A stretch of DNA of 59,984 nt, taken from Gammaproteobacteria bacterium HGW-Gammaproteobacteria-3. GTDB taxonomy: Bacteria; Pseudomonadota; Gammaproteobacteria; Methylococcales; Methylomonadaceae. The notes beneath the pieces are model-generated. The model ran no database searches, had not been told where the DNA came from, and saw only the letters and a program-made list of their open reading frames with translations. Location: assembly GCA_002843155.1 (NCBI GenBank), contig PGZD01000007.1, positions 1-59,984 on the forward strand, in the 5' to 3' direction. Below are positions 1 to 59,984 of this stretch, in pieces; position 1 is the stretch's first letter, and each line of letters starts with the position of its first letter. The position numbers were made by a program, and so were the translations under genes.

Positions 1-95
1 TTTCTTTGGACACCCTTGCCTTCACCTACATTTTCCCTTCTCACAGGGCAATGGCTGGACTTCCACCAGCTAGCTGACTACCATGCCAGTCGCAC
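1..95 (-). mobile_element. Group II intron 5' end (partial, runs off the window)
   Basis: Read on the minus strand from 95 downwards, the sequence opens with GTGCGAC, the usual 5' splice-site start of bacterial group II introns. It continues with a GGTGGAAGTCC block typical of the start of ribozyme domain I. The rest of the intron, including any reverse transcriptase, lies beyond position 1. The boundary falls inside a short open frame (96-193), so the intron seems to have inserted into, or decayed next to, a gene downstream of the BlaI-like repressor. The identification rests on these motifs only, with no structure prediction. Confidence 0.55.
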
Positions 96-193
96 CACTT
101 CGTTTCCAAGATTTTCAGCGCACGAGCAATGACGGCCATATCAATACGGTCAGCATCAGTAATAAAGTCAACTTTGTCCGAAGCGGCGTGTGC
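96..193 (-). pseudogene. Gene fragment cut by the group II intron, possibly RadC/JAB-like N-terminus
   Basis: After the BlaI-like stop codon the same minus-strand frame stays open to the intron boundary. It encodes DKVDFITDADRID followed by MAVIARALKILETK. The ALKILE part vaguely resembles the N-terminal region of RadC-like JAB-domain proteins found on integrative elements, but the piece is too short to be sure. An ATG lies at 139-137 with no clear Shine-Dalgarno sequence. It is best seen as the upstream exon of an interrupted gene. Confidence 0.3.
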
Positions 194-625
194 TCAGTCA
201 TATTGGCGTCTCCGGCGCTGAATTTCCTGATACAAGGCATCGAGCAACTGTGAATCTTGTTCTTCCAGCGAGCCGACCAGGTGGCTGATCTGCGGTGACG
301 ACAGATCCTTGAGAATCTGGTTCATCAGGCCGCCATACATGCGCTGCTCGAATTCGGCGCGGGTCGAAGTTGGCCAATAGCGATGCGCGAACTGCGTCTT
401 CTCGACCCGCAGCAAGTTTTTTTTGACCAGATTGCTCATCGTGGACAGTACGCTGGTGTAGGCGAGCGTTCGCTGCTGTGCGGCGACCGCGCAAATATCC
501 TTGACGGTGACCGGATACGCGCCGGGCCAATTCCAGATCAGATCCATCAGAAACAGTTCCAGATCGCCGAGAAATTTGCCTAAACCTTCGCGGTTGGGCC
601 AGATAACGGATTTTATCGAAGGCAT
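194..625 (-). CDS. BlaI/MecI/CopY family transcriptional repressor
   Basis: This 143-residue protein has the size and layout of BlaI/MecI/CopY repressors: an N-terminal winged helix (about residues 20-80, with the recognition region around TLAYTSVLSTMSNLVKK) and a helical dimerisation tail ending in an Arg-rich stretch. Family members bind palindromic operators and are usually released by proteolysis through a BlaR1/MecR1 sensor, or by metal in CopY. No such sensor gene is next to it; the downstream side is broken by a group II intron. An inverted repeat lies immediately upstream of the ATG (631-657), so autoregulation is likely. The regulated target cannot be named. Confidence 0.85.
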   Translation of the reverse strand: MPSIKSVIWPNREGLGKFLGDLELFLMDLIWNWPGAYPVTVKDICAVAAQQRTLAYTSVLSTMSNLVKKNLLRVEKTQFAHRYWPTSTRAEFEQRMYGGLMNQILKDLSSPQISHLVGSLEEQDSQLLDALYQEIQRRRRQYD

Positions 626-630
626 GATGA

Positions 631-657
631 TTTTCTACTGATAGGGTACGTAGAAAA
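631..657. promoter_or_regulatory. Putative operator of the BlaI-like repressor
   Basis: A perfect 8-bp inverted repeat, TTTTCTAC (631-638) and GTAGAAAA (650-657), with an 11-bp spacer sits just upstream of the repressor start codon. Its position fits autoregulation. It contains the TAC...GTA core expected for BlaI/CopY-type operators, but the spacing is not the classical one. Confidence 0.5.
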
Positions 658-835
658 TTACCTGACTCGTCCGCGTCTGTCAACAGACTTTTGCTTTTAA
701 CAGCAATTCCCGGTCAGGATGATTTCGCGCTGTTTCAGGCGCAGCGGGCTTGACCGAAAGGGTTTAAAATAGTCAGTGATAATTTTTCCCGATTGCACTA
801 TCCTCAACCTGTTTTGCAGCAGTCGGGATATAACG

Positions 836-1174
836 ATGAATATAATTCAACAACAACTAAATGGCTTCAGTGTGCTTTATATCAAGGAAGAGCGTATCGA
901 CGCACATAATTCAAACGATTTGAAGCAATACATTGTCGAAAGGATAGAAGCCGGTGAAATCAATCTGGTGGTGCAGTTGCAGGAAGTCAAATTTGTCGAT
1001 AGTTCCGGGTTGGGCGCGTTGTTGGCGGGTTATAAACACGCGGCGGCCAAATCCGGGAAACTGGCGCTATCCAATATGCAGCGGCAGGTGCTGTCGATGT
1101 TTGAGCTGACGCGGCTGAACCGGGTTTTTGAAATTTATACGGATTTAGATGACGCTTTTACTAACGAATCATAG
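836..1174 (+). CDS. STAS-domain anti-sigma factor antagonist
   Basis: This 112-residue protein is a single STAS domain of the SpoIIAA/RsbV type. In partner switching, the unphosphorylated antagonist binds an anti-sigma kinase or ATPase and is inactivated by phosphorylation of a conserved serine. Here that site is in VDSSGLGALL (Ser56/Ser57). I start the gene at the ATG at 836, giving MNIIQQQLNG, rather than at an in-frame ATG 60 bases upstream, because the domain begins there. The next gene starts 9 bases downstream and encodes the matching HATPase, so the two form a module. No PP2C/SpoIIE phosphatase is visible nearby. Confidence 0.88.
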   Translation: MNIIQQQLNGFSVLYIKEERIDAHNSNDLKQYIVERIEAGEINLVVQLQEVKFVDSSGLGALLAGYKHAAAKSGKLALSNMQRQVLSMFELTRLNRVFEIYTDLDDAFTNES

Positions 1175-1182
1175 AGGCCTTT

Positions 1183-1608
1183 ATGGAAACTACCGAGATT
1201 CAGGTGGATGTCATTATCCCAACGCAAACAAAATATCTGGATTTGATCGGCAGCATAGGCGAGAGAATTGCCCGAGAACTGGATAATTATTCCGGTGACA
1301 GGGAAGCCTTAGCTTATCATTTAAATCTGGTATTGACCGAAGCCACCACCAATGCCATCAAGCATTCCAGTCATAAAGACATGAAAGATACGGTCAGGAT
1401 TACCCTGCGTATTCTGGAAGATGAGCTGAATATCAAAGTCTATGATCACGGTCAGGGTTTTGATCTGGAATCGGTGCCGATGCCGGATTTCGATAATCCG
1501 AAAGAAGACGGCATGGGGATTTATTTTATCAGGACACTGATGGATTCAGTGACATATTCTAAAAAAGACGAAACGAATGTTCTCGAAATCAAAAAATATC
1601 TGAAATGA
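1183..1608 (+). CDS. RsbW/SpoIIAB-like ATP-binding serine kinase
   Basis: This 141-residue protein is a compact GHKL/HATPase domain. The N box is LVLTEATTNAIKHS, the G1 box is YDHGQGFD and the G2 box is EDGMGIYFIRTLMD. Such proteins phosphorylate STAS antagonists and sequester a sigma factor or another output protein. It directly follows the STAS gene and precedes the glutamate dehydrogenase by 7 bases, so all three are probably co-transcribed. Whether the output is a sigma factor or something else cannot be read from the window. Confidence 0.88.
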   Translation: METTEIQVDVIIPTQTKYLDLIGSIGERIARELDNYSGDREALAYHLNLVLTEATTNAIKHSSHKDMKDTVRITLRILEDELNIKVYDHGQGFDLESVPMPDFDNPKEDGMGIYFIRTLMDSVTYSKKDETNVLEIKKYLK

Positions 1609-1615
1609 GGCGGGT

Positions 1616-4600
1616 ATGAAAATCGTTCTGACGTCCGGCGATTCCGAACTTAAAACAAAACGGCAGCGGCAAAGGCTCGAAGCCGTAATCAAGTTACTGG
1701 ATAGTGATAAAAGCCTGGATAACCGGACTTGCCTGACTAAGCTGGTCGAATTATTGCTGTTTCCCGACAGTTATTTCATGACTTTGCCTGCGCCGTTGGC
1801 GGCGAGCCTGATCCGGCAGATATTTGGCTGTATCGAACCCGATAACCCGCTTTTTTCCATACAGAGCCTGACATTGGCGGACGACCCTCAGCGCTTTATT
1901 GTCATCAATTGTCAAAATCTGCTGCATGTCATTGAAGCTTTGCTGGTTTTTCAGCAAAATCAGGAAATACCCTTCCAAATCCTCGCCCATCCTGTCATCA
2001 GTGTCAAATGCCAGGGCAAATTCATGTCCTGGCTGAAAAACAGTGGCTCATCGGAAACCCGGCAACTGCTGATTGTTTTGCGCCTTGAAGCCGTCAGTCA
2101 GGCCAGTCACCAGTGGTTTTTACAGCGCCTTGAACAGGTTCTTACCCGGGCGCTCAAACTGGATAAAGACAGCTTGAGTTTGCAAAAGCAACTGAAGGCA
2201 TTGCAAGCGGTTCCGGCATTTAACCGCTTTTCGGCCTTGATCGACTGGCTCGCGCAGGGCGCTTTTGTCCCTTTCAAAGCCTGGCGCATGGACGAAGGTG
2301 CGCTTGACACATTTGACAGCGACGCCATTTATGCTGAATTTTGCCCGAATGGTGCGGCGCCCGATAATGATGCCCTGGCTTTCAGACGGCAATTTGCGGC
2401 GGTGTTGAACAGAGAATCCGCATTGATTATGCAATCTTTACCGCTGCCCGATCCGTTGCTTCATGGCAGACAATTGGTTTATCTGGGGTTGCGCCAACCG
2501 GATATTGCGGGCGGTGCGTCGGAGGAAGGTTTTTTCGGCGTATTGAATGAAACCGAGCTTAATGGCGCGGCCTGTAGAATCCCTTTTTTATGTCAAAAAA
2601 TCAATCGGATGCTGGAGCAGGTCAAGAGTAACGCCAACAGTTACGAATACCTGCAATTAAGGGAAATAGTGAATTTATTTCCCAAAATTGATTTGTTTTT
2701 GCTCGATGAAGCGCAGTCCCGGTTAATCGTGCAATCATTGCAACGCTACCTTTACCGGCCCGAAGGCATCAAGCTACTGCTGTTGTCAAGCTCCAGCCCT
2801 TACCGCATCTCGGCCTTGATAATCATCCCCGAGCAACTGTACACCGAAGACATGGAAGAGGTGCTTCTGGATAAATTATGCAGTGAATTGGCGTGTACCG
2901 CCGAGCGTATGCAAAAAATCGTGCAGGGCGGACGTTACCTTGGTCTGCATTTGATTCTGAACCCGGCACGGGAGAGCGTTTCGATCGACATTGATGGTCT
3001 GGACAGGAATCTGAACCGGCTGATCCGGCCCTGGCCACTCGCTTTGCGCAGAATCATGGAAAGGGTTTACGGTAAATTAGCAGGCGGGCAGTTATGGCGG
3101 CGCTACAAAAACATGTTTCCGGAAAGCTATCAGGCGCTGATGCCGCCGCGCCATGCGCTGAAAGACATCAGGATGATAGAGCAGTTTCCGCTTCAATCCG
3201 GCCAGACGGTCAATCTGCTCGGCCCCTGCCGGTATTTTAAATTTTACCGGCTGCATTTTTTAAGCCGGGAGCAGCGTTATCTGGACGAATATATACCGGT
3301 TCTTGAAAATCTGGGTTTGCGTGTCATGGATCAGGTTCAGTTTCTGCTTGAACTCGATGGCACGACTTTATTTATTAAAAGTTTTTCAATTTTTTCGGAC
3401 AAAGCCCCAAACGAAAGTTTCAATAAAATCAAACAACGTTTATTGGAATGTATCCAGGCCATTCTCGATTGCCAAGCCGAAAACGATGCCCTGAATGGCT
3501 TGTTAGTGCCTTCGGGCCTGTCCTGGCGGCAAATCGATGTGCTCAGGGCGTACCGTAACTATTATTTACAATTGGGTCATCAGACCACTGGCGCCAGTTT
3601 CAACAGCGCCTTGCTCAAAAATCCGGCCGTGGCCCGTGGTTTGTTCGACTATTTCGATGCCCGTTTTAAACCTGATACCCACTGGGACGATCCCCTGCTC
3701 AGGGAAGAACAGGCGCTGTCGCCGTTGCGCTTGCAATTACTGGACTATCTGGCGGCGGTGGACGATATTAACGACGACAAAATTCTGCGCACCGTATTCA
3801 ATCTGATCGATGCCACCATGAGGACTAATTTTCATTTGCGCCGTGACTTGGCGGATTATTTTGTCGCGTTCAAAATCAACGGATTAGGCATCATCGACAT
3901 GCCGCCGCCGGTTCCCGCGAATGAAATTTATGTCCATGCCTACAGTATGGAAGGCATTCATTTGCGCGGCGGTAAAATTTCCAGAGGCGGTATCCGCTGG
4001 TCGGATCGTGTGGATGATTTCCGCACCGAAATTCTGGGCTTGATGCAAACCCAGATGAGTAAAAACGCATTGATCATTCCAAAAGGCGCGAAAGGCGGTT
4101 TTGTCGTCAAACGCCTGTTGCCGGGTATGAATTTCAGGGAATCCGGCCAAAGCGCTTATGTGACACTGATGCGTGGCCTGCTTGATTTGACCGATAATTA
4201 TGTGCAGGAACAAGTGGTCACGCCGGACGGCATTGTCAGTTACGATGATCATGACCCTTATCTGGTGGTCGCCGCCGACAAAGGCACCGCGCAGTTTTCG
4301 GACGTGGCCAATGGGGTGGCTGAAAACTATGGTTTCTGGCTTGGTGACGCTTTTGCCAGCGGCGGTTCGACCGGCTATAACCATAAAGCCTTGGGCATTA
4401 CCGCCAGAGGCGCATGGGAATGTGTAAAACGGCATTTCCGGGAAATGGGCAAGGATATTCAGACCGAAGCGTTTACCGTGATCGGCATCGGCAGCATGGA
4501 TGGCGATGTGTTCGGCAACGGCATGTTATTGTCCCATTGCACAAAGCTTTTGGCCGCCATCAGCGGACAGCATATTTTTATCGACCCCACGCCGCTTGAT

Positions 4601-6322
4601 CCCGAACGGGCCTACCAGGAACGCAAACGTTTGTTTGATCTGCCGGGTTCCAGTTGGAATGATTATGACCGTCAGCTCATTTCGCAAGGCGGCGGCGTTT
4701 TTGCCCGCACCGACAAGGATATCAAAGTGTCGCCGCAATTACGCAAACTCCTGGCGATTCGTCATCAAACACTCGATGCCGCGAGTCTGATCCGTTATTT
4801 GCTGGCGGCGCCGGTGGAATTGCTATGGCTCGGCGGTATCGGCACCTACGTCAAGGCCAGTAACGAAAAAAACGAGGACGTTGGGGACAGGAGCAATGAT
4901 GAAGTGCGTATCGACGCGTTGCAACTGGGCGCCCAAGTGGTCGGCGAAGGCGCCAATCTCGGCTTTACCCAGAAAGCCCGGATTGAATACGCGCTGGCCG
5001 GAGGCCGTATCAATACCGATGCGGTCGATAATTCCGGCGGCGTCGATACTTCGGATCACGAAGTGAATCTGAAAATATTGTTGGTCGATTTACATAAAAA
5101 AGGCGTCCTGGACGATTATCAGCAGCTTTTCACCGGCCTGACCCCGGAAGTGTGTGCCTCGGTGCTGGACAATAATTACCGGCAGAGTTTGTGCCTGTCT
5201 TTGGAACAGGCGCGCGTCAGAAACAATGCCGAAACCTTTTTGCAACTGGCCGAGCGTTTGCAAAACGCCGGTGTGCTCGATCGGGCCGTGGAATCGTTTC
5301 CCCGCTTCAAAGAAGCCATGGCACGGCCGGAACAGCGGCTTACCCGCCCGGAGCTTGCGGTATTGATGGCGGCCACCAAAATATACCTGACCCAGGCTAT
5401 TCTGGATCAGGCGGAATGGATTGCGGACGAAGAATGCGAAGGCTATCTGGCCTGTTATTTTCCTCAAGCCATTCGCCGCGATTATGGACGCCATTTGTCC
5501 GGGCATCCACTGGCGCAGGCCATCAAAGCCACCGTCATCAGCAATAAAATCATCAATCAGGCCGGTTGCGGTTTTCTGGGGACGGATGTCGATAACGGCG
5601 GCTTGATCGACTGCGTGACCTGCTATCTGACTTTTGATCAGGTGCTGCAAGGCAATGCCCTGCGCCGGAGTATTTACGCCCTGGACAATCAGGTCGAGGC
5701 AGCGGTGCAGCACCGCTTGTTGCTGGTGCTTGAAAACGTGCTGGCGGATTTTTGTCGATGGGCTTTTCTGCGCGGCAAAAAAATTCGCCCCGATCACTCT
5801 GCGCTCAATAACTATGGCGCCTGTTTCAAGGCTTATCAAGCCGGTTTCGATGCGCGTGAAGATGCCTTGGAAAAAATCGCGGCGTATCAAAGCGAAGGCA
5901 TGCCGCCTGACTTGGTGCGGCAAATCGCCCTGATCGCCACGATGACCGACTTTCCTTTGATTGTGGCTTTAACGGTCGAGTCGGGGTGTGACTTTAACCG
6001 GGTTCAGCAGGTTTTCCATGAAGTGACGGTTTATTTCGAGCTGGATAAAGTGTTTCGGCAACTGGCTGATCTGGTGCTGCATGATTCCTGGGAGCGCAAG
6101 GTTTTTGACGAATTCCGGGCCGACCTCAAGCAAACCCTGGCGCAACTGGTTTTGGCCGTGCTATCGAGCGACCGCCCGGAATGCGCGGCGTTTTTTGCCC
6201 AGCTTTCGGCAAGACCCAAAATCTATCGCTATCAGCGCTTGTTAAAAGATCTGTGCGCGCTCATGCCGAACCAACTATTGCCCTATCTGACGTTGAGCAA
6301 AGCTTTGCGCGCGGTTTTGTAG
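1616..6322 (+). CDS. gdhB: NAD-specific glutamate dehydrogenase, large (GDH-180 type)
   Basis: The 1568-residue length matches the approximately 180-kDa NAD-dependent glutamate dehydrogenases of proteobacteria, which oxidatively deaminate glutamate to 2-oxoglutarate and ammonium. The catalytic core lies roughly at residues 780-1150. It contains GGKISRGGIRWSDR, the substrate-lysine region IPKGAKGGFVVK (about 820-830), the dinucleotide-domain stretch GIGSMDGDVFGNGM (about 955) and VVGEGANLGFTQKAR (about 1107). The long N-terminal part and C-terminal helical part are characteristic of the class. The gene follows the RsbV/RsbW-like pair within 7 bases, so that switch may act on its expression or activity; that is inference. 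Several long open frames inside it are shadows. Confidence 0.96.
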   Translation: MKIVLTSGDSELKTKRQRQRLEAVIKLLDSDKSLDNRTCLTKLVELLLFPDSYFMTLPAPLAASLIRQIFGCIEPDNPLFSIQSLTLADDPQRFIVINCQNLLHVIEALLVFQQNQEIPFQILAHPVISVKCQGKFMSWLKNSGSSETRQLLIVLRLEAVSQASHQWFLQRLEQVLTRALKLDKDSLSLQKQLKALQAVPAFNRFSALIDWLAQGAFVPFKAWRMDEGALDTFDSDAIYAEFCPNGAAPDNDALAFRRQFAAVLNRESALIMQSLPLPDPLLHGRQLVYLGLRQPDIAGGASEEGFFGVLNETELNGAACRIPFLCQKINRMLEQVKSNANSYEYLQLREIVNLFPKIDLFLLDEAQSRLIVQSLQRYLYRPEGIKLLLLSSSSPYRISALIIIPEQLYTEDMEEVLLDKLCSELACTAERMQKIVQGGRYLGLHLILNPARESVSIDIDGLDRNLNRLIRPWPLALRRIMERVYGKLAGGQLWRRYKNMFPESYQALMPPRHALKDIRMIEQFPLQSGQTVNLLGPCRYFKFYRLHFLSREQRYLDEYIPVLENLGLRVMDQVQFLLELDGTTLFIKSFSIFSDKAPNESFNKIKQRLLECIQAILDCQAENDALNGLLVPSGLSWRQIDVLRAYRNYYLQLGHQTTGASFNSALLKNPAVARGLFDYFDARFKPDTHWDDPLLREEQALSPLRLQLLDYLAAVDDINDDKILRTVFNLIDATMRTNFHLRRDLADYFVAFKINGLGIIDMPPPVPANEIYVHAYSMEGIHLRGGKISRGGIRWSDRVDDFRTEILGLMQTQMSKNALIIPKGAKGGFVVKRLLPGMNFRESGQSAYVTLMRGLLDLTDNYVQEQVVTPDGIVSYDDHDPYLVVAADKGTAQFSDVANGVAENYGFWLGDAFASGGSTGYNHKALGITARGAWECVKRHFREMGKDIQTEAFTVIGIGSMDGDVFGNGMLLSHCTKLLAAISGQHIFIDPTPLDPERAYQERKRLFDLPGSSWNDYDRQLISQGGGVFARTDKDIKVSPQLRKLLAIRHQTLDAASLIRYLLAAPVELLWLGGIGTYVKASNEKNEDVGDRSNDEVRIDALQLGAQVVGEGANLGFTQKARIEYALAGGRINTDAVDNSGGVDTSDHEVNLKILLVDLHKKGVLDDYQQLFTGLTPEVCASVLDNNYRQSLCLSLEQARVRNNAETFLQLAERLQNAGVLDRAVESFPRFKEAMARPEQRLTRPELAVLMAATKIYLTQAILDQAEWIADEECEGYLACYFPQAIRRDYGRHLSGHPLAQAIKATVISNKIINQAGCGFLGTDVDNGGLIDCVTCYLTFDQVLQGNALRRSIYALDNQVEAAVQHRLLLVLENVLADFCRWAFLRGKKIRPDHSALNNYGACFKAYQAGFDAREDALEKIAAYQSEGMPPDLVRQIALIATMTDFPLIVALTVESGCDFNRVQQVFHEVTVYFELDKVFRQLADLVLHDSWERKVFDEFRADLKQTLAQLVLAVLSSDRPECAAFFAQLSARPKIYRYQRLLKDLCALMPNQLLPYLTLSKALRAVL

Positions 6323-6349
6323 GCAGGGCCTTTCTGGCAGTAAATGCAG

Positions 6350-6380
6350 GGTGGATAAGCATTAAGCGCATCCACCTTTT
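6350..6380 (+). terminator. Hairpin plus T-run after the glutamate dehydrogenase gene
   Basis: GGTGGAT (6350-6356) and ATCCACC (6370-6376) form a 7-bp stem followed by TTTT. The sequence resembles the dispersed GGTGGAT/ATCCACC repeats also seen near 52294-52321, so a REP-like unit may be serving as the terminator. Confidence 0.5.
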
Positions 6381-6390
6381 ACGCTTGTAC

Positions 6391-6415
6391 CGGAATTTTA
6401 AGTGCGAAAAGTATA
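6391..6415. repeat. Solo right end of palindromic family 1
   Basis: CGGAATTTTAAGTGCGAAAA followed by GTATA closely matches the right terminus of the family-1 elements at 22690-22767 and 56729-56890 (CCGAAATTTGAAGTGCGAAA then GGTATA). The left half is absent. It lies just upstream of the hsdM remnant. Confidence 0.5.
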
Positions 6416-6464
6416 TAATCTTTGATCAAGAGGCGACCATGCCACTGAACAACGGGAACTCCAG

Positions 6465-6713
<249 letters not shown>

Positions 6714-6739
6714 CGTGGTCAGCCGACAAACCTCGTAGA

Positions 6740-6764
6740 TTGGGCTGAGCGCAGCGATGCCCAA
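6740..6764. repeat. REP-like palindrome between hsdM remnant and intron remnant
   Basis: TTGGGC (6740-6745) and GCCCAA (6759-6764) flank a short loop. The sequence resembles the dispersed extragenic palindromes common in gammaproteobacteria. It marks the right edge of the hsdM debris. Confidence 0.4.
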
Positions 6765-6779
6765 CGTCAACACTCCGAT

Positions 6780-7386
6780 CATGTTGGAGTTCCTGACGTC
6801 ACCCCAACGGGTTACGGGTTTTGGTCTCGTTCAACTCAATCCAGCACCTGCCGTACCGTGGTCAATGGTGCATCAACTGCGCCTGCACACAGCACGACAA
6901 AATCATCCGCATAACGCTAGAGTTTCCTCGGCAACTGCTCCTGCGTCGCTTAAAGCGCCTACTGTTGGTGCTCTACCTCCTGCATCCTTGCAGTCGTATG
7001 AACTCCTCCGACTCCCGTTACGGCCTGTTGCGCTTTCGTTTCCTTATACGCCGCAGTCGATGGCCTCCCCACCACCGCAACAGGTCTCCAGCACTGGGCA
7101 ATAAATCTTCGAGAACATGCCGACCTTGCTGCCCCGGAAGTCGATGGACGCCACTCCCGTTATTTCAGCATCCAGCCAACGGCCTTCCCCTTCTGACCAC
7201 AGGGTCGGCTCCTCCAATTCGTTTGCGAGGCTATGTGTAGGTTCACTTGCGTTACGGCCTGCTCTTTTTGTTTAGAAACTTACGACCCCGCGTTACCACG
7301 ATGCCGCTTCCTCATGCTACCAAGGCGTACGGACAACTCCTTGGACGGGACTTTAACCCGCTAGATTTATTGCTGTTACTGCGAAC
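6780..7386 (-). mobile_element. Degraded, internally deleted group II intron with RT remnant
   Basis: On the minus strand the sequence from about 7386 (GTTCGCAGTAACAG) enters a CTAGCGGGTTAAAGTCCCG block typical of ribozyme domain I. It continues with GC-rich intron-like sequence. Further on, positions 6916-6836 translate as RYADDFVVLC followed by about 16 more codons and a stop. YADD is the catalytic motif of group II intron reverse transcriptases. The fragment LELNETKTR follows in another frame. Only about 470 bases separate the 5' end from YADD, far less than in an intact element, so there is at least one internal deletion as well as frameshifts. The 3' ribozyme domains are not recognisable. 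Confidence 0.65.
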
Positions 7387-7512
7387 GGTCAGGTCTTGCA
7401 ATCAAACATTTTTGTCTCTGCATTTATTAATCGCTCTACAGAATCAGGATTTAGGTTAAATTAGACACACACGCTATTCAACAAGCAAAAACCAACACCA
7501 TCTTGTCTGAAT

Positions 7513-8766
7513 TTATTCTTCTTTCAAAAAGCGTTTGGCATAGCATTCCAGATGCGGAATATCGATGCGATAGCCTTTGACCATCAAATGCCAGTACAGC
7601 CACGGAAAACCGGTGGTTTTACCCCACCACCAGATCCAGCGGTTTTTTCTGGGATCCAACAATGGAAAAGAAGGCGTCACTTTACAATCGTAGGAAAATT
7701 CCGCCAGCATGACCTTGTTCAAAGAAGTGGTGAGCGGGCAGGAGCCATAACCATCATAGCCTTCTACGAGGTTTTTGTTATCGATCAGACTGAGAATATT
7801 GTCCACCACGACCGGCACCTGTTTGCGCACTGCGGCGGCGGTTTTAGCGTTTGGCGTCGAACCTGCGTCCCCTAAGCCGAAAATATTTTTGTATTGGTTG
7901 TGTTGCAAGGTTTTTGGGTTGACATCGACCCAACCGGCGGCATTGGCCAGCGGGCTTTTTTTAATGAAATCCGGTGCGCTTTGCGGCGGCGTGACATGGA
8001 TCATATCGAACGTTTTGTTCACTTGCTGCTTGTTGCCGTCGCTGTCGGTCACCTCGAAAGTGGCTGTTTTGGCCGGGCCATCGATAGCCACCAGATTGGT
8101 GTTGAAATTGACTTTAATGCCGTAGTCGGCCACCACTTTGTCCAGGGCCTTGGCAAAAAGCGGCACGCCGAACAGAACGGGGCCGGCATTACAGAATTCG
8201 AGGGTGAATTTGTCCAGAATGCCTTTTTTGCGGAAACGGTCGGCAGCCAGGTACATGATTTTCTGCGGCGCACCGGCGCATTTGATGGGCATGGGCGGCT
8301 GCGTGAACAGCGCCGTGCCTGATGCCATATTCTTGATGCATTCCCAGGTGTATTCGACTGTTTCAGGCGAATAATTGCTGCATACGTTGTTTTTACCGAG
8401 GGTTTCTTTCAAACCCTTGATTTTATCCCAGTCCAGTTGTAAACCGGGGCAAACGACCAGATAGTCGTAGCCGATGACATCGCCTGAACGCAAGGTCACG
8501 GTATTGTCTTCGGGTTGAAAAGTTTCGGCAAAGTCTTTGATCCAGTTTACACTGGGATGAATCAAATCGGCTTCCTTGCGGATCGTTTGTTTCAAAGTAT
8601 AAGCGCCGCCACCGACTATCGTAAAGCCGGGCTGGTAGTAGTGAATTTCAGAAGGCTCGATCAAGACTATGTCGATAGCCGCGTTTTGCCTGCGCATATT
8701 GTTGGCTAAAGAGACGCCCGCCGCGCCGCCGCCGATAATCAAGAGCGTATGATGTTTGTTGGACAT
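7513..8766 (-). CDS. sqr: Sulfide:quinone oxidoreductase, type II (SQRDL-like)
   Basis: This 417-residue flavoprotein carries the N-terminal FAD-binding GGGAAG at residues 12-17. Its redox-active cysteines appear to be Cys163 (in IKCAGAPQK) and Cys343 (in GYGSCPL), the pattern of the type II enzymes related to mitochondrial SQRDL. These oxidise sulfide at the membrane, pass electrons to quinone and hand the sulfane sulfur to an acceptor. The C-terminal part is rich in Trp and aromatics (WIWWWGKTTGFPWLYW), as expected for membrane association. The ATG is preceded by GGAGGA. It is separated from serB by about 160 bases and is probably transcribed alone. Confidence 0.93.
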   Translation of the reverse strand: MSNKHHTLLIIGGGAAGVSLANNMRRQNAAIDIVLIEPSEIHYYQPGFTIVGGGAYTLKQTIRKEADLIHPSVNWIKDFAETFQPEDNTVTLRSGDVIGYDYLVVCPGLQLDWDKIKGLKETLGKNNVCSNYSPETVEYTWECIKNMASGTALFTQPPMPIKCAGAPQKIMYLAADRFRKKGILDKFTLEFCNAGPVLFGVPLFAKALDKVVADYGIKVNFNTNLVAIDGPAKTATFEVTDSDGNKQQVNKTFDMIHVTPPQSAPDFIKKSPLANAAGWVDVNPKTLQHNQYKNIFGLGDAGSTPNAKTAAAVRKQVPVVVDNILSLIDNKNLVEGYDGYGSCPLTTSLNKVMLAEFSYDCKVTPSFPLLDPRKNRWIWWWGKTTGFPWLYWHLMVKGYRIDIPHLECYAKRFLKEE

Positions 8767-8930
8767 GAAATCCTCCGGGAAGTAGTTATTTTTATATTGA
8801 AGTATTCAACGATGATGTCAGGCTTAAATGCCGACAAAATCGCTCAACAATTTATCTTCTACCCGATTCACCGGTCAAGTCAACTCATCTTTATATGCTG
8901 TCAGGTATGTACTGATCGCTTCCCTGGCAT

Positions 8931-9572
8931 CTATAAAAGCACATCCAGCACCGGCAATAACGAGGTATCGGCAATGAAAAAATCAGCGTGCGCGCGTACT
9001 ATGGGGCGCTCGACCACGCCGCCGAAACCGATGAAATAGGCGCCTGCCTGTTTCGCTTCCAGATCGGTGTTACCGTCACCAATCATCGCCAGGGTTTGTT
9101 GTGGATGGCTCAATTGCCGGCAAATTTGCGCTTTACCACCGGCTTTGGCCAGTACGCAATCCTGATCGAAATCCCGGTAGCTGCCATCGGCATTGAATAC
9201 AATATCCACGGCATGAACATGACTAGCCGGTAAATTCAGCCACCGCGCCATCGGCTCGATGGCCTGGCGCAGCCCGCCGCTGATGATATAAACGGCCTTG
9301 CCTTGGGCGAGCAGGGCTCCGAACACTTCGGCCACGCCTTCGACAATTTCGCGAAGATAAAGCTCGGCCAGCCAGTCTATGGCCTGTCGGTCAGGCTTGA
9401 TCAACGCCAGACGGCGTTCATAAATCGCTTCCAAAGGCACTTCACCGTTCATCGCGGCATCGGTCAATCGGGCCATTTCGGGGCCTAGCCCCGCCCGTTT
9501 TGCCAGCTCGTCTATGCCTTCAATCCGGCTCAAGGTGCTGTCGAAATCGAAACAGATGCGGTCAAAACTCAT
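8931..9572 (-). CDS. serB: Phosphoserine phosphatase (HAD family)
   Basis: This 213-residue HAD hydrolase has the nucleophile motif DFDSTL at residues 9-14, motif II ISGG and motif III GDGNTD. It would remove phosphate from phosphoserine in the last step of serine synthesis. It overlaps the upstream serA stop codon by an ATGA (9569-9572), giving a two-gene serine operon and strongly supporting the assignment over other HAD phosphatases. It lacks the N-terminal ACT-like extension of E. coli SerB and is the short single-domain form. Confidence 0.9.
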   Translation of the reverse strand: MSFDRICFDFDSTLSRIEGIDELAKRAGLGPEMARLTDAAMNGEVPLEAIYERRLALIKPDRQAIDWLAELYLREIVEGVAEVFGALLAQGKAVYIISGGLRQAIEPMARWLNLPASHVHAVDIVFNADGSYRDFDQDCVLAKAGGKAQICRQLSHPQQTLAMIGDGNTDLEAKQAGAYFIGFGGVVERPIVRAHADFFIADTSLLPVLDVLL

Positions 9573-11152
9573 AAAATGACCTGGGTCGCCTGATGCACTG
9601 ACGGCAGATCGCGCAGTTGCGCCAATATCGTTTCATTCAAAGGCGCTGAAATGCTGATGACAGCCATGGCATGTTGCTCCTCGTCGCTGGCGCCGACTTC
9701 CATGCGGCTGATATTGATCTGGTATTGCCCCAATATGTTGCTGATGGCGGAAATCATACCGGGCTTGTCGTCATGCCGGGTAAAAATCAAGGTGCCTTGG
9801 GGCACCACTTCGATTTCAAACTGATCGAGCTGCACCAACCGGGGATGGCGTCCGCCCAGTAACGCGCCGGACAGGGTCATCGTGTGTTCACCGAAAAAAG
9901 CCGTGACCTTGACCAGTGACAGATAATCCTGAAATTCCTCGGTTTTCATTTCCACCAAAGCAATGCCTTGGCGTTTGGCGATTTTTTCGGCATTGACCCG
10001 GTTGACCGGCGACGAGACTTTGCCTGCCAGCAAGCCCACCAGCGCTTCCACCGACACCGGGCGCACTTCAACTTCAGCGGCGCGGCCAAACAAGGCCACT
10101 TCAATCCGTTCAATCGGTTGCGTGACCAGATGAGACAAGACTTTGCCGAGGGTGTTGGCCAGATTCATGTATTGCTGCGCTTTTTGCAACTGCTCGGCGG
10201 ACAGCCTGGGCAAGTTCAAGGCATTGACTGCCTCGCCGGTGGTCAGATAGGTCACGGCTTGCCGGGCGATTTCGACACTGACGGCAACCTGCGCTTCGCT
10301 GGTGGAAGCGCCCAGATGCGGGGTGAAAACGATGTTGTCCAGGGTCAGCAACGGCGAGTTGACCGGCGGTTCATGCTCATAAACATCCAGCGCCGCACCG
10401 GCGATCTGTTTGTTCTTCAAAGCTTCATACAACGCCGCTTCATCGACCAGCCCGCCCCGGGCGCAATTGATCAGCAGGGCGGTTTTTTTCATCATCGCCA
10501 ACTGATTGCGACCGATGATATTTTTGGTTTTTTCAATCAACGGACAATGCAGTGTCAAATAATCGGCCCGGGCAATCAGCTCATCCAGCTCGACCGTGTT
10601 GACACCATAACGCTCGAAAATTTCCGGCGCGACAAAAGGGTCGTAGGCAATGACTTCCATGCCCAAACCTTTAGCACGTTGTGCGACAATGCGCCCGATG
10701 GTGCCAAAACCCAGTATCGCCAGGGTTTTGTAAGCGACTTCGGAACCGACCATTTTGGCGCGCTCCCATTTGCCGGCGCGAATGGAGCGGTCCGCAGCCG
10801 GTAAATGGCGGCTCAACGACAACAGATGCGCGATAGCCAATTCGGCTGTCGTAGTGGCATTGGCATCGGGTGTGTTCATCACGATCACGCCTTGTTCGGT
10901 CGCAGCCGCAAGATCGACATTATCGATACCGATACCGGCGCGGCCGACCACTTTCAAGCGGGTGCCGGCTTTGAGCACTTTTTCGGTAACTTTAGTATCG
11001 CTGCGGATTAAAAGTGCGTCGTAATCGCCAATGATCCGGCATAGTTCATCTTCTTTTAAACCGGTTTCAAAGTGGGTATGAATGCCGGGTTGATCATTGA
11101 GATAATTGATGCCGGCTTCCGCTAATTTGTCGGATATAAGTATGTTGTGCAT
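9569..11152 (-). CDS. serA: D-3-phosphoglycerate dehydrogenase, long form
   Basis: The 527-residue length and three-part structure fit the long-form enzyme with an intervening domain and a C-terminal ACT domain. The N-terminal catalytic and NAD-binding part contains GFGTIGRIVAQRAKG, RGGLVDEAAL and the catalytic His region FTPHLGAS. The ACT domain occupies about the last 75 residues (IFTRHDDKPGMISAISNILG), where serine would bind. It catalyses the first step of serine synthesis, a central entry point in methylotrophs as well. It is translationally coupled to serB. Confidence 0.96.
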   Translation of the reverse strand: MHNILISDKLAEAGINYLNDQPGIHTHFETGLKEDELCRIIGDYDALLIRSDTKVTEKVLKAGTRLKVVGRAGIGIDNVDLAAATEQGVIVMNTPDANATTTAELAIAHLLSLSRHLPAADRSIRAGKWERAKMVGSEVAYKTLAILGFGTIGRIVAQRAKGLGMEVIAYDPFVAPEIFERYGVNTVELDELIARADYLTLHCPLIEKTKNIIGRNQLAMMKKTALLINCARGGLVDEAALYEALKNKQIAGAALDVYEHEPPVNSPLLTLDNIVFTPHLGASTSEAQVAVSVEIARQAVTYLTTGEAVNALNLPRLSAEQLQKAQQYMNLANTLGKVLSHLVTQPIERIEVALFGRAAEVEVRPVSVEALVGLLAGKVSSPVNRVNAEKIAKRQGIALVEMKTEEFQDYLSLVKVTAFFGEHTMTLSGALLGGRHPRLVQLDQFEIEVVPQGTLIFTRHDDKPGMISAISNILGQYQINISRMEVGASDEEQHAMAVISISAPLNETILAQLRDLPSVHQATQVIL

Positions 11153-11217
11153 GAACTGGGAATCTAAGGTTGGTCGGAAAAGTACATAGCTTAACAGTTT
11201 TGGTATAATTGCAATAT

Positions 11218-11265
11218 TATACTTCGTACTGCCTCATTTGCGTTAAGCTAACGCGCTATGTCTGG
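11218..11265. repeat. Diverged half of palindromic family 2
   Basis: TATACTTCGTACTGCC, TCATTTGCG and CTAACGCGCTATGTCTGG match the left end and inner arm of the family-2 elements at 25817-25967 and 21278-21442 with several changes. It lies between serA and the TlpA-like gene and ends within 10 bases of the latter's start. Confidence 0.45.
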
Positions 11266-11273
11266 GATCATCG

Positions 11274-11771
11274 ATGAAAATCAAGGTAATCTTGTCAGGT
11301 CTGGCGCTGGCCGCTTTTTTTTCCGGCGCCTGGGTGATGCTGACGCCCGGGGCTCAGCCTGCGCCCGATGTCACTTTTACCACGTTGGACGGCAAACGGA
11401 TTGAATTACAGGCGTTAAAAGGCAAACCGGTCATCGTGACTTTCTGGGCCACCGATTGCCCCGGCTGCATCGAAGAAGTACCGCAGTTAATAGACCTGTA
11501 CCGGCAGTATCATCCGCAGGGGCTTGAAATTATCGCCGTCGCCATGTACTACGACCCGCCCAATCATGTCCTGGCCATGACACGGGCCAAAGGTATACCC
11601 TACGCCGTCGCGCTGGATTTACAAGCACGCCACGCCAAAGCTTTTGGCGATGTCAGGCTGACGCCGATCCATTTTGTCATCGCCCCCGATGGCCGCATCG
11701 TGTTGCAAAAAACCGGTGTTTTTGAACTGGACGCGATGAAAGCACTGATCGAAAGTTTAGTGGGATTGTAA
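11274..11771 (+). CDS. TlpA-like membrane-anchored thioredoxin family protein
   Basis: This 165-residue protein has an N-terminal hydrophobic signal or anchor (residues 1-24) and an AhpC/TSA-Redoxin fold with WATDCPGC; the CxxC cysteines are Cys62 and Cys65. TlpA/ResA-type proteins act in the periplasm as thiol reductants, for example in cytochrome maturation or copper-site assembly. The cis-Pro loop is seen as RLTPIHFVI. It is followed after 20 bases by the large membrane protein but has no obvious functional link to it. The physiological substrate is unknown. Confidence 0.85.
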   Translation: MKIKVILSGLALAAFFSGAWVMLTPGAQPAPDVTFTTLDGKRIELQALKGKPVIVTFWATDCPGCIEEVPQLIDLYRQYHPQGLEIIAVAMYYDPPNHVLAMTRAKGIPYAVALDLQARHAKAFGDVRLTPIHFVIAPDGRIVLQKTGVFELDAMKALIESLVGL

Positions 11772-11791
11772 AGGGCGCATTTGAATATAGA

Positions 11792-14374
11792 GTGGATCAA
11801 CAGTTTTCAAGGGAAACAAGCGTGCCTATAACCTTACAAAATATAGTAAAAATAACTCACATAACAAGGTCCAGCATAATGCTAGCCGTTGCTTTTTTTA
11901 CGGTATTTTTTTTATTTCTGGCGGCGGCTCAAAATACCTGTGCGGATTCGGGCATTGCCCGTGATTCAGTCGTGCAGGGCCATGTCGATTCAGTTAGCGT
12001 TACCGGCGGTAAATTAATGGCTCAAGGGTGGGCAGGCACGATGCAAGCCGATAATCCGATCGTTGCCGTTTCCATTCGGCTTGCCGATACAGTGGTTTAT
12101 CAGGGTGATTTTGATCCTTCCGAGCGCCCGGATGTTGTCAATGCAACCGGACGCAGTGAGTGGCTCAGATCAGGTTGGCGTATTCGGGTGCCATTACCAA
12201 GCGTTTTGAAAAACAGTGATTACGCGGTCAAAGTGTCGGTGCAACTGGCGGATGGCCAGAGCGAGCCATTAGCCATCAATGCTGGGTTCGAGCAGGTTTT
12301 TATCGATCAGCGGATAAATAAACAGGTTGTGCGGATTATTCTGATTTTTTTGTTGATTGTATTGTGCGCGGTGTTTTATCGAGCCGATTATCTGACTAGA
12401 CTGATTTTTGCCAAAAGCCGGTATTCAATAAAGCCGTCTGTCGTTTTCGGCCTTACGTTATTGCTGAGTTTTTCGGTTTTATTGAGTCTTGGCATCACCG
12501 GTTCTTCATTCAGTTTAGGGTTCAAGGAAACGCCGTTTGTCGATGCCGACATGATAAACGTCTGGGGCAAAGATCAGCCCATTCGCAGCGATGAATGGCT
12601 GGTGTTGACGCCGCTGGCTATTGCCCAATACCAGCATCAGCCCCAATTTCCGGTAGTCAATAGTAATTTAGGCGAAGACGGCCACAATATGCTGGTCGTC
12701 GGCATGGCTGGATTACCGGTAGCGCATATCACTGCGCTGGCCAAACCCGCGACCTGGGGTTATTTTCTGTTTGATTTGAAAAGGGCTTTGGCGTGGCAGT
12801 GGTGTTTCCCCCTATTCGCCTGTTTGTTTGCGCTTTGGGGTGTCGTCGCCTTGCTTTTGCCGGGGCGTTGGCAGGCCAGCTTTTTAATCGCTTTATGGTT
12901 CAGCGTATCGCCTTATGTGGCCGCCTGGTCTAACTGGCCCGCCTATACCGTGTTCTTTCCCAGTCTGGCTTTGCTGTTGAGCATCGCAATATTGCGCTCA
13001 CACAGCCTCTATGCATTATTGTTGTTGGGCTGTGTTTTAGGATTGGCATTGGCGGGTTTTGTGTTAGTTTTATATCCGCCCTGGCAAGTCTCTTTGGGCT
13101 ATGTATTTCTGGCGTTGACTGTTGCGATTGTTGTTCGGGACAAGCTTTACCAAAACTTCAATACCAGCCGACTGACGGCTTTTGGCGTCGCCATCCTGGT
13201 GACAGGCTTGATTCTTTGGGAATGGTGGTCGGATGCACAAACAGCCATTGCAGCCATGATGGCGACAGTTTATCCCGGGCAAAGAACCGCGCTGACAGGC
13301 GGCGATCTTTCATTGCCTTTTTTACTGCGCGGCTTTACCAATATGGTCACATTGAAAAAATTGGCGAGTCCGGTTATCAATCAGAGCGAAATCGCTTCCT
13401 TTTATTACCTGCTGTTGCCCCTAATAATGCTGTTTGGCATCCGTTTATATCAAAAAAAAATCGGCATCGTGGAAGTGGCCCTTGCCGCATCGATAAGCTT
13501 CATCTTGTTTTTTGGCTTTATTGGCATTCCGGCTGAAGTCGCGCAGTTTTCGCAGTGGGGACGCGTTCTGCCACGTAGAGCCGATTTAGCTTTAGGGCTA
13601 TCCTACATACTGCTCTGCGGGGTATTGCTGTCATCCAACATAAAATCCAAGCTATTAAAAATGCCAATTAAAATATTGGCATTCGTAGTAGCGCTGACTT
13701 GGGCGGCCATTGCGTTGAACAGCGTTTTCGGCCTCCACGAAACCATACTGGCACGTTTATCGCCAGGCAAACTTGCTGTACTTTTTCTTGTTGTTGCGCT
13801 TGCGGGTTACTGGTTAGCTGTGGGTAAATTACGTGAATTCATTTTCCTTAATTTGGCGGTGTCAGTGGTAACGATATGGCCATTTAACCCAATCAATATT
13901 GCACCAAATAGTATTAAGGCCATATCAACTATTGCCTCTTTCAATAAAAATAATACTGACAATGGCCTAAATCAGCGGATTCTTGTGCTCGAATCACACG
14001 TTCCAGCAATGTATCTATTGGTAAGCGGGCTGCCTGTAGCCAATGGAGTTTTCTATTATCCACAGCCTTCTTTGTGGCAACGCTTGGACAAAGACAGACA
14101 AGAATCGAACACCTACAACCGCTATCAACATCTGTTTTTTACTAGCGGAATTGTCGAGAATAGCCGTCATTATAAAATCGAGTCACCTCATGTAGATGTG
14201 GTGCGTGTTGTTCTGGAGTCACAAAATTTTGACTTTCGCCTGACGGGTGCTGGGCTTCTTGCGTCGCCGCTGCAATATCAGGATACCTTGGCCAGAAATA
14301 CTTCGTTAAACTACCTGAAAAGCACACAAGGCTGGTCGTGGTTTCGGATAAGAGGCGCTACCAATGACAATTAA
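11792..14374 (+). CDS. Large polytopic membrane protein, probable lipid-linked sugar glycosyltransferase
   Basis: This is an 860-residue integral membrane protein. A hydrophobic segment lies at about residues 27-48, then a soluble beta-rich domain (about 55-170), then a dozen or so hydrophobic helices, and a soluble C-terminal part (about 700-860). Its neighbours are a GT2 polyprenyl-phosphate transferase, overlapping by 11 bases, and a small EamA-like flippase. This is the three-part logic of Gtr-type systems, in which a multi-spanning protein moves the sugar to its acceptor in the periplasm. I recognise no catalytic motif, so the role comes from context. The start could also be a later ATG at about 11878. 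Confidence 0.6.
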   Translation: MDQQFSRETSVPITLQNIVKITHITRSSIMLAVAFFTVFFLFLAAAQNTCADSGIARDSVVQGHVDSVSVTGGKLMAQGWAGTMQADNPIVAVSIRLADTVVYQGDFDPSERPDVVNATGRSEWLRSGWRIRVPLPSVLKNSDYAVKVSVQLADGQSEPLAINAGFEQVFIDQRINKQVVRIILIFLLIVLCAVFYRADYLTRLIFAKSRYSIKPSVVFGLTLLLSFSVLLSLGITGSSFSLGFKETPFVDADMINVWGKDQPIRSDEWLVLTPLAIAQYQHQPQFPVVNSNLGEDGHNMLVVGMAGLPVAHITALAKPATWGYFLFDLKRALAWQWCFPLFACLFALWGVVALLLPGRWQASFLIALWFSVSPYVAAWSNWPAYTVFFPSLALLLSIAILRSHSLYALLLLGCVLGLALAGFVLVLYPPWQVSLGYVFLALTVAIVVRDKLYQNFNTSRLTAFGVAILVTGLILWEWWSDAQTAIAAMMATVYPGQRTALTGGDLSLPFLLRGFTNMVTLKKLASPVINQSEIASFYYLLLPLIMLFGIRLYQKKIGIVEVALAASISFILFFGFIGIPAEVAQFSQWGRVLPRRADLALGLSYILLCGVLLSSNIKSKLLKMPIKILAFVVALTWAAIALNSVFGLHETILARLSPGKLAVLFLVVALAGYWLAVGKLREFIFLNLAVSVVTIWPFNPINIAPNSIKAISTIASFNKNNTDNGLNQRILVLESHVPAMYLLVSGLPVANGVFYYPQPSLWQRLDKDRQESNTYNRYQHLFFTSGIVENSRHYKIESPHVDVVRVVLESQNFDFRLTGAGLLASPLQYQDTLARNTSLNYLKSTQGWSWFRIRGATNDN

Positions 14375-15377
14375 ATCGACACCGACTATTGCTGTTGTCA
14401 TACCTTGCTACCGGGTTACTCAACAGGTATTGGGTGTAATCGCGGGCATCGGCGCGGAAGTTTCGGCAATTTTCGCGGTGGATGACGCTTGCCCCGAAGG
14501 CAGCGGCGACTTTATCATGAGCAATTGTACGGACCCGAGGGTGACGGTGCTGCGCAACCTCCAAAACCAGGGAGTCGGCGGTGCGGTTTTAACCGGCTAT
14601 CGCGCCGCCATCGAAGCCGGTGCGGATGTCATTGTCAAAGTGGACGGAGATGGTCAGATGGATCCTCGGTTGATAGCCGATTTTATCGCACCTATCCTGG
14701 CTGAAGAAGCCGATTACACCAAAGGCAACCGCTTCTTTGATCTTGAAGAAATTCGGGCTATGCCCAAAGTCCGTCTGTTCGGCAATGCGGTGTTGTCGTT
14801 TATGACCAAATTGTCATCCGGGTACTGGGATTTGTTCGACCCCACTAACGGCTATACGGCCATTCACGCCGATGTGGCCCGGCATCTGCCTTTTGATAAA
14901 ATCAGCCACCGCTATTTTTTTGAAACCGATATGCTATTCCGGCTCAATACCTTACGCGCGGTGGTGGTGGATGTGCCTATGGATGCCCGGTACGGCGACG
15001 AAGTGAGTAACCTTAAAGTGTCAAAAGTTGTCGGTGAATTTTTGTTCAAGCATGTGCGCAATTTTTTAAAACGAATTTTTTATAATTACTACCTGCGTGA
15101 TATGTCGCTTGCCTCTATGGAACTGCCGCTTGGCTTGTTGCTGCTTACTGCAGGGAGCGGTTTTGGTCTCTATCATTGGCTGAATTCTTTGCACCAAGGC
15201 ACGGTTACCCCGGCCGGAACGGTTATGTTGGCGGCATTGCCGGTTTTGATGGGAATACAATTGATACTGGCTTTTTTGAGTTACGACATTGCCAATGTCC
15301 CACGCCGAGCTTTTCACAAGCTGAGGCGCGTGCAAAAAAACAGTTCGACGCATGGCGGTACATCCCGTCTGAAGTAA
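14364..15377 (+). CDS. GT2 family glycosyltransferase, GtrB-like polyprenyl-phosphate sugar transferase
   Basis: This 337-residue protein has a GT-A domain with the nucleotide-sugar aspartates at DDAC (Asp40/41) and the metal motif DGDGQ (94-98). Two hydrophobic segments follow near residues 250-315. The DPTNGYTAI and KISHRYFFETDML segments are typical of DPM1/GtrB-like enzymes, which transfer a sugar from a nucleotide to undecaprenyl phosphate at the inner face of the membrane. It overlaps the large membrane protein gene. The sugar is not predictable from sequence alone. Confidence 0.85.
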   Translation: MTIKSTPTIAVVIPCYRVTQQVLGVIAGIGAEVSAIFAVDDACPEGSGDFIMSNCTDPRVTVLRNLQNQGVGGAVLTGYRAAIEAGADVIVKVDGDGQMDPRLIADFIAPILAEEADYTKGNRFFDLEEIRAMPKVRLFGNAVLSFMTKLSSGYWDLFDPTNGYTAIHADVARHLPFDKISHRYFFETDMLFRLNTLRAVVVDVPMDARYGDEVSNLKVSKVVGEFLFKHVRNFLKRIFYNYYLRDMSLASMELPLGLLLLTAGSGFGLYHWLNSLHQGTVTPAGTVMLAALPVLMGIQLILAFLSYDIANVPRRAFHKLRRVQKNSSTHGGTSRLK

Positions 15378-15451
15378 GATGACTTAAAGTCAGGTAAGCG
15401 TCATAGAACCCTCTAATAACTTTTCAATGAATATTACCTCTATTTGAGAAA

Positions 15452-15793
15452 ATGCTGATTCAAATTATTACCTTATTGTGTGTGCTCGGTATAGCGACCG
15501 GGCAGATATTATTTAAACTCAGTGCGAAATCACTCGATCAAACGCATAGTTTTTTTGCGCCAAAAACCGCCGCGATACTTTTTGCAGCGCTGGCGCTTTA
15601 TGGCATTACTACCCTGGCCTGGGTCTGGGTTTTGCAAAAGGCGGAACTGGGGCGCGTGTATCCTTTGATGGCGCTGGCGTTTATTCTGGTTCCTTTGGGC
15701 AGTTATCTGGTTTTTGACGAACGCTTCCAGATTCAGTATTTTGTCGGCGTGGCGCTAATCATGGTGGGTATTGTGGTGACGGTTCGGGCGTAA
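15452..15793 (+). CDS. Small EamA/SMR-like membrane protein, probable lipid-linked sugar flippase
   Basis: This 113-residue protein has four hydrophobic helices and resembles the ArnE/ArnF and small EamA-type proteins. The YPLMALAFILVPLGSYLVF region is typical of that group. Behind the GT2 gene it would flip the polyprenyl-phosphate sugar to the periplasm. It starts 74 bases after the GT2 stop and closes the Gtr-like module. Confidence 0.75.
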   Translation: MLIQIITLLCVLGIATGQILFKLSAKSLDQTHSFFAPKTAAILFAALALYGITTLAWVWVLQKAELGRVYPLMALAFILVPLGSYLVFDERFQIQYFVGVALIMVGIVVTVRA

Positions 15794-15824
15794 TAAACCT
15801 TCAAAGCTTCGTTATATAAGCCGT

Positions 15825-15880
15825 TATACTCATCGTAGGAGCGTGCTTGATAGGCTTCATGCCTCAGCCCATACCCCTGT
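15825..15880. repeat. Family-1 left end fused to a REP-like sequence
   Basis: TATACTCATCG at 15825-15835 equals the left terminus of family-1 palindromes (see 22690 and 56729). It runs straight into GTAGGAGCGTGCTTGATAGGC, which resembles the GTAGGAG repeat near 36371. No right end is seen. Confidence 0.35.
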
Positions 15881-15927
15881 TTGGATCTTCCAAGGGTTTT
15901 TACGGAAAGAGACTAAAGTACGCCTGG

Positions 15928-16913
15928 TTAATGTGTCGCATCATTATCGAAAACAGCATCCAGGGTAGGTGCTGTCAGAACGGCTTCAGCCCAGGATTCT
16001 AAGTCCTGTTGTGCAGCGTTGTTTAACTTGTTCGCCGCCCATGCAGGCAAGGCGCCAAAGCGACGCTCCAGTTGCTTTCTGAGCAGCCTGGATTCGCCCT
16101 GTTGCAAGCCTTGCTGAATACCTTTTTCTATTCCGATACGTTCAAATACTTGTTACATACGCCATCACGGTTTCTCCTTCATTTTTTTGAATATCTTGCC
16201 ATAACTGCTTGTCCATTTCCGCCGGTAAATGCAGCATCCAATCCAGTACCTTGAATAAAGGGCGAATCCGGTCACTTGACCAACCTTTGCGGAGCAGTGT
16301 TCGCATCAGTGTAAATTTAAACTGAAAACGCTCGCCGCTTTTGCTGCGTGTCGCGCGTGTTTGCAGATGCGCGGCGGTTACCAGTGCAAATGGATTGTCA
16401 GCGGTCAGTAATGCGTCTATCTGATCGGCATAGTGCAACAGTTTGGCCGCTGGAAATTCCAGATAATGCCGACTTCCACCTACGTCATAACCAAATCTAT
16501 CCGGTTGCCACTTTGGATGATCGTCCGCTGATACGGCAAAGCTGCCTACGGGTAAGTTGTACTTGTCGAAAATACGATAATTATAGGTGAGCATGCGTTT
16601 GGCAAAGTCATTGCCTTTAGATGCCTGGACTTCAATATGGACATAAATCCAGTTTTCATTACCTTTTTTATGTTTGAGTCGCGCCAGTTTATCAACAAAA
16701 CGCTTACCTAATGCCGCCTCATGGCTAATTGATCGCAATTCCTGTTCTAAACAAAGTATAGCCCAAGCTCCAGTCAAAACAGTCATAAGCCGCTGGAAAA
16801 TAAAACGCCATAAACTCGGGGAAATAACACTCAACAGCCTCTTTCCACGGGCTATCGTAGTCGTCGCTCGATGTTTCCGTACTGATTTTGTGTCCCTCAT
16901 CTTGTTCGACCAT
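15928..16913 (-). pseudogene. PD-(D/E)XK (Rpn/transposase_31-like) protein, broken by two frameshifts
   Basis: Three adjoining frames together make one protein of the Rpn/PD-(D/E)XK transposase-like family. From the ATG at 16913, the frame with SSDDYDSPWKEAVE to DWSLGYT runs to about 16755. A second frame then carries CLEQELR, WIYVHIEVQASKGNDFAKRM and the nuclease-like core to YVTSI. The expected tail ERIGIEKGIQQGLQQGESRL is in a third frame from about 16142 to the TAA at 15928. Intact relatives of about 330 residues are recombination-promoting nucleases present in many copies in some genomes. Two independent shifts suggest decay rather than programmed frameshifting. Confidence 0.75.
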
Positions 16914-17074
16914 GCCGACCTCGTTGAGTTTTCGATGATTATCCCCAAAGATGGTTTGCGTGAGCCAAGATGTTGTGTCGATGCAGTGCAGTAGTTGAGT
17001 TAAACATCGAAAATGAATCCGATGCCGAGGCGTTGAATAGTGGGATGAGGTAGGTGTTTTGAAGGGGTTTTGAA

Positions 17075-17110
17075 GTTCAAAGCGCAGAATCGAAAAACAG
17101 CGCCTTGAAC
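17075..17110 (-). terminator. Hairpin downstream of the small exported protein gene
   Basis: GTTCAAAGCGC (17075-17085) and GCGCCTTGAAC (17100-17110) form an 11-bp stem with one mismatch just past the end of the minus-strand gene. It lacks a strong T-run. Confidence 0.35.
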
Positions 17111-17124
17111 TCTTGACTTAATGC

Positions 17125-17511
17125 TTAGAACAGAGTTTTGATCTCTTTAAAAGTGCTCAGTGCTTCGGTCAAAAAAGCAGTGGCTTGGTCTTTCTGGCCT
17201 TTTTTGACGGCTGATCTGGCTTTGGCCAGATTGCTATTGGCTTTGCTGCGCATTGGATCCAGTCTGTTGCTTTCAATTTTTTTGGAAGCTTGCTTGGCTG
17301 CTTTAATGAATCCTAAGGTAGTCTCTTCATCTGCATTATTTTGAACAGCTTCGATAGCGGCTTCAGTGCTTTTGACGGCATTGTCGATTTCTTCTCTGAC
17401 TTCAGCTGTGGTAGCGTTTTCTATTTTACCGGCTGCAAAAGAGGGCAATGACGCTGTGCCGAGAGTGGCCGCAATAAAGACGAGAAGTGAAATTTTTTTT
17501 AAAAAGTACAT
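17125..17511 (-). CDS. Small helical exported protein of unknown function
   Basis: This 128-residue protein begins MYFLKKISLLVFIAATL and has a typical signal peptide ending near SFAAG. The mature part is charged and helical (EIDNAVKSTEAAIEAV, ARSAVKKGQKDQATAFLTEAL), resembling small periplasmic helical-bundle proteins. I use the ATG at 17511 with an AGG 7 bases upstream, not an earlier TTG at 17523. No family is recognised and it stands alone. Confidence 0.7.
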   Translation of the reverse strand: MYFLKKISLLVFIAATLGTASLPSFAAGKIENATTAEVREEIDNAVKSTEAAIEAVQNNADEETTLGFIKAAKQASKKIESNRLDPMRSKANSNLAKARSAVKKGQKDQATAFLTEALSTFKEIKTLF

Positions 17512-17669
17512 TAATAACCTCAAATAGGTGTTTGAAAAATAATGTCCACAACCTGCCTAAGGTTTTTAGCGGATTGTACACGGCACACCATAACACAGAA
17601 AAGACAGCAGGGGGTTAAAAAGCGCGGCGAAAGGTTGGAGGTGGCAATCGATTTTTCGGTAAAGCCTAA

Positions 17670-19130
17670 TTAAAACAACGAGTCCCATATTTTATCGACC
17701 TGTTGTATGATTTCTTTGGACATTACAATCGGTCTGCCCCATTCTCTGTTGGTTTCACCCGGCCATTTGTTGGTGGCGTCGAAGCCGACTTTTGAACCCA
17801 GACCCGATACCGGTGAGGCGAAATCCAGATAATCAATGGGCGTGTTGTCCAGCAGGGTGAGGTCACGGCTTGGATCCATCCGCGTGGTCATGGCCCAGAT
17901 GACATCCTGCCAGTCGCGCGGGTTGATGTCATCGTCAACGACAATGACGAATTTGGTGTACATAAACTGACGTAGATACGACCAGGTACCCAGCATGACG
18001 CGTTTGGCGTGCCCGGCATATTGTTTTTTCATGCTGATGACCGCCATGCGGTACGAGCAACCTTCCGGCGGCAGATAAAAATCGACGATTTCCGGGAACT
18101 GTTTTTGCAGAATCGGCACGAACACTTCATTCAATGCAAGACCCAGAATGGCCGGTTCATCGGGTGGACGGCCGGTATAGGTGCTGTGATAAATCGGCTG
18201 GTAGCGCTGGGTGATTTTCTCGATGGTAAACACCGGAAAACTATCCACTTCGTTGTAATAGCCGGTGTGGTCACCGAAAGGGCCTTCCGGTGCCGTTTCA
18301 TCCGGATAAATAAAACCTTCCAGAACGATTTCGGCGCTGGCAGGCACTTGCAGTTTATTGCTCAGGCACTCGGTCACTTCGGTTTTGCTGCCGCGCAATA
18401 GACCCGCGAATGCGTATTCCGACAGGGCATCGGGTACCGGTGTTACCGCGCCCAGAATGGTGGCCGGGTCGGCGCCCAAAGCCACAGCAACCGGGAACGG
18501 CTGACCGGGATAAGCTGCGCACCATTCTTTAAAATCCAGCGCCCCGCCCCGATGCGCCAGCCAGCGCATGATGGTTTTATTTCTGCCGATAACCTGCTGC
18601 CGGTAAATACCGAGGTTTTGCCGGTCTTTATACGGGCCTTTAGTAATGACCAGCGCCCAGGTGATCAAAGGCCCTGCATCTTCGGGCCAGCAGGTCTGGA
18701 TAGGGTAGCGGCTCAGATCGATGTCATCACCTTCCAGCACTACTTCCTGGCAATGCGGTGATTTGACCAGTTTGGGGGCCATGTTCAAAACCTGTTTGAA
18801 GACCGGAAATTTTTCCATGGCGTCTTTCATGCCTTTGGGTGGTTCCGGCTCTTTCAAATAGGCGAGCAATTCGCCGATGCCTCTCAAGGCGCTGACCGAT
18901 TCGGCACCCATGCCCATGGCTACCCGGTGCGCCGTGCCGAACAGGTTGCCGAGCAAAGGCATAGCGTAGCCTTTGGGTTGTTCGAACAGCAGCGCGGGGC
19001 CTTGCTGCTTCAGAGTCCGGTCGCAGATTTCGGTGATTTCAAGATAAGGATCGGCTGGATACCGGATACGCTTGAGTTCGCCCTGTTTTTCCAGTTGCTT
19101 GATGAAATCGCGAAGATCCCGGTATTTCAT
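17670..19130 (-). CDS. ubiD: UbiD: 3-octaprenyl-4-hydroxybenzoate decarboxylase
   Basis: The 486-residue length and sequence ([43 protein letters not shown], the conserved C-terminal region [17 protein letters not shown]) are typical of UbiD. This decarboxylase uses prenylated FMN made by UbiX to decarboxylate the ubiquinone precursor. It is coupled to the upstream oligopeptidase gene by an ATGA overlap. The UbiX partner is not in the window. Confidence 0.96.
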
Positions 19131-21166
19131 GCGGCAATACCGTTGTGTCTGAGCAAGGCGTCGATGGCAGGTTCCCGGCCACGGAATTTGATAAACAAGG
19201 ACATGGCGTCTTCGCTGCCGCCTTGCTCCAGAATATTCGTTAAAAACGCACGACCGGTGTCGGCGTCAAAAATGCCGCGTTCCTCAAATAACGAAAAGGC
19301 ATCGCTGGACAGCACTTCGGCCCATTTGTAGCTGTAATAACCGGCGCCGTAACCGCCTGCGAAAATATGCGAAAAACTGTGGGCGAAGCGGTTAAAATCC
19401 GGCGTTTCGATGACAGCGACCTGGCTTTTAACCTGATTCAGGATTTCATAGATACGACCGCCTTTTTGAGGGTTGTATTCGCGGTGAATCCTGAAGTCGA
19501 ACAGGCTGAATTCAAGTTGTCTGACCATTTGCATCCCGGCCTGAAAATTGCGGGCGGCCAGCATTTTGTTGAATAAGGTTTCGGGAAGTTTTTCGCCGCT
19601 TTGGTAATGGCCTGAAATCATCGCCAAAGCTTCTTGTTCCCAGCACCAGTTTTCCATGAACTGGCTGGGCAATTCGACGGCATCCCATTCGACGCCATTG
19701 ATGCCGGAAACACCGAGATGATCGACCTGGGTCAGCATGTGGTGCAGGCCGTGGCCGAATTCGTGAAAAAGCGTTGTGACTTCGTCATGCGTCAGCAAGG
19801 CCGGATCGTTGCCGGAAGGCGGGGTGAAATTACAGGTCAGATAGGCAACCGGCGTTTGTATCATGCCGCCGGTTTTTTTGCGGGTGGTGCAAACATCCAT
19901 CCAGGCGCCGCCGCGTTTTTTCGGACGGGCATACAAGTCGGTATAAAACTGGCCGCGCAGTTGCCGGTTTTGGTCGAGGATTTGATAAAGACGCACATCC
20001 GGGTGCCAGGTGTCGAAATCTTCGATAGGCGTTATGTGCAGGCCATACAGTTTTTCGACAATGGCGAACAGGCCGGGCAGTACCGTGGTTACGGGAAAAT
20101 AGGCTTTGACCGCTTCCTGGGACAATTGGTAGGAATGCTGACGCATTTTTTCCGAATAATAAGCGATATCCCAGGCTTTGAGGTCTTTCAGGCCCTGTTC
20201 TTTACGGGCGAATTCGCGTAATTCGGCCAGATCCTTGCGGGCCTGACGCCAGGACCTAGCGGCGAGATCTTCCAGAAAATTGATCACTTGCTCCGTGCTT
20301 TCGGCCATTTTGGTCGCCAGCGACAGTTCGGCATAATTGTCATAGCCTAAAAGCCTCGCCTTTTCGTGGCGCAGCGCCAGAATTTCTTCCATGATGAGAC
20401 CATTATCCCATTGCCCGGCGTGAGGCCCCAGGTCGGAGGCGCGGGTGACGAAGGCGTGGTAGAGTTCTTCGCGTAATTGGCGGTTATCGGCATAAGTCAT
20501 TACGGCCAGATACGAGGGGAATTGCAAGGTGATCAGCCAGCCTTCGCGTTGTTCGCTTTCGGCGGCGGCCAGCGCCTGGATCAGGGCCGATTCAGGCAAG
20601 CCGGCAAGGTCATTGACATCGGTAATAAGCTTGTTCCATGCGTGAGTGGCATCCATCAGATTTTCTTCGAACCGGCTGGTCAATCGGGACAATGCCTGAC
20701 TGATTTCCTTGTAACGTTGCTGTTTTTTTTCATCCAGATCTATGCCCGATAACTTGAAGTCTCTCAAGGCATTGACGATGATTTTTTGCTGCGCTTTATC
20801 GAGTTCGGCAAAGCTATCGTTTGCGGCGATGATCTGATAAGCCCGATACAGCGCTTTATTCTGGCCCATTTCCGTCGAGTAGGCGCTCAATTTGGGCAGG
20901 CAGGCATTGTACGCAGCCCGCCACGCATCGTTGTTCATGACTGAATTTAGATGACTGACCGGCGACCAGGCTTTGTTGAGTTTGTCCTCGCTGTTTTCAA
21001 TCGGCTCGATCAGATTGGACCAGCTATAATCCGAAGTTGCCTGCAAATGCTCGGCGACAACCGCGCGGGCTTCGTTCAGCAGCGCGTCGATGGCCGGTTC
21101 GATGTGCTCGGCCCTGATTTCGGAAAAATGGGGCAAAGGACTGTTTGCGAGTAAAGGATTGTTCAT
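19127..21166 (-). CDS. prlC: Oligopeptidase A (M3 metallopeptidase)
   Basis: This M3-family zinc peptidase has the HEFGH motif near residue 465, within [14 protein letters not shown], and the downstream Glu region [18 protein letters not shown]. It is a cytoplasmic oligopeptidase that degrades short peptides and cleaved signal peptides. I prefer the ATG at 21166 ([17 protein letters not shown]), which matches the family N-terminus, over an upstream non-ATG start at 21205. That gives 679 residues, close to the usual 680. The stop overlaps the ubiD start. Confidence 0.95.
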
Positions 21167-21277
21167 AAAATAATGTCCAGGGGAAAATGCCGGTTCAACT
21201 GACAAACATCGGGTAGGTTACAAAAAGCGCGCAACCCGACACAGGCTTATAGAGATTTCGGCGCTTCCGTGCGCCGT

Positions 21278-21442
21278 TATACTTCGCGAGGTCATGTTTA
21301 CGGCTTTTATAACATAAGCTATTTTGTTCGAGAGCAAGGCACGAAAACTTAACGATAGCCAGGCTATGTAACTGTTTTCGCAACGCCGCTATCGGACAAA
21401 ATAGCACGTTAGAAAAACGAAAATGTGACCGCGCGAAGTATA
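21278..21442. repeat. Palindromic element, family 2 (165 bp)
   Basis: The element is bounded by TATACTTCGCGAGG on the left and CCGCGCGAAGTATA on the right. An inner pair, GCTATTTTGT and ACAAAATAGC, encloses a core containing TGTAACTGTTTTCGCAACGC. The same core and ends, inverted, make up 25817-25967. It lies between the oppositely ending oligopeptidase upstream region and the aspartate aminotransferase 3' end. Confidence 0.75.
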
Positions 21443-21446
21443 TGTA

Positions 21447-22628
21447 TCAGATGGCGTTGCCGATGCGCGTCAGTGCGCTTTCCAGATTTTTCATGCTGGT
21501 GGCGATGGAAATCCTGATGTGGCCTGGGCAACCGAAAGCCGAGCCGGGTACCAGCGCGACACCGGCTTTTTCGATCAGATATTCGGCAAAATCGAGATCA
21601 TCGTTGATGCCATCGAGTTTGGCTATCAGTTTGTCCACGTTGGGAAACACATAAAAAGTACCGTCGGTCGGCAGACAGTCGATGCCGTCGATGTCATTGA
21701 GTGCGGCGACGACATAGTCGTGGCGCTTTTTAAATTCGGCCAGCATGGTGTCTATGCAGCTTTGATCGCCGTTGAGGGCGGCTTCTGCGGCATATTGCGA
21801 AATCGAGGCCGGGTTGGATGTGCTTTGCGACTGTATCGTGCACATGGCTTCAATCAGGTTTTCAGGGCCTGCGGCGTAACCGATGCGCCAGCCGGTCATC
21901 GAATACGCCTTGGATACGCCATTCATGACGACGGTGCGTCCGTAAAGATCGGGATGGGCATTTAAAATATTAACGAAACTGCCTTGCTGCCACAGGATAT
22001 GTTCGTACATATCGTCGGTGGCGATGATGATATTGGGAAATTCTTTCAATACCTCGCCCAATGCGCTCAGTTCATCCAAAGAATACGCCACGCCGGTGGG
22101 GTTGGAAGGGCTGTTGATGAAGAGCAGGCGGGTTTTGGGTGTAATCGCCGCGCGCAGTTGTTGCGGCGTTATTTTAAAGTGCTGCGCCTGTGTCGTTTCG
22201 ATAATGACCGGTGTGCCGCCGGCCAGCAGCACCATATCCGGGTAGGAAACCCAGTAGGGCGCGGGAATAATGACCTCATCGCCCGCGTTCAGCAAAGCCT
22301 GGGTCAGGTTGAACGAGCTTTGTTTGCCGCCGCAGGAAACCAGAATCTGTTTAAGCGTGTAGTCAAGCCGGTTATCCTTTTTAAATTTTTCAATAATCGC
22401 TTTTTTAAGGCTCGCGGTGCCATCGACTGCGGTGTATTTGGTATAGCCGTTTTCCATGGCTTTAATCGCCGCGTCTTTGATATGATCCGGCGTGTCAAAA
22501 TCCGGCTCACCGGCGCCGAGTCCGATAATGTCCTTGCCTTCGGCGCGCATGGCGGCGGCTCGGGCCGTAATGGCCAGAGTGGGTGAAGGTTTGACTGCTT
22601 TGACTCTATCGGAAAGTTTGATATTCAT
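21447..22628 (-). CDS. aspC: Aspartate aminotransferase (class I, PLP-dependent)
   Basis: This 393-residue fold-type I aminotransferase carries the PLP lysine Lys240 in SKAYSMTGWR, the NSPSNPTG substrate loop and the C-terminal Arg region PGHIRIS. The sequence matches the AatA-like subgroup (MNIKLSDRVKAVKPSPTLA), which makes aspartate from oxaloacetate and glutamate; some members also accept prephenate. It is divergent from uvrB, with a family-1 palindrome between them, and a family-2 palindrome lies at its 3' end. Confidence 0.93.
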   Translation of the reverse strand: MNIKLSDRVKAVKPSPTLAITARAAAMRAEGKDIIGLGAGEPDFDTPDHIKDAAIKAMENGYTKYTAVDGTASLKKAIIEKFKKDNRLDYTLKQILVSCGGKQSSFNLTQALLNAGDEVIIPAPYWVSYPDMVLLAGGTPVIIETTQAQHFKITPQQLRAAITPKTRLLFINSPSNPTGVAYSLDELSALGEVLKEFPNIIIATDDMYEHILWQQGSFVNILNAHPDLYGRTVVMNGVSKAYSMTGWRIGYAAGPENLIEAMCTIQSQSTSNPASISQYAAEAALNGDQSCIDTMLAEFKKRHDYVVAALNDIDGIDCLPTDGTFYVFPNVDKLIAKLDGINDDLDFAEYLIEKAGVALVPGSAFGCPGHIRISIATSMKNLESALTRIGNAI

Positions 22629-22689
22629 TGATTACCCGTAAGCTTTAAGTTCAAAATACGGCCATTATACTCCATGTACAATGGCTTGC

Positions 22690-22767
22690 TATACTCATCG
22701 CAGATCAAATTTCGGCCCCTCACCTAGCGTTAGGTGAGGGGCCGAAATTTGAAATGCAAAAGGTATA
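22690..22767. repeat. Palindromic element, family 1 (78 bp, copy A)
   Basis: A perfect 21-bp stem (arms 22706-22726 and 22731-22751) with a GCGT loop is framed by TATACTCATCGCAGAT on the left and AATGCAAAAGGTATA on the right. The same arms, in reverse orientation, occur at 25720-25796. It lies between the divergent aspC and uvrB genes. Confidence 0.85.
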
Positions 22768-22801
22768 ACATCCGCAGTTAAAAATTGACAGAGACTTATC
22801 C

Positions 22802-24811
22802 GTGAAAAAAGCATTCACCATTCACCGGCGTTTTCAACCGGCGGGCGATCAGCCGACCGCCATCAAGCGTCTGGTCGAAGGTCTGAGCGATGGCGAAGTA
22901 CATCAAACGCTGTTGGGAGTGACCGGTTCCGGCAAAACTTACACGATAGCCAATGTCATCAACCAGATACAGCGCCCGGCCATGATCATGGCACCCAATA
23001 AAACCCTGGCGGCGCAATTATATGGTGAAATGAAAGAGTTTTTTCCGGAAAACAGTGTCGAATATTTTGTCTCGTATTATGACTATTATCAGCCGGAAGC
23101 GTATGTTCCGGCATCGGATACTTTTATCGATAAGGACGCCGCGCTCAATGAGCATATCGAGCAAATGCGCTTGTCCGCCACCAAAGCGTTGATCGAGCGC
23201 GAGGACACCATTGTCGTGGCGACGGTTTCGGCCATTTACGGTTTGGGTGAACCGGAGTCGTATTTCAAAATGGTGCTGCATCTGGTGCGCGGCGACCTGA
23301 TCGATCAACGCAGCATTCTCCGGCGGCTGACGGAAATGCAATACACCCGCAACGACACCGAACTGCGGCGGGCGACTTACCGGGTACGCGGTGAAGTGAT
23401 CGATGTTTATCCGGCCGAGTCCGAGGAAGAAGCACTCAGAATCGAGCTGTTCGATGATGAAGTCGAACGTTTATCATTGTTCGATCCTTTGACCGGCGAG
23501 GTGCGGCATCGGGTGGAACGTTATACCGTGTATCCGAAAAATCATTATGTGACGCCGCGCGAGCAATTGCTCAGTGCGGTCGATGCGATCAAAATTGAAC
23601 TGAAGCAGCGTTTGCAGCATTTATACGAGCTCAATAAACTGGTGGAAGCACAGCGCCTGGAGCAGCGCACCTTGTTCGATATTGAAATGATCCTGGAAGT
23701 CGGCTACTGCTCCGGTATCGAAAACTACTCGCGTTATTTGTCGGGGCGCGGCGATGGCGAGCCGCCGCCGACCATGTTCGACTATCTGCCCGCCAACGCC
23801 ATTGTGGTGATCGATGAAAGTCATGTCACCGTGCCGCAAATCGGCGCCATGTACAAAGGTGACCGTTCGCGCAAGGAAACCCTGGTCGAATACGGCTTCA
23901 GGCTGCCTTCGGCACTGGATAACAGACCGCTGACTTTTGCTGAATTCGAAGCCAAAACACCGCAGAGAATTTATGTGTCGGCAACGCCCGGCCCTTACGA
24001 AAAAGAACATTCCGGTGTTTTTGTCGAGCAGGTGGTCAGGCCGACCGGGTTGCTGGACCCTGAAGTGGAAGTGCGCCCTGCGACTACACAGGTCGATGAT
24101 TTACTGTCGGAAATCAACCTGCGTGTCAAAGTCAAGGAACGGGTGCTGGTGACGACGCTGACCAAGCGCATGGCCGAGGATTTGACCGAATATCTGATGG
24201 AGCACGGCGTGCGTGTGCGTTATCTGCATTCGGATGTCGATACCGTCGAGCGCGTCGAAATCATCCGCGATTTGAGGCTGGGGCATTTTGATGTGCTGGT
24301 CGGCATCAACCTGTTGCGGGAAGGACTGGATATTCCCGAAGTCTCCCTGGTGGCCATTCTGGATGCGGATAAAGAAGGTTTTTTGCGTTCCGTGGTGTCT
24401 CTGGTGCAGACCATAGGCCGCGCGGCGCGCAATGTGCGCGGCAAAGCCATTTTATACGGCGATAAAATCACCCGTTCGATGCAGCAAGCCATCGAAGAAA
24501 CCGAGAGACGCCGGGAAAAACAGTATCAATTCAATCAACGCCACAATATTCAGCCGCAGACCATTTTAAAGTCGGTGGGTGATATTCTTGGCGTTGCCAT
24601 TCCAGGTTCCGGCGGCGCCATGGCCCAGCGGGTAAAGGCCGCAAAAATCGCCGAAGTCGATGCCGGATACAAAGCTTTGACGCCCAAGCAAAAAGGCAGG
24701 CAATTAAAGCGTCTGGAAGATCAAATGTATCAACACGCGCGCAATCTCGAATTTGAAGAGGCCGCCAGAATCCGGGATGAAATCAGATTGTTGCAGGAAG
24801 AGCTGGTTTAA
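22802..24811 (+). CDS. uvrB: Excinuclease ABC subunit B
   Basis: The 669-residue protein has the Walker A motif [10 protein letters not shown] (39-48) and the damage-probing beta-hairpin region [12 protein letters not shown]. Helicase motifs follow, including DESHVT and the C-terminal [13 protein letters not shown] motif ends the protein ([23 protein letters not shown]). UvrB verifies DNA lesions delivered by UvrA and positions UvrC in nucleotide excision repair. The start is a GTG at 22802. Confidence 0.98.
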
Positions 24812-25028
24812 AGGGCCGGTAGCTCGGGCTGTGCCAAGCAGCGTGATGGAAGTCCGTTTTCAGTGTGACCTGTATCGCATTGTTTAAAAGAGACTCGATA
24901 AAATTAAGTCGTGATTAAGACAGGCGTGTTACATTTCATCCTGAGTCTTGTCGGTAGAGTGTTGTTTTGGTATTCAAAAAACTCGAAAACAAGAACCGCT
25001 TTCAATAACACAAAAAGAGGGAAAACTT

Positions 25029-25685
25029 ATGAATAAATTTATTAAAGGTCTATCGCTTTTAAGCTTATGCGTCAGCTGTAGTATGGTATGGGCCGATAAA
25101 ATCGGCGGTGGGCCGCGCGCTGATTTTCGTGACGATACCTTGACTATTCCGTGCGTAAAAGTGCAAAACTCCCCTGAAGCTTTTAATGAGCAGTTTTTTG
25201 ATATTGTTCTTGAGAGAAGGGGGAAATCTTTTAATTATGAATTGACACAAGCCGTTTCGGAGGATCAGGAGCTTTGCCAGAGCATTGCTGATTTTGCCGC
25301 TTTTAAAGATGACGATTTTGACGGCGACGATAATGATAATGGCAACGATGACGATGATTCCGATGACGGCAGCAGCACGCCGAGAGTTCGTTTGAGCTGC
25401 GAATCGCGCACAAATCGTTCGAAAATATCTGTCGAAGCTAAAAACCTCGATGCGGACGGCTCTTATTCAGCGATTGTTACATCCGGTGATAACACGGTAG
25501 AAAGCCAGCCTCAGACAAGCGATGATGATGAAGTTGAATTCGATTTTGACAGCAACACCAATGATGAGGGCGCTACTCTCATCAGCGCTGATTTCATTCA
25601 GGATAACACTGTGACAGCGCAAATTAAAGATACTGCTACCGGCACTGTCGTTCTGGAAGCTGACGCGACGTGCACCACGCGATAG
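25029..25685 (+). CDS. Exported Asp-rich protein of unknown function
   Basis: This 218-residue protein has a signal peptide (MNKFIKGLSLLSLCVSCSMVWA). A conserved-looking N-terminal domain follows, then a low-complexity Asp/Asn/Gly linker (about residues 94-120) and a beta-rich C-terminal domain that is also acidic. Cysteines occur in both halves. The linker recalls calcium-binding or flexible repeats of secreted proteins. I chose the ATG at 25029, preceded by AGAGGGAAAA, over a longer frame from 24948. No family is recognised. It is followed within about 35 bases by palindromic repeats. Confidence 0.7.
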   Translation: MNKFIKGLSLLSLCVSCSMVWADKIGGGPRADFRDDTLTIPCVKVQNSPEAFNEQFFDIVLERRGKSFNYELTQAVSEDQELCQSIADFAAFKDDDFDGDDNDNGNDDDDSDDGSSTPRVRLSCESRTNRSKISVEAKNLDADGSYSAIVTSGDNTVESQPQTSDDDEVEFDFDSNTNDEGATLISADFIQDNTVTAQIKDTATGTVVLEADATCTTR

Positions 25686-25719
25686 ATCAGATATAAGATA
25701 CCGTATTTTCAGTCTTGGT

Positions 25720-25796
25720 TATACTTTTCGCACTTCAAATTTCGGCCCTCACCTAGCGTTAGGTGAGGGGCCGAATTCTGATCTACGCTGAGTATA
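25720..25796. repeat. Palindromic element, family 1 (77 bp, copy B, inverted)
   Basis: It has the same CTCACCTAGCGTTAGGTGAG core as copy A, with TATACTTTTCGCACTTC on the left and GATCTACGCTGAGTATA on the right. The ends are the reverse complement of copy A's, so the element is inserted in the opposite orientation. Confidence 0.8.
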
Positions 25797-25816
25797 TTTG
25801 TCCGCCAATATATACA

Positions 25817-25967
25817 TATACTTCGCGCGGTTACATTTGCGGTTTTCTAACGTGCTATTTTGTCCGCTAGCGGCGTTGCGAAAACAGTTACATAGTCTGC
25901 TACGCGCCTTGCTATCGGACAAAATAGCATTGCCATAAAAGCCGCAAATGTAACCGCGCGAAGTATA
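25817..25967. repeat. Palindromic element, family 2 (151 bp)
   Basis: Perfect 26-bp terminal inverted repeats (25817-25842 and 25942-25967) begin TATACTTCGCGCGG and end CCGCGCGAAGTATA. A second inner pair is GCTATTTTGTCCG and CGGACAAAATAGC. The non-palindromic core, GCGTTGCGAAAACAGTTACA, is the inverse of that in the 21278-21442 copy. With family-1 copy B it fills the 25686-25996 interval. Confidence 0.85.
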
Positions 25968-25996
25968 ACACTGGTGCTGTACCGGAGGTGAAGCTG

Positions 25997-27082
25997 ATGT
26001 ATATAGCCACTAACCGCAAACTGAACGAAGCTGCCCAGGGGCTCGATATTTTTGGCGACACGCCCAGCGGGCAAGGGCCGAACGAGTTGAGGCTGGTTAA
26101 AACGACACTGTCAGGGAAAGAGTATCACACCGAAATACTGGACGACCGCCTGACTGAGCAGCAGGTCATCGATCTAAAGCAACAGTACCGCCTTGATATA
26201 GACACCGCCGCGCCTTGGTATGTCAGTCTGAAAGTGGCTTGTGAAATAATGGCCAAAGCCCGGGCGCAGAAAAAGCATGTATTGTTTTATGTGCATGGCT
26301 ATAACAACGATATGCACGATATTGTCAAAACGGCCTTAGGCTTGGAAGCCTTGTATAACGTCTTGGTCGTGCCTTTTACCTGGCCGGCCAACGGCGGCGG
26401 CCTGGCCGGCACGGCGTCTTATTTGGGTGATAAGCAGGACGCCCGCGCTTCCGCCGATGCCTTGAACCGGTTCATCGAGAAAATACGCGTTTATCACGGT
26501 CTGTTGACACAAAACCGCAGCGCCAAGCTGATGGACAAGGCGCATAAAAAATTTCCGGACAATGCCGAAGACTGCCGCCAATATTATGTAAGCAGCCAGA
26601 ATCGCGACTGCAAAGTCAGCCTCAATCTGATGTGCCACAGCATGGGCAATTATGTGCTCAAATATGCCTTGATGCCGAACGACAGTCCCGCCGCGAGGCT
26701 GGTGTTCGACAATGTCTCGCTGCTGGCGGCCGATACCAATAACGCAAGGCATGAGCAATGGGTGCAGCGCATACAGGTTCGCCATCGCGTGTACATCGTC
26801 ATCAACGAAAACGATTTCGCCCTGAAATGGTCGCGGCGCAAGCCCGGCGAAGAACAATTGGCGCGCTTGGGCCATTATCTGAAAAATCTTGTCGCGGATA
26901 ACGCCCATTATCTGGATGTAACCGACGCCGATAACGTGAAAAACGAACACAGTTATTTTCAGGGCAGCCCGGTACTGAAAAATCCCTCGCTCAAAAAACT
27001 GTTTCATACGCTTTTTGAAGGCGGCACGGCTGAATCCGGATTGGATTACCGGGCCGACATCAATGCTTATATTTTGAAATAA
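25997..27082 (+). CDS. Alpha/beta hydrolase, DUF900-like
   Basis: This 361-residue cytoplasmic protein has the alpha/beta hydrolase signature HVLFYVHGYNNDMHD (oxyanion region) and the nucleophile elbow LMCHSMGNYVL with Ser as G-x-S-x-G-like C-H-S-M-G. This is typical of DUF900 hydrolases, whose substrates are generally unknown. A strong GGAGGTG at 25984-25990 selects the ATG at 25997, not an in-frame GTG at 25988. It appears monocistronic. Confidence 0.8.
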   Translation: MYIATNRKLNEAAQGLDIFGDTPSGQGPNELRLVKTTLSGKEYHTEILDDRLTEQQVIDLKQQYRLDIDTAAPWYVSLKVACEIMAKARAQKKHVLFYVHGYNNDMHDIVKTALGLEALYNVLVVPFTWPANGGGLAGTASYLGDKQDARASADALNRFIEKIRVYHGLLTQNRSAKLMDKAHKKFPDNAEDCRQYYVSSQNRDCKVSLNLMCHSMGNYVLKYALMPNDSPAARLVFDNVSLLAADTNNARHEQWVQRIQVRHRVYIVINENDFALKWSRRKPGEEQLARLGHYLKNLVADNAHYLDVTDADNVKNEHSYFQGSPVLKNPSLKKLFHTLFEGGTAESGLDYRADINAYILK

Positions 27083-27134
27083 TCCGGCGTTTTCGCAGCA
27101 AAGGGCGCAATCCCCTCGGTGCTGCAAGCTGTCT

Positions 27135-28742
27135 TCAGGAACTGCAAGAGAGCATCGAACAACCGGGCCGGTGACGCGCCCAATCCGGGCGTTTGACGGC
27201 GAATTTTTCCTGTTCGGGCTGCTCGTCATAAGGGCGGCGCAGTAACTCCAGCAAATTTTCGATCATCGAAAAATCGCCTTGTTCGGCCTGGTCGGTCGCC
27301 AGTTGGGCGAGGTAATTACGCAGCACATACTTGGGGTTGACGGCATTCATTTTGTCGCGCCGGACTTCCGCCGGGGTTTCGTCCTGTCGGATACGTTCAA
27401 GATAAGACTTCAGCCATTTGACAAGGCGAATTTTCAGGTTTTCTCTCAATTCTGTGTAGCAAGCTTCCAGCAAAGGCGCCAACAAGGCTTCGTCATTCAG
27501 TTTGTTGGCACTGGCGGCATCGATTTGCGCTAGCTTGCGATAGAAAAGGATCATATCCATTTCGGCCAGGTGCAACAAAGTCAATAATTCACTGACCAGG
27601 TCGTCATCGGTGGCCGGATTGAAACGCGCCAATCCCAGCTTGTCGGCCATCATCGCTTGCCAGCCCAGCGCGAAACTGTCCCGGTACAACGCCAGCCCTT
27701 GTTGCAAAGGCTCGACTTGTTCGAGCAAAGGATAAATGGCATTGGCCAGTTGCGCCAAATTCCAGAAAGCGATTTGCGGCTGATTGCCGAACCGGTAACG
27801 CCGCCCGGCGGCATCGGTGGTATTGGGCGTCCAGGCGGGATCGTAATTTTCCAGCCAACCGTAGGGGCCATAATCGATGGTCAGACCCAAAATCGACATA
27901 TTGTCGGTATTCATCACGCCATGCACGAAGCCGACTCGTTGCCAGTGTACGACCAAAGCCGCCGTGGACAGGCAAACTTCATGGAACCAGGCGCTGTAAA
28001 CTTCGGGCGAAGGCTCGCCCAGATGCGGAAAATCGGTGCGTATCGTGTAGTCAACCAATTTGCGCAATAGATCGAGATCGCCGCGTGCGCTGAAAATCTC
28101 AAAACTGCCGAAACGGGTAAAGGAAGGTGAAACCCGGCAAACTATCGCGCCGGGTTCGTTTTGCGGATTACCGTCGTAAAACATGTCGCGCAGCACTTTT
28201 TCGCCGGTTAAAATCAGGCTCAGCGCCCGTGTTGTCGGTATGCCCAAATGATGCATGGCTTCACTGCATAAAAATTCCCGCACCGACGAGCGCAACACTG
28301 CCAGGCCGTCGGCCCGGCGTGAATAAGGCGTAGGCCCCGCCCCTTTCAATTGTAAAGTCCAGCGTTCGCCTTTTCGGTTGATGACTTCGCCCAGGTTGAT
28401 GACGCGGCCGTCGCCCAGTTGTCCCGCCCATTGTCCGAACTGATGGCCGCCGTAGCAGGTGGCGTAAGGCTCCATGCCTGCGGCCAGGCGGTTGCCGCTG
28501 AAAATCCGGGTAAAATAGTCGGATTCACAGACATAGGGCGGCAAGTCCAGCCGTGCCGCCATGTCTTTTGAATAAGCAACACATTGCGGACGCGCGACAT
28601 GGGCGGGTTGTACCCGTGAATAACAGGCGCCGAGCACCTGACGCGGGTGTTTGTCTGATTCGGGATCGGCAGGCAATTCGCGAACAAAGCGATTGTCGAA
28701 GTGCAAAGTATCAAGCAGGGCGATTTTTTCTTCAGCGTTCAT
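27135..28742 (-). CDS. selO: SelO/YdiU family protein adenylyltransferase
   Basis: This 535-residue protein is a full-length SelO pseudokinase, which AMPylates proteins on Ser/Thr/Tyr. Landmarks are GGHQFGQWAGQLGDGR, QLKGAGPTPYSRRADG and FVHGVMNTDNMSI followed by TIDYGPYG, holding the metal and ATP ligands. The C-terminus is SMLSCSS, with Cys at the position that is selenocysteine in vertebrate SelO. Family members respond to redox stress. It is monocistronic and converges with the upstream hydrolase gene. Confidence 0.94.
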   Translation of the reverse strand: MNAEEKIALLDTLHFDNRFVRELPADPESDKHPRQVLGACYSRVQPAHVARPQCVAYSKDMAARLDLPPYVCESDYFTRIFSGNRLAAGMEPYATCYGGHQFGQWAGQLGDGRVINLGEVINRKGERWTLQLKGAGPTPYSRRADGLAVLRSSVREFLCSEAMHHLGIPTTRALSLILTGEKVLRDMFYDGNPQNEPGAIVCRVSPSFTRFGSFEIFSARGDLDLLRKLVDYTIRTDFPHLGEPSPEVYSAWFHEVCLSTAALVVHWQRVGFVHGVMNTDNMSILGLTIDYGPYGWLENYDPAWTPNTTDAAGRRYRFGNQPQIAFWNLAQLANAIYPLLEQVEPLQQGLALYRDSFALGWQAMMADKLGLARFNPATDDDLVSELLTLLHLAEMDMILFYRKLAQIDAASANKLNDEALLAPLLEACYTELRENLKIRLVKWLKSYLERIRQDETPAEVRRDKMNAVNPKYVLRNYLAQLATDQAEQGDFSMIENLLELLRRPYDEQPEQEKFAVKRPDWARHRPGCSMLSCSS

Positions 28743-28897
28743 GAGGTTGACGAGGGTCGTAACTACCGGAGGAAAGGATTGTTTTTAATAGATAAGACTT
28801 AGACTTTAGACAAAGTTTCATAATTTTTCTGCTGGGTGTTAGTATTTTTTTCAGTAAACTGCTAGGATTTAAAAATACTAGGCGGAGCATATCGAGG

Positions 28898-30034
28898 TTG
28901 GCTTTGGAAGACGATTTAAATACCGACTTGCGCGTATTGGAAAGCCATCTGGACAGCATGCTCGATAGCGTCCGGCATAACAGCACCACGCTGAAGCGAT
29001 TTCAGGCGTTTGAAAGACGCTTACTCGATCTCAACTCGCTATCGGAAATGATTGGGTATGTGCTGCACGATGGCAAAGCTTTTTTCGATCTCGATGTCAT
29101 CAGTTTTTGTCTGGTCGAACAAGAAGGCCCCTTGACGGATTATCTTGCCGAGGACGGCTTTGATGTCAACGGGATTAAAGAACTCATTCTATTGAAAGAC
29201 AAACACTTACTGAAATCGACTTTTGGTTTTGTCGTCAAGCCCTATATCGGGGCTTACAAACACGCCCGATGCGCCGATTTTTTTTCCCATGCCGATAAAA
29301 AACCGGTCAGTGTCGCCATTATTCCTCTGATTCGCCGAGGCAAATTTCTCGGATCGCTGAACTTTGGCAGTTTTCACAGCAACCGCTTTGCCAACACCAT
29401 GGCCACCGATTTTATCGAGCACATGGTTTCAGTTGTCAGTACTTGCCTGGAAAACAATCTCAATTTCGAAATGATGCGCCGCACCAGTTTTATTGATACC
29501 TTGACAGGTGTCAATAACCGGCGCTTTCTGGAACAGCGCCTGGCCGAAGAAATCGACCGCAACCAGCGCAATGGCGAAGCACTGGGATGCCTGTTTCTGG
29601 ACATTGATTTTTTTAAAGTCATCAACGACACTTACGGGCATCAAGCGGGCGACCATGTATTAGTCATCGTCGCCGCTACGATCAAGAAATGTTTGCGCAA
29701 CAACGACGTGCTGGCACGATATGGCGGTGAGGAATTCGTGGCGCTGTTATCAGGCCTCGATGAAACCATGTTACAGACTATTGCCGAGAGGATTCGCGCA
29801 AGCGTACAGGCGCTCGACATCGAGTGGGACGGACAAAGGATTCAAGTCACGCTGTCGATAGGCACGGCTACCTATGCGCCACCCGCCGCTGTGGCCTGCG
29901 CTACATCCGAGATTGCCGCGAATTTGATCGAAGCGGCGGATTCGGCTTTATACCGGGCCAAACACAAAGGCCGTAACCGCGTTGAAAGCAATGGCTTGAT
30001 TAAGGCCGATTCCGCACAAAAACAAAGGGCTTGA
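28898..30034 (+). CDS. Diguanylate cyclase with N-terminal GAF/DUF484-like sensor
   Basis: The 378-residue protein has an N-terminal helix, a GAF/DUF484-like domain (about residues 30-190) and a GGDEF domain. The active site is GGEEF (276-280) and the inhibitory RxxD site, RNND, lies at 267-270, so it should make c-di-GMP under product control. The start is a TTG. The options are TTG 28898 and TTG 28904; a GAGG at 28894-28897 is better spaced for the second. It ends about 100 bases before the V-type ATPase B gene and may share its transcript. Confidence 0.9.
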   Translation: MALEDDLNTDLRVLESHLDSMLDSVRHNSTTLKRFQAFERRLLDLNSLSEMIGYVLHDGKAFFDLDVISFCLVEQEGPLTDYLAEDGFDVNGIKELILLKDKHLLKSTFGFVVKPYIGAYKHARCADFFSHADKKPVSVAIIPLIRRGKFLGSLNFGSFHSNRFANTMATDFIEHMVSVVSTCLENNLNFEMMRRTSFIDTLTGVNNRRFLEQRLAEEIDRNQRNGEALGCLFLDIDFFKVINDTYGHQAGDHVLVIVAATIKKCLRNNDVLARYGGEEFVALLSGLDETMLQTIAERIRASVQALDIEWDGQRIQVTLSIGTATYAPPAAVACATSEIAANLIEAADSALYRAKHKGRNRVESNGLIKADSAQKQRA

Positions 30035-30134
30035 TTTTAACTTAAAGCTTTTTTCATCAGGCGTTTATGATGAGTCCGAGGTTCAACCGTACTAATAATT
30101 GAAAAACCCGCAGCGCCGCATTTTGGAGACAGGC

Positions 30135-31484
30135 ATGATCGAGCATATGGTCAGATATCATAACATTGTGTCTATTGTCGGTAATATCATTACCGTAAAA
30201 ATCGGTAAATCTTCGAATAATCAGGAAATCAAAACCCGCTTCGGCGACCTGGCCCGTATCGATGACAGTCATGGCAACGCGTCATCCCTGGCGCAGGTCA
30301 TAAAAATAGAAGATAACACTATCTCCTTGCAGGTTTTTTCCGGTACCCGAGGTATTTCCACCGCCGCTTCGGTGCGGTTTCTGGGTCATGCCATGCAGGT
30401 GACCTATTCGGCCAATATTTTGGGCCGTATTTTTAACGGCATAGGTAAGCCGCTGGATAAGGGTTCGGATTTGCAGCCCGACCCGAAAATCGGCATAGCC
30501 AGCGCTTCGGTCAATCCGATGAAGCGGGTTCTGGCGTCGAAAATGATCCGCACCGATGTGCCGATGATCGATTTATTCAACTGTCTGGTCGAAAGTCAGA
30601 AAATTCCGATATTTTCCGTTGCCGGTGAACCCTACAACGTTTTTCTGGCCCGCATCGGCATTCAGGCGGACGCCGATATTGTGGTGTTTGCGGGACTGGG
30701 CCTTATTTTTGATGATTTTCATTATTTTCGCACGCAGTTCGAACTGGCCGGTGTATTTGCCCGCACCGTGATGTTCTGCAATCTCGCATCCGACCCCATT
30801 GTCGAGCGTTTGATAACGCCGGACATGGCGCTGGCGGTGGCCGAACGTTTTGCGGTGGAGGAAGGCAAGCGGGTACTGGTGTTGATGACCGATATGACAG
30901 CTTATGCCGATGCCTTGAAAGAAGTCGGCATTTCAATGGAGCATGTGCCTTCCAACCGGGGTTATATGGGTGATTTGTACTCGCAACTGGCCAGGCGTTA
31001 CGAAAAGGCGTGTGATTATCAGGGCGCGGGTTCGGTCACTATTTTAACGGTCACGACCATGCCCGGTAATGATGTCACGCATCCGGTGCCGGACAATACC
31101 GGTTATATTACCGAAGGCCAGTTTTATCTGCATGACGGTATGCTGGACCCTTTCGGTTCGCTGTCGCGCCTGAAACAACACGTCATCGGCAAGGTCACGC
31201 GTGAAGACCACGCGCAAATCATGAATACCATGATCCGCTTTTATTCGGCGGCCAACGATGCCGAACAGAAACAGGCCATGGCTTTTGATTTGTCACCGCA
31301 TGATAAAAAATTGCTGAAATTCGGTAAATTGTTCAGGGCGCGGTTCATGGATATCAATGTGTCGATTCCATTAGAAGAGGCACTGGATTTGAGCTGGCAA
31401 ACGCTGGCGGAATGTTTCGAGGAAAACGAATTGCTGATGAAACAGACCCTGATCGATAAATATTTCCCCCTAATTACATCATGA
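30135..31484 (+). CDS. atpB: V/A-type ATPase subunit B
   Basis: This 449-residue protein is the non-catalytic nucleotide-site subunit of the V1/A1 head. It aligns throughout with bacterial V-type B subunits: IGKPLD, PIFSVAGEPYN in place of a P-loop, ITPDMALAVAERFA, SQLARRYEKA and TMPGNDVTHPVPDNTGYITEGQ. A GGAG 6 bases upstream supports the ATG at 30135. It opens the cluster B-D-I-K-E-C. The catalytic A subunit, which normally lies directly upstream of B in this operon type, is not here. Confidence 0.93.
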   Translation: MIEHMVRYHNIVSIVGNIITVKIGKSSNNQEIKTRFGDLARIDDSHGNASSLAQVIKIEDNTISLQVFSGTRGISTAASVRFLGHAMQVTYSANILGRIFNGIGKPLDKGSDLQPDPKIGIASASVNPMKRVLASKMIRTDVPMIDLFNCLVESQKIPIFSVAGEPYNVFLARIGIQADADIVVFAGLGLIFDDFHYFRTQFELAGVFARTVMFCNLASDPIVERLITPDMALAVAERFAVEEGKRVLVLMTDMTAYADALKEVGISMEHVPSNRGYMGDLYSQLARRYEKACDYQGAGSVTILTVTTMPGNDVTHPVPDNTGYITEGQFYLHDGMLDPFGSLSRLKQHVIGKVTREDHAQIMNTMIRFYSAANDAEQKQAMAFDLSPHDKKLLKFGKLFRARFMDINVSIPLEEALDLSWQTLAECFEENELLMKQTLIDKYFPLITS

Positions 31485-32083
31485 GCAATCTGCCGGTCAG
31501 TAAGGCTTCGCAGCAAAAGGAAGCTAAAAAACTCAAACTCTATCGGCAATATTTACCTTCGCTGGATCTCAAACGCCAGCAACTGATGCTGGAGCGGGCT
31601 AAAGTTGCAGGCGAATTTGAAGCCACGCTCGAACGCATCGAACAGTGCCAAAAAACCGTGTTCGAGTCTTTGCCGATGCTGGCCAATCACGCTATTGATC
31701 TGACCAATCTGGTTCAGGTGGGCCGGGTCAGTGTGGGCGAGGAAAATATCGTCGGCATCCGGGTGCCGATTTTGACCTCTGTCGAAATCAACCTGACGCC
31801 TTATTCAACCTACAGCCGCCCGCATTGGGTCGATCAGGCCGTGGTGCAATTAAAAACCATGTTGGAACTGAAATTGCAGTTACAGATCGACGAAAAGCGC
31901 GTGGCAATACTTGAGCGGGCCGTTAAAAAAATCACCCAGAAAGTCAATTTATTCGATAAGGTGCTGATTCCGGGAGCGCGGCAGAATATAAAAAAAATCA
32001 GTATTTTTCTCTCCGATGCCGAACGCGCGGGCGTGGTGCGGGCTAAAATCACCAAAAACAAGCGGCTCAACAAAGGGCTTTGA
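31481..32083 (+). CDS. atpD: V/A-type ATPase subunit D (central stalk)
   Basis: This 200-residue, largely coiled-coil protein matches the D subunit, the rotating central shaft that links the AB head to the membrane ring. Two long helices flank a central part, with LFDKVLIPGARQNIKKISIFLSD near the C-terminus as in other D subunits. It overlaps the B stop codon (ATGA), and the next gene starts within 3 bases. Confidence 0.92.
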   Translation: MSNLPVSKASQQKEAKKLKLYRQYLPSLDLKRQQLMLERAKVAGEFEATLERIEQCQKTVFESLPMLANHAIDLTNLVQVGRVSVGEENIVGIRVPILTSVEINLTPYSTYSRPHWVDQAVVQLKTMLELKLQLQIDEKRVAILERAVKKITQKVNLFDKVLIPGARQNIKKISIFLSDAERAGVVRAKITKNKRLNKGL

Positions 32084-32085
32084 TA

Positions 32086-33885
32086 ATGGCTATTCTCAGG
32101 CTGAAAAAATTAACCTTTTGCGGTTTGATCGATGATAAAGCGGCTGTGCTGCAAGCTTTGCAAGCCTTGGGTGGTTTGCATCTGATCGATTTGAATACGG
32201 CGCCATCAGTACCCGATACCTTCACTTCCGATAATGCGCAACAGGTGATCGAGGCGTTGAAATATCTATTGCAATGCCCCAACCGCCGCCATCAGAGCAA
32301 GGCTTTGGAACATTTCGATATCGACCGGATAGCCAATGAAACACTGGACGTGCAGGCCAGGATTCGGGAATTTTCAGACCGGCACGATGCCTTGGTGAAA
32401 CGCATCAAGGAAATCGAACCGTGGGGTAATTTCAGCTTGCCCGAAGCGGGGCAACTGGCAGGCTATAAATTATGGTTTTACATCATTCCAAGGCGTATGT
32501 TGTCCAGACTGCACGGCAATGGCCTGATCTGGCAAATCGTTTACCGCGATAATTTATACTACTATGTCGTGGTGGTGTCGAAGCAAGAGCCTCCTGAAAG
32601 TGCCATGCCGGTGGCCAGAACGCATACCGGATCCCTGCCGTTGTCGGTTCTCAAAAGTCAATGCGATCAAATCGAGTTGGCTCTGGAAGATTTACAGGCG
32701 AAAAGGGAGTCTTTGACGCGCTGGATCAGCTTGATGGCTCTGCATTTGGCTAAAGCCCGGGATGCGGCTGATTTGACCCGGGCGGAAACCATGACGCGTG
32801 ATGAAATCGGTGTGTTCGCAGTGCAGGCCTGGGTGCCGGAAAAAGCGATTGAGCGCTTCGAACAGTTTGCTTTGCAGAACAATCTGGCGCTGTTGGCAGA
32901 AGACCCTGCGCCTGACGACAGGCCGCCGACTTTACTGGAAAACAACCGCTATCTGGCGGGCGGGGAAGATGTGGTAGGATTTTATCAAATGCCGGGGTAT
33001 TACGGCTGGGATCCTTCGCTGGTGGTGTTTTTTTCGTTTGCGCTGTTTTTCGCCATGATTTTATCCGACGCCGGTTACGCCGCGACTTTTGCCGTATTGC
33101 TGGCCTTGCGCTGGCGGCGACTGGGGCAAAGCATAAAAGGTCAGCGTTTGCGCATGCTGGCCGCCATTACACTGGGTGTCGCCATGCTCTGGGGCATGAT
33201 GACCGGAAGCTATTTCGGTTACAGCCCGCCTGAAGCCGGTGTGCTGGGTGCGATCAAGTTCATTGACATGAAAAATTACGACAATATGATGCGCTTGTCG
33301 GTTGCGGTCGGTGTATTGCATATTGCCATGGCCAACATCAGAGTCGCCTATCACCGTAGATATTCCACGCAAGCACTGGCCTCATTGGGTTGGGCCTGGC
33401 TGGTCATCGGGGGGTTTTGTTTATGGCTGGCGCGGAATTTGGCCGCGCCATTACTTGAACAGACCGCCCATGCCATGTTGGTTCTGGGCGGCCTGTGTCT
33501 GTTGTTATTCAGCAGCAACCGCGCCATCAACGGCGCTACGGATTGGTTATGGCGAATTTTGGCCGGTCTGAAAAGCCTGATCGGCATCACCAAGCTGTTC
33601 GGCGATGTTTTGAGCTATATGCGTTTGTTTGCTTTGGGTCTGGCCAGCACTTCATTGGCGATAACTTTCAACCATCTGGCGGAGCAGGTTTATACCGCGA
33701 TACCCGGCCACGGGTTGCTGCTCAGTATACTGATTTTGCTCATCGGCCATGTTCTGAATCTGGCTTTGTCGTTGTTAAGTGGCGTGGTGCATGGTTTGCG
33801 TTTGAATTTTATCGAGTTTTATAACTGGGGCGTGTCCGATGAAGGTTATCCCTTTAAAGCTTTTTCCAAAAAAGGAGTCGATTGA
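32086..33885 (+). CDS. atpI: V/A-type ATPase subunit I (subunit a homologue)
   Basis: The 599-residue protein has a cytoplasmic N-terminal half with coiled coils (to about 310) and a membrane half with about seven or eight helices, as in subunit I/a, which forms the ion half-channels and the stator. The conserved FGDVLSYMRLFALGLASTSLA helix carries the expected Arg. The start is the ATG at 32086; a TTG 6 bases earlier is less likely. Confidence 0.93.
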   Translation: MAILRLKKLTFCGLIDDKAAVLQALQALGGLHLIDLNTAPSVPDTFTSDNAQQVIEALKYLLQCPNRRHQSKALEHFDIDRIANETLDVQARIREFSDRHDALVKRIKEIEPWGNFSLPEAGQLAGYKLWFYIIPRRMLSRLHGNGLIWQIVYRDNLYYYVVVVSKQEPPESAMPVARTHTGSLPLSVLKSQCDQIELALEDLQAKRESLTRWISLMALHLAKARDAADLTRAETMTRDEIGVFAVQAWVPEKAIERFEQFALQNNLALLAEDPAPDDRPPTLLENNRYLAGGEDVVGFYQMPGYYGWDPSLVVFFSFALFFAMILSDAGYAATFAVLLALRWRRLGQSIKGQRLRMLAAITLGVAMLWGMMTGSYFGYSPPEAGVLGAIKFIDMKNYDNMMRLSVAVGVLHIAMANIRVAYHRRYSTQALASLGWAWLVIGGFCLWLARNLAAPLLEQTAHAMLVLGGLCLLLFSSNRAINGATDWLWRILAGLKSLIGITKLFGDVLSYMRLFALGLASTSLAITFNHLAEQVYTAIPGHGLLLSILILLIGHVLNLALSLLSGVVHGLRLNFIEFYNWGVSDEGYPFKAFSKKGVD

Positions 33886-34325
33886 TGACTGATGTTATAG
33901 TGATTTTGGGCTGGATCGGTTTATATGCGCCCATGGTTTTGGGCGCGATCGGCAGTGTTATCGGCTGTACCGTGGCCGGTCAGGCCGCCATTGGCGCCAT
34001 GCTCGACACCGAGAGCGGTTACGGGCGTTATATCGGTGTTGCCGCGATGCCGTCTTCGCAGGTTATTTTCGGTATTGTCGTCATGTTTACCCTGAACCGA
34101 AACGTCACCGCCGAAGTAGCGCCCGGCATTTTTGCGATAGGCGTACTGTCCGGTCTGGCGCTGTTGTTCAGCGCCATTTATCAGGGCCAGTGCTGCGCTT
34201 CCGCCATCCATGCGTCTAAAGCCAAACCTGAAATCTTCGGTTTATCGATCGTACCGGCGGCCATTGTCGAAGGCTTTTCCGTATTCGCTTTTATTTTCGC
34301 ACTGGTGCTCAGCGCGGGTATCTGA
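33885..34325 (+). CDS. atpK: V/A-type ATPase subunit K (membrane rotor ring)
   Basis: This 146-residue proteolipid has four helices, a duplicated hairpin as in V-type c-subunits. The ion-binding Glu is in PAAIVEGFSVFAF (helix 4). Helix 2 has PSSQVIFG and helix 3 has SAIYQGQ, corresponding to the Na+ ligand positions Thr64/Gln65 and Gln110 of Enterococcus NtpK. Ser replaces Thr and Phe replaces Tyr68. Sodium coupling is possible but unproven. An AAAGGAG precedes the ATG at 33885. Confidence 0.93.
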   Translation: MTDVIVILGWIGLYAPMVLGAIGSVIGCTVAGQAAIGAMLDTESGYGRYIGVAAMPSSQVIFGIVVMFTLNRNVTAEVAPGIFAIGVLSGLALLFSAIYQGQCCASAIHASKAKPEIFGLSIVPAAIVEGFSVFAFIFALVLSAGI

Positions 34326-34333
34326 GAGATTGA

Positions 34334-35026
34334 ATGATGAAATCCGAACAAGCGCATATTGCCTCGTCAGGCGTTGAAAAACTGATAGAAAAACTGCGCG
34401 ATGAAGCCATCGACGCAGGCCGGGCCAAAGCCGAAGATATTGTCGCCAACGCGCAGAAAAGAGCGCAATGGCTCATTCAGGAAGCTGAGCGGGAAGCCGG
34501 ACAATTAATCGACAAGGCTCGGGCCGAAGCGGAAGCGATCCAATCGGCCGGACGCGATGCCTTGCATTTGGCAGGGCGCGAAGCCTTGTTGAGACTAAGG
34601 GATACCTTGCTGGGCAGTTTCAGCCAGGAAGTCATGCGCGTGGTCGGCCGACAAATGGCTAAGGAAGAGGTGATAGAGCAACTGATTCTGGCGCTGGCGG
34701 GGCGAGTCCGCGAAAAAATCGGACTTGACAATAACCGGGCCATTGTCATCCAGCTGCCGGAAGATGTCGTCGGCATCGATGAGTTACGCAAAAACCCGGA
34801 AGAACTCAGGCAGGGCGCCTTGTCGCATTTAACGGCGGCGATTGCCTCGGACTTGTTGAGAAAAGGCGTCACCTTCGATGTTTCGGATCGGATTCGTGGC
34901 GGTTTGACGCTGAAACTGGTCGATGACAACATGACGCTGGATTTTTCCGATGAAGCGGTGGCAACGCTGTTTCTGGAACATTTGCAGCCCCGTTTTCGCG
35001 CCATGTTGCAAGGTATCGTGAAGTGA
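34334..35026 (+). CDS. atpE: V/A-type ATPase subunit E (peripheral stalk)
   Basis: The 230-residue protein starts with a long Ala/Glu/Lys-rich helix (about residues 10-90) and ends in a globular domain, the architecture of the E subunit that anchors the head as a stator. In the usual bacterial order E opens the operon; here it follows K. Two adjacent ATGs (34334 and 34337) are equivalent candidates. It overlaps the next gene. Confidence 0.85.
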   Translation: MMKSEQAHIASSGVEKLIEKLRDEAIDAGRAKAEDIVANAQKRAQWLIQEAEREAGQLIDKARAEAEAIQSAGRDALHLAGREALLRLRDTLLGSFSQEVMRVVGRQMAKEEVIEQLILALAGRVREKIGLDNNRAIVIQLPEDVVGIDELRKNPEELRQGALSHLTAAIASDLLRKGVTFDVSDRIRGGLTLKLVDDNMTLDFSDEAVATLFLEHLQPRFRAMLQGIVK

Positions 35027-35706
35027 TCAATGATCGCTTCAAATATGCCATGCTGCTCAGCAGTTTGCCTTTGCACCCGGCGAATCTGTTCGCGGCAAAG
35101 CAATTGCCGGTGTCGCGTATTCAGTTGGATAAGCGGCTGGCCTGGCTCGATGCGGACGATGCCCGGCACCTCGAACAGATCGAGATGTTGGTGCACTGGT
35201 CAAAAATCTCTGATCAGCCGGATGACCTTTTATTTAAACATGCCCGGACGGAACTGGATGCTATCGATAGCGCTTTTTTAAAAGAAATCGTTTTGTGGCG
35301 GCTTGAATTGAGAACGCTTATGTCGGCATTGAGACGGCGGCACAGTGGCGAAACATCGGCGCCAACACCGGCCTTTCGCGGTTTTGGCAAATGGCCTGCC
35401 TTGATCATCCGGCACTGGCAGGAAAAGGATTTCGGCATCGGACATTTGCAGCCGTGGCTGCCGAAAGCCTCTGACCTGATTGAGCAAAATAAAACCTATG
35501 AACTGGAAAAAATGTTGCTGAACCGGGTCTGGCAACATTACAGCCGCATTGGCTGCTACCACTATTTTGATTTTCCCGCCGTGGTCATCTATGTGCTCAG
35601 ATGGGACATCATCAACCGGTGGTCGAGTTATAACAAAGAGCAGGGACTGGCGCGTTTCGATGAATTGGTCAGCGCCGGGCTGGCCGACGTATCAATGACC
35701 GGTTAA
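35023..35706 (+). CDS. DUF2764 protein, V-type ATPase subunit C-like
   Basis: This 227-residue helical protein starts MINDRFKYAMLLSSLP at a GTG overlapping the E stop. DUF2764 genes lie between E and A in bacterial V-type operons and are taken as the C (d) subunit connecting rotor and ring. In the usual arrangement the A subunit gene would follow immediately. Here the cluster ends and an unrelated TonB-like gene follows. Confidence 0.8.
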   Translation: MINDRFKYAMLLSSLPLHPANLFAAKQLPVSRIQLDKRLAWLDADDARHLEQIEMLVHWSKISDQPDDLLFKHARTELDAIDSAFLKEIVLWRLELRTLMSALRRRHSGETSAPTPAFRGFGKWPALIIRHWQEKDFGIGHLQPWLPKASDLIEQNKTYELEKMLLNRVWQHYSRIGCYHYFDFPAVVIYVLRWDIINRWSSYNKEQGLARFDELVSAGLADVSMTG

Positions 35707-35793
35707 AAATATATTCGCCGTGATTGGCACTATCTTTATGATCGACTTGGTGTATATTGAGAAATATGTGCTCCATATACTTCGGTTGAAAAT

Positions 35794-36321
35794 ATGAATA
35801 GACCTGACTTGGCATTGTTGAGCCCGTACCCCGAAAAATCGGCCGACCATAGCTTGCAGGTGGCCATTTTCGCCGCTTTGCTCGCGCATCTTTTGATGAT
35901 TGTGTTATTGAATTTCCCTCAGGATCAAAGCCATAAAATCAGCCGCGCTATCGAAATAGTCATCGCGCCAACGCCGGTGCAGGAAATTGCCAAACCGCGT
36001 GAGAGCCGCGTACAAAAAAAACAGGCCACCGCTATCACCCAAAAATCCTTGCCGATATTGCCGCAACAAAAAGGGCTCGGTGCCGAAGGCAGAGGGGAAA
36101 TACCTTTAGCCGGAAATAAAATATCCCGTCCCAAGTCGATGGCTAAAAAAATAATAGCAGTCGGCAAGCCGGACAAAAATAACGTGAGGTCAACTTTTGC
36201 CTTGCAAAAGCAAAAACAGATCCCGGCGCCAAAATTGACGGCCGCACTGTTACAGCAGCAGATCAGCGAACTGGGCGCACAAATCAGGGCGGCCTGCGGC
36301 GTTTATCCGGAAAGACGGTAA
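35794..36321 (+). pseudogene. TonB-like energy transducer lacking the C-terminal domain
   Basis: The 175-residue frame has a short cytoplasmic N-terminus, one hydrophobic helix (about 25-45) and a Lys/Pro/Gln-rich linker ending in LLQQQISELGAQIR, as in TonB-family proteins of this group. The roughly 90-residue C-terminal TonB domain that contacts outer-membrane receptors is missing. The frame ends just after this point, and repeat-like sequence follows (36337-36391). It is likely truncated and non-functional, though a short TonB-like protein cannot be excluded. Confidence 0.6.
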
Positions 36322-36375
36322 CATTATACTGCGTGTGTTCACCGCACGGATTTACCCCATTGGGTTGTTGTAGGA

Positions 36376-36391
36376 GCCCGATTTATCGGGC
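36376..36391. repeat. Short REP-like hairpin
   Basis: GCCCGAT and ATCGGGC form a 7-bp perfect stem with a TT loop, preceded by GTAGGA. Similar GTAGGAG sequence occurs near 15836. It sits just past the truncated TonB-like gene and may mark the deletion junction. Confidence 0.45.
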
Positions 36392-36585
36392 GACGAGCGT
36401 GGCAGAGATTTGGGTGGTAATAGCCGTGAGGAAAAATAAAATAATTCGGGAGTGCTTTTAAAAAATCCGTCAACTTCAGGTGTATAATGAAACACTTCAA
36501 CGGATTTTCGCAACATAGTAAATTTGATGGCCAAAAAATTTTCCGTTGTGACTGCATGAAGTATGTTTATTGCCCAGGCTGCCCA

Positions 36586-37242
36586 ATGAAATTCAGACAC
36601 CCTCTCAATCAAATCATGCGAAGCTGCATTTTTTTGCTGCCCATGGCACTGTCAACTTTTGTTTTTGCCGAAACTATCCAAGAATCAGAAACCTGGAGCT
36701 ATCATAAAGAATGGGATAAATTGACCAATCGTAATTACTCTCTGGCGCGCTCGCCTTTGCCCAAGCGAGGTCTTTATGACAACATCAGAATGGATCTTAT
36801 CTGTAAAGACGATAAATTACAGTTCGCCGTTGATGCCAACAGCTTGATTACTTCTCAAGGCCGGGTGTTTGATTTTGAATATCAAATCGATAAAAACAAT
36901 CCGGTGACTCTTTCGATGCAAACTTATCCCGACAGCAAGCGCCGGGGTTATACCGACGATCAGGTTGAGCGTATCGCCGAGGCTCTTTTGTCGGGGCAAT
37001 CCATTTTTATCCGTATTTATACCCTGATCAGAACCGTGCTTACCGCTGCCGCGCCTCTGGATGGGGCGGCGCAACCGGTGCAACAGGTTTTGGCCGACTG
37101 CGGCGTGGTGTTGCAGGGCCGCGCGCAAACGCAAGCAGCTTACAGTCTGACCGACTTTGAGAGGGATTTTCAAAAACTTTCAGAAACACAACAGCGGCAA
37201 GTAATGGACAAACTTAAAGCCATCCTGAATACACTGCCTTGA
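36586..37242 (+). CDS. Exported protein of unknown function
   Basis: This 218-residue protein begins MKFRHPLNQIMRSCIFLLP and has a signal peptide cleaved near VFAE. The mature part has a central beta-rich region (RMDLICKDDKLQFAV, FDFEYQIDKNNPVTL) and two cysteines likely to form a disulfide, followed by a charged helical tail. The pattern recalls small periplasmic proteins such as VasI-like components, but I do not recognise a family securely. The open frame extends 99 bases upstream to 36487; the ATG at 36586 was chosen because it gives the signal peptide. Confidence 0.6.
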   Translation: MKFRHPLNQIMRSCIFLLPMALSTFVFAETIQESETWSYHKEWDKLTNRNYSLARSPLPKRGLYDNIRMDLICKDDKLQFAVDANSLITSQGRVFDFEYQIDKNNPVTLSMQTYPDSKRRGYTDDQVERIAEALLSGQSIFIRIYTLIRTVLTAAAPLDGAAQPVQQVLADCGVVLQGRAQTQAAYSLTDFERDFQKLSETQQRQVMDKLKAILNTLP

Positions 37243-37411
37243 TGCGGTCTAAGCCCCCGCGCGATGGGCGTCGCAAAATGGCAATGAACTTATAATGCGG
37301 GATAATGTCCTGATTTAATCGTCATCCCGGCAATCCTCCCCGAAGAAGGCTATGCTCGAATGACGTTATTCGTCATCACAATTTGTCAGCACACGTTTTC
37401 ATATCTCCCAC

Positions 37412-38488
37412 ATGATTAAAAGACTCCTTATTATCGTCATGGCGACCGTACTGATTTTTGGCGGTCTTTTTGCCTTGAAATTTTTCCAGGTGCAAAAAGA
37501 GCTGAGTCAAATGCAGCCGCCACCGCCCGCTGTTGTGGCGGTGACTGAAGTAAAACAGCTTGAATGGCAGTCGTCGTTGACGGCAATCGGGAGCTTGGTC
37601 GCGGTGGCGGGCGTCGATGTCGCCAACGAAATAGCCGGAATAGTAAAAGCCATTCATTTCACTTCCGGGCAAAACGTCAAAAAAGGACAACTTCTGGTGG
37701 AATTGGACTCGGCGACCGAACAGTCCGAGTTGAACGGTTTGCTGGCGCAGCAGCGGTTGGCGCAAATTCAGTTTGAGCGGAGTGGAAAACTGATTGTCAA
37801 AAAATTTGTGTCTCAATCCGATTACGATCAGAACAGTGCACTGCTCGATCAGGCCAATGCCGATGTCCGCAGCAAAAAGACCGAAATCGCCAAGAAATTG
37901 GTGCGCGCGCCTTTCACCGGCAAACTGGGCATCAGCCGAATCGATTTAGGCCAGTATCTGACGCCCGGGTCGGCCATTGTCACACTACAGCAATTGACAC
38001 CGATTTATCTCGACTTCAATCTGCCGGAGCGGCATTTGAGCGCACTGGCGCTGAACCAGGAAATAAATGTCAGCACTCAGGCCTATCCCGCCAAGGTTTT
38101 TAAAGGCCGGATAAGCGCCACGAGTCCTTTGATCGATCGCAACACGCGTAGTGTTCAGGTGCGCGCCACCCTGGCCAATACCGATCAGCTATTGCGCCCC
38201 GGCATGTTTGCCCAGGTACAAGTGTTGTCAAACCAGCCCCGATCGGTTTTGATTTTGCCCGATACCGCCATTTCCTATAATCCTTATGGCGATTTCGTTT
38301 TCGTAGTGGAAAAAACGTCAGAAGGCTTGACCGTGCAAAGCCGACAAGTGACGACAGGTGAAACCCGTGCCGGTCAGGTCGAAATCGTCAAGGGCCTGAA
38401 ACCGGGCGAGCGGGTGGTCAGCGCAGGACAAGTCAAGTTGCGTAACGGTATGCCGATCATCATTGAAAATAACTCCGCCTCTTCATAA
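37412..38488 (+). CDS. RND efflux periplasmic adaptor (membrane fusion protein)
   Basis: This 358-residue HlyD/AcrA-type adaptor has an N-terminal membrane anchor (residues 4-26), a lipoyl half-motif (GIVKAIHFTSGQNVKKGQLLVELD), a short coiled-coil hairpin, the second lipoyl half (RAPFTGKLGI) and beta-barrel and membrane-proximal domains. It has no lipobox. It lies 17 bases before the RND permease and would couple it to an outer-membrane channel, which is not encoded nearby. Confidence 0.93.
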   Translation: MIKRLLIIVMATVLIFGGLFALKFFQVQKELSQMQPPPPAVVAVTEVKQLEWQSSLTAIGSLVAVAGVDVANEIAGIVKAIHFTSGQNVKKGQLLVELDSATEQSELNGLLAQQRLAQIQFERSGKLIVKKFVSQSDYDQNSALLDQANADVRSKKTEIAKKLVRAPFTGKLGISRIDLGQYLTPGSAIVTLQQLTPIYLDFNLPERHLSALALNQEINVSTQAYPAKVFKGRISATSPLIDRNTRSVQVRATLANTDQLLRPGMFAQVQVLSNQPRSVLILPDTAISYNPYGDFVFVVEKTSEGLTVQSRQVTTGETRAGQVEIVKGLKPGERVVSAGQVKLRNGMPIIIENNSASS

Positions 38489-38505
38489 ATGACCTGAAGG
38501 CCGCC

Positions 38506-41500
38506 ATGAATTTTACCGATATTTTCATACATCGTCCGGTTCTGGCCAGCGTCATCAGCTTGCTGATTTTTGTGATCGGTTTGCGGGCGATAACCGAGCT
38601 GGAGCTACGGCAATATCCAGAAACCGAGGATACCGTGGTCACCGTGACCACATCTTATCCCGGCGCCAGCAGCGAATTGATCAAAGGTTTTATTACCACG
38701 CCTTTGCAACAAGCCATTGCCGAAGCCGATGGCATCGATTATCTGTCTTCCAGCAGTCGCCAGGGCAGTTCGACCATCGAAGCGCATATGCGCCTCAATT
38801 ACGACCCCAATGCCGCTGTTGCGGAAATTCAGGCCAAAGTGGCGAGTCAGCGCAATGTCTTGCCTACCGATGCTGAAGATCCGGTTATCAGTTCCCAGAT
38901 CGGCGACCGCACCGCCCTGATGTATCTGGCTTTATACAGCGATACCATGAAACCGTCACAAATCAGCGACTATATGTTGCGCGTGATTCAGCCGAAAATC
39001 CAGGCGGTTCCGGGTGTCGGTAAAGCGCAGTTGTTGGGAAACAAAACCTTTGCCATGCGTATCTGGCTCGATCCTGTGCGCATGGCGGCATTGGGGGTTA
39101 CGGCAAAAGATGTTGATCAAGTGCTGCGGGATAATAACTATCTGACCGGCGCGGGCGAAACCAAGGGCGCGCTGGTCAAAATCGACTTGAGCGCCAGCAC
39201 GGATCTGAACAACGAACAAGGCTTCAAACGATTGGTAGTCGGCAACCGCAACGGAACCTTGATCCGCTTGAGCGATATTGCCGATACCGAGATGGGCAGT
39301 GAAGATTATGACGCAGTCAGTTGGTACAAAGGCAAGGATGCTATTTTTATGGGCATTGAACAGGCGCCCGGCGCCAATCCTCTGACAGTCGCGCAGCTCG
39401 TCCGTAAAGAATTGGTCGAAATCGAAAAAGGGTTGCCGCAAGGTTTGCATGTTCTGGTGCCTTACGATGCCAGCCAGTTCATTCAGGATTCCATCGATGA
39501 AGTGTTTACGACACTGATCGAGGCCGTGATTATCGTCATTCTGATTATTTATTTGTCGCTGGGCTCCGTGCGCGCCGCGCTGGTGCCTTCGGTAACCGTG
39601 CCCTTGTCATTGATCGGCGGGACTTTTCTGATGTTGGTGATGGGTTTTTCCATCAATCTGCTGACCATGCTGGCGATGGTGCTGGGAATAGGGCTGGTGG
39701 TCGATGATGCCATTATCGTGGTCGAAAACGTACACCGGCATATCGAGCTGGGTTCAAATCGTTTTCAGGCCGCCATCGAGGGCACGCGCGAGTTGGTCTT
39801 GCCGGTTATCGCGACCACCGTCGCCATCATTGCCGTGTACCTGCCGATCGGCTTCATGGGCGGCCTGGTAGGAACTTTATTTACCGAATTCGCTTTTTCA
39901 CTGGTGGGAGCGGTCATCGTGTCGTCTATCGTCGCCTTGACGCTGGCGCCCATGCTCAGTTCCAAGGTATTGAAGGACAAGGGTAAAAGCGGAAAATTTG
40001 AACGCTGGGTCGAGCACGCTTTTGACGGTCTGGCCGCAAAATATCGACGGCTATTGCATCCTGTCCTTGAATTTCCGGGTCTGATTCTCGGTTTCGCCGC
40101 CGTCGCCCTGGTCAGTATTTTTTTTATGTTCACGCTGTCACAAAAAGAGCTGGCGCCGACCGAAGATCAGAGTATTTTGTTTTTCATGGCGAATGGGCCG
40201 CAAACAGCGACATTGGCCTACAACGAAGCCTATTCCCGTGAGTTGATGCAACAGTTCGAAACATTTCCTGAATATAAAGAAAGTTTTTGGCTGCTGGGTT
40301 TTGGCGGCGATAACAATGTCGTGTTCGGCGGTTTTAAAATGCCGTCTACGTTTTTACGCGAGCGTTCGCAAATGGAGATTCAACCGGAGCTTCAAGCCAA
40401 GGTGAATCAGATTGCGGGCTTTCAGACGGCGGTGATTCCGCGTCCGAGCCTGCCCGGCTCGGGCGGCGGCCTGCCGTTGCAGTTCGTGATTGTGACCGAT
40501 GCCGATTATAGCCAGTTGAATCAGGTCGCCGACCAATTGCTTGATACCGCCATGCAAAGCGGGAAGTTTAATTTTTTAAGAAAAGAAGTCAATTTTGACC
40601 GTCCCAAAGCGGCGTTGGTGATAGACCGCGACCGCGCCGCCGACCTTGGGCTTACCATGCAGGAAATCGGCACCAATGTCGCCACTTTACTGGGTGGTCA
40701 GTATATCAACCGCTTCAACCTGCAAGGGCGCAGCTACAAGGTCATCCCGCAGGTCGATGACCTCGCGCGGCTGGATACCAGTAAGTTTGATAATTATTAT
40801 TTGCGTACCGCATCGGGCGGCCAGGTGCCTTTGTCGTCTTTGGTGCATATTGAAAACTCGGTTGAACCCGGCAAAAGAACCCAGTTTCAACAGCTCAACA
40901 GTCTGACCCTGTCGGGCACGATGGCGCCGGGCGTGGCTCTGGGCGATGCCATGGCGTATCTGGAACAGCAGGCCGAAGCTATTTTTCCGCGCGGTTACAG
41001 CTATGATTATACCGGCAGTTCGCGCCAGTATGCGCAACAGGGCAGCGCCCTGATTGTCACTTTTTTCATGTCGTTGCTGATCATTTATCTGATGCTGGCG
41101 GCGCAATTCGAAAGTTGGCGTGACCCCCTGATCATTTTAATTTCAGTGCCGCTGTCCATTGCCAGCGCCCTGGCTTTTATCATGCTCGGATTTGCCACTA
41201 TTAACATTTATACACAGGTGGGCCTGATCACGCTTATCGGTTTGGTTGCCAAAAACGGCATTCTGATTGTGGAATTTGCCAACCAGTTACAGATCAAAGA
41301 GGCATTGAACAAACAGGAAGCGGTCGAGCGGTCGGCGCAGATTCGCCTGCGGCCGGTGTTGATGACCACGGTATCAATGATCGTGGCGATGGTGCCGTTA
41401 TTGATGGCTACAGGTCCCGGCGCTTCCAGCCGTTTCGATATTGGTCTGGTCATCGCCAGCGGCTTGGGCGTCGGCACCTTGTTTACCTTGTTTATCGTAC

Positions 41501-41583
41501 CGGCTTTTTATTTGCTTTTGGCGCGTGACCGGCAACGGGATTTATTGAATGCCGGGCAACAGGATGCCAAAAGCGGTGCATAA
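38506..41583 (+). CDS. RND family multidrug efflux permease (HAE-1, AcrB-like)
   Basis: The 1025-residue protein has the twelve-helix, two-large-loop architecture of AcrB-type pumps. Proton-relay residues are present: Asp400-Asp401 in GLVVDDAIIVVENVHRH and Lys916 in GLVAKNGILIVEFANQL. Such pumps export drugs, detergents or other hydrophobics from the periplasm and inner membrane using the proton gradient. It forms an operon with the preceding adaptor. The substrate range is not predictable. Confidence 0.96.
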   Translation: MNFTDIFIHRPVLASVISLLIFVIGLRAITELELRQYPETEDTVVTVTTSYPGASSELIKGFITTPLQQAIAEADGIDYLSSSSRQGSSTIEAHMRLNYDPNAAVAEIQAKVASQRNVLPTDAEDPVISSQIGDRTALMYLALYSDTMKPSQISDYMLRVIQPKIQAVPGVGKAQLLGNKTFAMRIWLDPVRMAALGVTAKDVDQVLRDNNYLTGAGETKGALVKIDLSASTDLNNEQGFKRLVVGNRNGTLIRLSDIADTEMGSEDYDAVSWYKGKDAIFMGIEQAPGANPLTVAQLVRKELVEIEKGLPQGLHVLVPYDASQFIQDSIDEVFTTLIEAVIIVILIIYLSLGSVRAALVPSVTVPLSLIGGTFLMLVMGFSINLLTMLAMVLGIGLVVDDAIIVVENVHRHIELGSNRFQAAIEGTRELVLPVIATTVAIIAVYLPIGFMGGLVGTLFTEFAFSLVGAVIVSSIVALTLAPMLSSKVLKDKGKSGKFERWVEHAFDGLAAKYRRLLHPVLEFPGLILGFAAVALVSIFFMFTLSQKELAPTEDQSILFFMANGPQTATLAYNEAYSRELMQQFETFPEYKESFWLLGFGGDNNVVFGGFKMPSTFLRERSQMEIQPELQAKVNQIAGFQTAVIPRPSLPGSGGGLPLQFVIVTDADYSQLNQVADQLLDTAMQSGKFNFLRKEVNFDRPKAALVIDRDRAADLGLTMQEIGTNVATLLGGQYINRFNLQGRSYKVIPQVDDLARLDTSKFDNYYLRTASGGQVPLSSLVHIENSVEPGKRTQFQQLNSLTLSGTMAPGVALGDAMAYLEQQAEAIFPRGYSYDYTGSSRQYAQQGSALIVTFFMSLLIIYLMLAAQFESWRDPLIILISVPLSIASALAFIMLGFATINIYTQVGLITLIGLVAKNGILIVEFANQLQIKEALNKQEAVERSAQIRLRPVLMTTVSMIVAMVPLLMATGPGASSRFDIGLVIASGLGVGTLFTLFIVPAFYLLLARDRQRDLLNAGQQDAKSGA

Positions 41584-41718
41584 AACGCCCAGGCTGCAAG
41601 CGCCGAATTTAAATTTTATCTCGCACCAGTCCTGAAAGCTGGGCAATATGCGCCAGTTCAACCAGTGCTGAATCAATGCATTGTCGATTTAGTTCAACAA
41701 GCTCCTAATCACAGGCTC

Positions 41719-42420
41719 TCAAGCCCGCGCGCAGACCCACACATCAACCCGGGCCGCGCCCGCCCGTTTCATCGCCATGGCCAGCTCGGAGGCAGTGGCG
41801 CCGGTGGTCATGACATCATCGATAATGGCAACATGGCCGGCGTTTGGAAAATGGCGCACGGCAAACGCATTTTTCATATTTTTACGGCGCTGTTTGCTTG
41901 CCAAATCGATTTGGTGCGGCGTGTTGCGCTGCCGGATACAACCGTCAAAATGCACGGGAATGCCCATCTCGCGGCCGAGCGTTCGCGCGATTTCAAGCGC
42001 CTGATTAAAGCCGCGTTCACGGTAGCGAGAGGGGTGCAAAGGCACTGGCACCAGAAATTCCGGGTGTTCGGCCAAAGTCGCTAAATGTTCGGCCATGAGC
42101 ATGGCCAGTAAGCGCGCGTTTTTGAATTCAGCGCGGAATTTCAGACCGGAAATCAGATAACGGATAGCGCCCTGATAAATGAAAGGGGCGTGCGTTTCAT
42201 CAAAGCTGATAGGGCTTTTTTGGCAGGCGCCGCACAGCAGTGGACGCGGGGTGTGCTGTACGAACAATGCGCCGCAGCGATAGCAGCAGGGCGTGTTTTT
42301 GCCGAGCTGGTCTTTGCAGGCCCGGCAAATATCCATCCCTCCTTCGCCGGGGTTGGCGCATAAGATGCAGGTAGGCGGCAGCAAGTAATCCTGTATAATA
42401 CCGAGCCAGTTGTTCATCAT
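41719..42420 (-). CDS. comF: ComF family amidophosphoribosyltransferase-like protein
   Basis: The protein of about 233 residues starts with a zinc-ribbon-like cysteine cluster (CILCANPGEGG...CRAC, CCYRCGALF, LCGAC) and ends with a PRTase domain carrying the PRPP loop AIIDDVMTTGATASE. ComF/GntX-type proteins aid DNA uptake and handling of transformation DNA. I start at MMNNWLG (42420) rather than the longer frame to 42480. It is divergent from the biotin operon, a common neighbour in gammaproteobacteria. Confidence 0.9.
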   Translation of the reverse strand: MMNNWLGIIQDYLLPPTCILCANPGEGGMDICRACKDQLGKNTPCCYRCGALFVQHTPRPLLCGACQKSPISFDETHAPFIYQGAIRYLISGLKFRAEFKNARLLAMLMAEHLATLAEHPEFLVPVPLHPSRYRERGFNQALEIARTLGREMGIPVHFDGCIRQRNTPHQIDLASKQRRKNMKNAFAVRHFPNAGHVAIIDDVMTTGATASELAMAMKRAGAARVDVWVCARA

Positions 42421-42496
42421 TTTTTCAATATCAGGTTGACAAGATGCTTTTTGCGTAGCACCCAGCCTTAACAAATCCAACCCGGAGATTAACAGA

Positions 42497-43495
42497 ATGT
42501 CTGCAAATGTTGCAATCAGTCCGGTTCAGGCGGACTCGACGCTACGCCATGACTGGCGTTTGCCGGAGGTACAAGCGCTTTTCGAACTGCCTTTCAATGA
42601 TCTGGTTTATCGGGCACAAACGCTGCACCGGACGCATTTCGATCCGAACGAAGTGCAGATCAGCAGTTTATTAAGCATAAAAACCGGCGCGTGTTCCGAA
42701 GATTGCGGCTATTGCCCGCAAAGCGCGCGTTACGATTCGGATTTACAGCCGGAAGCATTGATGCCGATCGACAAGGTTCTGGCGGCGGCGCAACGGGCTA
42801 AGCAGCAAGGCGCCAGCCGTTTCTGCATGGGCGCGGCCTGGCGTCAGCCCAAAGACAAAGACGTGGAGCGCGTGGTGACTATGGTCAAAGGCGTCAAAGC
42901 GTTGGGACTGGAAACCTGTGTGACGCTGGGAATGCTTACTGAAAAACAAACGCGGACTTTGAAAGACGGCGGCCTGGATTATTACAATCACAACCTGGAT
43001 ACTTCGCAGGATTATTATTCCGAAGTCATCACCACGCGCACTTATCAAGACCGTCTGGACACCCTGGCCCGAGTCAGGGATGCCGGTATCAATGTTTGTT
43101 GCGGCGGCATTGTCGGCATGGGTGAAAGCGCTACGGACCGGGCTAAATTGTTACTGGAGTTGGCTACTTTGCCCAAACATCCTGAAAGTGTTCCGATCAA
43201 TATGCTGGTGCAGGTCGAGGGTACGCCGCTGATGGGTACCGAGCCTTTGGACCCGATTGTGTTTGTCAGAACGATTGCGGTCGCGCGTATTTTGATGCCG
43301 AAATCACGCGTCCGCTTGTCGGCCGGGCGTAATGACATGAGCGATGAAATGCAGGCGCTGTGTTTTCTGGCAGGCGCCAATTCGATTTTTTATGGCGATA
43401 AACTGTTGACCACCGATAATCCGATGACCCAGCACGATATGGCGTTATTCGATAGGCTCGGTTTGCATTCGGGCGGGTCAAGTTACGCGCAATGA
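42497..43495 (+). CDS. bioB: Biotin synthase
   Basis: This 332-residue radical SAM enzyme has the 4Fe-4S motif CSEDCGYC (Cys66, Cys70, Cys73) and the YNHNLDTS and RLSAGR regions typical of BioB. It inserts sulfur into dethiobiotin. A CGGAGA precedes the ATG. It is the first gene of bioBFHCD. A TTGACA at 42436 may be a -35 box. No BirA-type operator palindrome is evident in the short comF-bioB spacer. Confidence 0.97.
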
Positions 43496-44652
43496 CGGAC
43501 GATGTTTCGGCGCTCGCGGAAAATCTGGCAAAGATTCAGCAACAAGGACGCTACCGTAGCCGAAAAATAATCGCCTCGCCCCAAGGCGCCGAAGTGATTT
43601 GCGACGGCCGTCAAGTCATCAATTTTTGCAGCAACGATTATCTGGGTCTGGCGAATCACCCGGCCGTGGTCAAAGCTTTCAGGCAAGCCGCCGACGATTA
43701 TGGCGTCGGCAGTGGCTCGGCGCATTTGATTTGCGGGCACAGCGCCGCCCATCATGCGCTGGAAGAAGAGTTGGCCGAGTTTACCGGACGTGAGCGGGCG
43801 CTTCTGTTTTCAACCGGTTATATGGCCAATATGGGCGTGATTTCGGCCCTGGCCGGGCGCGGGACGGCGGTATTCGAAGACCGGCTCAATCATGCTTCCT
43901 TGCTGGATGGCGGCTTGTTATCGGGCGCGCATTTCAACCGCTATGCCCATGCCGATATGGACAGTCTTGAACGCAGCTTGCGTGCAAGTCATTTACCGGC
44001 GCTGATTGTAACCGACGGTGTTTTCAGTATGGACGGCGACCTGGCGCCGCTGCCGGCTTTGTCGAAACTGGCCGAGCGTTATAATACCCGGTTGTTGGTT
44101 GATGATGCACACGGTCTGGGTGTGGTCGGTCCTAATGGCGGCGGCATTGTCGATTATTATGGTTTGAGTCCGCAACAGGTGCCGGTATTGGTGGGTACTT
44201 TAGGCAAAGCATTCGGCACTTTCGGCGCATTTGCGGCAGGCTCGGAAGCGTTGATCGAAACCTTGATTCAAAAAGCCAGAACCTATATTTATACCACCGC
44301 ATTGCCGTCGGCCATAGCCGAAGCCACTCGTGCAAGCCTGAAACTCGTATTGGCAGAGTCCTGGCGCCGGGACAAATTGACGACTTTGGTCGAATATTTT
44401 CAACGTGGCGCCGGGCAATTGGATTTGCCTTTAATGCCGTCGAATACACCCATTCAGCCGATTTTGGCAGGTACTGATCAGCGTGCGCAAATGCTGAGCC
44501 GGCATTTGCTGGAAGCGGGTTTTTTAGTGGGCGCCATTCGCTCCCCGACGGTGCCCGAAGGCAGTGCCCGGTTGCGGGTGACTTTTTCTGCCGAGCATGA
44601 AACGGAACAGGTTGACCGTTTGCTTGAAGCTTTAGCGCTCGTTTTTTCATGA
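43492..44652 (+). CDS. bioF: 8-amino-7-oxononanoate synthase
   Basis: The 386-residue PLP enzyme condenses pimeloyl-ACP with alanine. It shows [10 protein letters not shown] near the N-terminus, the [10 protein letters not shown] loop and the PLP lysine Lys239 in [12 protein letters not shown]. The start overlaps the bioB stop by ATGA, and its own stop overlaps bioH. Confidence 0.96.
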
Positions 44653-45419
44653 CGCCTCTTCACACGGAAACCTATGGCCGGGGCAAGCCCTTGGTGTTGG
44701 TGCATGGCTGGGCCATGCACAGCGGCATTTGGCGGTCGTTTGCCCAGTGTTTGGCGCAGCGCTATCAGGTGACTTGCGTGGATTTGCCCGGGCATGGCCA
44801 AAGCGCCAAAACCGGCGCATTTACCTTGCCAAAGGTTTGCAGACAGTTGGCGCGGCAACTGCCGGAGCAAAGCAGTCATTGGCTGGGGTGGTCGCTGGGC
44901 GGTTCGGTCGTGCTGGAGATGGCCCGGCTTTTTCCTGAACGGGTGACTTCCGTGATGTTGCTGGCCAGCAATCCGCGTTTTATCAAAGACGCAGATTGGC
45001 CGGGGTTGAATGAAACGGCGCTGGATGCTTTTGCCGGAAATCTAGCCGATGATTGCGAGACGACTCTGATGCGGTTTTTATCGTTACAGATAAAAGGTCA
45101 GCCGGAATTTAAAGAACTGGCCCGGGAACTTAAACAAGCCGTTCATGCCTGTCCGACGCCGACAACCGAAACTTTACTGGAAGCTTTGACACTATTGAAA
45201 CAAGCCGACTTGAGACCCGTTGTCGCCGCACTCGACAAGCCTATTCTGGCCGTGTTGGGCGGTGTGGATACGTTGGTGCCGGTTGTGCTGGGCGAGGCTC
45301 TGCAAAAACTCAATCCGAAATTGCAAGCGACCATTATCGGTCAGGCGGGACATGTGCCGTTTTTATCGCATCGACAAGCCTTGATCGATCATATAACTGG
45401 TTTTTTAGAAAAACAATGA
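44649..45419 (+). CDS. bioH: Pimeloyl-ACP methyl ester esterase
   Basis: This 256-residue alpha/beta hydrolase has the oxyanion region LVHGWAMHSGIW, the nucleophile Ser82 in GWSLGGSV, and a catalytic Asp (GGVDTLV) and His (GQAGHVPFLSH). BioH cleaves the methyl ester that BioC added, releasing pimeloyl-ACP for BioF. It overlaps bioF and bioC, which supports the assignment over generic esterases. Confidence 0.94.
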   Translation: MTPLHTETYGRGKPLVLVHGWAMHSGIWRSFAQCLAQRYQVTCVDLPGHGQSAKTGAFTLPKVCRQLARQLPEQSSHWLGWSLGGSVVLEMARLFPERVTSVMLLASNPRFIKDADWPGLNETALDAFAGNLADDCETTLMRFLSLQIKGQPEFKELARELKQAVHACPTPTTETLLEALTLLKQADLRPVVAALDKPILAVLGGVDTLVPVVLGEALQKLNPKLQATIIGQAGHVPFLSHRQALIDHITGFLEKQ

Positions 45420-46213
45420 ACGCCGTTTTCACCCTGAATAAAGCCAAAATCAGGCAATCTTTTGGCGCGGCCAGCGCTTCTTACGATACCGTTGCCAGGC
45501 TGCAACGGACGGTAGGGCGGCAATTGCTCAAAACAGGTCGTCTGTGCGGCGTAAGCGGCACGATTTTGGATTTGGGCTGCGGTACGGGATTTTTGACCGC
45601 CGGGTTATTGCAATTTACCCGAGTCGAGCATGTGTTGGCGCTGGATATGGCCCTGCCCATGCTGCAAAAAACCCGGCAAAGGCTGAAAGGGGCGACGGCA
45701 GTGAGTTATTTATGCGCGGATGCGGAACATCTGGCGCTGGCGCCTGACAGCATGGACAGGATTTTTTCCAATCTGGCCTTGCAATGGTGCCGTGATTTGC
45801 CGACGGTTTTCAGCGCTTGCCGGACTATTTTAAAACCGGGCGGGGCACTGGTTTTTTCAACGTTCGGGCCGCAAACGCTGGGCGAGCTCAAGCAGGCGTG
45901 GGCGCAAGTGGATACCTGCAATCATGTCAACGCGTTTTATGAGGCAAACGAATTGATACGGTTTTTGACTGCTGCCGGTTTTACCGGTATACAGTTGGAA
46001 ACCCGCTGCCTGCGACCGGCTTATCCTTCGGTATTGGCCTTGATGCAGGAATTGAAGGCGATTGGCGCCCGAAATGCCGCAAACGGGCGCAACAAACAAA
46101 TCACCAGTAAAAGACAAATGCAACAAATGATTGCCGCTTATCCTGAGTCCGAAAGAGAGGCTATTTACGCGACTTTTGAAGTGATCAGCGTGCTTGCCAG
46201 GGTGCCGGAATGA
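45416..46213 (+). CDS. bioC: Malonyl-ACP O-methyltransferase
   Basis: The 265-residue SAM-dependent methyltransferase has motif I DLGCGTGFLTAGL and the typical BioC N-terminus (IRQSFGAASASYDTVARLQ). It methylates malonyl-ACP so that fatty acid synthesis can build the pimeloyl chain. It overlaps bioH and bioD. Confidence 0.95.
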   Translation: MNAVFTLNKAKIRQSFGAASASYDTVARLQRTVGRQLLKTGRLCGVSGTILDLGCGTGFLTAGLLQFTRVEHVLALDMALPMLQKTRQRLKGATAVSYLCADAEHLALAPDSMDRIFSNLALQWCRDLPTVFSACRTILKPGGALVFSTFGPQTLGELKQAWAQVDTCNHVNAFYEANELIRFLTAAGFTGIQLETRCLRPAYPSVLALMQELKAIGARNAANGRNKQITSKRQMQQMIAAYPESEREAIYATFEVISVLARVPE

Positions 46214-46878
46214 GTTTTTTTATTACCGGTACCGATACCGGGGCGGGTAAAACATGGGCGACCGTGGCGTTGATGCGTTATTTTAAAGCGCAGGGTAAAA
46301 CCGTGATCGGGATGAAGCCGGTAGCGAGCGGTTGTAATGAGATCGACGGGGATTTAAAAAATCAGGATGCCCTGCTGCTGCAAGAAAATGCTTCCGTTTA
46401 TCTGCCTTATGCCACAGTCAACCCCTACGCTTATCGGGAGCCGGTTTCACCGCATCTGGCAGGCGTCGGGAATCCGGTGGATGTAGATAATATCCGACGC
46501 ATTTTTTTGCAGCTTCAGAACGCCGCCGATGTTGTGTTCGTTGAAGGCGCGGGCGGCTGGCTGGCGCCCATCAACGCGCACTGCGATATTGCGGATTTAG
46601 CCCGATCCCTGGGCGTACCGGTGCTTATGGTGGTGGCCATCAGGCTCGGCTGCATCAATCACGCCAAGCTGACTTATCGGGCCATTCAGGCATCCGGGCT
46701 CGCTTGCGCAGGTTGGCTGGCAGTATGTCCGGATGCGAAAATGACGCGGAAAGATGAAAATATTGAAACTTTGCAAGCCTTTATCGATGCGCCTTTGCTG
46801 GGTGTTTTGCCGTTTCAGGCCCCGGCCGATTTTGACGTGCTGGCCCGACACATTAATTACCCTGTAAAAAGTAGTTGA
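46210..46878 (+). CDS. bioD: Dethiobiotin synthetase
   Basis: The 222-residue ATP-dependent carboxylase has the P-loop TGTDTGAGKTWATVAL near the N-terminus, KPVASG and the EGAGGWLAP loop. It closes the ureido ring to make dethiobiotin. It is the last gene of the operon. bioA, the remaining pathway gene, is not in the window. Confidence 0.96.
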   Translation: MSFFITGTDTGAGKTWATVALMRYFKAQGKTVIGMKPVASGCNEIDGDLKNQDALLLQENASVYLPYATVNPYAYREPVSPHLAGVGNPVDVDNIRRIFLQLQNAADVVFVEGAGGWLAPINAHCDIADLARSLGVPVLMVVAIRLGCINHAKLTYRAIQASGLACAGWLAVCPDAKMTRKDENIETLQAFIDAPLLGVLPFQAPADFDVLARHINYPVKSS

Positions 46879-46947
46879 TTTGGACGGGAGAATAAACCAT
46901 ACTCTGGGTGCGGTTATCCGCGCATTATAATAACCTGGAGGAAAATT

Positions 46948-47346
46948 ATGGCTTTAATTACCTGGACCGCCGAACAATTCGGCACCAATGTGGCTTTTGC
47001 CGATGAAGAACATCAAATTTTATTTGGTAAATTGAATAAGCTTTACGATTTGGCTACCGGTGGCGCGGCAAGGTCTGCGATCGGTGCGCAACTGGATGAT
47101 TTAATCAACTATGTCGTGGGGCATTTCGCGCACGAAGAAAAGGAAATGCAGGCCAAAGGCTATGCGGGACTGGCTGCTCATAAGGCGGAGCATGATGCGC
47201 TGGTCGGGATTTGCGCCGACCTGCAAAAAAAGTTTCAGGCCGGAGATGCCGAAGTCACTGAAGAAGTGGGGCAAATGGTGAAAGGCTGGCTGGATAGTCA
47301 TATCCCGGCTTTCGATAAAAGTTACGCAGGCGCGCTCAATAGCTGA
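46948..47346 (+). CDS. Bacteriohemerythrin
   Basis: The 132-residue four-helix protein carries the di-iron ligands of hemerythrins: EEHQ in helix 1, HFAHEEKEM in helix 2, HKAEHD in helix 3 and DSHIPAFDKSYA in helix 4. It reversibly binds O2 and in methanotrophs is thought to supply O2 to particulate methane monooxygenase. It has a strong GGAGG ribosome site and its own terminator. Confidence 0.93.
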   Translation: MALITWTAEQFGTNVAFADEEHQILFGKLNKLYDLATGGAARSAIGAQLDDLINYVVGHFAHEEKEMQAKGYAGLAAHKAEHDALVGICADLQKKFQAGDAEVTEEVGQMVKGWLDSHIPAFDKSYAGALNS

Positions 47347-47363
47347 GCGTTCAGGCTTGCAGC

Positions 47364-47396
47364 AAAAAAGCCTGTGTCTGTTTCACAGGCTTTTTT
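47364..47396 (+). terminator. Intrinsic terminator of the bacteriohemerythrin gene
   Basis: AAAAAAGCCTGTG and CACAGGCTTTTTT pair perfectly (13 bp) around a TCTGTTT loop, ending in a T-run. It lies 18 bases past the stop codon. Confidence 0.9.
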
Positions 47397-47674
47397 ATGC
47401 CCGCAAATAAATCAAGGAAAAGAACTTTCGACCTCGTGTAAGGCCATTATATTGACCCTGTTGGCGAGTCAATATGCCCCAATAATTCATGTGCTTGTTG
47501 ACGGTACTAAGCCGCCAAGTGAAAATGGCTGCTGTACTAGATTGGCGTCATAGGTTAAAATTATACAGTTAATTTAAGATAATTTTTAAGCAAGGGAAAA
47601 GTTTTCGCCTCGCTTTGACCCTAACAATAATATGCATACAAGATATTCTAACTGCCTAACCAGGAGGCTACTCC
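47397..47674. promoter_or_regulatory. Upstream region of the cox operon with an inverted repeat
   Basis: No gene is seen in this interval. A perfect 8-bp inverted repeat, ATATTGAC (47449-47456) and GTCAATAT (47468-47475), with an 11-bp spacer stands out as a possible operator. The rest is AT-rich and probably contains the coxB promoter. AGGAGG at 47662-47667 is the ribosome site of coxB. Confidence 0.4.
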
Positions 47675-48841
47675 GTGAAGAAAACTAAGCAACTGTTCGC
47701 ATGTCTGTGCTTGATGGCTTTTGGCCTTGAGACGGCGCAAGCGGAATACGCCCTTAACTTGATGCAAGGGGTTACCCGGCTCAGCCATGATATCTATGAT
47801 CTGCATATGCTGATTTTGTGGATCTGTGTATTTATTGGTATTGCCGTTTTCGGTACCATGTTTTACTCGATTTATCACCATCGCAAATCAAAAGGACATG
47901 TAGCGGCTCAGTTTCATGAAAGCACCAAAGTTGAAATTATTTGGACGATCATTCCGACACTGATTTTAGTGAGCATGGCAATTCCGGCGACTAAAACCAT
48001 GCTGAAAATGGATGACGTCCAGGAAGCCGACATGTCGATCAAAGTCACGGGTTGGCAGTGGAAATGGGAATATGACTATCTCGATTCCGGTGTGCATTTT
48101 TTCAGCAGCCTGGATGAAGCCAGCAACAGGGCCAGGCAATTGAATTCGGGTATCGATCCCCGGTCAGTACCTCATTATTTGCTGAATGTTGACAAACCTC
48201 TGGTCATTCCAACCAAAAAGAAAATCCGTTTCTTGTTCACTGCGGCTGATGTCATCCATTCCTGGTGGGTGCCGGATTTAGGCTGGAAGAAAGATGCTAT
48301 CCCGGGTTTTATCAACGAAGCCTGGACCTCGGTCGAAAAACCCGGCACTTATCGCGGTCAATGCACCGAGTTATGCGGCAAAGATCATGGGTTTATGCCC
48401 ATTGTCGTTATCGCCATGGATGAGCCCGATTACAGTGCCTGGGTCGATGAGCAAAAAACCCAGGCCAAAATCAACAAAAGTTTGGCTGACAAAAACTGGT
48501 CACAAGATGATTTGATGGCAAAAGGCGAAACCGTTTATGTCAATAACTGCGCATCCTGCCATATGGCCGATGGCGCGGGCATGGCGGGCACCTTTCCGGC
48601 CATCACCGGCAGTCCTGTCGTCACCGGCGCTATCGATGCGCAAATTGACTTGATCTACAATGGAAAAGGAATGATGCCTGCGTTCGGGCAAATGCTCAGT
48701 GAAGTCGATTTCGCGGCTGTGGTAACCTATACCCGTAATGCTCTGGGCAACGCCGTGGGCGATTCAGTGCAGCCTTCGGCTATCAAGGCGCTTAAAGCTT
48801 CACTGCCTGAACCGGCGGACGAAGATGAAGACGAAGAATGA
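47675..48841 (+). CDS. coxB: Cytochrome c oxidase subunit II with fused cytochrome c domain
   Basis: The 388-residue protein has a signal peptide, two membrane helices and the CuA domain (CTELCGKDHGFMP). A C-terminal cytochrome c domain carries a CASCH haem site at Cys292-His296 and a distal Met in GKGMMPAFG. It ends in an acidic tail. This is the caa3-type arrangement in which electrons enter through an attached cytochrome c. The start is GTG at 47675 after AGGAGG. Confidence 0.96.
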   Translation: MKKTKQLFACLCLMAFGLETAQAEYALNLMQGVTRLSHDIYDLHMLILWICVFIGIAVFGTMFYSIYHHRKSKGHVAAQFHESTKVEIIWTIIPTLILVSMAIPATKTMLKMDDVQEADMSIKVTGWQWKWEYDYLDSGVHFFSSLDEASNRARQLNSGIDPRSVPHYLLNVDKPLVIPTKKKIRFLFTAADVIHSWWVPDLGWKKDAIPGFINEAWTSVEKPGTYRGQCTELCGKDHGFMPIVVIAMDEPDYSAWVDEQKTQAKINKSLADKNWSQDDLMAKGETVYVNNCASCHMADGAGMAGTFPAITGSPVVTGAIDAQIDLIYNGKGMMPAFGQMLSEVDFAAVVTYTRNALGNAVGDSVQPSAIKALKASLPEPADEDEDEE

Positions 48842-48908
48842 TAGTGGGGAATGAACTGTTATTTTTATCCGGGCTCCAATCTTTTTTAAACATTATTGAG
48901 GTATTAGT

Positions 48909-50516
48909 ATGTCTGCGGTAGTAGCTGAACATGACGAACATCATGATCACGGTCCTGCGAAAGGTCTGTTGAGGTGGGTTGTCACCACCAACCATAAAGA
49001 TATCGGTACATTATATTTAGTGTTCGCGCTGGCTATGTTTTTTGTCGGCGGAACGATGGCTTTGATCATTCGCGCAGAATTGTTTGAGCCAGGCTTGCAA
49101 TTTGTCGAACCGCAGTTCTTTAATTCCATGACCACCATGCATGCTTTGGTCATGGTGTTCGGTGCGGTAATGCCGGCTTTTGTCGGCTTGGCTAACTGGA
49201 TGATACCAATGATGATTGGCGCCCCGGATATGGCCTTGCCCAGAATGAACAATATGAGCTTCTGGATGCTGGTTGCGGGTGTGTTATTGCTGGCGAGCAC
49301 GCTGTTCATGGAAGGCGGTGCGCCTGCGGCAGGCTGGACCTTGTATCCGCCTTTGGTGCTGCAAACGGGCGCGGCACTGCCGTTTGCTATTTTCTCGGTG
49401 CATTTGCTGGGAATTTCATCAATCATGGGCGCTATTAACATTATCGCAACTATCCTCAATATGCGCGCCCCGGCCATGACGCTGATGAAAATGCCGTTGT
49501 TTGTCTGGACCTGGCTGATTACCGGTTTTTTGCTGATTGCAATCATGCCGGTATTTGCCGGTGCGGTAACCATGCTGTTGACCGACCGTTTCTTCGGCAC
49601 CAGTTTTTTTGATGCGGCAGGTGGCGGCGATCCGGTTTTATACCAGCATATTTTCTGGTTTTTCGGCCATCCTGAAGTGTATGTGATGATTCTGCCCACT
49701 TTCGGTGTGGCGTCCACTATCATTCCGGTCTTTGCCCGTAAGCCTTTGTTCGGTTACAGTTCGATGGTTTACGCAACGGCTTCCATCGCCTTCCTGTCAT
49801 TCATCGTTTGGGCGCATCACATGTTTACCGTGGGTATGCCGATGGCGGGTGAGCTGTACTTCATGTATGCAACCATGCTGATTGCCATTCCCACCGGTGT
49901 TAAAGTTTTTAACTGGACGGCGACCATGTGGAAAGGGGCAATGACTTTCGAAACCCCCATGCTGTTTTCTATCGCCTTTGTGGTTTTGTTTACCATGGGC
50001 GGTTTTACCGGCTTGATGATGGCGGTCGCGCCGTCCGATTTTCAATATCATGACACCTATTTTATCGTCGCGCATTTCCATTATACCCTGGTGCCTGCGT
50101 CCATTTTCATTCTGATGGCGGCGGGCTACTATTGGCTGCCTAAATGGACAGGACACATGTACGATGAAAAAATCGGTCGATTGCATTTTTGGCTGTCGGC
50201 GATTTCGGTCAACGTCTTGTTCTTCCCTCAGCACTTTTTAGGTCTGGCCGGTATGCCGCGCAGAATTCCCGATTATGCGGTGCAGTTTGCGGATTGGAAC
50301 ATGGTGTCAAGCATCGGTGCGTTTATTTTTGGTTTCAGCCAGTTATTGTTCGTTTATGTGGTGATTAAAACCATTAACGGCGGCACCGGCGAAAAAGTGA
50401 CGGATGAAGTCTGGGAAGATGCCGCAAAGCATGGTTTGGAGTGGACTTTGCCATCGCCGCCGCCTTATCACACCTTCACTACGCCGCCTGCAACGGTTCC
50501 AACCGAGCATTTTTAA
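48909..50516 (+). CDS. coxA: Cytochrome c oxidase subunit I
   Basis: The 535-residue, twelve-helix subunit holds haem a and the haem a3-CuB site. Seen are the K/D-channel and CuB elements [12 protein letters not shown] (with Glu and the cross-linked Tyr), WAHHMFTVG and [18 protein letters not shown]. It follows coxB by 68 bases. Confidence 0.98.
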
Positions 50517-50637
50517 GCGGCTTGGCAGACCGGGTTGTGTGCTTTGATTGACGATAACCCTGTCTGGTTTGGGTGCAGTGTGAACAATTTTAAACGATGC
50601 CCGATCCGGCAGTTATCGGACAGGCGCCAGGTCGGTT

Positions 50638-50736
50638 ATGAAGACTAAAACTAAAAATATTTTGACAGCCCTGATATTGGTTGCCATAGCGCTTGTCATT
50701 TATGTCTTTGCGGTCATGAGGGCGCTATCCCAATGA
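50638..50736 (+). CDS. Small cox-operon membrane protein (32 residues)
   Basis: A 32-codon frame starts [15 protein letters not shown] and ends RALSQ, with one hydrophobic helix. Its stop overlaps the ctaG start by ATGA. Similar tiny membrane proteins occur at this place in other proteobacterial cox operons and are annotated as assembly proteins. The coupling makes it credible despite its size. Confidence 0.65.
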
Positions 50737-51278
50737 GCGGGTCGGTCGAGCAAAAAAATAAACGGCTGGTGCGTAACTTAGTGATAGTTGTCGTGGCTAT
50801 GTTTGGCTTCGGTTATGCCTTGGTGCCGCTGTACGATGTTTTTTGCGACATAACCGGGCTTAACGGCAAAACCAATACCGAAGCCGTTGAGGAGACTCAT
50901 TATAAAATCGATACAACTCGAAACGTAACGATTGAATTTATAACTTCGCTCAATGAGTCGGCGCCCATGCAGTTCCGTGCAGAAAGCGCCAAGCTGAAAA
51001 TTCATCCGGGTGAGTATTATACGGTCAATTTTTTTGCACAAAATCTGACCGATAAAAAAATGCTCGCACAAGCGATACCGAGCATCACGCCGGGGCTGGC
51101 GGCGGAATATTTTATCAAGACGGAGTGTTTTTGTTTTAATGAACAGACATTTGCTGCGAATGAAGCTAAAACCATGCCGGTGCGCTTTGTCGTCGATCCC
51201 AAACTGCCCGAAAAGTATAAAACCATTACACTTGCATATACATTTTTTGATAACACTGAAAAATCAGTAAATAAATAA
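50733..51278 (+). CDS. ctaG: Cytochrome c oxidase assembly protein CtaG/Cox11
   Basis: The 181-residue protein has one N-terminal helix followed by a beta-rich periplasmic domain. The copper-binding CFCFNEQ motif is conserved in [10 protein letters not shown]. It delivers copper to the CuB site of subunit I. It lies between coxA and coxC as usual. Confidence 0.95.
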
Positions 51279-51293
51279 CGATAGGGGAAGGTT

Positions 51294-52160
51294 ATGTCCG
51301 CAAACGCTTATTACATTCCGCACAAAGCAACCTGGCCGATTATCGGCACAGGTGGGCTTATGCTGACATTGGCGGGTTTTGCCAATTATCTGAATGGTTC
51401 TGCAATCGGCCCGACCATGATGATTATGGGGCTGGTCACTTTTATTATCATGCTGGCCGGCTGGTTCAGTCTGCAAGCCGTCGAAAGCGAAACCGGCATG
51501 TATAATCCGCAGGTGGGCGTATCCTACCGCATGGGAATGATGTGGTTTATCTTCTCTGAAGTGATGTTTTTTGGCGTTTTTTTCGGTACGCTTTGGTATA
51601 CGCGTAATCTTTCCGTGCCCTGGCTGGGCGGTTTCGGCGATGGCCCGGGTCGGGCGACACACGAAACCTTGTGGCCGGCATTTGAAGCGATCTGGCCGAC
51701 CAACGGCCCGGGTGATATAGGTGGCGAATTTGAGCCCATGGGCGCCTGGGGTTTGCCGTTTTTAAATACCTTGATTCTGCTGAGCAGCGGCGCTACCTGC
51801 ACTTGGGCGCACCACGGTTTGCTGGCGAAAAATCGAGACCAACTCATCAAAGGGTTGATAGCGACGGTCGCTTTGGGATTTTTGTTCGTATCTTTTCAGG
51901 CGTATGAATATCACGAAGCCTATACCGAAATGGGCCTGACTTTAGGTTCCGGCATTTATGGCTCGACCTTCTTTATGTTGACCGGTTTTCACGGTTTTCA
52001 CGTTTGTGTCGGCGCCATTATTTTATCAGTGGTGCTTTTTCGTAGCTGGAAAGGCCACTTCACCCCTGAAAATCACTTTGCATTTGAAGGGGCGGCCTGG
52101 TATTGGCATTTTGTTGACGTCGTGTGGCTGGGCTTGTTTGTTTTTGTTTATTTAATGTAG
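51294..52160 (+). CDS. coxC: Cytochrome c oxidase subunit III
   Basis: This 288-residue, seven-helix protein has the subunit III landmarks FSEVMFFGVFFGT, HHGLLAKN, FHGFHV and WYWHFVDVVWLGLF. It stabilises proton uptake in subunit I and completes the structural core of the oxidase. A terminator follows. Confidence 0.96.
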   Translation: MSANAYYIPHKATWPIIGTGGLMLTLAGFANYLNGSAIGPTMMIMGLVTFIIMLAGWFSLQAVESETGMYNPQVGVSYRMGMMWFIFSEVMFFGVFFGTLWYTRNLSVPWLGGFGDGPGRATHETLWPAFEAIWPTNGPGDIGGEFEPMGAWGLPFLNTLILLSSGATCTWAHHGLLAKNRDQLIKGLIATVALGFLFVSFQAYEYHEAYTEMGLTLGSGIYGSTFFMLTGFHGFHVCVGAIILSVVLFRSWKGHFTPENHFAFEGAAWYWHFVDVVWLGLFVFVYLM

Positions 52161-52182
52161 AAAAAGTCCACGACGCTAAAAA

Positions 52183-52213
52183 AGCGCTGTCGCTAAGCAG
52201 CGCTTTTTTTTTG
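52183..52213 (+). terminator. Intrinsic terminator after coxC
   Basis: AGCGCTG (52183-52189) and CAGCGCT (52198-52204) form a stem with an 8-base loop followed by a long T-run, with a matching A-run before the stem. Confidence 0.88.
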
Positions 52214-52227
52214 TCGGAAAATTTGTA

Positions 52228-52366
52228 ACTATTCAGCCCGCTGATCGAGCAGTCATTTGTAGGCCGGATAAGCGTTGGCTTTCCTGAAAATGCGGGTGGA
52301 TGCGCTTACGCTTACCCACCCTACAGACTAAACGCATCGCTCAATCAGGATGGCAGGCTGAATAGT
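52228..52366. repeat. Third palindromic repeat type (139 bp)
   Basis: ACTATTCAGCC at 52228 and GGCTGAATAGT ending at 52366 bound the unit. Inside is a smaller palindrome, GGGTGG (52294-52299) and CCACCC (52316-52321), with GCGCTTACGCTTA between, akin to the repeat after the glutamate dehydrogenase. No gene is inside. It separates the coxC terminator from the converging DUF2909 gene. Confidence 0.6.
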
Positions 52367-52377
52367 CATGAAAATTT

Positions 52378-52656
52378 TTAGTCCGTAGAATGCGGTGAGG
52401 AACGAACCGCATCGTTTGGCGCCGGGTTGTTTGAATGCAGCCTTTCGCCTATGCCGTGAGGCTTGAGTACACCTGTAGCTACGGCGAGAAATAAAAATAT
52501 AAACAAAACCAGGGAAAGGCCGATGCGGAAGGTCAGCGCCTTGGCCGCTTTTTCCGAATTTTCCTGCGATTTATGTCTGACAATATTGAGCAGGGCCGAG
52601 CCCAGGCTGAAAATGATCAGCATAAAAGCAATAACAACGATGATTTGAATAATCAT
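52378..52656 (-). CDS. DUF2909 family two-helix membrane protein
   Basis: The 92-residue protein has two hydrophobic helices (residues 3-27 and 47-68) separated by a charged loop and KALTFRIGLSLVLF, as in DUF2909 proteins. These are regularly encoded between coxC and SURF1 on the opposite strand and are presumed to help oxidase biogenesis; the function is unproven. Confidence 0.8.
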   Translation of the reverse strand: MIIQIIVVIAFMLIIFSLGSALLNIVRHKSQENSEKAAKALTFRIGLSLVLFIFLFLAVATGVLKPHGIGERLHSNNPAPNDAVRSSPHSTD

Positions 52657-52738
52657 AAAGATGAAAAATATTTAACAACGAATAATGGCTTATTCTCGAC
52701 TATTCAAACTAAATTGCCAAGCGCCGGGCCTCTGAATC

Positions 52739-53476
52739 ATGATTCTGAAAATAGGACGCTGTCTGCTGAAATTGACAATCTTCGAGGCGATGGCATATGT
52801 ATGCCTGATGAGCCTGCTGATTCTGTTGGGCAACTGGCAATTGTCGAGGTCGCATGAAAAAGCGGCCTTATTGGCGCAACAAGAACGCAACCTGCATGCG
52901 CCGAGTATCAGGCTCGATCTTGATGAGGCTCAGGCACTTGAAAATTTGCGCTACCGTTCGGTTAAGCTCAAAGGCCGTTTTGATGGCAAGCATCAGTTTT
53001 TAATCGATAATCAAATCCGGCACGGCAAGCCGGGTTTTTTTGTGATGACGCCCTTTTTTCCTGAAAACTCCAGGCAGGCCGTTTTGGTCAATCGGGGGTG
53101 GATCGCCTTGCCCGCGCAGCGTTCCACGCTGCCGGATGCTGCATTGACCCGTACGCAGACTGTTATCAAAGGACGTATCAATCAACTTCCCGGCGTCGGC
53201 TGGAAGCTTACAGGCGCGGAAATTCCAACCGACACCTGGCCTGCACTCGTTCAAGTCATTGACCATCGGGTATTGTCGGAAAAGCTCGGTTATCCGCTGG
53301 CGCCTTTTCAGATCGAGTTGGACCAAAATTCGGGTGAAGGCTACCTTCGAGAATGGCAGGTCAGCGAGGCCGTTATATCGCCTGAGAAACATGTGGCCTA
53401 TGCCATGCAGTGGTTCGGATTGGCTTTGACGTTAACGGTTTTATTTTTTTGGCACAGTTGTAAAAAACATGAATAA
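52739..53476 (+). CDS. SURF1 family cytochrome oxidase biogenesis protein
   Basis: The 245-residue protein has an N-terminal and a C-terminal membrane helix flanking a periplasmic domain. SURF1 landmarks are LGNWQLSR, NRGWIALP and APFQIELD, and the second helix follows HVAYAMQWFGLALTL. SURF1 assists insertion of haem a into subunit I. It overlaps the next gene by 8 bases. Confidence 0.92.
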   Translation: MILKIGRCLLKLTIFEAMAYVCLMSLLILLGNWQLSRSHEKAALLAQQERNLHAPSIRLDLDEAQALENLRYRSVKLKGRFDGKHQFLIDNQIRHGKPGFFVMTPFFPENSRQAVLVNRGWIALPAQRSTLPDAALTRTQTVIKGRINQLPGVGWKLTGAEIPTDTWPALVQVIDHRVLSEKLGYPLAPFQIELDQNSGEGYLREWQVSEAVISPEKHVAYAMQWFGLALTLTVLFFWHSCKKHE

Positions 53477-54065
53477 GCAACAGAAAAAAAATCAAAGAAT
53501 TATTCTGATAATTTTTGGAATGTCCGTCATTCCATTTTTATTTGCCTGGTATTTAAAGGAAAACCCGCACTTATTGGCGGCCAGAACCAATAACGGCGAT
53601 TTGATTTTGCCGCCAATGGTGACGGAACGTTCCGATTTGACCGGTTTTGACGACTTCTCCAAACAAAACCTCAAAGAACTTGAGGGGCACTGGGTGCTGG
53701 TCAATGTCGTATCCAAAGACGATTGTAATGCTGATTGCCGACAAGCTGTTTTTAAAACCCGGCAGTTATTGTTAATGATGGGCAAGGATCTGATGCGGAT
53801 TCGGCGCGTGGTTCTGCTCTTTAAAGCGATACCCGAGGATAAGACCAAAGCCTGGTGGCAAGATGATACCCGCTTGCTTAGAGCCAGACCCACGAAAGCA
53901 TTTCAGGATAAACTTAATGATCTTAAAGCCGCGCCAATAGATGATGGCATGTTGTTGCTCATGGACCCGTTCGGCAACATCATGATGTATTACAAACCGG
54001 GCTTTGATCCCTATGACGTGAAAAGCGACCTTAAAAAACTCCTCAACATTTCGCAAATCGGTTAA
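53469..54065 (+). CDS. Membrane-anchored cox-operon protein with thioredoxin-like fold
   Basis: The 198-residue protein has an N-terminal helix (about 10-27) and a periplasmic domain resembling the SCO/thioredoxin fold (HWVLVNVVSKDDCNADC, LLMDPFGNIMMYY). The paired cysteines CNADC are spaced CxxxC, as in copper chaperones of the Sco type. It occupies the usual SURF1-to-ctaA position and is probably an oxidase assembly factor. Its exact role is not known. Confidence 0.75.
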   Translation: MNKQQKKNQRIILIIFGMSVIPFLFAWYLKENPHLLAARTNNGDLILPPMVTERSDLTGFDDFSKQNLKELEGHWVLVNVVSKDDCNADCRQAVFKTRQLLLMMGKDLMRIRRVVLLFKAIPEDKTKAWWQDDTRLLRARPTKAFQDKLNDLKAAPIDDGMLLLMDPFGNIMMYYKPGFDPYDVKSDLKKLLNISQIG

Positions 54066-54069
54066 AAAA

Positions 54070-56061
54070 ATGTTCAGAAAAATAACGCTCTTTTGTGTCT
54101 TTTTGGCTTTGCTGGCTTTAGTGTTCAACGCTTATGTCCGGGTTTTTGAAACCGGCCTGGGCTGTCCCGACTGGCCCACTTGCTACGGGCAATTATCGAT
54201 TACCGATAGCGCCGAGTTTAAAGCGCGGGCCGAACAGTTGTTTCCAGGTAGCCGGGCGGACGTCAACAAAGCCTGGAAAGACTTACTGTCGCGTTATGCG
54301 AACGCAGGTGTGGCTGTGCTGGTTTTCGTATTGGCGGTGCTGGCCTGGCGTCAAAAATATCATCGTATGGCTGCTGTCAGCGCTACCTTGGTGTTATTGT
54401 TGCTGATCGGCGTCCAGTGGCTATTAAGCGGGTTGACGGCTAAACTGCAACTGATGCCGATTATGCTCAGTGCGCGGGAACTGACCGGCTTTATCATATT
54501 GTGGCTGTTGTATTGGCTGTATTTGCGGGCAAATCCGGCTTTTCAGCCTATACAAGAAACCCGTGGTCCATTGGCATTAAGTCTGTTGGCCGGTTTCATT
54601 TTATTGCTGCAAGTATTTTCCGGCCTCTGGGTGAGCGCCAACCACGCCGGTTTGGCTTGCAGCGGCTTTCCGCAGTGTAACGGCCAATGGTGGCCGCAAG
54701 CGAATTACCAAGCAGCGTTGAATTTATTGCAGGGTTGGGTGACCGGCTATCAGGGCGTACTTTCCTATGATGCCCAGGTAGCCGCTGTCTGGTTGCACAG
54801 AGTCGGTGGCTTGATCAGTTTTGTCACGCTCACGCTGTTGATGCTGTCTGCGACATCGGGCAAAATGCCCAAAGCAATGAGAACGGCCGGTCTGGTATTG
54901 AGTTTTCAGCTATTTATCCAGATTGGCTTAGGTGTTCTCGGTGTTGTTCTGGCGACTCCGCTCTGGCTGGTGGTGGCTCATACTTTAGTCGCAGCTCTTT
55001 TAATGCTGCCGGTCATCACTATCGGCTTTTGTTGTCGTCATGGTACTGTTGAAGAGGCAAGGACTGGCGCTGCTTTGGCGCCGGTTGCGGAACCGGCGCA
55101 ATCAATTGAAATTGCGACGGAGTATGTCGAAGCCGAGCCGGAAACGCTGTATCGGCGCTTACAGTCGCAATTACAACGCACCCGCTCAGGTTTGGGTGGG
55201 ATTCTCGCAACGCTGCCGCTGGGACCAAAAGCCATTGATGACGATTTGCTGGAAGCCATAGAAGCGCGTTTATTGATGGCGGATATGGGCATCGATGCGA
55301 CGACGGCTATCATCAAACGTTTGACCGAGAACCTTGAGCGGCACCAATTGAATGATGCCGATACTCTGGAAGCTGCATTGAAGCAGGAACTGCTGACTAT
55401 TCTTAAGCCTTGCAACCAAGCCTTGCATATCCCCGAACAAGACCGGCCTTTCGTGATTCTGGTGGTTGGCGTCAATGGCGCCGGTAAAACCACGACTATC
55501 GGTAAAATGGCGAAACGCTTCCAGGCTCAGGGTCACAGCGTGATGCTGGCGGCAGGGGATACTTTTCGCGCGGCGGCGGTGGAACAACTACAAACCTGGG
55601 GCGAACGTAACCATATTCATGTCGTGGCCCAGCATACGGGTGCGGATTCGGCCTCGGTCATTTATGATGGCGTACAATCGGCCAAAGCCAAAGCCGTCGA
55701 TGTGTTAATTGCCGATACCGCCGGACGCTTGCATACCAAATCCCATTTGATGGAAGAGCTGAAAAAAATAAAACGTATCATAAGTAAACTGGACGACACC
55801 GCGCCGCATGAAGTGCTGTTGGTTCTGGATGCGGGCACCGGGCAAAATGCCCTGTCTCAAGCCAAAATATTCAATGAGACCATGGCTTTGACCGGTATGG
55901 CCCTGACTAAACTCGATGGTACCGCCAAAGGCGGTGTCATTTTTGCGCTCGCTAAACAGTTCGGTGTGCCCATACGCTTTATCGGTATTGGCGAAGGCAT
56001 CGACGATTTGCAGGAATTTGATGCGCAAAATTTTGTTGACGCGCTATTTGCACGGGACTGA
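54070..56061 (+). CDS. ctaA-ftsY: Fusion: heme A synthase (CtaA/Cox15)-like + SRP receptor FtsY
   Basis: One open frame of 663 residues encodes two normally separate proteins. Residues 1-325 are an eight-helix CtaA with the motif ETGLGCPDWPTCYG, a second-half CSGFPQC loop, and His in WLHRVGG and in VVAHTL. From about 326 a short acidic stretch leads to the FtsY N domain (YRRLQSQLQRTRSGLGG from 361) and the GTPase domain: GVNGAGKTT (467-475), DTAGR (549-553), TKLDGTAKGG (613 on). CtaA has both ends in the cytoplasm, so the topology is workable. The N-half haem ligands look replaced: Ser in DLLSRYA and Arg in LSARELTG. A TTG near 55069 could allow separate FtsY translation. ctaB is not in the window; ftsE follows. 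Confidence 0.9.
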   Translation: MFRKITLFCVFLALLALVFNAYVRVFETGLGCPDWPTCYGQLSITDSAEFKARAEQLFPGSRADVNKAWKDLLSRYANAGVAVLVFVLAVLAWRQKYHRMAAVSATLVLLLLIGVQWLLSGLTAKLQLMPIMLSARELTGFIILWLLYWLYLRANPAFQPIQETRGPLALSLLAGFILLLQVFSGLWVSANHAGLACSGFPQCNGQWWPQANYQAALNLLQGWVTGYQGVLSYDAQVAAVWLHRVGGLISFVTLTLLMLSATSGKMPKAMRTAGLVLSFQLFIQIGLGVLGVVLATPLWLVVAHTLVAALLMLPVITIGFCCRHGTVEEARTGAALAPVAEPAQSIEIATEYVEAEPETLYRRLQSQLQRTRSGLGGILATLPLGPKAIDDDLLEAIEARLLMADMGIDATTAIIKRLTENLERHQLNDADTLEAALKQELLTILKPCNQALHIPEQDRPFVILVVGVNGAGKTTTIGKMAKRFQAQGHSVMLAAGDTFRAAAVEQLQTWGERNHIHVVAQHTGADSASVIYDGVQSAKAKAVDVLIADTAGRLHTKSHLMEELKKIKRIISKLDDTAPHEVLLVLDAGTGQNALSQAKIFNETMALTGMALTKLDGTAKGGVIFALAKQFGVPIRFIGIGEGIDDLQEFDAQNFVDALFARD

Positions 56062-56066
56062 GAACG

Positions 56067-56723
56067 ATGCTCAACTTCGACCATGTCAGTAAACGCTATG
56101 CCGATGGGGGCGATGCCTTGCTGGATGTCAGTTTTCATTTGCGCCCCGGCGAAATTGCTTTTCTGACCGGGCATTCAGGAGCCGGGAAAAGCACTTTGCT
56201 CAAATTGATTGCAGTGATGGAACGGTGCAGCCGTGGGCAGGTGTTGTTGGACGGGCAAAATCTGAACAAGGCCAAAGATCGGCATATCCCTTATATCCGC
56301 AGAAAACTGGGTTTGATTTTCCAGGATTACAAATTGCTGCAAGACCGCACCGTGTTCGATAATGTGGCCTTGCCTTTGGTCATTGCCGGTGTCGGGCATC
56401 AGGAAATCTGCCGGAGAGTACGCGCCGCTATCGATAAAGTGGATTTGCTGGGCAAGGAAAACAAATACCCGCAGGCTTTGTCGGGCGGCGAACAACAGCG
56501 GGTCGGTATTGCCCGGGCCGTTGTCAACAGACCGCCTTTGATACTGGCCGATGAGCCAACCGGTAATCTCGACCCCGAACTGTCGGCCGAAATTATGCAT
56601 CTGTTCGAGGCATTTCAGCAAGTTGGCGTGACTGTGCTGATTGCCACCCACGATATAGCGCTGGTGGAGCGAATGGGCCATAGGGTGTTGAAACTGGATC
56701 ATGGCCGTTTGGTCGAGAGTTAG
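56067..56723 (+). CDS. ftsE: Cell division ATP-binding protein FtsE
   Basis: The 218-residue ABC ATPase has Walker [10 protein letters not shown] (35-43), the signature LSGGEQQR and Walker [13 protein letters not shown]. With FtsX it forms the divisome complex that activates peptidoglycan hydrolases through EnvC. It starts 6 bases after the ftsY frame ends. Unusually, ftsX does not overlap it but lies 168 bases further on, past a repeat. Confidence 0.96.
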
Positions 56724-56728
56724 ATGAT

Positions 56729-56890
56729 TATACTCATCGCAGATCAAAATTCGGCGCCGGGGCGCCCGGCAAAAGGCGCCGTGAATACGTCCATGTAGGC
56801 TCTGTGCCAGTATCCATGCTGGCAAAGCCGTTGTCGGACACCCCGGCGCCTCCTTAAAGCGGCGCCGAAATTTGAAGTGCGAAAGGTATA
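56729..56890. repeat. Palindromic element, family 1 (162 bp, copy C, enlarged core)
   Basis: The ends, TATACTCATCGCAGATC on the left and TTTGAAGTGCGAAAGGTATA on the right, match copies A and B. The interior is longer and holds repeated GGCGCC blocks. The right end stops one base before the ftsX start, and its AAAGG may serve as the ftsX ribosome site. Confidence 0.8.
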
Positions 56891-56891
56891 G

Positions 56892-57887
56892 ATGATGAAA
56901 AAAACGGGTTATAAGCGTATAACGCAAAAAACAAGGTCGCAGCAAGGTGTGAGGGGTGTTGCGATGGATAGGCTGCACGCTTATTGCGCCATTCATGCCC
57001 ATGCGTTTTTTTCCAGTCTCGGGCGTCTGTTGCGTACACCGTTCACCACGGTAATGACCGTGGTGGTATTGGCCCTGGCCATTGCGCTGGCGGCCGGTTT
57101 CTATCTTTTAGTCGCAAACGTCCAGCAGTTGACTGCCGGTATTCAGAACAGTAACCAGATTTCATTGTTTTTAAAAGATTCGGTCAGTGATGACAGCGGC
57201 GCACAGCTTGCCGAAAAAATAAAAAAATACCCGACGGTTGAACAAGTCAACGTCATCACAAAGCAACAGGCTCTGGCGGAATTTCGCCAATACAGCGGCT
57301 TTGGCGAAGCCCTGGATGCCTTGGAAAAAAACCCTCTGCCCACGGTGTTGCAAGTATTGCCGGTCAGTAGTCTGACCGATGCCGGACAGCTTGAGCAATT
57401 AGTGACCTCTTTGGACAAATTGAGTGCGGTCGATTTTGCCCAAATGGACATGCAATGGGTTAAACGCCTGCAATCCATCATGGCGCTGGCCCAGCGCGGC
57501 GTGACTTTACTCAGTATTATCCTGGGGTCGGCCGTGCTGTTCATTACCGGCAACACGATCAGGCTGGAGCTGCATAACCGGCGTGATGAAGTCGTTATTG
57601 CAAAACTGGTGGGGGCAACGGATAGTTTCATTCAACGCCCTTTTCTTTATACCGGTTTCTGGCTCGGCTTTGGCTCCGGCGTTGCGGCCTGGTTGCTGGT
57701 GACTGTCATGATGCTCATTCTGCACCAACCTATGCAACGCCTCTCCGATTTGTACGGCGGTATTTTTGATGTGCGTTATCTGGGTTTCGGCGAAACATCG
57801 ATGCTATGGTTTATTTCCGCTGTTCTGGGTGTCTGCGGTTCGTGGATAGTGCTCAAATATCAGCTTCAGCAATTAAAGCCTGAATAA
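56892..57887 (+). CDS. ftsX: Cell division protein FtsX
   Basis: The 331-residue membrane protein has a cytoplasmic N-terminus, a first helix (about residues 50-75), a periplasmic domain (about 75-190) that recruits EnvC, and three further helices, ending VCGSWIVLKYQLQQL. It partners FtsE. Two adjacent ATGs (56892, 56895) are possible; the only Shine-Dalgarno-like AAAGG belongs to the repeat element just upstream. Confidence 0.94.
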   Translation: MMKKTGYKRITQKTRSQQGVRGVAMDRLHAYCAIHAHAFFSSLGRLLRTPFTTVMTVVVLALAIALAAGFYLLVANVQQLTAGIQNSNQISLFLKDSVSDDSGAQLAEKIKKYPTVEQVNVITKQQALAEFRQYSGFGEALDALEKNPLPTVLQVLPVSSLTDAGQLEQLVTSLDKLSAVDFAQMDMQWVKRLQSIMALAQRGVTLLSIILGSAVLFITGNTIRLELHNRRDEVVIAKLVGATDSFIQRPFLYTGFWLGFGSGVAAWLLVTVMMLILHQPMQRLSDLYGGIFDVRYLGFGETSMLWFISAVLGVCGSWIVLKYQLQQLKPE

Positions 57888-57906
57888 TGCGGAACTTATG
57901 AAATCA

Positions 57907-57933
57907 TTAGCACTCTTTATTCGGGAGTGCTAG
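57907..57933 (+). promoter_or_regulatory. CIRCE operator overlapping the rpoH promoter
   Basis: TTAGCACTC (57907-57915), nine bases, then GAGTGCTAG (57925-57933) matches the CIRCE consensus TTAGCACTC-N9-GAGTGCTAA at all but the last base. A plausible promoter overlaps it: TTAGCA as -35 and TAGAAT (57931-57936) as -10 with an 18-bp spacer. HrcA binding here would repress rpoH until heat stress. Confidence 0.88.
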
Positions 57934-57961
57934 AATAAATTCATCTGAAACAGGAGGAACC

Positions 57962-58825
57962 ATGAGTAACGCACTGGCTTCTGCATTACCGACCAATCTG
58001 TCGGTTGGAACTTTTGATGCTTATCTGAATGTCGTCGGGCAAATGCCGCTTTTGTCGCGCGAGCGGGAACAAGAGCTGGCCTTGGCGTACGCGCGTGACG
58101 GTGATCTTGACGCCGCGCGGGAACTGGTTATGTCGAATCTGCGTTTTGTCGTGCATGTCGCGCGCAGCTACAGCGGTTATGGCCTGCCGCTTCCCGATAT
58201 TATTCAGGAAGGCAACGTCGGACTGATGAAAGCGGTTAAGCGTTTCGATCCCGCTATCGGCGTGCGTCTGGTTTCTTTTGCCGTACACTGGATTCGAGCC
58301 GAAATCCATGAATACGTCATCAAAAACTGGCGTATTGTCAAAGTCGCCACCACCAAGGCACAGCGCAAACTATTTTTTAACCTGCGTAAATCCAAAAGCA
58401 ATCTGGCCTGGTTGTCCGAAGATGAAGCCAGCTCAATGGCCAAGGATTTAGGCGTCGATATCAAGACTGTCTATGAAATGGAAAAACGCATGGATGGCAA
58501 GGACATGGCCTTCGATTTGCCGCACGATGAGACTACTGACGACAGTTATAACGCGCCCGTCAGCTATCTTGAGCAGTCGGATGCAGACCCTGCGACTTTG
58601 CTGGAAAATGCCGAATGGGATGGTCGTGAAAAAAGGCAATTGACACAGGCGTTGGCGAATCTGGATGAGCGCAGCCTGGATATTTTGAACAGTCGTTGGC
58701 TAGCCGACGAAAAGGCAACGTTGCATGATTTGGCCGCACGCTATAACGTTTCTGCAGAAAGAATCAGGCAATTGGAAAAAAATGCAATGAAGAAGTTAAA
58801 AGAAGCCATGGTGCTGGAAGCCTGA
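57962..58825 (+). CDS. rpoH: RNA polymerase heat-shock sigma factor (sigma 32)
   Basis: The 287-residue sigma-70 family protein has region 2 (PDIIQEGNVGLMKAVKRFDP), the RpoH box-like region (RKLFFNLRKSKSNLAWLS) and region 4 helix-turn-helix (LHDLAARYNVSAERIRQLEKNAMKKLK). It directs heat-shock transcription. It follows ftsX as in other gammaproteobacteria, but has its own CIRCE-controlled promoter and an AGGAGG site. Confidence 0.97.
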   Translation: MSNALASALPTNLSVGTFDAYLNVVGQMPLLSREREQELALAYARDGDLDAARELVMSNLRFVVHVARSYSGYGLPLPDIIQEGNVGLMKAVKRFDPAIGVRLVSFAVHWIRAEIHEYVIKNWRIVKVATTKAQRKLFFNLRKSKSNLAWLSEDEASSMAKDLGVDIKTVYEMEKRMDGKDMAFDLPHDETTDDSYNAPVSYLEQSDADPATLLENAEWDGREKRQLTQALANLDERSLDILNSRWLADEKATLHDLAARYNVSAERIRQLEKNAMKKLKEAMVLEA

Positions 58826-58883
58826 TTAAAGTATTCAGCCCCCAACGCCTTAAACACCGCATCAACCGGATCGGACTAAACAA

Positions 58884-58953
58884 CCACCAGCTAAAGCTGG
58901 TGGGTTTGAGTTACGGACTGGAAGTCCGGATACGCGTCGACTTAACGACGCGT
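58884..58953 (-). repeat. Three hairpins at the 3' end of the IS200/IS605 remnant
   Basis: Consecutive perfect stems are CCACCAGCT/AGCTGGTGG (58884-58903), CGGACT/AGTCCG (58914-58928) and ACGCGTCG/CGACGCGT (58932-58953). Subterminal hairpins of this kind are recognised by TnpA at IS200/IS605 ends. They may also terminate rpoH transcription. Confidence 0.6.
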
Positions 58954-58954
58954 C

Positions 58955-59310
58955 TTATGGAGGTTCCATCTTGAATTCATCGTTTGGATTAGGCTCAAAA
59001 TGATGTTCCAAATATTGTTTAATCATTTCTTCCATTATCTGTCCAACTGTCGCACAGAAATACCCACGCGCCCAAAAATATCGACCCCAATATCTTTTCT
59101 TCAAATGCGGAAATTCCTCAAACAGCCGACTTGCCGTATTGCCTTTAATCCGCCTCATAATCTCACTTGGTGCCATATTGGGCGGTGCACTCACCAAAAT
59201 ATGCACATGATCCTTGCTAACCACACCGCTCACGATCCGGATTTCGAACGTCTCACACACCTGACGAACCATTGCTCGAACTCGTTCAGCTACGTCCCCT
59301 GTCAAAATCT
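58955..59310 (-). pseudogene. tnpA: IS200/IS605 family TnpA transposase, N-terminally truncated
   Basis: The frame encodes about 116 residues of the single-strand Y1 transposase: the HUH motif in SKDHVHILVS and the catalytic Tyr in IKQYLEHHF are both present. The first 25 or so residues of the family are missing; the frame begins at KILTGDVAERV, and only a TTG could start it. The IS1595 remnant abuts it upstream. No TnpB follows. Confidence 0.8.
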
Positions 59311-59317
59311 TACCTGA

Positions 59318-59894
59318 TTACCCATAAGTCTCAGCTGATTTGAGCAACCGTCCGGGCATGGGCGGCGTATTCGCAGCGGCGGCGAGGAATCTGGGCATGA
59401 TGGTTTGCAGATCAAATCGGCGATTAAAGCGATAACAAAACTCGGTCGGATAGCGGGGCAAATGTTTGGGATTGATGGCGTGATAAGCGCCATTGATGGA
59501 CCGTTTCACATTGCCGATCATGGTATTGACCCAGGTGAACTCTTCCCGGGTCACGCTGTCAGGACCGCCGCCGGTGACAATGCTGTAATGGTGGCAGCCC
59601 TGATCGAGCACCGCAGAAAAGCAGGCTAGGCCGTCCGAGTATACGAGATTGCCAGGCTCAAGATGTTTTCCAGCCCAGCGTTTGATTTCGCTGTTTCGGA
59701 AGCCTTTGACAACGTTCAGGTTCATAGCAACGGGATGATGATCCTTGTTCAGTGCTACCGCTGCGATAAAGGGCGTTTTGTTTTCCGCCGCGATGCTCGC
59801 CGCCCCAATAGACGTCATCCAGCTGAATAGTACCGGTCAGCGGTATGCGGTCATCCCGCTCTTTCATGGCCTGCATGATCTTGTGCTTAACCCA
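59318..59894 (-). pseudogene. IS1595 (ISXO2-like) transposase, truncated and frameshifted
   Basis: The C-terminal two thirds of a DDE transposase are visible. WVKHKIMQAMKER and GTIQLDDVYWGGEHRGGKQ lie in one frame; after a shift near 59780, NKTPFIAAVALN to the end LLKSAETYG lie in another. The first catalytic Asp (QLDDVYWGG) and later motifs are retained, but the zinc-ribbon N-terminus is absent. Upstream of 59894 the frame meets a stop codon and a hairpin, AACTTCGT/ACGAAGTT (59894-59918). The element is inactive. Confidence 0.75.
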
Positions 59895-59984
59895 ACTTCG
59901 TCACCTAATAACGAAGTTCCCCGCCATTTCAATCAGTTAAAAATTTTAACTACTATCGGTTGGCACTACAGATTTTTTGCTGTT

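Follow-up and report, generated by a model that had tools for sequence, protein, structure and literature searches.

A V-type ATPase gene cluster of Gammaproteobacteria bacterium HGW-Gammaproteobacteria-3 lacks the gene of its catalytic subunit A, which lies intact on another contig of the same genome. Very probably, A was once the 3'-terminal gene of an ancestral operon, B-D-I-K-E-C-A, and now provides the pump's missing subunit in trans. The enzyme itself is of a known kind, if rearranged: its rotated gene order is old, shared with relatives and no event of this genome, in whose lineage nothing but the C-A junction was broken.

The cluster and its distant catalytic subunit

The window, i.e., the whole stretch of DNA analysed, is an entire 59,984-bp contig (C26), near the middle of which (30135-35706) six intact V-type ATPase genes follow one another on the plus strand in the order B-D-I-K-E-C, C being a DUF2764 protein. 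Subunit B (30135-31484), nucleotide-binding and non-catalytic, starts at an ATG preceded by an in-frame TTG at 30099, matches Pfam ATP-synt_ab (4e-49) and NCBIfam NF002555 (above cut-off), and contains an SLSRL motif that we take to be the arginine finger. It is followed by the central-stalk subunit D (31481-32083; PF01813 ATP-synt_D, 7e-40; NF002565 above cut-off) and by the membrane a-type subunit I (32080-33885), recognised above cut-off by PF01496 V_ATPase_I (7e-12) and below their cut-offs by the NCBIfam V-type subunit I models. Subunit K (33882-34325; Pfam ATP-synt_C, 2e-20) has 147 aa and two hairpins. The peripheral-stalk subunit E (34334-35026) is assigned from its position in the cluster and from matches that all stay below cut-off (Pfam vATP-synt_E, 3e-4; NCBIfam V-type subunit E models, 1.8e-22 and 2.3e-21). 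The C-position subunit (35023-35706) exceeds the cut-off of PF10962 (6e-6), the DUF2764 family, and gave no match in NCBIfam. Neighbouring genes overlap by 4 bp each, except for K and E, which are separated by 8 bp. On the 5' side of B, outside the ATPase, lies a plus-strand gene for a GGDEF/DUF484-like protein (28898-30034, Pfam). Of the 64 loci that extend far enough to show it, 10 have a homologue no more than 2 kb before B.

A would be expected at 35707-35793, between C and the next ORF, since this is where it sits in relatives with a linked A. Here C is followed by an unrelated ORF (35794-36321, 175 aa) that has no Pfam match. No remnant of A was found in the window, where tblastn with the genome's own A returned only the paralogue B and one chance match of 11 residues; with the cluster in mid-contig, truncation at a contig end is no explanation for the missing gene. 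ORFs and Pfam thus agree with the sequence-only reading that six intact genes are present without A, and that the loss is not one of general decay.

That reading had offered, as one of two options, that A is encoded elsewhere, which a search of the genome (3.13 Mb, 135 contigs, completeness of 100 by the tool used) bears out. PF00006 was found in six places, one of which is an intact V-type A of 612 aa on contig C121 (11453-13291, minus strand). It carries the P-loop GPFGAGKT at residue 264 and a barrel-sandwich (Xtn) domain (PF16886, 5e-25), scores 749 bits with the NCBIfam V-type subunit A model (cut-off 470), and has A/V-type A subunits as its closest PDB matches. Protein queries with A and B each gave one match in the genome at E <= 1e-100, and the other four PF00006 places were taken, from ORF length and pairing only, for F-type alpha, F-type beta, a FliI-like ATPase and Rho. 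Like the cluster on C26, A is internal to its contig.

At its present site A is a solo gene. A gamma-glutamyltransferase gene lies directly downstream, 6 bp separating A from the longest frame of that ORF, translation of which probably begins at an ATG about 40-60 bp inside it; a phosphopantetheinyl transferase gene and then a DUF192 gene follow. The 454 bp upstream of A carry a dispersed repeat of ~255 bp (about 13461-13715 of C121), including a perfect inverted repeat with 25-bp arms, and beyond it lies a divergent SprA-related gene. The genome contains 75 matches to the repeat; besides this copy, six of near full length share 87-92% identity with it, and another two 71-73%. Such a dispersed repeat at a junction is a spot where draft assemblies can go wrong. 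A promoter scan around A gave eight weak matches to the consensus, where shuffled sequence gave 2.4 on average; three are on the strand of A, upstream of or at its start, and none is convincing. The end of A is overlapped by a terminator-like hairpin, which makes co-transcription with the gamma-glutamyltransferase gene less likely.

Gene order and linkage of A in relatives

The sequence-only reading took E-C-A-B-D-I-K for the usual order and considered the window to hold its circular permutation, which, if A was not simply encoded elsewhere, would come from a tandem duplication or a circular intermediate that left A outside. Neither idea is supported by comparison with the loci related to this cluster, in which A commonly follows C, the very arrangement that the reading had given as grounds for its refutation. 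Using B, 80 loci were fetched from named genomes, kept out of 310 relatives, and genes were called on all ORFs because longest non-overlapping ORFs missed genes in GC-rich genomes; printed orders such as BDKI are an effect of sorting long ORFs by start. The order B-D-I-K-E-C-A was found in 60 loci, while 10 stop too early and 10 are without A despite at least 4.3 kb of sequence after B (L031, L033, L052, L054, L058, L059, L060, L067, L074 and L080). Of these last, L060 probably ends too soon as well, with just 4.4 kb after B, and L074 and L080 (Thiocystis) have B alone. L052, L054 and L059 are from tubeworm endosymbionts in which, by coordinates, A shares a contig with B and lies ~12 kb beyond it; in the one such locus inspected, C and A are separated by 6.4 kb occupied by other genes. 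The common layout spans, among the fetched loci, Methylococcales, Chromatiaceae, some Cyanobacteria and one locus of Gemmatimonadota.

A survey of the order Methylococcales (311 genomes, 1e-100) gives the same picture, A being detected in 95 genomes, B in 93 and both in 89; the family survey found A in 54 and B in 53 of 151 genomes. Judged by distance on one contig, A and B are linked in 72 of the 89 genomes, with a gap of 4173-6337 bp (median 4273 bp), and in none of the 89 is A beside B. A does stand beside B in G194, G195 and G211, which are outside the 89, having yielded only A in the survey, and which carry a different, classical V-type. The cluster shares the gene order B-D-I-K-E-C with the DUF2764-type operon of Methylococcales and relatives, and departs from it in that A is on C121 instead of directly after C; it is a variant of the B-D-I-K-E-C-A operon, not a standard member.

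Pieces with A and with B were annotated for all 17 unlinked genomes of the 89, this one included. In 11 the interruption lies at or near a contig end and is indistinguishable from an assembly gap; one of them, G286, has ~0.86 kb without a recognised E after K. In the remaining six the break is inside a contig, with other genes beyond. Besides the present C|A break, these comprise an E|C break in G002, with B-D-I-K-E and C-A on separate contigs, and two K|E breaks. In G101, B-D-I-K and E-C-A lie ~83 kb apart on a single 4.39-Mb contig; in G160, K is followed by ORFs of 497, 146 and 936 aa. The latter resemble in size those of G101 (498, 144 and 936 aa), a likeness by size alone. The other two are G128, in which the genes are decayed, with A and B each as two ORFs, and G287 (77% complete), in which A and B are both solo. 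G107 (83% complete) yielded a solo A, internal to its contig, and no B. Outside the order, Gemmatimonadota bacterium bin1440 has B-D-I-K (L058) and a solo A (L194) ~1.3 Mb apart in coordinates; a profile search detected neither E nor C near either locus. Detachment of V-type genes is uncommon but recurrent, and only here, among the genomes inspected, has A alone left while the other six genes stay together.

Descent of A and competing histories

Trees of A and of B (55 rows each) both place this genome in the same 10-row clade (support 98/93 for A and 99/97 for B), together with Methylomonas, Methylotuvimicrobium and Methylicorpusculum; by these nearest named relatives, it would belong with the Methylomonas-like methanotrophs. 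Inside the clade the trees disagree, with starred branches in each: for A the genome joins seven rows, without L013 and L014 (98/92), and for B six rows, without L015, L016 and L018 (97/96). We read this disagreement as poor resolution, recombination being a possible cause as well. From its sequence, A looks native and constrained because it keeps 184 of the 184 columns invariant in 54 other A proteins, its GC3 (0.59) equals that of B, and its divergence relative to B is normal. Within the clade, the ratio of A to B distances is 1.45-1.78 (median 1.57) over the nine pairs that include this genome and 1.42-2.09 (median 1.59) over 32 pairs that do not, four other pairs with a B distance below 0.05 being left out.

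The history we favour would start from a B-D-I-K-E-C-A operon, ancestral in the lineage, whose last gene was parted from C by a rearrangement. A would now be a solo gene directly upstream of the gamma-glutamyltransferase gene, presumably expressed at its new site, and its product would join B in a normal A3B3 head, so that the catalytic subunit supplied in trans could yield a working pump. As to the cause of the rearrangement, a repeat shared by both break points was considered and rejected: none of the listed matches to the C121 repeat is on C26, and what lies downstream of C is another, short repeat. Recombination between copies of one repeat at both sites is thus unsupported.

The present neighbourhood of A was likewise compared with that of other genomes. 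None of the 48 other genomes that have both A and gamma-glutamyltransferase places them within 20 kb of each other (12 carry the two on a single contig, the nearest pair 529 kb apart); the same holds for A and a SprA-like gene in 32 genomes (10 with the two on a single contig) and for gamma-glutamyltransferase and a SprA-like gene in 38 (8 on a single contig). No ancestral neighbourhood having been found, the site of A can be neither dated nor polarised from these genomes. Eight transferase loci were inspected in detail, out of 101 genomes with a gamma-glutamyltransferase. The phosphopantetheinyl transferase gene is next in all eight, DUF192 was recognised in six, and A is at none, being elsewhere in seven of these genomes and absent from the eighth (G003). 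A chemotaxis-receptor-like gene, found after A in some relatives and with a similar gene ~4 kb from A on C121, was rejected as synteny since its orientation differs and identity is 45-49%.

Searches turned up no same-genus genome, so the split rests on one 135-contig assembly. An artefact, in which C and A are truly adjacent and contigs were falsely joined, would fit such a fragmented draft, all the more as the dispersed repeat occupies the very spot, immediately upstream of A, at which contigs would have to be misjoined; should the transferase be the true neighbour of A in this lineage, the junction between the two is no counter-argument. We nevertheless hold it to be unlikely, since a second misjoin would have to fall directly behind C, where ~0.6 kb of genome-unique sequence follows, since the C121 repeat is without a copy on C26 among the matches listed, and since such breaks also occur in assemblies with megabase contigs (G101 and G171). 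Still less probable is the loss of the original A and its replacement by one from another lineage that landed at the transferase site. The solo state of A would suit it, as would the trees, in which the companions of A inside the shared clade are not those of B, although support is starred in either case; against it stand the same 10-row clade in both trees, the equal GC3 and the normal distance ratio.

Two further histories are hardly credible. That a circular intermediate or a tandem duplication rotated the operon in this very genome could draw on a tandem B-D-I that precedes the full cluster in Methylobacter marinus A45 (L021), as duplications may occur at the locus, but the same order with a linked A is the common state of relatives, and no leftover piece was found, of A in the window or of C in the initial 40 kb of C121. 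That the six-gene cluster works without A, the solo gene serving another role, would agree with the unlinked state of A, but none of the invariant residues of A has changed and its divergence keeps pace with that of B, which would be unexpected had their partnership been broken. The present case suggests that the catalytic gene of a multi-subunit rotary pump can move out of its operon and still show no visible relaxation of constraint. For annotators, a V-type cluster without A need not be defective.

The predicted pump and the cyclic order of V-type operons

With A, B, D, E, I, K and the C-position subunit all encoded, as in bacterial V-type ATPases of the A/V family, the genome holds the genes of a second ATP-driven ion pump, a V-type rotary enzyme of the DUF2764 kind whose activity is predicted from sequence. 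In rotary ATPases, A3B3 hydrolyses ATP, D rotates, and ions are carried by the K ring and I; stator or coupling places would fall to E and to the DUF2764 protein, for the latter a role suggested by its position. K was aligned by phmmer (4.8e-8) to NtpK of Enterococcus hirae, for which L61 (backbone), T64, Q65, Q110 and E139 are given as Na+ ligands (PMC2359735). The counterparts in the window are M56, S59, Q60, Q101 and E130, so that the Q65, Q110 and E139 positions and the hydroxyl at T64 are kept, and the stabilising Y68 is replaced by F63. This set of ligands of the NtpK type is compatible with Na+ and is no proof of it; because the K ring retains them, we lean slightly toward a pump that moves Na+.

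The closest known system is that of Methylotuvimicrobium buryatense 5G (L015) and related Methylococcales, with the same genes in the order B-D-I-K-E-C (identity to M. buryatense 5G of 86% for B, 82% for K, 62% for I, 61% for D and 55% for C) and a homologous GGDEF gene upstream of the cluster; there A (78% identical) directly follows C, whereas here it is on another contig. The solo A of Gemmatimonadota bin1440 (L058, L194) is similar, in another phylum and with E and C undetected. The E. hirae Na+-ATPase has the same core subunits, with a classical C subunit plus extra genes F, G, H and J. Its genes, named NtpFIKECGABDHJ in PMC3608713, show as named there the same cyclic order of shared genes as the window, in one linear operon with A next to B, whereas A is detached here. 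In the Bacteroides type the full order is E-C-A-B-D-I-K. For Bacteroides fragilis P207, a V-type operon of seven loci, one of them DUF2764, is reported to have the residues for sodium (PMC10197588); as described, DUF2764 is second in one complete operon, whereas here it is the last of six and A is detached. The methanotroph KS41 was reported to have a V-type ATP synthase operon most like that of Planctomycetes, with proton pumping suggested, and has, like this genome, a V-type enzyme beside F1Fo (PMC6119699).

Classical V-type loci of other genomes read C-I-K-F-E-A-B-D (L187, L191); L189 agrees with them for C, I, F, E, A and B, no K or D having been called there, and L188 has the A of a classical-type cluster without B after it. 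The cyclic order of I, K, E, A, B and D is common to the classical, methanotroph-type and NtpFIKECGABDHJ layouts, and the position of C varies, as it precedes I in the classical loci and follows E elsewhere. Judged by titles and the opening lines of abstracts, none of the papers listed by literature searches describes a V-type operon with A in trans or a rotated one. It is a tentative and somewhat doubtful idea that bacterial V-type operons are rotations of one core circle, -I-K-E-A-B-D-, cut at different points to give I-K-F-E-A-B-D in the classical type, B-D-I-K-E-C-A in methanotrophs and E-C-A-B-D-I-K in the Bacteroides type. If an operon were duplicated in tandem and its outer copies then lost, the ends would shift with the cyclic order preserved, and a gene turned terminal could easily be detached, as A may have been here. 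The tandem B-D-I of M. marinus A45, which could be an assembly error, illustrates one way in which ends could move. Since the layouts resemble rotations of one core order, operon re-cutting is testable with existing genomes.

Additional V-type gene copies in relatives

In Methylobacter marinus A45 (positions 9989-17483 of the fetched locus L021), a complete B-D-I-K-E-C-A cluster is preceded by a tandem B-D-I, the I of which is shortened to 488 aa. Another genome, G109, has a B-D-I-K-E-C-A cluster twice, complete each time (loci L132 and L193); the A proteins display 79% and 62% identity to the query A.

Interrupted clusters and genes lacking their usual partners

In locus L130 of genome G104, B is followed by a 61-aa D-like fragment, then by a 601-aa ORF (9849-11654) and after that by the full-length D gene; the 601-aa ORF looks like an insertion within the operon. 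In a Lamellibrachia endosymbiont (G167, L158, 8230-14505), C and A are separated by approximately 6.4 kb containing other genes, for the most part on the opposite strand. Two Thiocystis loci (L074 and L080) harbor V-type B alone, with no other V-type gene found in the approximately 10 kb downstream. Candidatus Venteria ishoeyi (G170) possesses a second V-type cluster, of the classical kind (L188, 7622-10902), in which A is followed by opposite-strand genes and not by B.

Dispersed repeats and the gene upstream of B

The contig bearing the solo A gene (C121, locus L007) contains, at about 13461-13715, a dispersed repeat of approximately 255 bp that includes a perfect inverted repeat, has 75 matches across the genome, among them six further near-full copies (87-92% identity), and resembles a MITE-type element. 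A REP-like short repeat at window positions 36343-36411 has 28 other matches in the genome. Directly upstream of B, at 28898-30034 of the window, lies a gene for a GGDEF protein whose N-terminal portion is DUF484-like. Its proximity to B could reflect either a c-di-GMP link or merely old synteny; of the 64 loci with room to see it, 10 have a homologue no more than 2 kb upstream of B.
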